Positions 1 through 32,881 of a stretch of DNA of 32,881 nt are shown here, in pieces. Every line of letters starts with the position of its first letter. Positions within the stretch are counted from its first letter, which is position 1. The DNA is from Clostridia bacterium (GTDB lineage: Bacteria > Bacillota > Clostridia > Oscillospirales > CAG-272), in assembly GCA_017621695.1 (NCBI GenBank), contig JAGASP010000031.1, forward strand, positions 1 to 32,881. The letters run 5' to 3'. Below the pieces are notes generated by a model. The model was not told the origin of the DNA and did not search any database. It worked only from the letters and a program-made list of their open reading frames with translations. Made by a program: the position numbers and the translations under genes.

Positions 1-1
1 A

Positions 2-634
2 AGCCTGAGCGGGCAGATCCCATCTGCCGCTTTGACGGTTGCGGGACGCTTGCCGACGCTCCTTTTGTTTCTGACGACGTGGTTGCTCTCCTGCTACGAT
101 TTTTGCGCATCCGTAGCCTCCCCCGAGGAGCGGTTGATTGCCTGTCTGCCTCCCGTTTGGCGCGAAAAATGCGAAATCTGGCGGCAGAGACTCGGAAAAG
201 CGTTGGGGGGATATCTGCGCGCTTACGTCATGCTGAGCCTTCTGACCTTCGGAGAGATGCTGCTCGCGCTTTCGGTTTTGCGGGTGCCGTACGCATTTTT
301 GCTTGCGGCGGTCATTGCTTTGTTGGATTTTCTGCCCGTGCTTGGCGCGGGAACGGTGCTGTTACCTTGGGCGCTCGGATGCTTTTTGTTGGGGCGGGGC
401 GGTATGGGGACGGCACTCCTCGTGATCCTGGGCATCCACACGCTTTTGCGGCAAATTCTGGAGCCTCGCCTTGTGGGGCGAGAGCTGGGACTGTCTCCGC
501 TTGCTTCCTTGGCAGCGGTGTATGCGGGCTTTCGGCTTTTGGGGGTGTGGGGTATGATCCTGTCGCCCTTGGCGGTCATGGTCATCCGTGAGATTTTGTG
601 TCGGGATAGCGAAAAAACACCCTCCGGGGTGTGA
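2..634 (+). CDS. AI-2E family transporter, YtvI-like (3' part, 5' end outside window)
   Basis: The reading frame is open from the first bases of the window, so this is the C-terminal ~210 residues of a longer protein (family members are usually 350-380 residues). The visible part has several strongly hydrophobic segments. It also has the family's C-terminal signature: a DFLPVLGAG stretch, then PW, a glycine-rich turn, a RQILEPRLVG stretch, LGLSPLASLAAVYAGFRLLGVWGMILSPL, and a final membrane helix. This pattern matches the AI-2E exporter/YtvI superfamily of polytopic membrane proteins, and YtvI is a sporulation-associated branch in Firmicutes. The substrate cannot be assigned from sequence. 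The gene converges on the minus-strand glycosidase-like gene, and a hairpin lies at its stop codon. Membership of the superfamily is clear; the YtvI assignment is an inference. Confidence 0.85.
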   Translation, partial: SLSGQIPSAALTVAGRLPTLLLFLTTWLLSCYDFCASVASPEERLIACLPPVWREKCEIWRQRLGKALGGYLRAYVMLSLLTFGEMLLALSVLRVPYAFLLAAVIALLDFLPVLGAGTVLLPWALGCFLLGRGGMGTALLVILGIHTLLRQILEPRLVGRELGLSPLASLAAVYAGFRLLGVWGMILSPLAVMVIREILCRDSEKTPSGV

Positions 635-646
635 TCTCCCGGAGGG
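611..646 (-). terminator. Intrinsic terminator after the GH99-like gene
   Basis: A perfect 9-bp stem (CCCTCCGGG at 620-628 with CCCGGAGGG at 638-646) has a 9-nt loop. On the minus strand it is followed by a run of six T residues (611-616 read as AAAAAA on plus). It lies 12 bp past the stop of the minus-strand gene 658-2793. It overlaps the last codons of the converging plus-strand gene. Confidence 0.85.
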
Positions 647-657
647 GTTGAAAATGT

Positions 658-2793
658 TTATTCTCTATAGAGATAATTGAATCTGCCGAGGGGGGCGGTG
701 TCGCCGTTCTCGTAGAAGTCCATGACGGTCGTGTTCTGCATATTGTCGCTCCACTTGAACTCAAAGTTCAGAGGGGCGTCCATGCCCACGAGTGCGCGGG
801 GAACAGAAAGCGTCAGGGTGTTGCCCTTGACGTGCAGCTTGCCTACGCCGATCTTCTCCCACGTGAAGCTGCCTGCCTCTGCGGTGGGAAGATAACGCTC
901 AATGACGCATTTGCCCTTGGGGGCATTGGTGCGGTTGATGACAAGATCGTAGCCCTCCCAGCCCGTGGACTTTTGACGGTCGGCATCGAGGAAGAGGGTC
1001 ATCCAGCCATCTCCCTCGCGGGGGGTGATGTCCTCGGCGCACTTGACAAAGAAGTAGAGATTCTCCGCATCGCGGGTGACCTTGGCTTCCACGATGTCGT
1101 TGCGACCTGTGTCGTTGACGTAGTGACAGCCTGCGAAGCCGTCCCAGTCGCGGTGGATGGTGGTACCCTTGGGGTTGCGGTATACGGGGGTGACCTTCTT
1201 CCACTGGGTCTCGCCGCCGCTGACGTTCACCGTCTGAGGCTCGGAAACTTTGACACGGGGCTTGGCACCCTTGAAGCGGCGGATGTTGTGGGCGAGCTGG
1301 AGATAATAGGTGTCCAGATAACCGTCGCGATCCATCTCGATGTCACGGCTGTGCTCGCGGTCGAACTGGTCCACCATGGCGAGCTGGGTAGAGTCGGGAT
1401 CGGACAGCCACGGCTCCTTCCATTGACCCATGATCCATTCATTCCAGCCTGTGACGAACACGAGATCGGGATCCATGTCGATGGCGCGATCCCATTGCTC
1501 CTGCACGTTATAGCCGTACTTATAGGAATCCTTGGTGAGCAGGCTGTGGCCGTGCTTGTAGGTGTAGCTACGGCCGAAGGTGTCCACGTCGTTGAAGTGG
1601 GTGCAGATACGATCCTTGTTGGCGTTCTGTCCCACGCCGACGGTCATCATTTCAAAGGTGCCGTCAGGGCGCTCACAGTATTTGTGCTGGGGGAAGATCT
1701 CCAACCAGCCCCACTGATTGGGGTGCCATGTGCCGCAGCCGTAGCCGGGCTGACCGGGACGGAAGCAGAAAAACTCCTTGATCTCGCGAAGGATGCGGTC
1801 GTCGGTCTCACACACGCCGTGCTCGGGCAGCACGCTGTCGTAAGCCATGACCACGGGCTTGCCGTCCTGGCAGTACCAGAGATCCTTGTAAAGCCCCGGC
1901 TTGTACAGATTCTGATACAGGGAATAGAGCATAGCGGTGGTGGATTCGGGAACGATGCCCAGGTTCAACATGAACACGATCTGCGGGGTACGGATACCGT
2001 CGAGTCTTGCCTCATGCATTCCCTTGAAGAGGGGCTCGTATGCGTCGCGCCAGAGGAGCGCACCGTTGGTGCAGTCAAAGGCGATCATATCCACGCCCGC
2101 GGCAGACAGAAGCGCCATGTGGTGACGGATGATGTAGGGGTCGGAGTTGCGGTAGAAGCCGTAGAAGGGCTCGTGCCAGAAGCACTGCATGGGACGCTCT
2201 CCCCATGCGGGATGATCCTTGGCGTATTCTGCGGCAGGATATTTGTCCAGCACGTCGGTCACGTCCACGGGGCGGAGATGCGCGTGCGCCTCCAGCCACG
2301 TCCAATAGAAGATACCCACCTTGCGCTCGCGGGTCTTGGCCTTGACGTCCTCGACCGACGCGACCTTGCGTCCCAGCATATCCGTGGCCTCCCACGTGTC
2401 GGAGGAGAGATCCACGAGCTGCTTTTCGGGGACGGGGGTGTAGACCATGTCTGCGTAAGGCTTTTTGTCGGTGAAGGCAATGCTGTGCAGAACGGCTTGT
2501 CCCTTGACGGTGACCGTGATGTCCTGCACGCCCGAGATCTCGTCGATCTCACATTGTGCCTCGGTGATGGGGGTCAGGGAATCATCTGTGACCTTTCCCA
2601 TGGCCGAGCAATCGGGGGCCGTCCAGCTGGAGAGGGCGATCACGCCCACGGGCTTGTCCCCGACCGAGACGGTTCCCAGAGAGGTGTTGCCCGAATGAGA
2701 AAAGGTCAGGATGCAGGTGGTACTGCGCTCTCCACAGTCAACACCCTTGGCGACCCATGTCTTCGTTCCTTCAAGATGGATAAGTTCTGTCAT
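658..2793 (-). CDS. GH99/WbsX-like glycosidase-type protein with N-terminal CBM6-like and C-terminal CBM9-like domains
   Basis: The 711-residue protein has three parts. Residues ~1-115 are beta-rich and resemble a CBM6-type module. Residues ~155-505 are a GH99-like/WbsX-type TIM-barrel region, beginning KVGIFYWTW, with HHMALLSAAGVDMIAFDCTN at ~224-243 and the family's GWNEW motif at 449-453. Residues ~545-711 resemble the CBM9-like fold (DAENLYFFVKCAEDITPREG, LFLDAD, GYDLVINR). Known GH99 enzymes are endo-alpha-mannosidases/mannanases, but this subgroup is poorly characterised and the substrate is unknown. No signal peptide is visible, so the protein may be cytoplasmic or exported by an unusual route. 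The ATG follows AAAGGAG with good spacing. It lies downstream of a CE4 lipoprotein, separated by a snap-back repeat. Confidence is high for the domain class and low for the substrate. Confidence 0.8.
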   Translation of the reverse strand: MTELIHLEGTKTWVAKGVDCGERSTTCILTFSHSGNTSLGTVSVGDKPVGVIALSSWTAPDCSAMGKVTDDSLTPITEAQCEIDEISGVQDITVTVKGQAVLHSIAFTDKKPYADMVYTPVPEKQLVDLSSDTWEATDMLGRKVASVEDVKAKTRERKVGIFYWTWLEAHAHLRPVDVTDVLDKYPAAEYAKDHPAWGERPMQCFWHEPFYGFYRNSDPYIIRHHMALLSAAGVDMIAFDCTNGALLWRDAYEPLFKGMHEARLDGIRTPQIVFMLNLGIVPESTTAMLYSLYQNLYKPGLYKDLWYCQDGKPVVMAYDSVLPEHGVCETDDRILREIKEFFCFRPGQPGYGCGTWHPNQWGWLEIFPQHKYCERPDGTFEMMTVGVGQNANKDRICTHFNDVDTFGRSYTYKHGHSLLTKDSYKYGYNVQEQWDRAIDMDPDLVFVTGWNEWIMGQWKEPWLSDPDSTQLAMVDQFDREHSRDIEMDRDGYLDTYYLQLAHNIRRFKGAKPRVKVSEPQTVNVSGGETQWKKVTPVYRNPKGTTIHRDWDGFAGCHYVNDTGRNDIVEAKVTRDAENLYFFVKCAEDITPREGDGWMTLFLDADRQKSTGWEGYDLVINRTNAPKGKCVIERYLPTAEAGSFTWEKIGVGKLHVKGNTLTLSVPRALVGMDAPLNFEFKWSDNMQNTTVMDFYENGDTAPLGRFNYLYRE

Positions 2794-2839
2794 GATGTAC
2801 TCCTTTCAATATTGCGTGCCCAAATTCGGGCTTTTCAAA

Positions 2840-2945
2840 GAGATACGGAGATGCGAGATACAAGATACAAGATACAAGATACAAAATGTCGGCTTCTCGA
2901 TATCTTGTATCTCTGTATCTTATATCTCTGTATCTTGTATTTTGC
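2840..2945. repeat. Snap-back repeat made of GATACAA-type heptamers (copy 1)
   Basis: The left arm (2840-2886) contains four near-perfect tandem copies of the heptamer GATACAA, preceded by degenerate copies. A 14-nt spacer follows. The right arm (2901-2945) carries the reverse-complement words TATCTTGTATCTCTGTATC in the same 7-bp rhythm. The whole can fold into one long AT-rich hairpin. It fills the gap between a CE4 deacetylase gene (3') and the start of the GH99-like gene (5'), and ends ~25 bp before the deacetylase stop. A related element is at 8269-8340. Confidence 0.9.
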
Positions 2946-2969
2946 CGTTATGTACCTCGGATGCCTTGC

Positions 2970-3746
2970 TCAATTGCTGTAATACAGCTTTCCGGGGACA
3001 GGCTCGCCCAAAAGCTCAGAGACCGAAACGACGGCGTAGCCCTCGGCGTTGAGACGTTCCAGAATGATACGGGTGGCATCGTAGGTGCTTTCGTAAATGT
3101 CGTGGAGCAGGATGATAGATCCGTCGCCGACGTTGGACATAACGTTTTGAACGATGGTATCCACTTTCTCTTTGCGAGCCTCTTCGGTATCGTCGGATTT
3201 GTATTTATAGCGCCAGTCCTCGGAGTCAACGTCCCATTTGATAACGGCATAGGGACAGGCGTCCACGCGCTCTGTGGTGATGGATCCGCCGATGGGACGC
3301 ATGAGGGTCGGCGTGCCGCCGCCCCAGTTCCGAATGGCCTTGTCGGTCTCAGAGAGCTCAAAGTTATATTCCTCGTTGGTGCACTTGTTGTAGTAGACCT
3401 CGTGGGTGTAGCCGTGAATGGCGATCTCATGCCCTTGGCTTGCGGCAAAGGACATGGTGTCCCCACCCTTGTAGGCGGTTCCGTCAATGCGGTTGCCCAG
3501 CACAAAGAAGGTGGCTGTGTAGCCGTATCTGCCCAGCTCGTTGACGATCTGCTTGGTCCAGACGTTGTGGGGGCCGTCGTCAAAGGTGATGGCTACCCGC
3601 TTTTGGTTGGGATCAAGCGTTGGCTTTTCTTCGTTGGGAGGGAGGGGCGCTGCCGTCCCGCTTTCGGTTTCGTTTGCCTCGGATTCGTTTTTTTGGCATC
3701 CCGACAGCAGGGCGGGGAAGGATAACAGCAGGGACAGGATCATCAC
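2970..3746 (-). CDS. Polysaccharide deacetylase (CE4, NodB fold) lipoprotein
   Basis: The protein has a hydrophobic leader ending in a lipobox-like LSGC (Cys17 from the GTG at 3746), then an acidic linker, then a compact NodB-type domain. The CE4 motifs are visible: TFDDGPH at 54-60 (catalytic base and metal Asp), HGYTH at 111-115 (metal ligands), RPIGG at 150-154, WDVDSEDW near 171, and LLHDIY at 213-218. This predicts a membrane-anchored extracellular metal-dependent N- or O-deacetylase acting on peptidoglycan or other glycans. The annotated GTG/ATG pair gives a leader with no positive charge and no ribosome binding site. The frame continues upstream through K-H-F-L-Y-R. An in-frame ACG at 3806 lies 9 nt after AAAGGA, so the true start is uncertain. 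It follows the GlmU-like gene on the same strand. Confidence 0.85.
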   Translation of the reverse strand: MMILSLLLSFPALLSGCQKNESEANETESGTAAPLPPNEEKPTLDPNQKRVAITFDDGPHNVWTKQIVNELGRYGYTATFFVLGNRIDGTAYKGGDTMSFAASQGHEIAIHGYTHEVYYNKCTNEEYNFELSETDKAIRNWGGGTPTLMRPIGGSITTERVDACPYAVIKWDVDSEDWRYKYKSDDTEEARKEKVDTIVQNVMSNVGDGSIILLHDIYESTYDATRIILERLNAEGYAVVSVSELLGEPVPGKLYYSN

Positions 3747-3830
3747 AAACGATAAGAGCCTGTATAAAAAATGCTTGCATGGGAAAGAGGTGTGTCGGAT
3801 ATTCGTGGCGATCAGTCCTTTCTTTTTGTT

Positions 3831-3852
3831 TTCTGATTGCTTTCTGATTGCT
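3831..3852. repeat. Two exact 11-bp tandem repeats
   Basis: The word TTCTGATTGCT occurs twice head to tail (3831-3841 and 3842-3852). They lie between the stop of the GlmU-like gene and the start region of the CE4 gene. No function is evident. Confidence 0.8.
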
Positions 3853-3866
3853 TTAGCGGCGATCTG

Positions 3867-4553
3867 TTATTTTTTCGCGGTTCTGGCAACGACCTCGGTG
3901 CCCTTGCCTGCTTTAACGAGGGAGTCTGAGGGAATCACGCCGCGCACTGAGGCGGTGGGGTAAACGATGCTGCGCTGTCCGATGATACAGCCGGGGTTGA
4001 TGACGGCGTTACAGCCCACCTCGGCATAATCACCGAGGATCGCGCCCAGCTTACGGCTACCGGTCTCGATGATCTCCTGCCCGTTTTTGATACAAACGGG
4101 CGTGCGGTCACCCTTGACGTTGGAGGTGATGGCACCTGCACCGAGATGCGCCTTGTAGCCCAGAATGGAGTCACCCACGTAATTGAAATGGGGAACCTGT
4201 ACTTTGTCGGAGAGGATGCAGTTTTTCAGTTCGACAGAGTTGCCTACCACACAGCCCTCCCCGATGAGCACCGAGCCGCGGATATATGCACCGTGACGGA
4301 TCTGGGTATTTTCACCGATGATGGCAGGTGCGCCGATGGCAGCGGTGGGGGCGACGGTGGCGGATTTGGCGATCCAGACACCCTCGGCAGGATGACGGTA
4401 TACCTCGGGATCCAGGGTTTCGCCAATTTTCAGAATCATCTCCTTGATGTCGGGGATCAGCTCCCAAGGATGCTCTTTTTCAGAAAGATACGGCCACGCG
4501 AGGGTGCGATTTTCCTCAAAGAGGTCGGTGGTTTTCATTTGGATTTTTCCCAT
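3867..4553 (-). CDS. GlmU-like left-handed beta-helix acyltransferase (no pyrophosphorylase domain)
   Basis: The protein has 228 residues, against ~450 for bifunctional GlmU. Residues ~60-215 are imperfect hexapeptide repeats (IGENTQIRHGAYIRGSVLIGEGCVVGNSVELKN and following), diagnostic of a left-handed beta helix. The stretch PHFNYVGDSILG-HLGAGAITSNVKGD corresponds to the GlmU acetyltransferase region, including the His of H-x-x-Y-x-G-D. The N-terminal nucleotidyltransferase domain is absent, and a ~60-residue helical region is in its place. Such proteins are often labelled UDP-N-acetylglucosamine pyrophosphorylase-related, but an acyltransferase role is what the sequence supports. The ATG has AAAGGAG 8 nt upstream. 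It follows glmM by 19 bp on the same strand, so the two are very likely co-transcribed, consistent with UDP-GlcNAc or related amino-sugar synthesis. Confidence 0.8.
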   Translation of the reverse strand: MGKIQMKTTDLFEENRTLAWPYLSEKEHPWELIPDIKEMILKIGETLDPEVYRHPAEGVWIAKSATVAPTAAIGAPAIIGENTQIRHGAYIRGSVLIGEGCVVGNSVELKNCILSDKVQVPHFNYVGDSILGYKAHLGAGAITSNVKGDRTPVCIKNGQEIIETGSRKLGAILGDYAEVGCNAVINPGCIIGQRSIVYPTASVRGVIPSDSLVKAGKGTEVVARTAKK

Positions 4554-4572
4554 ATCGGTTCTCCTTTCTTGG

Positions 4573-5994
4573 TCAAATGTTTTCGGAAAGCCCTTCGGCG
4601 CGGATGACAGAGATCAATTCATCTGCCGAGCGCTCGCAGAGCTCCATGGTCTCAGCTTCTGCCATAACACGCACGACGGGCTCGGTGCCGCTCTTGCGGA
4701 GAAGCATCCGTCCGTTGGTGCCGAGACGGCTGTTGAGTTCGTCCAGCTTTTTTGTAACAGCGGCATTTTGGCACACCGCGTTCTTATCGGGAACACGGAT
4801 ATTTTTTGTGACCTGGGGGTACATGACCACCGCCTCTGCCAGCTTGGAGAGGGGGAGCTTGCTGTCCACGATGCGCTCCATGACCATGATGGCGGTGAGG
4901 ATACCGTCCCCCGTGGTGGCGTACTTGCGGAGGATGACATGGCCCGACTGCTCGCCGCCGATGACGTGGCCGTTTTGGATCATGTTCTCATAGATGAAAC
5001 GGTCGCCCACGGTGGTCTGGACATAGTCGATGCCTGCGTGATTCAAGGCGCGGTAGAGACCCATATTGGACATAATGGTGGTGACTACGGTATTGTTTGC
5101 CAACGCCCCCTGCTCCTTCATGGCCTTGCCGAGGATATAGAGGATATGGTCGCCGCCTATCTCGTTGCCCTTTTCATCCACGGCAATACAGCGGTCAGCG
5201 TCACCGTCAAAGGCAAATCCCACGTCCAGTCCCTTCTCCACCACCAGCCGCTTGAGGCGGTCGATGTGGGTAGAGCCGCAATCCACGTTGATGTTGAGAC
5301 CGTCAGGCTCGGCGCCCGTCACGTAGGTCTTGGCGCCCAGAGCCTCGAAAACCGCCCGTCCGATCATCCAGGCCGAGCCGTTGGCGCAGTCCAGACCCAC
5401 GCGGAAGTCCTTGTAGGAGTTGGCGGCCAGGGAGATGAGGTAGCCCACGTAGCGGTTGCGTCCCGCGGCGTAGTCGATGATGCGGCCCACCTCGGCGCCC
5501 GTGGCGGCGGGGAGGTCACCGTTCCACATCTCTTCCTCGGTCAGTCCCAGAGCTGTCGCGCCTCCGTCCAGATAGGCCTCGATGACCGCGATGGTGTCGT
5601 CGTTGATCTTCTCGCCGCGGCGGTTGACCAGCTTGATGCCGTTGTCGGTGTAGGGATTGTGGGAGGCCGAGATCATGACTCCACAGTCGAAGTCCTCTCT
5701 TTCGGTGACGAAGGAGACGCTGGGGGTAGTGGTGACGTGGAGCATATAGGGATCAGCTCCCGAGGCGGTCAGTCCCGCCACGATGGCGTACTCGAACATA
5801 TAAGAGGAGCGGCGGGTATCCTTGCCCACCACGATGCGGGGGCGATGCGCTGCTACACGCTCGTCAGCGGCGAGAGACAGGTCGTGCTCCTTGCAGTACC
5901 AGCCGAGAAAACGGCCCAAGCGGAACGCATGGTCGGCGGTCAGGGTAATATTGGCTTCTCCGCGGAAGCCGTCGGTTCCAAAATATTTTCCCAT
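4573..5994 (-). CDS. glmM: Phosphoglucosamine mutase
   Basis: The 473-residue protein belongs to the alpha-D-phosphohexomutase family. It starts GKYFGTDGFRGEAN, the GlmM N-terminal hallmark. The phosphoserine loop ISASHNP is at 108-114 (Ser110 carries the phosphate), the metal loop is DGDADR, the sugar-binding loop is GEQSGH, and the phosphate-binding loop RKSGTEP is near the C-terminus. It interconverts glucosamine-6-phosphate and glucosamine-1-phosphate in the cytoplasm for peptidoglycan precursor synthesis. The length is slightly above the usual ~445 residues because of an insertion near residues 33-51 and a longer linker near 150. The ATG follows GAAAGGAATC. The downstream neighbour is a GlmU-like acyltransferase, which supports the pathway assignment. 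Confidence in function is high. Confidence 0.95.
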   Translation of the reverse strand: MGKYFGTDGFRGEANITLTADHAFRLGRFLGWYCKEHDLSLAADERVAAHRPRIVVGKDTRRSSYMFEYAIVAGLTASGADPYMLHVTTTPSVSFVTEREDFDCGVMISASHNPYTDNGIKLVNRRGEKINDDTIAVIEAYLDGGATALGLTEEEMWNGDLPAATGAEVGRIIDYAAGRNRYVGYLISLAANSYKDFRVGLDCANGSAWMIGRAVFEALGAKTYVTGAEPDGLNINVDCGSTHIDRLKRLVVEKGLDVGFAFDGDADRCIAVDEKGNEIGGDHILYILGKAMKEQGALANNTVVTTIMSNMGLYRALNHAGIDYVQTTVGDRFIYENMIQNGHVIGGEQSGHVILRKYATTGDGILTAIMVMERIVDSKLPLSKLAEAVVMYPQVTKNIRVPDKNAVCQNAAVTKKLDELNSRLGTNGRMLLRKSGTEPVVRVMAEAETMELCERSADELISVIRAEGLSENI

Positions 5995-6264
5995 GTAAAT
6001 GATTCCTTTCAGATGAATGTACTATACAGTATATCCGCTTTTATTAGGGGAGGATGCCAGTTGGGTGAAGATTTTCTGAAATTTTCTTTGATGCTGTGGG
6101 GCAGAGCATCATCATACGCCTGAGACGTGTGAAACAGCAGCAAAAGCGGTGTTGCGCATAGCACGGACTCGCGACCCCTGAATAAACCATTTCACGAGGG
6201 CTTGTCGCAACGACAGACCCACCTCCAAGACCCTGCCTCATGCCGAAGCGGGGTACAGGAGAGC
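5995..6264. other. 270-bp gap between fbp and glmM, possible leader or structured RNA
   Basis: No convincing gene was found. On the minus strand the gap contains a compact hairpin around 6199-6219 (TGTCG-TTG-CGACA core). A second 7-bp stem follows (CTCGTGA with TCGCGAG, across 6197-6167), enclosing a loop with GGTTTATTCAGGGG. A 6-bp hairpin GATGCT/AGCATC is at 6090-6110. The motif TATACTGTATAGTA lies ~30 bp before the glmM ribosome binding site and could hold a -10 element, but I see no good -35. I could not match the region to a known RNA class with confidence. Confidence 0.35.
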
Positions 6265-8232
6265 TCACTTTTCGGGTGAAACGACACCCTCTCGGTAAGC
6301 ATCAAGGAGGGCGCGGAGGTCGTCCATACGGTCCTGGATGCGCTTGCCCGCGTCTGTGTCGCGGACGTACATCCGCTGGGGCATCATTTCAAAAATCACG
6401 TCGTTGGTAGCAAGAATATCACGGTTTTCGCGCACGGCGGCGTTTTTGCCCTCAAAGGGGCTGTGGGACACGAGACGGAGACCCTTGGAGGTGTAGATGA
6501 GGGTGTAGCCCGCGATGCCCGTTTTGTCATGATAAGCGCGACAGAAGCCGCCGTCAATGCGGATGTAACGGCCGCCCGCCTTCACGGGATGCTCGCCAAT
6601 GGCCGCCCTCACAGGCACATGGCCGTTGATGATGTGGGCGCTTGTGGGGTCCAGCCCGAATTCCTTCAGGATGGCACAGGCGTTTGCATGGGTTTCCACC
6701 AAGCCGTAATAGGCGTTCTTTTCTTCCGTCCATGTCTTGCGGTCGGCGACGAAATAGCGCTCAAAGGTGGTCATCTGGGCGCGGCCGAACAGGGGACTTT
6801 GCTTGCCGCACCAGAGATAGTACATGAAGTCCAGCGCGTCCTGATCTCCGTTGTAGAAGGCCGCGCGGGCGGTCTTGTCGCAGAAGTCCATGTAGGCGCG
6901 ACCCGAAAGCACCTGCCCGTCGTGGGTGTGAACTGCCTCAAAGGTTCCGTCGGCGTTCATGGGGATGCACCCATGGAACAAAAGATTTCCGTTGAACACC
7001 TTGTAGAGACTACCGTTGGTGTAAAGGAAATCAATGTGACGGCGCAGACCCTTGCTGTGACGGAAGGCGTGGGTCAGGGAAGCCATGAGAGAGGATTCCG
7101 CGGGGGAGAGCTTATAGGGATCGGCGGGATCTATGGTGGGGAAGTGACCGTCGTTGAGGGGATAGACCTCCCCGTCGATGGTCACCGTGTTGTTTTCGTA
7201 GTCGATATTGTCCAGCAGCAGTCGATGCTCCATGCCGTACTCGGGGTGACGGCGGATGATCTGACCTTCCAGCTTGAACATGATGATGGCAATGGCCTTG
7301 TGTGCCTTGGACAGGGTGTCCATGCTGTTTTTGACATAGTAGGCATCGTCGGGATTGCGGGGCATGAACCAGGTACAGCCCTTATAGGTCTCCTGCGCAA
7401 ATCCAATCAGGTCGCGCAGGGAGATGCCGTAGCTGTTTTCAATCGTGGAGAGGGTATTGTACTGCAAAGCGGAGTTCAGCACCGTAGCCACGCAGGCGGC
7501 AGAGCCCGCGGCGGCACCCATCCAGACGATGTCGTGGTTGCCCCATTGGATGTCTACGTTGTGATGCTCGCGGAGCATATCCATGATGCGGTCGGCGTGC
7601 TTGCCTCGGTCGTAGATGTCGCCGACAACGTGCAGGCAGTCCACCGCCATGCGCTTGACAAGGTTGCAGAGCGCCACGATAAATGCCTCGGCCTGCCCTA
7701 CCTCGATGACCGTGGAGATGATGTTCTGGTAGTAGGCCTGCTTGTCGTGCTCCTCACCCGAGGTGTGGAGCAGCTCGTCGATGATGTACTGGAAATCCTC
7801 GGGGAGCGCCGCGCGCACCTTGGCGCGGGTGTACTTGGAGGCTACAGAGCGGGACAGATCCACCAAGCGGTACAGGGTGATGCGGTACCAATCCGAGGTG
7901 ATGACCACCGCGGTGCGCAATTCCTCCATTTTTTCGGTAGGATAGTAGATGAGGGTGCAGAGGGTGCGGCGCTCGTCCTCGGACATGGTGCGGTAGAACA
8001 AGAGATCCACCTTCTCGCGGATGACCCCCGAGCAGTTGTTGAGGATATGCTCAAAGGCCTCGGCCTCGCCGTGGAGGTCGCTCATGAAATGCTCGGTGCC
8101 CTTGGGCAGGTTGGACAGGGCGTTGAGATTGACCAAAGTCGCGCTGGCCAGAGCAATGGAGGGGTATTCGGCGGCAAGGAGGCGCAGGATCTTCAGTTGT
8201 TCGGTGGTGTAGGTGGTTTTGACGGTGTCCAT
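6265..8232 (-). CDS. fbp: Fructose-1,6-bisphosphatase, class III
   Basis: The 655-residue protein matches the Firmicutes-specific class III FBPase (B. subtilis Fbp ~670 residues), which hydrolyses fructose-1,6-bisphosphate to fructose-6-phosphate in gluconeogenesis. It carries metallophosphoesterase motifs: SDLHGEAEAFEHIL (D-x-H), VGDIYDRGKHADRIMD (GDxxDRG), and WGNHDIVWMGAAAGS (GNHD). A C-terminal stretch INGHVPVRAAIGEHPVKAGGRYIRIDGGFCRAYH provides the GH-x-P motif. The ATG is preceded by GGAGGAAC. It is cytoplasmic. It sits between a deacetylase gene and glmM. Supplying fructose-6-phosphate to the hexosamine pathway is a sensible but inferred link. Nothing is broken or missing. Confidence 0.96.
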   Translation of the reverse strand: MDTVKTTYTTEQLKILRLLAAEYPSIALASATLVNLNALSNLPKGTEHFMSDLHGEAEAFEHILNNCSGVIREKVDLLFYRTMSEDERRTLCTLIYYPTEKMEELRTAVVITSDWYRITLYRLVDLSRSVASKYTRAKVRAALPEDFQYIIDELLHTSGEEHDKQAYYQNIISTVIEVGQAEAFIVALCNLVKRMAVDCLHVVGDIYDRGKHADRIMDMLREHHNVDIQWGNHDIVWMGAAAGSAACVATVLNSALQYNTLSTIENSYGISLRDLIGFAQETYKGCTWFMPRNPDDAYYVKNSMDTLSKAHKAIAIIMFKLEGQIIRRHPEYGMEHRLLLDNIDYENNTVTIDGEVYPLNDGHFPTIDPADPYKLSPAESSLMASLTHAFRHSKGLRRHIDFLYTNGSLYKVFNGNLLFHGCIPMNADGTFEAVHTHDGQVLSGRAYMDFCDKTARAAFYNGDQDALDFMYYLWCGKQSPLFGRAQMTTFERYFVADRKTWTEEKNAYYGLVETHANACAILKEFGLDPTSAHIINGHVPVRAAIGEHPVKAGGRYIRIDGGFCRAYHDKTGIAGYTLIYTSKGLRLVSHSPFEGKNAAVRENRDILATNDVIFEMMPQRMYVRDTDAGKRIQDRMDDLRALLDAYREGVVSPEK

Positions 8233-8268
8233 TTGGTTCCTCCGTTTGTGTAAGTGGTGGGAGAGGGG

Positions 8269-8340
8269 AGATACAAGATACGAGATACTAAATACGGGTG
8301 GATAAGAGTTCTATCTTGTATCTTTGTATCCTGTATCTTA
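8269..8340. repeat. Snap-back repeat made of GATACAA-type heptamers (copy 2)
   Basis: The left arm is 8269-8297 (GAGATACAAGATACGAGATA and following) and the right arm is 8311-8340 (TATCTTGTATCTTTGTATCC and following). They are degenerate inverted arrays of the same heptamer seen at 2840-2945. The element again lies immediately 3' of a CE4-type lipoprotein gene (stop at 8371) and 5' of the next minus-strand gene (fbp). Confidence 0.88.
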
Positions 8341-8370
8341 CCGTTGGGCGGAAAGTTGCAAGTCAGAAAA

Positions 8371-9444
8371 TTATTCCTTCCAAGCAGGAATCTCGTCCTT
8401 GAAGAGCTGATAGAACTCGGCGTTGGTCACCAGTACGATGGAATCATCGGCTGCGGCGGCCTCGGCGATGGTCTTGATCATGGTGTCGAACTTCTCCCAC
8501 GTGTTGAAGATGTCCAGCTCGTAGCCGTGACCCCAGACGTAGAACAGCATATCCTCGGTACAATCGGCGGCGATGAATTCATTCAGCAGAGTCAGGGAAT
8601 CGGCATCACTAAAGCTGCAGGTGGGATACCAGGTCATAAAGTACTGGGGCAGGGAGAATTTTCCAAGACCCTTGGCGGTGTTGCGGGTGGTGCAGCTTCC
8701 GTAGCGGATGTTCGTGGTTTCCAGGATGGTCTTGATGTTCTGCTCGTTCCACTCGGTGTCGCCGCCCGGCCATGCAAGGCCGATGGGCTCGTAGCCGAAG
8801 ATCTTTTCAATGTTCTGGGCATCCCGCTTGACCTCGTTGGTTACCTGCTTTTCGGTATAGTTTTTAAGAGAAGGGTGAGTCAGGGTGTGGCACTCCACGT
8901 CAAAGCCGTTGTAGATGCCGGATGCCAGCTCCTTGCGGGTGTAGCGGATGTGGGTGACGTCGGGACGGTTGAAACTCTGACCTACCCACGCCCAGTTGGC
9001 GCCGAACAGACCCGTGTTGATGTAGAAGGTACAGCAATCCACGCCGTACTTTTTCATGATCTCCATCATGCGGGCATCCTGGGTGATGCCGTCGTCCATG
9101 CGGATGGTGATATATTTCTTAGGGGTGCCGTCACGGACGATGCCGTGATCCATGCCCGCCTCGGGGGTCTCGGTCACAGCCTCGGTGGTGATTTCCTCGG
9201 TGGTTGCTTCTTCGGTAGGTGCTTCGGTGGTGATTTCTTCGGTAGGCGCTTCGGTCACGAGATCTGTTTCAAACACGGTGGGTTCCTCCTCGGTAGGTAA
9301 TTCGGTGGGGGCTTCGGTGGGAGCGGCGGTTGCATCCGAGCCGGTATCGACGGGCGCAGATGTGTTGTCACAGGCGGTCAGTCCGCATACCGTCAGGGTA
9401 AACAGCAAGAGAAGGGCGGCCGCGATGAGCAAATACTTTTTCAT
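8371..9444 (-). CDS. CE4-like polysaccharide deacetylase lipoprotein with Thr/Glu/Pro linker
   Basis: The 357-residue protein begins with a classical lipoprotein signal peptide (MKKYLLIAAALLLLF, lipobox LTAC, Cys25). A ~70-residue low-complexity linker rich in T, E and P (repeats such as TEAPTEE and ATTEEITTEA) follows. The catalytic domain starts near 108. It has an RMDDGI motif at 115-120 in place of TFDDG, HTLTHP at 186-191, an AWPGG segment near 224, and WGHGYELD at 304-311. The last is typical of a clostridial/Bacteroides branch of the NodB-like deacetylases. It is predicted to be anchored outside the membrane, with the linker spanning the wall. The substrate is unknown. It lies 23 bp after the VOC gene on the same strand, and a snap-back repeat follows its stop codon. 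The start is supported by AAAGAGGT upstream. Confidence 0.85.
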   Translation of the reverse strand: MKKYLLIAAALLLLFTLTVCGLTACDNTSAPVDTGSDATAAPTEAPTELPTEEEPTVFETDLVTEAPTEEITTEAPTEEATTEEITTEAVTETPEAGMDHGIVRDGTPKKYITIRMDDGITQDARMMEIMKKYGVDCCTFYINTGLFGANWAWVGQSFNRPDVTHIRYTRKELASGIYNGFDVECHTLTHPSLKNYTEKQVTNEVKRDAQNIEKIFGYEPIGLAWPGGDTEWNEQNIKTILETTNIRYGSCTTRNTAKGLGKFSLPQYFMTWYPTCSFSDADSLTLLNEFIAADCTEDMLFYVWGHGYELDIFNTWEKFDTMIKTIAEAAAADDSIVLVTNAEFYQLFKDEIPAWKE

Positions 9445-9467
9445 ATTTTTTTACCTCTTTCTTTGGA

Positions 9468-9902
9468 TCAAATGGTCTTGACCACGGTTTTGAAAAATTC
9501 CAGCTCTTCCCCGGACGGGCCTTTGACAAAGGCAACGCGCAGGGTCAGGCAGAGCGGGGATGCCTTCAGGGGCATTTCCACGGGGGGCTTATAGGGGGTC
9601 GCGCCTGCTTCCAGGGCGATACGGTAGGCCTCGTCCACGTTTTGCACCGCAAAGGCAAAGTGCAGGAAGGGATTGCCGTCGGCAACGCCCGCCACGCGGT
9701 CGGTGTTCAGGTCGGGCTTGGCAAAGAGCTCCAAAAGGGAGCCGTCGCCCATGTCCAGAAGGGCAATGCGGCTGTCGGCTTCTCCCCATTGGGTGTAGAT
9801 CTTGAGTCCGAGCGCCTCATAGAACGCAAGGGACTTGTCAAAATCCTTGGCGGCGATGGCCATGTGGGCATATCCCATGCCCTTGATGATATCATTGGAC
9901 AT
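9468..9902 (-). CDS. VOC family (glyoxalase/bleomycin-resistance-like) protein
   Basis: The protein has about 144 residues and the paired beta-alpha-beta-beta-beta units of the vicinal oxygen chelate fold. YAHMAIAAKDFDKSLAFYEALGLKI forms the first module, with a metal-ligand candidate His in the first strand and Glu in LLELF. The second module contains FLHFAFAVQNVDEAYRIALEAGA and ends GPSGEELEFFK. Family members are lactoylglutathione lyases, dioxygenases or resistance proteins, and the reaction cannot be chosen from sequence. I prefer the ATG at 9902 over the in-frame ATG at 9914: the latter is part of AATGGAGA, which places GGAG 6 nt before 9902. That ribosome binding site lies inside a 61-bp direct repeat. 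The gene is followed after 23 bp by the CE4-like lipoprotein. Confidence 0.8.
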   Translation of the reverse strand: MSNDIIKGMGYAHMAIAAKDFDKSLAFYEALGLKIYTQWGEADSRIALLDMGDGSLLELFAKPDLNTDRVAGVADGNPFLHFAFAVQNVDEAYRIALEAGATPYKPPVEMPLKASPLCLTLRVAFVKGPSGEELEFFKTVVKTI

Positions 9903-9907
9903 AATAG

Positions 9908-9968
9908 TCTCCATTCCGCCGCCGCTCGGCGGCGCAAATATAGTTTGAATTCGACCGTGTCGCTTGCG
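9908..9968. repeat. 61-bp direct repeat, copy 1 (contains VOC ribosome binding site)
   Basis: This copy is identical over 61 bp to 10055-10115. It contains a 7-bp GC-rich stem (CGCCGCC-GCTC-GGCGGCG) and ends in GTCGCTTGCG, which with the following AC forms a GTCGC/GCGAC mini-hairpin. On the minus strand its end supplies the GGAATGGAGA sequence just before the VOC start codon. Confidence 0.95.
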
Positions 9969-9970
9969 AC

Positions 9971-9994
9971 AAAAATGGGTCGGGTCCCATTTTT
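9971..9994 (-). terminator. Intrinsic terminator between the two 61-bp repeats
   Basis: A perfect 9-bp stem (AAAAATGGG at 9971-9979 with CCCATTTTT at 9986-9994) has a 6-nt loop TCGGGT and ends in a T run on either strand. It could end transcripts of the minus-strand GH127-like gene upstream of the VOC gene. Confidence 0.75.
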
Positions 9995-10054
9995 AGGGAG
10001 AATTGTGCGTGAAACAGTGTACTTCGATTTTCGATCGTTGCACTTTCACGCGAA

Positions 10055-10115
10055 TCTCCATTCCGCCGCCGCTCGGCGGCGCAAATATAGTTTGAATTCG
10101 ACCGTGTCGCTTGCG
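10055..10115. repeat. 61-bp direct repeat, copy 2
   Basis: This is an exact copy of 9908-9968 at a 147-bp offset. It lies just 3' of the GH127-like gene (stop at 10138). The word TTTCACGCG flanks it on both sides (10045-10053 and 10126-10134), suggesting a larger composite element. Confidence 0.95.
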
Positions 10116-10137
10116 GCCGTTGAATTTCACGCGATCT

Positions 10138-11478
10138 TTACTTTTGGAAAATGATACGCTGGCGGAGCTTTTGTGCCACGCCGTCGGGGGTCTTGTAGAA
10201 TTTGACAAGGGGGATCAGCTTGTGCCCGTGACGCTCGGCTACGGGTTTGGGCATCTCCCAGCCTTCTGTGTCCGTACCCTCGGGCAGGGAGGCTTCGCAA
10301 AGCACCAGATCTCCGCACATATATCGGCCGAATTCATCGTGCACGATCCAGAGCTGTCCGTTTTCCTTGCGCTCCAGCTCGTAGTAGAGCAGGTCTACGT
10401 TTTCCTTGATGTACCAAAGACCCTCGGCCAAACGCATGGTGCAGCAGAAGGGGGCTTCGTAGGTCAGCATATACAAGGATTCCTGTCCCTCGCTGTCGGG
10501 GATGGTGATAGAATCCGTGCCCGCGCCGCCGTTGGCGCGTTGTGCCGTGGCAAGACCGTTGTGGAAGATGCGGGCGGCACAGCGGCGGTAGCTGTCCTTG
10601 CGGGTGATCTTGTAAAGCTCACAGGCTACCATGATGGAGTCCACAATGGCGCAGGGCTCGGTCCAGGTGTCGGGACGACCCCACCAGTTGAGGTTCTGAT
10701 AAGCCGCGTCCATACCCTTGTTAAAGGCGTAGAGATGGAAAATGTCTTTGGCGGCGATGAAGTATTTGGAATCCTCGGTGAGGTTGTAGAGGCGGAGCAT
10801 ACCGCGCGCGGCGGTCAGGGTGCAGTGGGTCTGCACCTTGAGGGTGACCTTATCAATGCCGCTGTAGACCTCGATCATTTCGTCGAGCAACGAGAGCACG
10901 CGCTTGTCCTTGGTGAGCTTATAGACGTGAGACAGGCCGTCAATGCTCATGAAGGCACAGCCGACGTCGGTGGAAAGGATCCATTTGCCCATGATGGTGG
11001 CGGAATGTCCGCTGACACCGCCGCCCGAGGTGTCTCTGTCCACGGGATAGGTGTGGTACATCCCCTTGGTGGGCAAAAACAGCTTTTCGGTGACGGAAAT
11101 GAGCGCCTTGAGGGAGAATTCGTCTCTGAACTGCTCATAATGCTCGCAAAGTCCGCGGAGCAGCCAGGAGTGACCCGAAAGCTGCTGCTCAAAGATCATA
11201 TCCCCTGCCTCGGGGCCAAAATAAAGGTTTTGGTTGGTATGGTTGGGCATCTCGCGGAGCAGGGGCTCCATGGCGGGATTTTTCTCTCGTGTCATTTTGT
11301 AATGACTGACAAACGCGAGGAGGGCGCGACCCTCCTTGTCACCCGGCCAATCGGCATCGGGCGCTTGGAATACGTCGGGGAGCTGGTAGTAGTCTTCATG
11401 GAGACGTTGAGAATTGAGTCGGATGCGCGCCTCTACCTCGGGGGAGTAGGGGGCATCGGGCGTTTCTCGATGGATCAT
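10138..11478 (-). CDS. GH127-like (beta-L-arabinofuranosidase-type) protein, short form
   Basis: The protein has 446 residues with an (alpha/alpha)6-barrel character. In GH127 enzymes a zinc site is formed by Glu-x-Cys and a Cys-Cys pair, one Cys of which is the nucleophile. Here TEPC (Glu274, Cys276) and FCC (Cys345-Cys346) match these in order, with similar spacing. The flanking HCTLTAARGMLRLYNLT and SIMVACELYKITRK also look like this superfamily. After the Cys pair only ~100 residues remain, so the C-terminal beta domain of ~650-residue GH127 enzymes is missing or reduced. I see no signal peptide. The frame is open further upstream to 11598, but that part only translates a palindromic repeat. 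The ATG at 11478 with AGAGGTG is the sensible start. Substrate unknown. Confidence 0.75.
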   Translation of the reverse strand: MIHRETPDAPYSPEVEARIRLNSQRLHEDYYQLPDVFQAPDADWPGDKEGRALLAFVSHYKMTREKNPAMEPLLREMPNHTNQNLYFGPEAGDMIFEQQLSGHSWLLRGLCEHYEQFRDEFSLKALISVTEKLFLPTKGMYHTYPVDRDTSGGGVSGHSATIMGKWILSTDVGCAFMSIDGLSHVYKLTKDKRVLSLLDEMIEVYSGIDKVTLKVQTHCTLTAARGMLRLYNLTEDSKYFIAAKDIFHLYAFNKGMDAAYQNLNWWGRPDTWTEPCAIVDSIMVACELYKITRKDSYRRCAARIFHNGLATAQRANGGAGTDSITIPDSEGQESLYMLTYEAPFCCTMRLAEGLWYIKENVDLLYYELERKENGQLWIVHDEFGRYMCGDLVLCEASLPEGTDTEGWEMPKPVAERHGHKLIPLVKFYKTPDGVAQKLRQRIIFQK

Positions 11479-11494
11479 AAGCACCTCTGGAAAA

Positions 11495-11604
11495 GTGAAA
11501 TTTGTCGCTGTGCGACAAGTGAAATATGCCTGCGGCATGTGAAATACGCTACGCGTGTGAAATTTGCCGCTTGGGCGGCAAGTGAATGTATATTTCACTG
11601 CGCG
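11495..11604. repeat. Array of GTGAAAT units separated by different mini-palindromes
   Basis: Four GTGAAAT units (11495, 11519, 11539, 11557) each precede a short perfect palindrome of different sequence. These are TTGTCGC-TGT-GCGACAA (11502-11518), ATGCC-TGC-GGCAT (11526-11538), ACGC-TAC-GCGT (11546-11556) and TTGCCGC-TTGG-GCGGCAA (11564-11581). A final AGTGAA/TTCACT inverted pair closes the array. It lies directly upstream of the GH127-like start codon, in its leader on the minus strand. Confidence 0.92.
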
Positions 11605-11639
11605 AAATAAATTTTATAGTGGCAATAAAGATATAGCTG

Positions 11640-11685
11640 TGGGGCAGGAGGGCTTTTTTTAAGAAGGTTCCCCCCTTCGTGCTCC
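11640..11685 (-). repeat. Degenerate copy of the terminator-like repeat family
   Basis: Read on the minus strand, the sequence GAGCACGAAGGGGGGAACCT followed by TCTTAAAAAAAGCC resembles the first half of the element found at 30080 and 32665. It directly follows the stop of the serine hydrolase gene, so it could end that transcript. The stem is poor in this copy. Confidence 0.5.
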
Positions 11686-12846
11686 TTATTCCAAAGAAGC
11701 GTATACGTCCTGCTCGAAGTGGATGGAGGTCTGGGAGCCTGCGCCGCCGTCGTAGCGGGAGTTCTTCATGTAGACCGCGGTGATGTGGTTGACGGGATCC
11801 ACCCAGAAGTGGGAGCCGTAAGCGCCGCTCCAACCGAAGGTGGTGACGGGAAGCCAATGCCGCTCGTCGGTAATGACGCGCACACCGAGACCCCAGCGCT
11901 CCCACGCGGGCATGACCTCGAAGGGAACCCACGGAGTGCCCATCTCCCGGATCAAGTCCTCGGGAACCAACTGTGTGCCGTCGGGAAGGCGACCGAAATT
12001 CACCAGCATCTCTGCGAATTTGACGTAATCGGGGAGGGTGGATGCGAGTCCCGCGCCGCCCGAGAACCAGGTCAGAGGGAAGTTCTCAAAAATGCAACCG
12101 GGATGCGTTGCGCCGTCCTCGCTGACACCATGGCCATCCTCCTCACGGCGGCTGTGCATGATGATGAAGCGGCTCCATTGCTCCTCCGTGGGGGTGAAGG
12201 TGGTATCCTTCATGCCCAGAGGCTCGAAAATCTCCTTGGTGACGAACTCGTTGTAGGGCAGCCCCGAGGTCAGCTCCACCAGGCGAGCGCACACGTCGAA
12301 GGCGGCGGTGGCGCTGTACATCTGGGCCTCGGTGGGCTGGAAGTCCAGCTTGAGGGTGGAGAAGTAGTTAACCACGTGCTCCAGATCCTGCCGATCCTCC
12401 TCGGTGCCCAGGCCTTGGCGATTGCCCAGATCTCCCGCGTGGAGACCGTTCTGATGGCTGAGTAGGATACGGGGCGTCAGGAGACGCTTGGCGGGCTCCT
12501 TGGCGACCACCTGATCGTCCTTCAGCTCGCCCACCCACATATCCGAAAACTGCGGGAGCAGATCGGTAATGGGTTGATCCAGACCCAGCTTTCCGCGGCT
12601 GACCTGTATGAGGACGGCGATGGCGGTGATGGGCTTGGTCATGGAGGCCAGACGGAAGATGACACCGTCGCCGTCGTCCATGGGCAGCTTGTTTGTTTGA
12701 TTCTTGTAACCAAAGTATTTTTTATAGATCTCTTTGCCGTTTTGCATGACGCAGAGGCCTGCGCCGCCCACACGGCCGTCGGCTTGATCGTCTGCCATTC
12801 TCTTGTCTAAAAGCTCGGCAAGAAGACGGGAATTGAGCTGTTTCAT
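11686..12846 (-). CDS. Serine hydrolase of the beta-lactamase (class C/esterase) family
   Basis: The 386-residue protein has the penicillin-binding fold. The nucleophile motif SMTK is at 68-71, a YSA motif near 177 is in the place of the YxN tyrosine, and the region FGWSGAYGSHFWVDP near the C-terminus is in the place of the KTG/HxG box. This arrangement is typical of EstB-like esterases and D-amino-acid or beta-lactamase-like hydrolases rather than true drug resistance enzymes. No signal peptide is visible, so a cytoplasmic esterase-type role is likely. The ATG at 12846 is preceded by AAAGGA. An excellent sigma-A promoter lies ~60 bp upstream. The substrate cannot be given. Confidence 0.85.
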   Translation of the reverse strand: MKQLNSRLLAELLDKRMADDQADGRVGGAGLCVMQNGKEIYKKYFGYKNQTNKLPMDDGDGVIFRLASMTKPITAIAVLIQVSRGKLGLDQPITDLLPQFSDMWVGELKDDQVVAKEPAKRLLTPRILLSHQNGLHAGDLGNRQGLGTEEDRQDLEHVVNYFSTLKLDFQPTEAQMYSATAAFDVCARLVELTSGLPYNEFVTKEIFEPLGMKDTTFTPTEEQWSRFIIMHSRREEDGHGVSEDGATHPGCIFENFPLTWFSGGAGLASTLPDYVKFAEMLVNFGRLPDGTQLVPEDLIREMGTPWVPFEVMPAWERWGLGVRVITDERHWLPVTTFGWSGAYGSHFWVDPVNHITAVYMKNSRYDGGAGSQTSIHFEQDVYASLE

Positions 12847-12903
12847 AGGCGTAAAATCCTTTCTTTTTGAGGGTAGGCGTACACTACCCCTCATTATAAA
12901 AAT

Positions 12904-12932
12904 ATTGTATCATACCACCTATGATTTGTCAA
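12904..12932 (-). promoter_or_regulatory. Sigma-A promoter of the serine hydrolase gene
   Basis: On the minus strand TTGACA (12932-12927), a 17-bp spacer and TACAAT (12909-12904) form a near-consensus promoter, ~58 bp before the ATG at 12846. Confidence 0.85.
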
Positions 12933-12975
12933 GGGAAAAGGGCATCTTTTGGAAGATTTTCACAGGAAAAATGAG

Positions 12976-13003
12976 ACAAAAACCACCCTTGCAAAGGGTG
13001 GTT
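12976..13003 (-). terminator. Intrinsic terminator of rnhA
   Basis: A 10-bp perfect stem (AACCACCCTT at 12981-12990 with AAGGGTGGTT at 12994-13003) has a 3-nt loop. On the minus strand it is followed by a T-rich stretch. It lies 15 bp past the rnhA stop. Confidence 0.9.
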
Positions 13004-13017
13004 GAATCGGTTGATAT

Positions 13018-13467
13018 TCACTTGGTGTACTTCTCCGCCTCCGCGACGGCCATCTCATCGCACCGCTCGTTGTAGGGGTGTCCCGCGTGACCCTTGACCC
13101 ATACGAAGGTGACCTCATGGATCTCCAGAAGGTCAAGAAGCCGTCCCCAAAGCTCGGGGTTGAGGGCGGGGGATTTGTCGGCCTTTTTCCAGCCGCGCGC
13201 GCGCCAGGAAACCGCCCAGCCCTTGGTGATGCCGTCGGTCAGATATTTAGAGTCGGAGGTCAGCGTGACCTCGCAGGGGCGCTTGAGTGCTTCCAGTGCG
13301 CGGATGGCAGCGGTCAGCTCCATGCGGTTGTTGGTGGTTTGCGCCTCGCCGCCGTGAAGCTCGCGCTCCTGCCCGTTGCAGACGAGCACGGCTCCCCAGC
13401 CGCCGGGGCCGGGGTTGCCCTTGCAGGCACCGTCGGTATAAATGTCAACGTGGGTGAGATTGGACAT
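13018..13467 (-). CDS. rnhA: Ribonuclease HI
   Basis: The 149-residue protein is the normal length for RNase HI, which cuts the RNA strand of RNA-DNA hybrids. The catalytic carboxylates are in place: Asp12 in [11 protein letters not shown], Glu50 in NNRMEL, Asp72 in [10 protein letters not shown], and Asp137 in YNERCDEMA, with the GHAGH loop before it. The chosen ATG (13467) has AAGGAG 7 nt upstream. The longer open frame upstream lacks a ribosome binding site. A strong terminator follows. The gene stands alone between the asparaginase and the serine hydrolase on the same strand. Confidence 0.96.
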
Positions 13468-13539
13468 GGTTTTCTCCTTGTTTATCAGGCGATTCGAATC
13501 GAATGTGCAAAAGATTTTGGATGACAAAATGGGTGTCAC

Positions 13540-13606
13540 AAATTCTTTTTTTAAAGTTCTGAAGGGGTATGGGGAAACTATTTCAAAAGTTTCTTCATAC
13601 GTTCTC
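13540..13606 (-). repeat. Terminator-like repeat element (degenerate copy) after ansA
   Basis: The element begins at the ansA stop. It contains the stem GAAACT/AGTTTC (13574-13579 and 13588-13593) and ends, on the minus strand, in CAGAACTTTAAAAAAAG. It aligns over its whole length with the better-formed element at 14671-14737. The T run is not directly after the stem. Confidence 0.7.
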
Positions 13607-14587
13607 CTACATATCCCCCTTCAGCGCTCGCGTGAATGCTGTAGGGAAATCCTCCTGCGTCAGCGCCCACATGGCGGCGGCAAAGGTGGCCTCTACGGGG
13701 ACGTCGCGGGTGGTGATGACGCGCTCTCCACAGGCCTCGGCGATGCGGCGGCCGACGCGGTAGACCGTGAAATCACAAGTGCCGTAGGGCACCTGTGAGG
13801 TGAGCACCAGCCACAGGCCGTTGTCGGCCAGCTCGGTGAGGATGGGGGTCAGGGTATCGGGAATGCCGCCGATGCCGACGCCCTCCACGACCAAAGCATC
13901 CAGCCCCTCGGCCATGCGGGAGATCAGCGCGGGAGACATACCGGGTGTCAGATGTGCCAGCGCTACGTTGGTGTTGAGCTTATCGGAAAGTCCCGCCGCA
14001 GGATAGCGAACGGGGGCTGTGTGGGGGGTGATCATGACCCGTCCCGAGCGGATGGTAGCGCGGTCGGGACAGTTCACACTCTCAAACGCGTCGGTGTCGG
14101 TGGTGTGGCGCTTTCTTGCGCGCATACCGCGGATGACACGTCCCGCAAAGACAATATGAACTCCGCGTGCCTCAGGATGACAGACCCAAATAAAAGCGTC
14201 CAACAGATTGTCGGGCGCATCGGAGCCGCGCTGACCCATGGGGATCTGCGAGCCCGTCAGCGCAATGGGCTTGGGGCTGTTGCGCATGAGACAGGACAGC
14301 GCCGCCGATGCGTAAGCCAGCGTGTCGGTGCCGTGGGTGACGATAAAGCCGTCGTATGCCTCGTAGTTGCGGTGGATGACGGATGCCACCCCCTGCCATT
14401 CCACGGGGGTCATATCGGTGCTGTCCAGACGGTAAAGGTCAACGGTGGATGTGTCGCATAGCTCGCTCACGCGGGGGACGTGGCGCAACAGGTCTGCTCC
14501 CGAAAGCACGGGAACAAGACCGCGTCCGCGGTCACGGCAGACAATGGTGCCGCCTGTGGAGATGAGTAGGATTTTTTTGCGTTCCAT
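13607..14587 (-). CDS. L-asparaginase, type I
   Basis: The 326-residue protein carries the two asparaginase signatures: TGGTI at 11-15 (nucleophilic Thr) and HGTDT at 85-89 (second Thr and Asp). The segment [24 protein letters not shown] is typical of the cytoplasmic type I enzymes. It hydrolyses asparagine to aspartate and ammonia. There is no signal peptide, in keeping with a cytoplasmic location. The ATG follows AAAGGATCC. It is flanked on both sides by copies of a terminator-like repeat, so it is probably transcribed alone. Confidence 0.92.
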
Positions 14588-14628
14588 ATGGATCCTTTGT
14601 TTGTAATTTTAAAAGGCCACCTCTGAAA

Positions 14629-14654
14629 ATCAAAAAAAGCAGACGCTTTTTGAT
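14629..14654 (-). terminator. Intrinsic terminator upstream of ansA
   Basis: On the minus strand AAAAAGC (14651-14645), a 4-nt loop and GCTTTTT (14640-14634) form a 7-bp stem continuing into TTGATTTTC. It is the second of two hairpins after the acyltransferase-like gene. Confidence 0.65.
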
Positions 14655-14670
14655 CTCTTAACGGGTGTTT

Positions 14671-14737
14671 AAACCTCTTTTTAAAAGGTTTTGAGGGGGT
14701 TCGGGGGAACTTTTTTCAAAAGTTCCCCCGACGTATT
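14671..14737 (-). repeat. Terminator-like repeat element with 12-bp GC-rich stem
   Basis: A perfect 12-bp stem (GGGGGAACTTTT at 14703-14714 with AAAAGTTCCCCC at 14718-14729) is followed on the minus strand by CCCCCTCAAAACC and TTTTAAAAAGAGG, which forms a second small hairpin (AACCT/AGGTT). The element begins directly after the stop of the acyltransferase-like gene (14740) and matches the family at 13540, 30080, 32665 and 32820. Confidence 0.85.
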
Positions 14738-14739
14738 CC

Positions 14740-15699
14740 TTAATCAATATCCTCAAATACTTCTTCGGGTCTCTTCTGCATCAGCGCGGGATTTTCGGCA
14801 AAGCGGCGCATGAGCTTGAAGGCGGAGGCGAAATAGTAGCCGTCGCAGATACGCTCATCGGTGACGACCTTGAGGTCGATGAGACGGCGGGTTTTATAGT
14901 CTCCGTCCGCCTGATGCTCCTTGACGGTGCGCTTGATCCCGTAGGAGACGAAGATGGGAAGGTTGCCGAAATTATAGATGTGATGGTAGATGGGCTTGAT
15001 ACCCAGGCTGCCCATGCTGGTGATGATCATACTGCCGTGGAAGGGGCTGACACCCGTGAGGAACTTCGGGAGCCATCCGTGGTAATCCATCCAGTTGAGG
15101 AGGCGGACCACAAAGCGCAGGATGGGGCGAGGGAAGCTTGCCAGGGTGTTGGCAGTCTTGTCAAAATCACTGCCGAGCTCGGCGTTCTGCTTCTCTTTTT
15201 CCACGACGGCGTTGAATTTTTCATAGATCTCCTCGATGGTGTCATCGGGCTCGAAATAGACCTTGATGCAGGTGTCGGGGGATTCCTGCGTCAGTTCCTT
15301 TTTGATGGTCATGACAACCTCAATGTTGTTGCGCGCGTAGATGCGCTGACCGCTGATGAAACGGTTGATGCCCGGCTTTTGAGAAACTGTGCGAACGTAG
15401 GCTGCCAGCATGACGTGCAAAAAGCTGAAATTCTCATATCCCGCCGCGATCATTTCCTTGATGAAAGCATCGGCGCGGGTCACGTCCAGCGTTTCGGCAA
15501 AGGTGTTTTGCGCGTCACAGCGTTGGGGCATGATGAAGGGCATGAACTTATTCATGGCGTATACGGTGCGCACACGGCGGCCGTCCTTGCGGTCGCCCCA
15601 CCGTTTTTTTCGTTGCGTGGGGGTATACGTGCGTGGAAGCGTTGTCGGGGAAACGTCGGGGGCGAGTGCTTCGTAACGGTCGGGGGTCTGGGTTGTCAT
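14740..15699 (-). CDS. CAT/E2-like acyltransferase-fold protein with altered catalytic motif
   Basis: The 319-residue protein resembles the catalytic domain of chloramphenicol acetyltransferase and 2-oxo acid dehydrogenase E2. It has the FLHVMLAAYVRTVSQKPGINRF core, GSMIITSMGSLG, and the C-terminal LKVVTDERICDGYYFASAFK. In active E2 and CAT enzymes the last motif is HxxxDG with catalytic His; here the position is Glu282 (DERICDG). No lipoyl or subunit-binding domain is present, so it is not a normal dehydrogenase subunit. It may be a non-catalytic or differently acting member of the fold, and clostridial genomes commonly annotate such proteins as E2-like. The ATG has GGAGGT upstream, and a clear sigma-A promoter lies ~50 bp before it. 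Monocistronic by the surrounding terminators. Confidence 0.75.
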   Translation of the reverse strand: MTTQTPDRYEALAPDVSPTTLPRTYTPTQRKKRWGDRKDGRRVRTVYAMNKFMPFIMPQRCDAQNTFAETLDVTRADAFIKEMIAAGYENFSFLHVMLAAYVRTVSQKPGINRFISGQRIYARNNIEVVMTIKKELTQESPDTCIKVYFEPDDTIEEIYEKFNAVVEKEKQNAELGSDFDKTANTLASFPRPILRFVVRLLNWMDYHGWLPKFLTGVSPFHGSMIITSMGSLGIKPIYHHIYNFGNLPIFVSYGIKRTVKEHQADGDYKTRRLIDLKVVTDERICDGYYFASAFKLMRRFAENPALMQKRPEEVFEDID

Positions 15700-15750
15700 A
15701 ACATACCTCCATGTTTTTTATGTCCTGATAGCCGCTTGTACCACCTTAAT

Positions 15751-15779
15751 ATTATAGCCGATTTTTTCCCGAAACGCAA
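15751..15779 (-). promoter_or_regulatory. Sigma-A promoter of the acyltransferase-like gene
   Basis: On the minus strand TTGCGT (15779-15774), a 17-bp spacer and a perfect TATAAT (15756-15751) lie 52 bp before the ATG. Confidence 0.75.
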
Positions 15780-15832
15780 GGGGGAAATGTGAATTGAATG
15801 TAAAGTATTTCCGATATTTGTAGAATATTTTC

Positions 15833-15865
15833 AAAAAAGCACGGGACAATTTGCGTGTCCCGTGC
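15833..15865 (-). terminator. Intrinsic terminator after the tandem lipoproteins
   Basis: A perfect 9-bp GC-rich stem (GCACGGGAC at 15839-15847 with GTCCCGTGC at 15857-15865) has a 9-nt loop and is followed on the minus strand by six T residues. It lies 18 bp past the stop of the second lipoprotein. Confidence 0.95.
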
Positions 15866-15883
15866 GGATGATGTGCGATGAAA

Positions 15884-16408
15884 TTACTTGGTGTCCTCTA
15901 CTGCATCGGGCGTACCGTACCAAACGTACTTGCCGTCTCTGCCGAAGGTTTCGTTGTCATAATTCTCAAGATCCTCGATCTTTTCTTCAAGCTCTTCGAT
16001 CATATCTTCGAGGAGATGGATCTCGCTGCTCTTAAGGTCATCGTCGTAAGTCTCGATGAGATGCTCGTAATTCTTGATTTGCAGCTCCAGCTCTTCGATT
16101 TGCTGCTTGTGCTCAAGCTCCAGCTTCTCGTAAGCCAGCTTAGCCATGGAGGTGTCCTTGTACAGGGTAATGGTAATGCGGTCACCCTTAAAATTTTCGG
16201 CTACCAGCTTTGCTTCTACCTCGACAGAAAGCTCATCTTCGTCATCGATGTAGTCCACCTGATAGTCGTTATCTTCCAGATTATCGGCGGCGTCCTCCAG
16301 CTCCAGCTCGGGGGTTTCACCGTGGCTCTTGCTGCCGCAAGAAGCAAATGTTAGGATGCTGCAGAGGAGCATCAACAGTGCCATGGCAATTGCCAGAATT
16401 CTTTTCAT
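15884..16408 (-). CDS. Acidic coiled-coil lipoprotein (tandem paralogue, downstream copy)
   Basis: The 174-residue protein has a signal peptide with lipobox FASC (Cys24). A small N-terminal domain (residues ~35-90, with DAADNLEDNDYQVDYIDD) follows. Then comes a long charged coiled coil (~92-150, rich in E, L, K, D) and a C-terminal tail FGRDGKYVWYGTPDAVEDTK. Its partner 44 bp upstream has the same plan and tail. No catalytic motif is visible and I do not recognise the family. It is predicted to be attached to the outer face of the membrane. It is transcribed with its paralogue from one promoter and ends at a strong terminator. Function unknown. Confidence 0.85.
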   Translation of the reverse strand: MKRILAIAMALLMLLCSILTFASCGSKSHGETPELELEDAADNLEDNDYQVDYIDDEDELSVEVEAKLVAENFKGDRITITLYKDTSMAKLAYEKLELEHKQQIEELELQIKNYEHLIETYDDDLKSSEIHLLEDMIEELEEKIEDLENYDNETFGRDGKYVWYGTPDAVEDTK

Positions 16409-16451
16409 ATGTCAAATTCTCCTTATTATATAGTATCTCGTTGCGCAAGGA

Positions 16452-16958
16452 TTACTTGGAGTCCTTGAGTGCGTCGGGCGTGCCGTACCAAACGTATTTG
16501 CCGCTTCTGCCGAAGACGTAATCCTTGTTGCTCTTCATATCGTCGATTTCGTCTTCCAGATCCTTGATCTGATCTTCGTATTCTTCGATCTCTTTGTTCT
16601 TGAGATCGTCCTCGTAGGTCTTCAGGAGCTTTTTGAGATATTCAAGACGCAGTTCTTTGGTTTCCAAGCTGTGTGCGTGTTCAAGCTCGAGCTCTTCATA
16701 GTACAGCTTGGCAGTAGAGGATTTTTCGAATTTGACGATCGTCAGTCTGTCGTCTCCCCTGTAAGATGATGCTTCCAAATATGCGGCTACGCCGGTTTCC
16801 ATGTCGCTTTTCTGATAAAAAACCGTATAGTCTTCATCGCGAAGGTTGTCTTCGGCCTTCTCCAAAATCAGCAGGGGCTTGGGGCCGCAGGATGCAAGCA
16901 GCAGGACACTTCCGAGTACCATCAGAAGCGCCAAAGCGGCAGCAAGAATTTTTTTCAT
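16452..16958 (-). CDS. Coiled-coil lipoprotein (tandem paralogue, upstream copy)
   Basis: The 168-residue protein has the same architecture as its downstream neighbour. It has a signal peptide with lipobox LASC (Cys24), a short domain beginning LEKAEDNLRDEDYTVFYQ, a heptad-like charged helix (~88-145), and the tail FGRSGKYVWYGTPDALKDSK. The two proteins are clearly homologous but well diverged, so the duplication is not recent. The ATG has GGAGAG upstream. A near-consensus sigma-A promoter lies ~50 bp before it, after a leader with a small ATCCCC/GGGAAT hairpin. No known domain was recognised. Confidence 0.85.
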   Translation of the reverse strand: MKKILAAALALLMVLGSVLLLASCGPKPLLILEKAEDNLRDEDYTVFYQKSDMETGVAAYLEASSYRGDDRLTIVKFEKSSTAKLYYEELELEHAHSLETKELRLEYLKKLLKTYEDDLKNKEIEEYEDQIKDLEDEIDDMKSNKDYVFGRSGKYVWYGTPDALKDSK

Positions 16959-17007
16959 GGTCTTCTCTCCTTAAGTAAGTTGTGATTCCCGTATGGGGAT
17001 TACCTAT

Positions 17008-17036
17008 ATTGTAGCGGAAAATCAAACGGTTGTCAA
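17008..17036 (-). promoter_or_regulatory. Sigma-A promoter of the tandem lipoprotein operon
   Basis: On the minus strand TTGACA (17036-17031), a 17-bp spacer and TACAAT (17013-17008). The 309-bp gap 16959-17267 holds this promoter and the divergent one at 17166-17194, with nothing else recognisable between them. Confidence 0.9.
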
Positions 17037-17165
17037 GTGGTTTTCATATTTTTTTCAAAATTTGGTCACGAAAAGGAAAAAGATAGCGGAGATTGGACGA
17101 AACCCTTTTCCGACGAATCCGCGGCGCTTTCTGCGGCAATTTTGCACAAAAAATTTTCAATGCTA

Positions 17166-17194
17166 TTGATTTTCTGAGGGAAGACTGGTATAAT
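17166..17194 (+). promoter_or_regulatory. Sigma-A promoter (extended -10) of the second GH99/WbsX-like gene
   Basis: TTGATT (17166-17171), a 17-bp spacer ending TGG, and TATAAT (17189-17194) form an extended -10 promoter, ~70 bp before the ATG at 17268. Confidence 0.88.
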
Positions 17195-17267
17195 AAAATT
17201 GCATTTGAGCAACAAACACCGAGCAAGCCTTGACGCCATATGCAAAAACGGCAGAATGGAGAATATC

Positions 17268-18404
17268 ATGCAAAACTACGATATCGCGGCCTACATCTGG
17301 CCGTCCTATACCGGAAAAGAATTCCGTGCCCGCCAGTTCTGGCCCGACGGCATCGGAGAATGGCAGACGGTCATGTCCGTCCCCTCCCGTATGCCCTCAA
17401 AACCCGCCGACTACGAGTGGGATCGCAAGCCTCTGTGGGGCTGCTGTGACGAGGCCGACCCCAAGGTCATGGAAATGCAGATCGACGAGGCCGTCCGTCA
17501 CGGCGTCAACGTCTTCATCTACGACTGGTACTGGTATGACCGCCGCCCCTTCCTCGAGCAGTGCCTCGACGAAGGATTTTTGGGCGCATCCAATAATGAA
17601 AAGATGAAATTTTACATCATGTGGGCCAACCACGACGCAGGTTACACGTGGGACGTCCGCCTCTCCGACCTTTTGTGGCGCGGACAAGACCCTAACGTCT
17701 GGCTGGGCGCGGTGGACCGTCATGAGTTTGAGATCGTCGCCCATCGCATCATCGAGAAATATTTCTCCCGCCCCAACTACTACAAGATCAACGGCAAGCC
17801 CCTGTTCATGATCTACGACGTGGACAATCTTGTGAAGGGTCTGGGCGGTATCGAGGCAACCAAGGATGCCTTAGAGTGGTTCCGCGCAGAGACCGTCAAG
17901 GCAGGACATCCGGGTCTTGAGCTGCAGCTGACAGGCTGGGGTGAGCGCATGAACAACATGAGCGGCGTGGACGGAAACAAATACCTCTCCACCAAGGAGG
18001 TCGTTCCCGCGCTTGGCTTTGACAGCGTGACCAACTACCAGTTCGTCCATTTCTGCAACATGAACCGTGACTACGCCGACATCCTCCCCGAGGTCTACGC
18101 TGAGTGGGCTCGCATGGATCGCGACTACACCGTCCCCTTCTATCCCCATGTCTCCATCGGTTGGGACAACAACCCCCGCTTCCGCAGCTTTGTGCCCAAC
18201 GTCTGCATGAATAACACCCCCGAGATGTTCGAGCAGGCGCTCATCAAGGCCAAGGAGTACGTGGACAGCCACAACCTCCCCGCGCCCCTCATCACCATCA
18301 ACAGCTGGAACGAGTGGACGGAAACCTCCTATCTGGAGCCCGATACCAAGTACGGCTATGGGTATCTGGAGGCCATTCGGCGGGTCTTTGCGGAAAAGGC
18401 ATAA
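17268..18404 (+). CDS. GH99-like/WbsX-family glycan protein
   Basis: The 378-residue single-domain protein begins YDIAAYIWPSYTG and contains VNVFIYDWYWYDRRPFLEQCLDEGFL, MKFYIMWANHDA, KPLFMIYDV, and the C-terminal ITINSWNEWTETSYLEPD followed by YLEAI. These are the hallmarks of the WbsX/GH99-like family (Pfam calls it glycosyltransferase WbsX). Members occur in polysaccharide loci but their reaction is poorly defined. There is no signal peptide. I chose the ATG at 17268 because GGAGA lies 5-9 nt upstream; the in-frame ATG at 17256 overlaps that ribosome binding site. The family overlaps with the core of the three-domain protein at 658-2793, but the two differ greatly in sequence and length. 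It is monocistronic, with its own promoter and terminator. Confidence 0.82.
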   Translation: MQNYDIAAYIWPSYTGKEFRARQFWPDGIGEWQTVMSVPSRMPSKPADYEWDRKPLWGCCDEADPKVMEMQIDEAVRHGVNVFIYDWYWYDRRPFLEQCLDEGFLGASNNEKMKFYIMWANHDAGYTWDVRLSDLLWRGQDPNVWLGAVDRHEFEIVAHRIIEKYFSRPNYYKINGKPLFMIYDVDNLVKGLGGIEATKDALEWFRAETVKAGHPGLELQLTGWGERMNNMSGVDGNKYLSTKEVVPALGFDSVTNYQFVHFCNMNRDYADILPEVYAEWARMDRDYTVPFYPHVSIGWDNNPRFRSFVPNVCMNNTPEMFEQALIKAKEYVDSHNLPAPLITINSWNEWTETSYLEPDTKYGYGYLEAIRRVFAEKA

Positions 18405-18450
18405 GCCGTGTACGACGTGACCGACAAAGACCGAGGCAGCAGGCAGAAAT

Positions 18451-18489
18451 AAAAGCAAAAGAGACACCGTCGGTGTCTCTTTTGCTTTT
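18451..18489. terminator. Bidirectional intrinsic terminator
   Basis: An 18-bp perfect stem (18451-18468 with 18472-18489) has a 3-nt loop GTC. The outer part is A/T-rich, giving T runs in both directions, and the core is GAGACACC/GGTGTCTC. It separates the convergent GH99-like gene and the sigma-associated membrane protein gene. Confidence 0.95.
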
Positions 18490-18529
18490 GGAGAAAATGC
18501 GGGATGAAAAGCTTGGGCGCAGAGGCGAT

Positions 18530-20104
18530 CTATGAAACCGCCTCCAAGCCGTATTCGCTCAGATGTGCCGCCAGCTCGCGGGCGTAGGGGAAGGGATCTG
18601 TGGTGGACTCCACGGGCTCTGCAGGCATATGCCACGCGGCTGTTGTTTCCACGCCCAGCATACGGTAAGAGAGGTGGAGCAGGACGCCGAGGTTCAGTTC
18701 CTCGTCGGGGGTGAGGGGCTGACCCTCGTGGGAGAGGATGTAGTCGAGAATGTAGGGGACGGCGTAGGGGCCGAAGACGGTGACGAGGGAGGCGTCAAAC
18801 TGGTAATCGGTGAGGTCATGTGACAGATACCATTTGAAGTCAGACGAGGTGTCTTCCAACTGGCGGGTGATTCTGTCTTGATTGGCGGCGGCCTCTTCGG
18901 CGGAGATGAAGGGGTAAATGGGGCGGAGGCCGTTTTTTTCGATGTGGTCAAGCAGGTACTGTGACAACAGGACGAAGCTGTCCCGTCCTTGTACATAACC
19001 GTCGGGGCTGATCCAATGAATAGAATAATGGCCGTCTACCCCCAACATATGGTATGCCGCTGACAATAGGAAACAACGATCTCGATACTCTCCCCACAAA
19101 GCATAATCCGGATTTGGGCTGAGGGCAACCGCATTATAGATATCTTGACTATTGATGATATATTCGAGTATATAAGGAATAGTCTCTACACCAAGGGAGG
19201 AAATGACAGCGAATGCGTTATGCAACTCCTTATCTGAAATAGACGAGGCAGTTGGATACCAATCGGAGTAGAAGTATTCGAAATTGAATTCGTTGAGTTT
19301 TTTGTATACATCTTCTTTGGATAAGTTGGAGGTTGTATTCTCTGTGGGAGCATCTTCGGTAGAAGGCGTTTTGGTTTTGCTCAGCTCTTCGGGCGAAGGC
19401 AACCCGTTTTTTTGCAAATGTTGCATCAGAGCTTGTAAATTCACAAACACATCTTGGGAAAAATGGTTTTCCTTCCGATACCACTCACTCGTATCCGTAA
19501 TCCCCAAATTATGATAAGCAAAATGCAGGATCACGCCCAGCCGTTTCAACTCCTCGGCATCCGTCTCCCCCTCGTGCTCCATGATGTAGTCCAGCATATA
19601 GGGCACACCGTACACGCCGAACGCCTTCACGGGAGTATACTGGTCGAAATAGTAGGACGGGTCGTTCAGAATATTCCACTTGTAGTCCAGCCCATCCAGA
19701 ATAGCGATCAGCTCGTCCTTGCGGGCTTCGGCCTCCTCGGGGGTGTCGATGACCGTGTCCTCGGTGATGGCCTCGGTCTCTTCTTGCGTATTTTCTTCGG
19801 TTTCGGGCTCGGTCACAGCCTCGCTATCTGTATCCGTCTCCATGACAGGCGGCAGGTCGGTGCTGTCAAGCGGCGTTACGGGCGGGGTCTCGGGGGAAAC
19901 GCGTCCCGCCAGCACCACGAAGATCAGCACGCCGAGCGCCACCGCACCCGAGATCACGGCGGCACCGAGGCCGCTGTTCAGAAAGCGGGACAGGGGGCGA
20001 GCATGGGGGCGGTTCTTCAGAATCACACCCGTGACAGGGTCGCTTTCCAGAATGTAGCGATCGTCAATGTCGGTCAGCTTTTCGGCAATCAGCATGGGAT
20101 TCAT
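18530..20104 (-). CDS. Membrane protein with triplicated extracellular domain, probable anti-sigma/regulator partner of the ECF sigma factor
   Basis: The 524-residue protein has a short cytoplasmic N-terminus with LTDIDDRYILE (10-20), one membrane helix (~44-66), and an acidic Pro/Thr/Glu linker (~69-125). Three copies of an unrecognised helical domain follow (~121-235, ~262-393, ~402-520). Each copy has a PYxLxYI segment (167-173, 310-316, 450-456), a YHxLG or YRMLG segment (197-201, 351-355, 480-484) and a final xxxxGL. Its ATG overlaps the sigma stop as ATGA, which implies translational coupling. The short DIDDRYI-type cytoplasmic segment before a membrane helix is common in proteins encoded beside clostridial ECF sigma factors. 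A role as anti-sigma factor or sensor is therefore inferred, not shown. The middle domain is encoded by DNA of clearly lower GC than its flanks. Confidence 0.75.
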   Translation of the reverse strand: MNPMLIAEKLTDIDDRYILESDPVTGVILKNRPHARPLSRFLNSGLGAAVISGAVALGVLIFVVLAGRVSPETPPVTPLDSTDLPPVMETDTDSEAVTEPETEENTQEETEAITEDTVIDTPEEAEARKDELIAILDGLDYKWNILNDPSYYFDQYTPVKAFGVYGVPYMLDYIMEHEGETDAEELKRLGVILHFAYHNLGITDTSEWYRKENHFSQDVFVNLQALMQHLQKNGLPSPEELSKTKTPSTEDAPTENTTSNLSKEDVYKKLNEFNFEYFYSDWYPTASSISDKELHNAFAVISSLGVETIPYILEYIINSQDIYNAVALSPNPDYALWGEYRDRCFLLSAAYHMLGVDGHYSIHWISPDGYVQGRDSFVLLSQYLLDHIEKNGLRPIYPFISAEEAAANQDRITRQLEDTSSDFKWYLSHDLTDYQFDASLVTVFGPYAVPYILDYILSHEGQPLTPDEELNLGVLLHLSYRMLGVETTAAWHMPAEPVESTTDPFPYARELAAHLSEYGLEAVS

Positions 20105-20664
20105 ACACGGTACCCCCTTTCTGTCAGGAATGCTTTCAGCTTTTCTCTGGTGCGGGACAGGCGCATGGTCACCGCCTTGGGCGTGAGACCGTGGGTCTTG
20201 GCAATATCTCTGACGGCGTTGCCGTGCCAGTAGCGGCTGCAAAACAGGATCCGCTCCTCTTGGGTTAGGGAGGCTAAAAATTGATTCAGCAGGGCGGGAA
20301 GCGCGCTTGCCTCCTCGTCCCGCATGGGGATGCAGTCCCCCAGCTCCTCCAGGGACACTTCCAGCTCGCGGTTGCGGCGGGCGGCGCGGTTGGCTTTATA
20401 GCGGTTGAGGGAAAGATTACGGACAATGCGCCCGAGGTAGGCGCGGAGGGAGTGCGGACGGTTGGGCGGGATGGAGTTCCACGCCTTGAGGTAGGTGTCG
20501 TTGACACACTCCTCGGCGTCCTGCCGATCCTCCAGAATGTTCAGGGATAGGCGCAGGCAAAACCCCCCATAGCGACGGTCGGTCTCTGTGATGGCCTGCT
20601 CGTCGCGGGCAAAGTACAGGTCTATGATGCGGCCGTCGGCCTGTTTTTCGTCGACGTGGTTCAT
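20101..20664 (-). CDS. ECF-type RNA polymerase sigma factor
   Basis: The 187-residue protein has sigma region 2 at ~15-90 (FARDEQAITETDRRYGGFCLRLSLNILEDRQDAEECVNDTYLKAWNSIPP) and region 4 at ~128-185 (ALLNQFLASLTQEERILFCSRYWHGNAVRDIAKTHGLTPKAVTMRLSRTREKLKAFL, a helix-turn-helix). No region 3 is present, as expected for ECF sigmas. The DRQDAEECVNDTYLKAWN pattern is typical of the large clostridial ECF group related to SigV-like factors. The ATG has AAAGGAGG upstream. Its stop overlaps the start of the membrane protein by 4 bp. A possible self-recognised promoter is at 20711-20737. The target genes are unknown. Confidence 0.93.
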   Translation of the reverse strand: MNHVDEKQADGRIIDLYFARDEQAITETDRRYGGFCLRLSLNILEDRQDAEECVNDTYLKAWNSIPPNRPHSLRAYLGRIVRNLSLNRYKANRAARRNRELEVSLEELGDCIPMRDEEASALPALLNQFLASLTQEERILFCSRYWHGNAVRDIAKTHGLTPKAVTMRLSRTREKLKAFLTERGYRV

Positions 20665-20710
20665 GAGAGCCTCCTTTCTGTGAGCGGTACGGTGTGTACC
20701 TTCACTTATA

Positions 20711-20737
20711 TAGACAACCTTTTCTCCAAAATGTCCC
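20711..20737 (-). promoter_or_regulatory. Candidate ECF-type (autoregulatory) promoter
   Basis: On the minus strand GGGACATTTT (20737-20728) is followed by GTCTA (20715-20711). There are 16 bp between GGGACA and GTCTA. This resembles the AAC-rich -35 / CGTC -10 layout of ECF promoters. It lies ~45 bp before the sigma ATG. A second GGGACA lies 12 bp upstream (20749-20744). This is a pattern match only. Confidence 0.4.
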
Positions 20738-20887
20738 GCCGCTGTCCCAAAATATATGAAAACAGTATAGCATAGCTACAAGGCGTTTTCAAGGCTTTCA
20801 AAGAGCGGCAGGACGGCACAAAACACGCAAATGAACCACCACAAGCAATAAAAAATGCATATATCGGCTGATGTCGGTTTGGAACTC

Positions 20888-20916
20888 TTGACAAATGAAG
20901 GCAAATATGGTATGAT
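20888..20916 (+). promoter_or_regulatory. Sigma-A promoter of the solute-binding protein gene
   Basis: TTGACA (20888-20893), a 17-bp spacer ending in TGG and TATGAT (20911-20916). It is 44 bp upstream of the ATG at 20960. Confidence 0.9.
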
Positions 20917-20959
20917 AAATTCATCGATATGACCAAAATATAACATATGGAGGAATATG

Positions 20960-22402
20960 ATGAAAACACGTATTTTAGCTTGCCTTCTGGCTGCGGTGAT
21001 GCTGCTCGGCGCAACGGCTTGCGGTGTGGGCGAAAAGGACAAGACCGACGACGAAGCAAAGGGTACAAGCGCTTCTACCGGCAGCGAGAGCGAGGGCGAG
21101 GAAGTCTACGTCCCCGACATCGAGAAGAAAAATTACGAGATGGAGTTCAACATCGCCACGGTGCACGACAAGGAAATGGTGATCGTCGAGCAGACCTCGG
21201 GCGATACGCTTCTGGACTCGGTCTATGAGCGTGCCGTGAACATCAAGGAGCACGTTGGCGTGGATCTTGTGATTCTGGACGCGGGCGACTGGATCCAGAT
21301 GCCCAACAACATCATCACCAGTGTTCTGTCGGGTGACGATACCTATCAGTTGGGTATGACGCACGTTTATCAGGGTCTGACCGACATGGTGACCGCCAAC
21401 GCGCTGTATGACTATGGCGAATTGGAGTCTGTCAATCTGCAGGCTCCCTATTGGGCCACCGAGCTGATGGAGGAGGTCCGCATCGAGGATAAGTACCTGA
21501 TGGGTCACAGCGATTTCTTCCTGACCGACGTTCACTGTATCGTCTTCAACAAGGATCTGATGCAGGAGCACGGCATGGAGGAGCCCTACGAGATGGTCAG
21601 AAACAAGGAATGGACGCTGGATAAGTTCATTGAAATGTCCTCTCTCGTCTCTGCCGACAACGGTGACGGCACGTGGGACAACCAGGACACCTACGGTCTT
21701 GCCGGTTGGGGCTGGGTCTATCTGATCGACTTTGTCACGAGCTCGGATATGAAGATCGTGGAAAAGGATGAAAACGACAATTTCGTGATCGCTTACAACA
21801 ACCACACCGAAAAGATGACCGAGCTTGTGGATACCATCTTTGATCTTTACAACGCAGATTACACCTATTTTTGGAAATCCACAGAGCAGGGTAATGCCGA
21901 TGTCATGGTGGACTTCGCCAAGGGCAACGCGCTGTTCTCCTTCTATAATACCTCGACCTTGAAGAATTTCCGCGGTGAGGAGATTCGCTTCGGTATTCTG
22001 CCGTACCCCATGTACGATGCGGATCAGGAAAACTATAAGACCCTCAACTGGAGCGGTATGATGGTCATTCCTTCGGTCATTGAGCATCCCGATATGGTAA
22101 GCGACGTGGTAGAGCTTCTGGGTTATTATACCGCGCCCGTCAAGACAGCTTACTATGAGGAGCTGTTGGGTGCCAAGCTTGCCAACGCGCCTGAGGATGC
22201 TGAAATGCTGGAGCTGCTTTGGGATACTGTGGTGAGTGATATCGGTATCGTTGCTTGCGCTGCCGAGAGAACCATGGATAACCTGACGTATCTGATCCCC
22301 AAGATCTGTGAGTCGGGCAAGAACAATTACGCATCTTACGTCAAGGGCAACAGCCGCGGCGCACAGCGCGCGCTCGACCGTGTCTTCGGTCAGGAAGTCT
22401 GA
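20960..22402 (+). CDS. ABC transporter substrate-binding lipoprotein (family 1-type, sugar-like)
   Basis: The 480-residue protein has a lipoprotein signal (MKTRILACLLAAVMLLGATAC, Cys21) and an acidic Ser/Gly/Glu linker. The mature domain then starts FNIATVHDKEMVIVEQTSGD. It has the periplasmic-binding fold features of carbohydrate solute-binding proteins: a YDYGELESVNLQAPYW region, VFNKDLMQEHGMEEPYEMVRNKEWTLDKFIEMS, GLAGWGWVYL, KGNALFSFYN, and FGILPYPMYDADQENYKTLNW. The 'KDLMQEHG-P-W-TLDKF' segment is typical of family 1 binding proteins. No permease or ATPase gene lies nearby, so it is an orphan and must use a remote transporter or serve as a sensor. The second ATG (20960) has GGAGG at proper spacing; the ATG at 20957 is too close. 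Ligand unknown. Confidence 0.85.
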   Translation: MKTRILACLLAAVMLLGATACGVGEKDKTDDEAKGTSASTGSESEGEEVYVPDIEKKNYEMEFNIATVHDKEMVIVEQTSGDTLLDSVYERAVNIKEHVGVDLVILDAGDWIQMPNNIITSVLSGDDTYQLGMTHVYQGLTDMVTANALYDYGELESVNLQAPYWATELMEEVRIEDKYLMGHSDFFLTDVHCIVFNKDLMQEHGMEEPYEMVRNKEWTLDKFIEMSSLVSADNGDGTWDNQDTYGLAGWGWVYLIDFVTSSDMKIVEKDENDNFVIAYNNHTEKMTELVDTIFDLYNADYTYFWKSTEQGNADVMVDFAKGNALFSFYNTSTLKNFRGEEIRFGILPYPMYDADQENYKTLNWSGMMVIPSVIEHPDMVSDVVELLGYYTAPVKTAYYEELLGAKLANAPEDAEMLELLWDTVVSDIGIVACAAERTMDNLTYLIPKICESGKNNYASYVKGNSRGAQRALDRVFGQEV

Positions 22403-22424
22403 CACTTTCGTGTTTAGCTTCTCC

Positions 22425-22497
22425 AAGCCCTGCCGCTTGCGGGCGGCAGGGCTTGAAAAAAATGAAAAAAGGAGCGCGGATTCGCACTCCTTTTTCA
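22425..22497. terminator. Two consecutive hairpins, terminator region between convergent genes
   Basis: The first hairpin is a 12-bp stem (22425-22436 with 22443-22454, AAGCCCTGCCGC core). The second is at ~22465-22495, with AAAAAGGAG/CTCCTTTTT arms around GCG/CGC, and is T-rich on either strand. The second can terminate both the solute-binding gene and the CD1247-type gene. Confidence 0.85.
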
Positions 22498-22519
22498 TTT
22501 TTAATTTTAATATAAGAGA

Positions 22520-22987
22520 TTATTCCTCGTCGCTTCCGTCGAGCGCCTTCAGATCGTCCTCGTCAACGATGCACTCAAACTTCTCGCCGCAAGCGGGGCA
22601 CTTGAGTTCTTCAGGGTCGATGGTGGAATCAAAGCAAACGATGTCGCCGCAAGCGGGGCAAACGATCTCGAAATACTCGTCGTCGTCCTCGTCCTCGTCG
22701 TCGAGGTCGCAGTCGAGGCAGCAATTGTCGCAATCGCCGTCGCAAGCATCGAAATCATCGTCCTCGTCGTCAAGATCCAGAAGAACCTCTTCGACGTCGC
22801 CGAGATCCTCGTCCAGCTCCTCGCAGTAGTCCTCGAGGTCGCTCATCTTGGCCTGCATTTCGTCGATGGTCTCAGCCATCTCCTCGACAAGACCCAGAAG
22901 CGCCAGAATGACCTTGCCCTCCTTGGTGCTGTTGTCCAGCTCCAGACCGTCGCAAAGACCCTTGATATAAGCAGCTTTTTCGATCAT
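22520..22987 (-). CDS. CD1247-family protein with C-terminal zinc ribbon and acidic Cys-rich insert
   Basis: The 155-residue protein has an N-terminal helical domain (EKAAYIKGLCDGLELDNSTKEGKVILALLGLVEEMAETIDEM) that matches the CD1247 N-terminal family common in Clostridia. A strongly acidic stretch with a CDGDCDNCCLDCD cluster of five cysteines follows. The protein ends in a zinc-ribbon-like CPACGDIVCF-x10-CPACGEKFEC. The function of the family is unknown. It sits 30 bp downstream of efp on the same strand, a linkage seen in other Clostridia. The ATG at 22987 with AAGGAGG is preferred to the adjoining GTG. The cysteine cluster in the middle is an unusual addition. Confidence 0.85.
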   Translation of the reverse strand: MIEKAAYIKGLCDGLELDNSTKEGKVILALLGLVEEMAETIDEMQAKMSDLEDYCEELDEDLGDVEEVLLDLDDEDDDFDACDGDCDNCCLDCDLDDEDEDDDEYFEIVCPACGDIVCFDSTIDPEELKCPACGEKFECIVDEDDLKALDGSDEE

Positions 22988-23017
22988 CACAAGATCCTCC
23001 TTACAGGGATTGGAAAA

Positions 23018-23575
23018 TTATGCGCGGGACAGATACTCGCCGGTACGGGTGTCGATCTTCAGAACCTCGCCCTCGTTGATGAAGAGCGGAACCTTAACGA
23101 CAGCGCCGGTCTCCAGGGTTGCGGGCTTGAGGGTGTTGGTTGCGGTGTTGCCTGCGAAGCCGGGCTCGGTCTCGGTAACCTGCAGCTCAACGAATGTGGG
23201 GGGCTCAACGCCCAGGATGGTGCCCTTGTAGGAGATGATCTTGCAGATCATTTCTTCCTTGACGAACTTGAAGTTGTCGTCAACCTGATCGTGGTTGATG
23301 AGGGTCTCTTCCCAGGTCTCGGTGTCCATGAAGTGATACAGGTCACCGTCGTCGTAGGAATACTGCAGATCCTTACGCTCGATGTGTGCGTTCTCAAACT
23401 TATCGGTGGGGTTGAAAGTACGCTCGGTCACGCCGCCGCTGATGCAGTTCTTGATCTTGGCACGGACGAACGCTGCGCCCTTACCGGGCTTTACGTGCTG
23501 AAATTCGATGACCTGATAGACGACACCGTCCATGTCAAAGGTCAAACCGTTTTTGAAATCGCCAGCTACTACCAT
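23018..23575 (-). CDS. efp: Elongation factor P
   Basis: The 185-residue protein has the normal EF-P length and three beta-barrel domains. The N-terminal KOW-like domain is ~1-65, with the loop [11 protein letters not shown] that carries the Lys (Lys32) modified in many bacteria. The OB domains include [15 protein letters not shown] and the terminal [28 protein letters not shown]. It binds ribosomes stalled at polyproline stretches. The ATG has GGAGGTTT upstream. A promoter lies at 23666-23694, and the CD1247-type gene follows in the same operon. Confidence 0.97.
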
Positions 23576-23665
23576 AATAGTAAACCTCCAAAAATTTTGT
23601 CTTCCACTGTGTCCGATCCCTGAAAAAAGGAGCGAACAGAGTGACGGATTTTATACTTACGCTAT

Positions 23666-23694
23666 ATTATACACTATTTTTTGCCGCTTTTCAA
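23666..23694 (-). promoter_or_regulatory. Sigma-A promoter of efp
   Basis: On the minus strand TTGAAA (23694-23689), a 17-bp spacer and a perfect TATAAT (23671-23666). It is 91 bp upstream of the ATG. Confidence 0.88.
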
Positions 23695-23734
23695 GGGGGT
23701 TTTGATATTTTTTTGCGAATGTATGCAGAATTTT

Positions 23735-23763
23735 TTGCAAAATGATGCTTGGGCGGGTGTAAT
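23735..23763 (+). promoter_or_regulatory. Candidate sigma-A promoter of the helical-protein gene
   Basis: TTGCAA (23735-23740), a 17-bp spacer and TGTAAT (23758-23763). It is 56 bp upstream of the ATG at 23819 and weaker than the other promoters here. Confidence 0.55.
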
Positions 23764-23818
23764 TTTCCGTATATGCGGGACATACTATGCATATCCGATA
23801 TCAGAAAGGAAGCAAATC

Positions 23819-24295
23819 ATGGAACAAAATCATCAAATGCTCAGCACCAATGCCGATCAGAATCCTCCCGAAATTCAACTTGCGACAGAGCTTTACAAAA
23901 ACATCAACATGGGCTCGGAGGCATCCCTCCATCTCCTGCCCAAGGTCAAGAACAACGAGCTCAAGACCCTTATGACGGCGGCCATGTGCTACTATGAAAA
24001 AGCTGCGGGAAAAGCCGAAAAGTTCATCAAGGAGCACGGTAACAAGCCCGAAGAGGAGTCTATGATGACCCGTATGGCCTCCCGCGCGGGCATCGCCATG
24101 AACACCCTGATGGATGATAGCACGAGCCATATCGCTCAGATGATCGTCAAGGGCTCTACCATGGGTGTGACCGAAGCGACCAAGCTCTTGCATCAGTACG
24201 AGGGGCGGGACGGATGCGGCGAAATGCTTGATCTGGCAAGAGAATGGGTGGACTTTGAAGAGGCGCACATCGAAAAAGTGAAGGCGTTTTTGTGA
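23819..24295 (+). CDS. Helical (ferritin-like bundle) protein of unknown function
   Basis: The 158-residue, mostly alpha-helical soluble protein runs from TELYKNINMGSEASLHLLPKVKNNELKTLMTAAMCYYEKAAGKAEKFIKEHG to LLHQYEGRDGCGEMLDLAREWVDFEEAHIEKVKAFL. The pattern of four amphipathic helices with Glu and His residues (EEAHIEKVK) suggests a ferritin-like or DUF-type bundle. No full di-iron motif could be set out with confidence. The ATG at 23819 has AAAGGAAG upstream. It lies divergent from efp and is followed by an AT-rich palindrome (24345-24366) before the rimP operon. I do not recognise the family. Confidence 0.8.
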   Translation: MEQNHQMLSTNADQNPPEIQLATELYKNINMGSEASLHLLPKVKNNELKTLMTAAMCYYEKAAGKAEKFIKEHGNKPEEESMMTRMASRAGIAMNTLMDDSTSHIAQMIVKGSTMGVTEATKLLHQYEGRDGCGEMLDLAREWVDFEEAHIEKVKAFL

Positions 24296-24344
24296 ATTTC
24301 GGTATTTTTCGTGGGTCTTGACCAAAAAAATCCCCCAAAAGATG

Positions 24345-24366
24345 GAAAATTTATCGATAAATTTTC
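24345..24366. other. 22-bp perfect AT-rich palindrome
   Basis: GAAAATTTATC followed directly by its reverse complement, so no loop is implied. It is centred 32 bp upstream of the -35 box of the rimP promoter. It could be an operator or simply an AT-rich transcript end; no poly-T tract follows. Confidence 0.75.
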
Positions 24367-24386
24367 AATAAAAATTCAAAAAACTA

Positions 24387-24415
24387 TTGCAATTCAAGGA
24401 AATGTATGGTATACT
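24387..24415 (+). promoter_or_regulatory. Sigma-A promoter of the rimP-nusA-infB operon
   Basis: TTGCAA (24387-24392), a 17-bp spacer ending TGG and TATACT (24410-24415, extended -10). It is ~90 bp before the rimP ATG. Confidence 0.85.
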
Positions 24416-24435
24416 GTTAATGTAGAAGAGTATGG

Positions 24436-24471
24436 TAAGAGTGGGTTTTGGCGAATCCACTCTTAACTTTT
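24436..24471 (+). promoter_or_regulatory. Leader hairpin, possible attenuator of the rimP operon
   Basis: TAAGAGTGG (24436-24444) pairs perfectly with CCACTCTTA (24457-24465). With two inner A-T pairs and one G-T pair the stem reaches 12 bp around a 6-nt loop. AAC and a run of four T follow. It lies between promoter and rimP. A role in NusA-dependent control is inferred. Confidence 0.5.
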
Positions 24472-24503
24472 GCCGCTCATCGACGAAAGGAGTTGGAAAC
24501 AGT

Positions 24504-25022
24504 ATGTCGGAATCCGAAAGCCTTTCCAAGCCCACCCGCCCCATAAGGCGCCCCACAGGGAGCCGCGCGCGTGTGGCAGAAACGGTACGCGAGCTTATCA
24601 CGCCCATTTCCGAGGAATTGGGCTACTTGCTTTGGGACGTGGAATACGTCAAAGAGGGTGCTGATATGATCCTGCGTGTCACCATTGACACCGAGGAGGG
24701 TATCACCATCGAGGACTGCGAGCGCATGACCCGCGCCATTGATCCCATTCTGGACGACGCAGACCCTGTGCCTGACGCATATCTTTTAGAGGTCTCCTCC
24801 CCCGGTATCGAGCGCGACCTGACCCGCCCTGAGCATTTTGATTACTGCGCGGGTGCTGAGGTAGAGCTTCGCCTGTTTGCTCCCGTGGACGGAAGCAAGA
24901 CCTGGCGAGGGATCCTCAAGGGCCTTGACGAAGAGGGGCGCATGGTGTTGGAGATCGCGGGTGTCGAGCGGGTGTTCGAGGCTGCTGCCGTATCCAAGGC
25001 CAAAACCGTATTTGATTTTTGA
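24504..25022 (+). CDS. rimP: Ribosome maturation factor RimP
   Basis: The 172-residue protein has the two-domain RimP layout: an N-terminal alpha/beta domain with LGYLLWDVEYVKEGADMILRVTID, EGITIEDCERMTRAIDPILDD and YLLEVSSPGIERDLTRPEHF (the conserved SSPG(I/L)xRPL region), then a C-terminal SH3-like domain with WRGILKGLDEEGRMVLEI. It assists 30S subunit maturation. The ATG follows GAAAGGAG at a longer than usual distance (12-14 nt). It is the first gene of the nusA-infB operon. The distance to nusA (244 bp) is much greater than usual and contains a repeat. Confidence 0.93.
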   Translation: MSESESLSKPTRPIRRPTGSRARVAETVRELITPISEELGYLLWDVEYVKEGADMILRVTIDTEEGITIEDCERMTRAIDPILDDADPVPDAYLLEVSSPGIERDLTRPEHFDYCAGAEVELRLFAPVDGSKTWRGILKGLDEEGRMVLEIAGVERVFEAAAVSKAKTVFDF

Positions 25023-25140
25023 GGAGAGCGTTGCAAAACCACAAAAAGCGTCGCATCTCCCAAGGGCTCAAAATCCCCTGTAAACAAACGATACAGACAC
25101 ATTTCCCCATGCGGGACACACCCGACCAAGATGCTCTTTT

Positions 25141-25218
25141 TAAGTTCTTGGAGGGTAGGGCAAATGATGCCACAGGCATATTTGGCCGAACTCGTGAGGC
25201 GACCTTCTTCCAAGAAGG
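25141..25218 (-). repeat. Rearranged terminator-like repeat between rimP and nusA
   Basis: Read on the minus strand, a CCTTCTT/AAGAAGG hairpin (25203-25209 and 25212-25218) leads into a segment ending near 25141 as CTCCAAGAACTTAAAAA. This matches the element family at 30080 in reverse orientation. A ~40-bp insert in the middle holds an ATGCC/GGCAT mini-hairpin. The 244-bp gap 25023-25266 has no gene. Confidence 0.6.
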
Positions 25219-25266
25219 GTCCCACAAAAATAAATAACAAAAAATTATCCGAAAGGACGAACGACT

Positions 25267-26292
25267 ATGAACGCGGAATTTTTCGCCGCCCTTGAACAGC
25301 TTGAAAAAGAGAAGGGCATTCCCCAGTCTTATATGCTGGAAAAGATCGAAGCAACACTCCTGTCTGCATTCAAGAAGGAGTACGGCCCCACGGCCATGAT
25401 GCGCATTGATATGAACACCGAAAAGAAAAAGATGAAGGTGTTCCGCCAGCGCACGGTCGTTGAAGAGGTGCTGGATCCCGTATGTGAGATCACCTTGGAG
25501 GAGGCCAAGACCATTTCCAAGAGAGCAACGCTGGGCGGTGTCGTGGAAAACGAGGTCAAGACCGAGAATTTCCGCCGTCTGAGTGCCGCCGCAGGTAAGT
25601 CTATTTTCATTCAGGCCGTCCGCGAGGGCGAGCATCAGGCCGCGCAGGAAGCCTACCGCAACCGCAAGGAAGAGATCATGACTGCTACGGTCAGCAAGAT
25701 CAACCTTCCCGATGGCGCTGTGCTTCTGGAGCTGGACAAGGGCACCAATATCCTCACCCAGAGCGAGCAGATCCCCGGAGAGGTATTCACCGTGGGTCAG
25801 AAGGTCAAGGTCTACGTGACCGAGATCAACAAGGACGTCAGCGAGCCTGTCGTCAACCTCTCCAGAATCCATCCCAAGATGGTATGGCGTCTTTTCGAGC
25901 TGGAAGTGCCTGAGATCCAGGAGGGCATCGTGCTGGTCAAGGGCGTTTCCCGTGAGGCTGGCTCCCGCTCCAAGATCGCCGTCTATTCCCGCGATCCCGA
26001 CGTGGATGCCGTGGGCGCTTGTATCGGTACGCACAATATGAGAATTGATAACATCCTCTCCGAGCTGGACGGTGAAAAGATCGACATCATTACCTACAGT
26101 GAGGTTCCCGAGGAATACATCGCCGCCGCGCTGGCACCCGCTACCGTCAACTCCGTGACCATGCTCGACGAGCGTAGCTGTGTTGTCAAGGTGGATGCCG
26201 ATCAGCTTTCTTTGGCCATCGGTGCCAAGGGTCAGAACGTGCGTCTGGCTGCCAGATTGACCGGCTTCAAGATCGACATCAAGGCAGAATAA
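25267..26292 (+). CDS. nusA: Transcription termination/antitermination factor NusA
   Basis: The 341-residue protein lacks the C-terminal acidic repeats, as in other Firmicutes. It has an N-terminal RNA-polymerase-binding domain (~1-130), an S1 domain (~135-200: IMTATVSKINLPDGAVLLELDKG through GQKVKVYVTEIN), and KH1 (~205-275: SRIHPKMVWRLFELEVPEIQEGIVLVKGVSREAGSRSKIAVYS). The KH-type GACIGTHNMRIDNILSELDGEKIDII and LAIGAKGQNVRLAARLTGFKIDI follow, carrying both GxxG loops. It acts in transcription pausing, termination and antitermination. The ATG follows GAAAGGACG. It is the second gene of the operon. Confidence 0.97.
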   Translation: MNAEFFAALEQLEKEKGIPQSYMLEKIEATLLSAFKKEYGPTAMMRIDMNTEKKKMKVFRQRTVVEEVLDPVCEITLEEAKTISKRATLGGVVENEVKTENFRRLSAAAGKSIFIQAVREGEHQAAQEAYRNRKEEIMTATVSKINLPDGAVLLELDKGTNILTQSEQIPGEVFTVGQKVKVYVTEINKDVSEPVVNLSRIHPKMVWRLFELEVPEIQEGIVLVKGVSREAGSRSKIAVYSRDPDVDAVGACIGTHNMRIDNILSELDGEKIDIITYSEVPEEYIAAALAPATVNSVTMLDERSCVVKVDADQLSLAIGAKGQNVRLAARLTGFKIDIKAE

Positions 26293-26311
26293 TCCCAAAG
26301 GAGGTGCGCCC

Positions 26312-26611
26312 ATGAGCGATCATAAGAACGCCCCCGGCGGAAAAGTCAAAAAGATTCCCATGCGGCAGTGCCTCGGATGCAACGAGCACAAACCCAAGGC
26401 GGAGCTTTTGCGGGTCGTGCGCAGTCCCGAGGGAGAGATCTCTCTGGATTTCACGGGTAAAAAATCCGGTAGAGGCGCATATATCTGCAAGGATCTGACC
26501 TGCCTCAAAAAAGTGCGCAAAAGCCGCAGGCTGGAGCACAATCTCGAATGTCCCATCTCTCCGGAGGTTTATGACCGCATGGAGGCCGAGCTTTCGGAGG
26601 CGGACGCATGA
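26312..26611 (+). CDS. rnpM: YlxR/RnpM family RNA-binding protein
   Basis: The 99-residue DUF448 protein has KKIPMRQCLGCNEHKPKAELLRVVRSPEGEI, the GRGAYIC motif and the C-terminal KKVRKSRRLEHNL. The conserved CxGC-type pair near residues 20-23 and the GRGAY-C motif identify the family. In B. subtilis the homologue YlxR (RnpM) binds RNase P and modulates its activity. It lies 19 bp after nusA and its stop overlaps the next start by 4 bp. The symbol is taken from the B. subtilis homologue. Confidence 0.9.
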   Translation: MSDHKNAPGGKVKKIPMRQCLGCNEHKPKAELLRVVRSPEGEISLDFTGKKSGRGAYICKDLTCLKKVRKSRRLEHNLECPISPEVYDRMEAELSEADA

Positions 26612-26997
26612 AGGACCGCCAAAATGTTTCGGGTGTGCAACCCGCCGATCAGATCAACCGTCTCGTGTCTACGCTGGGTCTCTGCCGCCGTGCCGGCGGA
26701 CTCATCCTGGGTGCACCCATGGTATGCGAAGCCATGCGGGATCCCAAAAAGGCGCCCATTGCCGTGATCGAAGCCTGTGACACGTCGGACGGAACGCACG
26801 ACAAGCTGATCTCCAAGTGCAGCTATTATCAAGTCCCGCATTATCGCATTCCCGTTACGACCGAGCTTTTGGGACATACCGTCGGAAAATCCGGCGCGGT
26901 CGCCGCCGTTGGCATCACCCACGAAGGGCTTTTCGTTTCTCTCAAAAAATATCTCCCCGAGCCCTCACCCTTGAAAGAGGTATACCACCATTCTTAA
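26608..26997 (+). CDS. L7Ae-family ribosomal/RNA-binding protein (YlxQ)
   Basis: The 129-residue protein has the L7Ae/L30e/S12e fold: NRLVSTLGLCRRAGGLILGAPMVCEAMRD, then VIEACDTSDGTHDKLISKCSYYQVP and TTELLGHTVGKSGAVAAVGITHEGL. It matches YlxQ, a K-turn-binding protein encoded between ylxR and infB in Firmicutes. The ATG overlaps the ylxR stop as ATGA, showing translational coupling. The gap to infB is 35 bp. Confidence 0.92.
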   Translation: MKDRQNVSGVQPADQINRLVSTLGLCRRAGGLILGAPMVCEAMRDPKKAPIAVIEACDTSDGTHDKLISKCSYYQVPHYRIPVTTELLGHTVGKSGAVAAVGITHEGLFVSLKKYLPEPSPLKEVYHHS

Positions 26998-27032
26998 TAT
27001 GCATTTGATCCTTTATCATATAGGAGGAAAAC

Positions 27033-30000
27033 ATGGCCGTATTCAATCCGCAATTTAAAATTAACCAGATGGCAAAGGACATGGGTCTGAAGAGCAAGGA
27101 GCTGACAGATCTCTTGACAGCCAAGGGTATCTCTGACGTGAAAAATCAGAAATCTCTGACTGAACATGAATTCAGTGTGCTGTTTGCTACCCTGACCGAA
27201 GCAAATCAGGTTGACAACATCTATGACTATATGGATGGAATTACCTGTATTCCCTCCAAGAAGGCTGCCGAGCGTGCCGCCGCCGAAAAGGCCGCTGCCG
27301 CCGAAAAGGCTGCCGCCGAAAAGGCTGCTGCCGAAAAGGCCGCTGCCGAAAAGGCTGCTACTGAAAAGGCTGCTGCTGAAAAGGCCGCTGCTGAAAAGGC
27401 TGCTGCAGAGAAGGCCGCTGCCGAAAAGGCTGCTGCAGAGAAGGCTGCTGCTGAAAAGGCTGCCGCAGAGAAGGCCGCTGCCGAAAAGGCTGCCGCAGAG
27501 AAGGCTGCTGCCGAGAAGGACGCTGCCGAAAAGGCTGCTGCCGAGAAGGCCGCCGCAGAGCGTGCTGCAGAAAAGGCCGCCGCTGAAAGAGCGGCACTTG
27601 AGCGCACTGCCAAAGCGTTGATCGCACAGCGTCAGGCCGCCGCTCAGCAGAAAAACAACACATCCGATCGCCGTCAGGAGCGTCCCGCAGGCAACCCCTC
27701 TGCCCAGACGCGTCCCGCTGGTGACCGTCCTGCAGGTGACCGTCCCACAGGCGACCGTCCCACAGGCGACCGTCCCCGCAACGGAGATGCATCCCGTGCA
27801 CCCGCCGCAGGTGGCCGCGATGCTCGCTTTGCGCAGGGTCAGAAGACCGATCGCTTTGCACAGGCAGGTCGTCCCGACAGCCGCGACAATCGCGATAATC
27901 GCGGTCAGCAGAAGAACGACCGTCCTCAGAATGCGCGCCCCGACAACCGCGGGGACCGCTTCGACGGACGCGAGCGCGGCGAGGATTACGTACCCAACAC
28001 CCCCCGCGAGCACTTCCAGGTGCAGGCCATCGTCCGTGAGCAGACCCCCAAGGGCGGTATCCAGCAGACCAAGCCTCGCGGCGCGACCCGCGTGGTCGAT
28101 ACCCGCTCTGCCGATGACGTGGATCTTTCCAAGTACGATGAGCGTTTGGATTCCTTTGTGTCCGAGCGCGTACAGGATACCCACGGCGGTAGCCAGAAGA
28201 TCGGCAAGAAGCCCGGTCAGCAGGCAAACGGCCGTCCCGGCTCCAAGAAGCAACAGCCGCAGCCTATGATGAAGGGCGGCAAGCCCATGCCCGGTAAGAA
28301 GGCGGCTCCTGTCAAGAAGCAGCCTCTCAACGTAGAGATCCCCGACGAGATCGTGGTCAGCGACTTGGCCGCGCGTCTCAAGGTGACGGTCGGTGAAGTG
28401 GTCAAGCGCCTCATGCTGATGGGCATGATGGTGACCGCAAATCAGACCGTAGATTTTGACACCGCCGCCATCGTTGCCGATGAGCTGGGCGCTGTCGTTA
28501 CCAAGGAAGTCGTGGTTACCATTGAAGAAAAGCTCTTCGATACCACCGAGGATACCGAGGACGTGCTGAAGCCCCGTGCGCCTGTTGTGTGCGTCATGGG
28601 TCACGTTGACCACGGTAAGACCTCTCTTCTGGACGCGATCCGTCACACCCACGTGACCGCAGGCGAGGCCGGCGGTATCACCCAGCACATCGGTGCTTAC
28701 CGTGTGCAGATCAACGGTCAGGACATTACCTTCCTGGACACCCCCGGTCACGAGGCCTTTACCGCCATGCGTGCCCGCGGTGCACAGGCTACCGATATTG
28801 CCATTCTGGTCGTCGCCGCAGACGACGGTATCATGCCCCAGACGGTGGAGGCGATCAACCACGCCAAGGCCGCAGGTATTGACATTGTGGTTGCCATCAA
28901 CAAAATGGATAAGCCCGGTGCCGATCCCGAAAACATCAAGCAGGAGCTTACAAAATACGAGCTCGTTCCCGAGGAGTGGGGCGGTGATGTCATCTGCGTT
29001 CCCGTCTCCGCATTGACCGGCATGGGTATTGACGATCTTCTGGAGAACGTACTGCTCGTTGCCGAAGTGAAGGAGCTCAGAGCCAATCCCGCACGCCGTG
29101 CCAAGGGTATTGTCATCGAGGCCAAGCTGGATAAGGGTCGCGGCCCCGTCGCTACCGTTTTGGTACAGAACGGTACCTTGAAGAGCGGTGACATTGTCAT
29201 CGCGGGTACAGCCGTGGGTCACGTCAGAGTCATGTCCGACCACAACGGTCGTGCCGTCAAGGTGGCAGGTCCTTCGGTTCCCGTAGAGATCACGGGTCTT
29301 TCCGACGTGCCGGATGCAGGTGACGAGTTCGAGGCAGTCATCGACGAGCGTATGGCTCGTGAGCTGGCTGAGCAGCGCCGCAACAAGGCCAAGGAAGAGA
29401 TCTTCAAGGCCAATGCAAGAGCCAACCTCAATGACCTCTTCAGCCAGATGAATGCAGGTATCAAGGACCTTAATATCATCGTCAAGGCAGACGTGGACGG
29501 TACGGTGGAGGCTGTGAAGGCATCTCTGCAGAAGCTTTCCAACGAAGAAGTCCGCGTGCGTGTCATCCACTCGGCTTGCGGCGGTATCACCGAGGGCGAC
29601 GTTACCTTCGCCGCTGCATCCAACGCCATCATCGTGGGCTTCAACGTTCGTCCCGATAAGCAGGCGATGGATTCCGCTGACAGACAGAACGTGGAGATCC
29701 GTACCTACCGTGTCATTTACGAGTGCATCGAGGAGATCGAGGCCGCTATGAAGGGTATGCTTGCGCCCAAGTTCCGTGAGAGCATTCTGGGTCATGCCGA
29801 GGTGCGTCAGACCATCCACGTGCCCAATGTGGGCACCATTGCCGGTTCTTATATCACCGACGGTAAGATTGCCCGTTCCGCCCAGATCCGTATCGTCCGC
29901 GACGGTATCGTGATCTTTGAAGATAAGATCAGTTCCCTCCGCCGCTTCAAGGACGACGTCAAGGAAGTGGCCACCGGCTACGAATGCGGTGTCGGTCTGG

Positions 30001-30068
30001 ATCGCTTCAACGACATCAAGGTCGGTGACATTCTCGAGGCCTTCGTCATGGAGGAGATTCCTCAGTAA
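27033..30068 (+). CDS. infB: Translation initiation factor IF-2 with long Ala/Glu/Lys repeat region
   Basis: The 1011-residue protein begins with an IF2-N type domain (~1-60). A run of about 20 AAAEK-type pentads (~76-193) follows, then an Arg/Asp/Gly/Pro-rich stretch with GDRP(A/T) repeats (~225-310). A second IF2-N domain is at ~430-490. The GTPase domain carries GHVDHGKTS (G1, ~523), [10 protein letters not shown] (G2), DTPGHEAF (G3), NKMD (G4) and SAL (G5); domains II-IV follow. It delivers initiator fMet-tRNA to the 30S subunit. The ATG has TAGGAGGAAA upstream. The pentad run is longer than in most IF-2 proteins and is nearly pure at the DNA level, so length variation between strains is likely. 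It is the last gene of the conserved block; rbfA does not follow. Confidence 0.97.
27259..27610 (+). repeat. 15-bp tandem repeats within infB encoding AAAEK pentads
   Basis: The coding repeat of about 20 units has the DNA theme GCTGC(C/T)GA(A/G)AAGGC. It is interrupted only by single changes (T, D and R residues). The predicted product is a long charged helix. Confidence 0.9.
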
Positions 30069-30079
30069 GGGCGGGGGAG

Positions 30080-30145
30080 CACGCAAGGAACCTTCTTGAA
30101 AGAAGGTTCCTCGACCTCCAAGAACTTTTATCAAAGGATAGGAGA
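30080..30145 (+). repeat. Terminator-like repeat element after infB
   Basis: An 11-bp perfect stem (AGGAACCTTCT at 30086-30096 with AGAAGGTTCCT at 30101-30111) has loop TGAA. CGACCTCCAAGAACTTTTAT follows. It belongs to the family at 32665 and 32820. It lies between infB and the Nudix gene, where rbfA would be expected. Confidence 0.8.
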
Positions 30146-30193
30146 TATCTATATTGAAAAAAGAAACCGCCACAAAAAAAGGAGTGATGAAAG

Positions 30194-30631
30194 ATGGCGA
30201 TTACCTACGAAAAATCTTGTGGAGCGCTTGTGTTCCGCCAAGACCCGAAAACGGGTCGTATGTACATACTGATGATCCGTCACAAGCACGGTGGCCATCG
30301 TTCATTCCCCAAGGGACACGTGGAGGCGGGAGAGACCGAGCATCAGACTGCCATTCGCGAGGTTGAGGAAGAGACGGCTGTAAAAATCCGTATTACCTCA
30401 GATTTCTCCGAAAAAGTGCATTACAGCCCCATGCCCGGTGTGCGCAAGGAAGTGGTATATTTTTTGGCATTGACCGACCAGAAGCACACACGTCCCCGCG
30501 ATGGCGAGATCGCTGACGTGGGTTGGGTCGCTGTGGAGAGCGCCGAGCATTCTCTGACCCACGAAAATGACAAGATCGTATTCCGCGCGGCCATGAAAAA
30601 GCTCAATGAAATGATGGGCGGTATTGTTTGA
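30194..30631 (+). CDS. Nudix hydrolase, Ap4A-hydrolase-like
   Basis: The 145-residue protein carries a Nudix box GHVEAGETEHQTAIREVEEETAV, agreeing with GX5EX7REUXEEXGU except that Ala replaces the last Gly. The N-terminal MAITYEKSCGALVFR and the short size resemble bis(5'-nucleosyl)-tetraphosphatases and related housecleaning Nudix enzymes. The exact substrate is not certain. It lies 125 bp after infB, behind a terminator-like repeat. The ATG at 30194 is preceded by GGAGTGATGAAAG. A strong terminator follows its stop. Confidence 0.88.
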   Translation: MAITYEKSCGALVFRQDPKTGRMYILMIRHKHGGHRSFPKGHVEAGETEHQTAIREVEEETAVKIRITSDFSEKVHYSPMPGVRKEVVYFLALTDQKHTRPRDGEIADVGWVAVESAEHSLTHENDKIVFRAAMKKLNEMMGGIV

Positions 30632-30637
30632 CAAAGC

Positions 30638-30672
30638 AAAAGATCGGATCCCTAAGGGATCCGATCTTTTTT
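30638..30672. terminator. Bidirectional intrinsic terminator
   Basis: A 15-bp perfect stem (30638-30652 with 30656-30670) has loop TAA and runs into TTTTTT on the plus strand and AAAA-flanked T residues on minus. It separates the Nudix gene from the convergent phosphodiesterase gene. Confidence 0.95.
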
Positions 30673-30674
30673 AT

Positions 30675-31202
30675 TTATATGTGCACGAGGGTAAACGAGC
30701 CGTTTTCGTAGAGCATACAGCTTTTTTGACTCCCGCCCTTGGGAAACGTTACCGAGCCGGGATTGATGCGGAGGATACCGTTTTGATCCTTTTGGTTGAC
30801 GGGCACGTGGGTGTGTCCCGACAAAAAGACGCTGCCTTCGGGGAGGGGAGGAAGGTCGTTTTCGGTAGGATTGGCGCCGGTTCTGTGTCCGTGCGCGGCC
30901 ATCCAGAGCTTTCCGTCCACAAAGAGCATGGCGGTCTCGGAGAGGATGGGGAAGCGCAACATCATCTGATCCACCTCACCGTCGCAGTTGCCGCGGACGC
31001 AGAGAATGCGGGGGGCATATTCCGACAGGAGGGAGGCGACCTTTTGGGGGTCGTAGTGCTCAGGGATGGGGTTTCGGGGACCGTGATAGAGGAGATCGCC
31101 GAGCAACAGGAGCAGGTCGGGGCGGTGCGCGTCGAAGAGGGCGAGCAGGGATGCGCAGCTTTGCGCGTCGCCGTGGATGTCGGATGCGATCAGGATTTTC
31201 AT
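30675..31202 (-). CDS. YfcE/MJ0936-like metallophosphoesterase
   Basis: The 175-residue protein has calcineurin-type phosphodiesterase motifs in order: ASDIHGD (D-x-H), LLGDLLYHGPRNP (GD-x-x-x-H-G), VRGNCDGEVDQMM (GN-x-D), HGHRTGANP and GHTHVPV (GH-x-H). This matches YfcE-type manganese-dependent phosphodiesterases that act on small phosphodiester substrates in vitro; the natural substrate is not established. The ATG follows AAGGAG. It stands alone between the Nudix terminator and the repeat-rich region before rsgA. Confidence 0.92.
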   Translation of the reverse strand: MKILIASDIHGDAQSCASLLALFDAHRPDLLLLLGDLLYHGPRNPIPEHYDPQKVASLLSEYAPRILCVRGNCDGEVDQMMLRFPILSETAMLFVDGKLWMAAHGHRTGANPTENDLPPLPEGSVFLSGHTHVPVNQKDQNGILRINPGSVTFPKGGSQKSCMLYENGSFTLVHI

Positions 31203-31260
31203 AGGGACTCCTTAGGGGGGATAGGGTTGAAAAAATTTTAGAGGGGACATTCTGTTCAGG

Positions 31261-31440
31261 GGCAGTGCCGCTTGTCAATATCGCGTGACATTCTCCGTGA
31301 CGGTGGTGTATCACCCGATGGGGAGTAGGGCGGTAAATTGTTGTTTAGGCGGCAGTGCCGCCGGCCAATATCGCGTGACACTCTCCGAGGCGAGGGTGAA
31401 TCACCCGATGGAAAATACAACGATAAATTGTTGTTTAGCG
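31261..31440. repeat. 90-bp tandem duplication (two diverged copies)
   Basis: Copy 1 (31261-31350) and copy 2 (31351-31440) align without gaps at a 90-bp offset. They share GGCAGTGCCGC, CAATATCGCGTGACA, CTCCG, TCACCCGATG and TAAATTGTTGTTTAG. Each contains small hairpins: a GGCAGTGCC-type stem (copy 2 extends it to GGCGGC-AGT-GCCGCC) and GGTG-TAT-CACC or GGGTG-AAT-CACCC. There is no gene in 31203-31614. Confidence 0.95.
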
Positions 31441-31594
31441 GAGGATTAACGAAAACCCGTAGGGGCGACCCTATGTGGTCGCCCGTCGTCCCGACATCGA
31501 CAAAACCCTTGTGGGTCAACAATCTTTTTGACGGGAGGCCACATAGGGCCTCCCCTACGGCTAAGTTGGTCATAAGCCCATAAACAACAATTTA
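31424..31594. mobile_element. MITE-like element with nested inverted repeats
   Basis: The outer inverted repeats are TAAATTGTTGTTTA (31424-31437) and TAAACAACAATTTA (31581-31594), a perfect 14-bp pair. Inside are 31-bp inverted arms with four mismatches (31457-31487 and 31530-31560, starting CCGTAGGGG and ending CCCCTACGG). Each arm also forms its own hairpin (GGGCGACC/GGTCGCCC and GGGAGGCC/GGCCTCCC). No transposase is present, so any mobility would be in trans. The MITE label is an inference. Confidence 0.7.
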
Positions 31595-31614
31595 TTTTTT
31601 AAATTGCCACATAC

Positions 31615-32613
31615 TCATTTCCACTTCTTTTTATCCTTCAGGATGGCATACAGCGATTGATAGGAGGTGTGCCTCGATACCGAAATTTTCTTTTCCCTGA
31701 CGGCCTCCACCACGGCGCATCCGTCCTCGCAAAGATGGGTGCAATCGGTGTAGCGGCAGGTTTCGGTCAGGCCGCGAAATTCGGGGAAGGTTGCGGCCAG
31801 ATCGTCGAGCTCGAAGAAATCAAAGCGCTCAAAGTCCAAAAGGGAAAAGCCTGCTGTGTCGGCGATGTAGCAATGCCCGTCGGCGAGGGGAAAAAGCTCG
31901 GTGTGGCGGGTGGTGTTTTTGCCGCGTTGGATGCGGTGGCTGATCTCGCCCGACACGGGAGCGGTCTTGCTTTTCTCGGCAAGCTCGGGAAAAAGGGTAT
32001 TGAGCAGGGTGGATTTTCCTACGCCCGACGCACCCGCCAGACCCACGGTGCAATCTTCGGGGAGGCTGAGGATATGTGCTTTCAGCTCCTCCAGTCCCTC
32101 GCCGGTATAGCAGCTGACGGGATATACGGTATATCCCGCCTTGCGGTAGATCTTGCACAGGCGCCTTGTGACCTTTTCATTCAACTCGCATTTTCCAATG
32201 ACGATGACGGGGCGGATGCGGTTGAATTCCAGAATGCACAACAGCTTGTCCACAGTGGGAATATCCGGGTCGGGTGCGGCGGCGGCAAAGACCACCAGCA
32301 TTTCGTCAAGATTGGCCAGCGGCGGACGGATGAGGGAATTTTTTCGCTCCAGAATCTCCGCAAGCATGAGCCCCGTGCGATCGGCGCTGGGGACAGCGCT
32401 ACCGTCGGGGGCAACCGTGAAGGAAGTTTCGTCGTACTGTACGGTCACAAGATCTCCGACAAGGGGCGTCATGCCCTCGTGGCGGAAGTTTCCGCGCGCG
32501 CGACATTCCACGACCTGACCGCAAAGCGGCGTTCGTGGCTCTTCCGTATGCAGTTGTACCGTGTAAAGCCCGCCTGTCATTTTGATGATGCGGCCTGTTT
32601 GTTTGTATTCCAT
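31615..32613 (-). CDS. rsgA: Small-subunit ribosome biogenesis GTPase RsgA
   Basis: The 332-residue protein is a circularly permuted GTPase. An N-terminal OB-fold (~1-75) includes VECRARGNFRHEG and LVGDLVTVQ. The GTPase motifs are in permuted order: a G4-like VIGKCEL at ~138-144, VSCYTGEGLEELK (G5), GLAGASGVGKSTLLN (G1, 191-205), and IADTAGF (G3, 250-256). The C-terminal zinc finger CRYTDCTHLCEDGC has ligands Cys286, Cys291, His293 and Cys299. RsgA assists 30S maturation. The G4 motif deviates from NKxD: Asn is Gly and Asp is Glu. The ATG at 32613 has only a weak AGAAAG upstream. The longer frame reads into terminator-like repeats and is not protein-like. Confidence 0.92.
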   Translation of the reverse strand: MEYKQTGRIIKMTGGLYTVQLHTEEPRTPLCGQVVECRARGNFRHEGMTPLVGDLVTVQYDETSFTVAPDGSAVPSADRTGLMLAEILERKNSLIRPPLANLDEMLVVFAAAAPDPDIPTVDKLLCILEFNRIRPVIVIGKCELNEKVTRRLCKIYRKAGYTVYPVSCYTGEGLEELKAHILSLPEDCTVGLAGASGVGKSTLLNTLFPELAEKSKTAPVSGEISHRIQRGKNTTRHTELFPLADGHCYIADTAGFSLLDFERFDFFELDDLAATFPEFRGLTETCRYTDCTHLCEDGCAVVEAVREKKISVSRHTSYQSLYAILKDKKKWK

Positions 32614-32634
32614 AGACGTTCGCTTTCTGTAGAG

Positions 32635-32670
32635 GGAGTACGAGGAGTGCGGGGAGTACGGGGAGTACGC
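32635..32670. repeat. Four tandem 9-bp repeats upstream of rsgA
   Basis: GGAGTACGA, GGAGTGCGG, GGAGTACGG and GGAGTACGC occur head to tail and run directly into the terminator-like element at 32665. Confidence 0.9.
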
Positions 32671-32726
32671 AAGGAACCTTTTGAAAAAAGGTTCCTTGAC
32701 CTCCAAAACCTTTTAAAAAGGGGATT
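32665..32726 (+). repeat. Terminator-like repeat element, copy A upstream of rsgA
   Basis: A 12-bp stem (AAGGAACCTTTT at 32671-32682 with AAAAGGTTCCTT at 32686-32697) has loop GAA. GACCTCCAAAACC and TTTTAAAAAGGGGATT follow. It is identical over 62 bp to copy B at 32820. Confidence 0.95.
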
Positions 32727-32819
32727 GGGACACCCGTTTTGTGAGTTGAAATCGATGGTATGGGTATTCCCGGCAATTTCCGCAAGGGCTATCAGAGGAT
32801 AGGGACATCTCTGCTTGGG

Positions 32820-32881
32820 GTACGCAAGGAACCTTTTGAAAAAAGGTTCCTTGACCTCCAAAACCTTTTAAAAAGGGGATT
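32820..32881 (+). repeat. Terminator-like repeat element, copy B (cut by the window edge)
   Basis: This is an exact copy of 32665-32726 at a 155-bp offset and may continue past the window. The stretch between the copies (32727-32819) shows no gene. Confidence 0.9.

Follow-up and report, generated by a model that had tools for sequence, protein, structure and literature searches.

The question raised by this locus is whether the membrane protein encoded directly behind an ECF sigma factor gene serves as the anti-sigma factor of that sigma, and what its large outer part is for. Both genes lie on the minus strand of the window, by which is meant the whole stretch of 32,881 nucleotides analysed here. 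The sigma gene (20101..20664) encodes 187 residues that match regions 2 and 4 in Pfam (Sigma70_r2, E = 4.8e-11; r4_2, E = 1.3e-6) and score 71.1 bits against the NCBIfam sigma70-ECF model, whose cut-off is 42.9; sigma-70 regions 2 and 4, a length near 190 residues and agreement with a curated ECF model thus identify the product as an ECF sigma factor. The membrane partner, a putative anti-sigma factor of 524 residues (18530..20104), begins with an ATG at 20104, and the sigma stop codon ends at 20101, so that the two genes share the four bases ATGA. A mechanical list of open reading frames starts the partner at a TTG at 20242, giving 570 residues, but the ATG is the likelier start.

The first-pass annotation had proposed this overlap and had described a partner with a short cytoplasmic segment, one helix and an acidic linker; the places and strand of both genes, the sequence and a hydropathy scan bear this out. 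Residues 1–45 (19970..20104, minus strand) precede the helix, open with MNPMLIAEKLTDIDDRYILES and carry a family motif around DIDDRYILES; profile matches and co-variation with the sigma, discussed below, mark them as a putative sigma-binding segment. A 19-residue scan finds one hydrophobic segment in the entire protein, at 41–73, and hydropathy together with the family alignment places the core of the single transmembrane helix at about residues 46–66 (19907..19969, minus strand). It is followed in the sequence by an acidic linker rich in Thr and Glu, at about residues 68–120 (19745..19903, minus strand). Behind the partner gene, an 18-bp hairpin with A/T-rich stem ends (18451..18489) is a probable terminator between it and a convergent WbsX/GH99-like gene (17199–18404, plus strand); folding of 18405–18530 gives a z-score of −3.13, with none of 200 shuffles as good. 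Elsewhere in the window, at 26994–30173 on the minus strand, a 1059-residue open reading frame has no Pfam match at E ≤ 0.001 and is overlapped on the opposite strand by one of 1011 residues.

The pair is far from solitary. With the window's own counted in, 29 such sigma genes occur in the source genome (127 contigs, 2.62 Mb in total, 90.6% complete) at E < 1e-20, and 25 of them overlap a partner by four bases; in seven further genomes of the genus, 39 out of 40 do so. The pairing method favours a start at −4 where one is available, and the count for the source genome without that preference is likewise 25 of 29. Altogether 64 of 69 distinct sigma genes have a partner at exactly −4, with 62 ATG and two GTG starts. 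Among the other five, one partner each lies at −8, +15 (alternatively read at +12 from a GTG) and +39, and two sigma genes, one of them at a contig end, have no partner. The conserved linkage to ECF sigma genes on which the original proposal depended is therefore present. All 12 genomes of the genus that were searched carry the sigma (E ≤ 1e-15), in 2 to 42 copies each, the 42-copy genome being 3.5 Mb with 5% contamination. In the order, at least 154 of 295 genomes have it (E ≤ 1e-20), mostly in few copies, and these counts are lower bounds because no more than 11 candidates per genome were scored. At one locus of the collection (L061, G000:C58:10000-26000), four sigma/partner modules lie within about 7 kb of a single contig, two of them divergently transcribed. 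Judged by titles and the beginnings of abstracts, a scope outside which the main ECF reclassification falls, no paper was recognised as describing this module family. By sequence, the window pair belongs to a set of 29 paralogous ECF sigma modules, of which most are apparently sigma/anti-sigma pairs.

The inner part of the partner is the more constant one. Across the 64 pairs the portion before the helix is 38–74 residues long (median 51), the net charge over the 56 residues that follow the helix averages −8.8, and 61 partners show one hydrophobic segment while two show weak extra ones; an initial helix scan covered the first 110 residues, and a later one the whole proteins. One partner of 928 residues (L108:3578-6361, plus strand) combines the family N-terminus with about ten hydrophobic segments and is a many-pass membrane protein. 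A profile of the N-terminus (A6), made from the first 75 residues of 24 partners, has 25 matches in the source genome, each immediately following one of the 29 sigma genes. Since 22 of the source genome's own partners went into the profile, 22 of these matches are expected, and the information that it adds is the absence of any match away from the sigma genes: this profile search of the genome found no copy of the family N-terminus elsewhere. Four of the 29 sigma genes lack a profile match, and one has no partner. No known anti-sigma factor resembling the N-terminus was found in Pfam or, by profile, among PDB sequences (best E = 0.08). The partner has the features expected of a membrane anti-sigma factor, namely a gene directly behind that of the sigma, one transmembrane helix and a conserved cytoplasmic N-terminus.

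The outer part behaves differently. The ectodomains of 25 pairs from the source genome fall into 17 BLAST clusters by single linkage. Among the 28 partners in that genome, four have LRR_5 and the other 24 no Pfam family at E ≤ 0.01; a carbohydrate-binding module is found by Pfam in none. The 39 partners from other genomes of the genus (loci L096–L115), some of them cut by contig ends, include 11 with LRR_5, two with RHS repeats, one with a GDSL lipase domain and single cases of others; matches to MG2, GEVED and NEW3 occur in this set. Exchange is visible among close relatives. After the sister locus described below, the nearest sigmas fetched, all from other genomes of the genus, are 72, 71 and 65% identical to that of the window; the first 70 residues of their partners are 52, 55 and 43% identical to the window partner, and their ectodomains are LRR.

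Mantel tests, which omit the five sigma genes lacking the precise four-base overlap, express the same pattern. For the 25 pairs of the source genome, sigma distances correlate with distances over residues 1–26 of the partner (r = 0.40; 0 of 5000 permutations). For the ectodomains r is 0.07 (1434 of 5000), a value lowered trivially by alignments that are near saturation at a mean identity of 0.18. Over all 64 pairs the N-terminus gives 0.515 and the ectodomain 0.326, both with 0 of 5000 permutations. Such correlations are no proof of contact, because linked genes are inherited together. With the overlap in 64 of 69 cases and the 25 profile matches, this co-variation gives good sequence support to the pairing of sigma and anti-sigma that had first been suggested. 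It is rather probable that the sigma and the N-terminus evolve as a unit to which the ectodomain is attached as a replaceable cassette. The interest of such a family would be that a sigma/anti-sigma core remains coupled through many exchanges of its sensor within one genome.

These features are best combined, with somewhat better than even confidence, in an autoregulated sensor module in which the N-terminus inhibits the sigma, the ectodomain senses and the module's own promoter is transcribed. The short cytoplasmic segment of the partner would keep its sigma inactive until the ectodomain, which in the window protein is an acidic stalk bearing three helical domains, encounters a ligand, a partner protein or damage outside the cell. 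The partner would then be cleaved outside and within the membrane by regulated intramembrane proteolysis; the genome has two genes of Peptidase_M50, the site-2 protease family, which is also present in all 14 control genomes. The freed sigma would transcribe from the promoter-like sequence GGGACA-N16-GTCTATATAAGTGAAG, its own operon first, and the ectodomain cassette would determine what is sensed. The module, a gene switch together with a membrane protein by which the switch is probably held off, is present in nearly thirty copies in this gut bacterium, and the widely differing outer parts may be the lineage's way to sense many outside signals.

Upstream sequences provide the evidence for autoregulation. 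In the window, a putative −35 element, GGGACA (20732..20737, minus strand), and a putative −10 element, GTCTATATAAGTGAAG (20700..20715, minus strand), precede the sigma gene, and the latter resembles its counterparts upstream of paralogous sigma genes. Gibbs sampling had yielded A/T-rich sequence only and was replaced by a seeded search, the seed being chosen by eye from the upstream regions. One of the 69 regions was omitted for its length, and all were cut at guessed sigma starts that may be off by some 25 bases, the window's included. In 47 of 68 regions, among them 20 of the source genome's 28, a motif with the −10 element GTCTWTATARGTGAAG exceeds the 95% level of the shuffled null; some of the 47 resemble A/T-rich chance matches, and 21 regions have no motif above the threshold. 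The mean score is 10.4 in real regions versus 6.8–7.3 in ten shuffled and refitted sets, where shuffling preserved base composition only and not dinucleotides. Over the 47 regions the motif co-varies with the sigma, both in the −35 element (r = 0.347) and in the −10 element (r = 0.236; 0 of 5000 permutations for each), and a control stretch gives r = 0.041 (635 of 5000). Within the 20 regions of the source genome the −35 correlation is matched in 30 of 5000 permutations, and that of the −10 element falls short of significance (1316 of 5000).

Genome-wide, the pattern of the window's subclass occurs with at most one mismatch at seven places, all 28–49 bases from these sigma genes. A fuller pattern, with at most three mismatches, finds five of the same seven, and a second-subclass pattern finds two places, both before sigma genes. 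Reversed-pattern controls give one, two and no places, respectively. The nine distinct places all precede these sigma genes, so that autoregulation of the module is likely, but the patterns reach only nine of the 29. No target beyond these sigma genes appears genome-wide at the stringency used, where diverged targets would be invisible because the patterns derive from these same genes. Paralogous pairs, many of them with related promoters, make two questions approachable: what the ectodomains sense, and how cross-talk among paralogous sigmas is avoided.

The same nine places fit an alternative that is unlikely but survives better than the others: the surface protein might be the main product, with the sigma and N-terminus forming a self-limiting switch whose sole target is its own operon, without a separate regulon, so that each module would present, on a fraction of the cells, an ectodomain that is adhesin-like or a decoy. 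The window operon has two genes, the next gene being convergent behind the probable terminator, and the LRR ectodomains, or RHS in related genomes, would suit such a role. The promoter patterns that favour it are, however, stringent ones taken from the sigma genes themselves and reach only nine of 29. Moreover, a crude gene call puts the next open reading frame in the same direction for 38 of 67 partners (25 convergent, four at an edge), and several of these are another sigma module.

What the proposed sensor module of the window might recognise would depend on its helical domain. The three copies are R1 (19397..19726), R2 (18923..19321) and R3 (18542..18886), all on the minus strand and delimited with a profile (A1) that was built from the repeats themselves; the E value of 1.0e-51 for R1 is that of a sequence within the profile. 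Their alignment has 20 invariant columns. AlphaFold2 predicts R3 as all alpha (pLDDT 80.5, pTM 0.78); a model of the whole ectodomain was poor (pLDDT 60.2, pTM 0.40) and was left unused. In a tree of 12 short sequences, weak at several other nodes, R1 pairs with R3 as its sister (support 0.985) and R2 stands apart as a separate lineage, in a low-GC stretch (0.40–0.51 in 200-base windows). A domain triplicated and unrecognised had been claimed. There are indeed three copies without a significant library match, but their two lineages rule out plain triplication.

Searches for a known identity gave no significant match. The window partner has no significant match in Pfam or NCBIfam, and a COQ9 resemblance over about 26 residues falls below the cut-off (E = 0.025 and 0.063, respectively). 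Neither a known enzyme nor a wall-binding module, the identities against which the domain was to be checked, is matched significantly in Pfam, NCBIfam, PDB sequences or Foldseek; the best PDB-sequence match is a phycobilisome linker (E = 0.032) and the best Foldseek E value is 1.2. No solved-structure family stood out among 348 chains compared by VIA. A HEAT repeat, with its paired helices in an alpha-solenoid, was suggested by the motif LGxxAVPYILxYI, which resembles such repeats, and by weak VIA rows; this assignment was not accepted. A viral origin was likewise discarded, none of 25 matches to one short peptide pattern in viral contigs encoding a relative. The domain is apparently a rare, undescribed family.

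It was found in four genomes, in two of them on an anti-sigma factor. In a sister species the anti-sigma carries R1 alone, and R2–R3 form part of another, secreted-looking protein; the order on one strand is sigma, anti-sigma with R1, a 990-residue secreted-looking protein (L096:3002-5974, minus strand) and the R2–R3 protein. The 990-residue protein has a C-terminal DUF7689 match (26.1 bits, cut-off 22.6) and a DNRLRE-like stretch at 29.6 bits, below the cut-off of 34. Another protein of the sister genome, at least 510 residues long and located at the end of a contig (L127:5643-7175, minus strand), has four copies of the domain. The other two genomes encode the domain as a short stand-alone protein that begins like a lipoprotein; one of these two copies lies about 1.6 kb away from an open reading frame for a ricin-type lectin. 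Multivalent sensing, earlier read from the repeats, stays conjectural with this distribution, the domain being on an anti-sigma in two of four genomes and in a single copy on that of the sister species. For an apparently undescribed family, the DUF7689 protein offers a testable candidate partner.

The position of that protein, between an anti-sigma with R1 and an R2–R3 protein on the same strand, invites a further explanation, which we regard as doubtful: the helical domain could act as an inhibitor of a secreted DUF7689-type protein, or as an immunity-like domain directed at it, and on an anti-sigma it would report that protein from self or from a competitor. The lone lipoprotein-like proteins, one of them near the lectin, would agree with this, and LRR and HEAT immunity proteins are among those described in PMC3482391. 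The same source, however, calls a lipoprotein immunity protein exceptional, the loci are few (four genomes), no DUF7689 gene occupies the corresponding place in the window, and no known immunity family is matched in Pfam or NCBIfam. An equally doubtful but wider view sees in the genus a repertoire of self-contained sigma switches, as many as 42 in a single genome, every one of them confined to its own promoter and built with a minimal (CnrY-like) membrane anti-sigma and a swapped ectodomain (LRR, RHS, lipase, new helical repeats); the ectodomains would recognise proteins of neighbours or the host, and the helical repeat would be an inhibitor or immunity-like domain that has become a sensor. 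If true, this would be a surface recognition system and not a stress response. Least credible is the view that the partner is an ordinary surface protein of the membrane, transcribed together with the sigma, and that its short N-terminus does not bind that sigma; the partner has no recognised anti-sigma domain and co-variation could be plain co-inheritance, but all 25 matches to the N-terminus stand next to these sigma genes, and it co-varies with the sigma while ectodomains are exchanged.

The autoregulated sensor module can be set beside several known systems. Class I anti-sigma factors have a four-helix N-terminal domain, and the curated set described in PMC7406223 kept only those of at least 50 residues; the window partner has 45 residues before its helix, with no Pfam match, within the range given above for its 64 relatives. 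Class II factors of the CnrY type act on an ECF sigma through a short cytoplasmic segment whose two helices wrap the sigma and lie on region 4 and region 2, respectively, as outlined in PMC7406223 and PMC8103513. The likeness here is confined to the length and place of the cytoplasmic segment, without a sequence match, and the window partner differs in bearing a large ectodomain on the same protein; by this analogy the short segment perhaps binds sigma in the class II manner. RsiV, the anti-sigma of the ECF sigma SigV, is reported to bind lysozyme directly and to be destroyed by proteolysis (PMC4183432, PMC5014341). It provides a precedent for direct recognition of a protein ligand by the anti-sigma of an ECF sigma, but Pfam finds no RsiV-type domain in the window partner, and a swapped repertoire replaces the one dedicated receptor.

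The claim in the first-pass annotation that no named system has such a layout was too strong, since SigI/RsgI of Clostridium thermocellum follows the same logic. SigI is not known to be an ECF sigma, unlike the sigma of the window. As described in PMC12203970, the organism has nine paralogous RsgI anti-sigma factors, each with an N-terminal intracellular domain, one helix and divergent C-terminal sensor domains that include unknown ones; release is proteolytic, RseP taking part in the step within the membrane, and most RsgI proteins have a self-cleaving periplasmic domain. No sign of the latter is seen in the window family, there are 29 sigma genes here as against nine anti-sigma factors there, and Pfam finds no carbohydrate-binding module in the 28 partners of the source genome. 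Pfam gives no RsgI N-terminal match at E ≤ 1, and the window sigma passes the ECF model, which places the pair outside the RsgI family proper. What the two share are paralogous anti-sigma factors, an intracellular N-terminus, one helix and divergent sensors, and by this analogy the module is SigI/RsgI-like in logic, making that system its closest working model.
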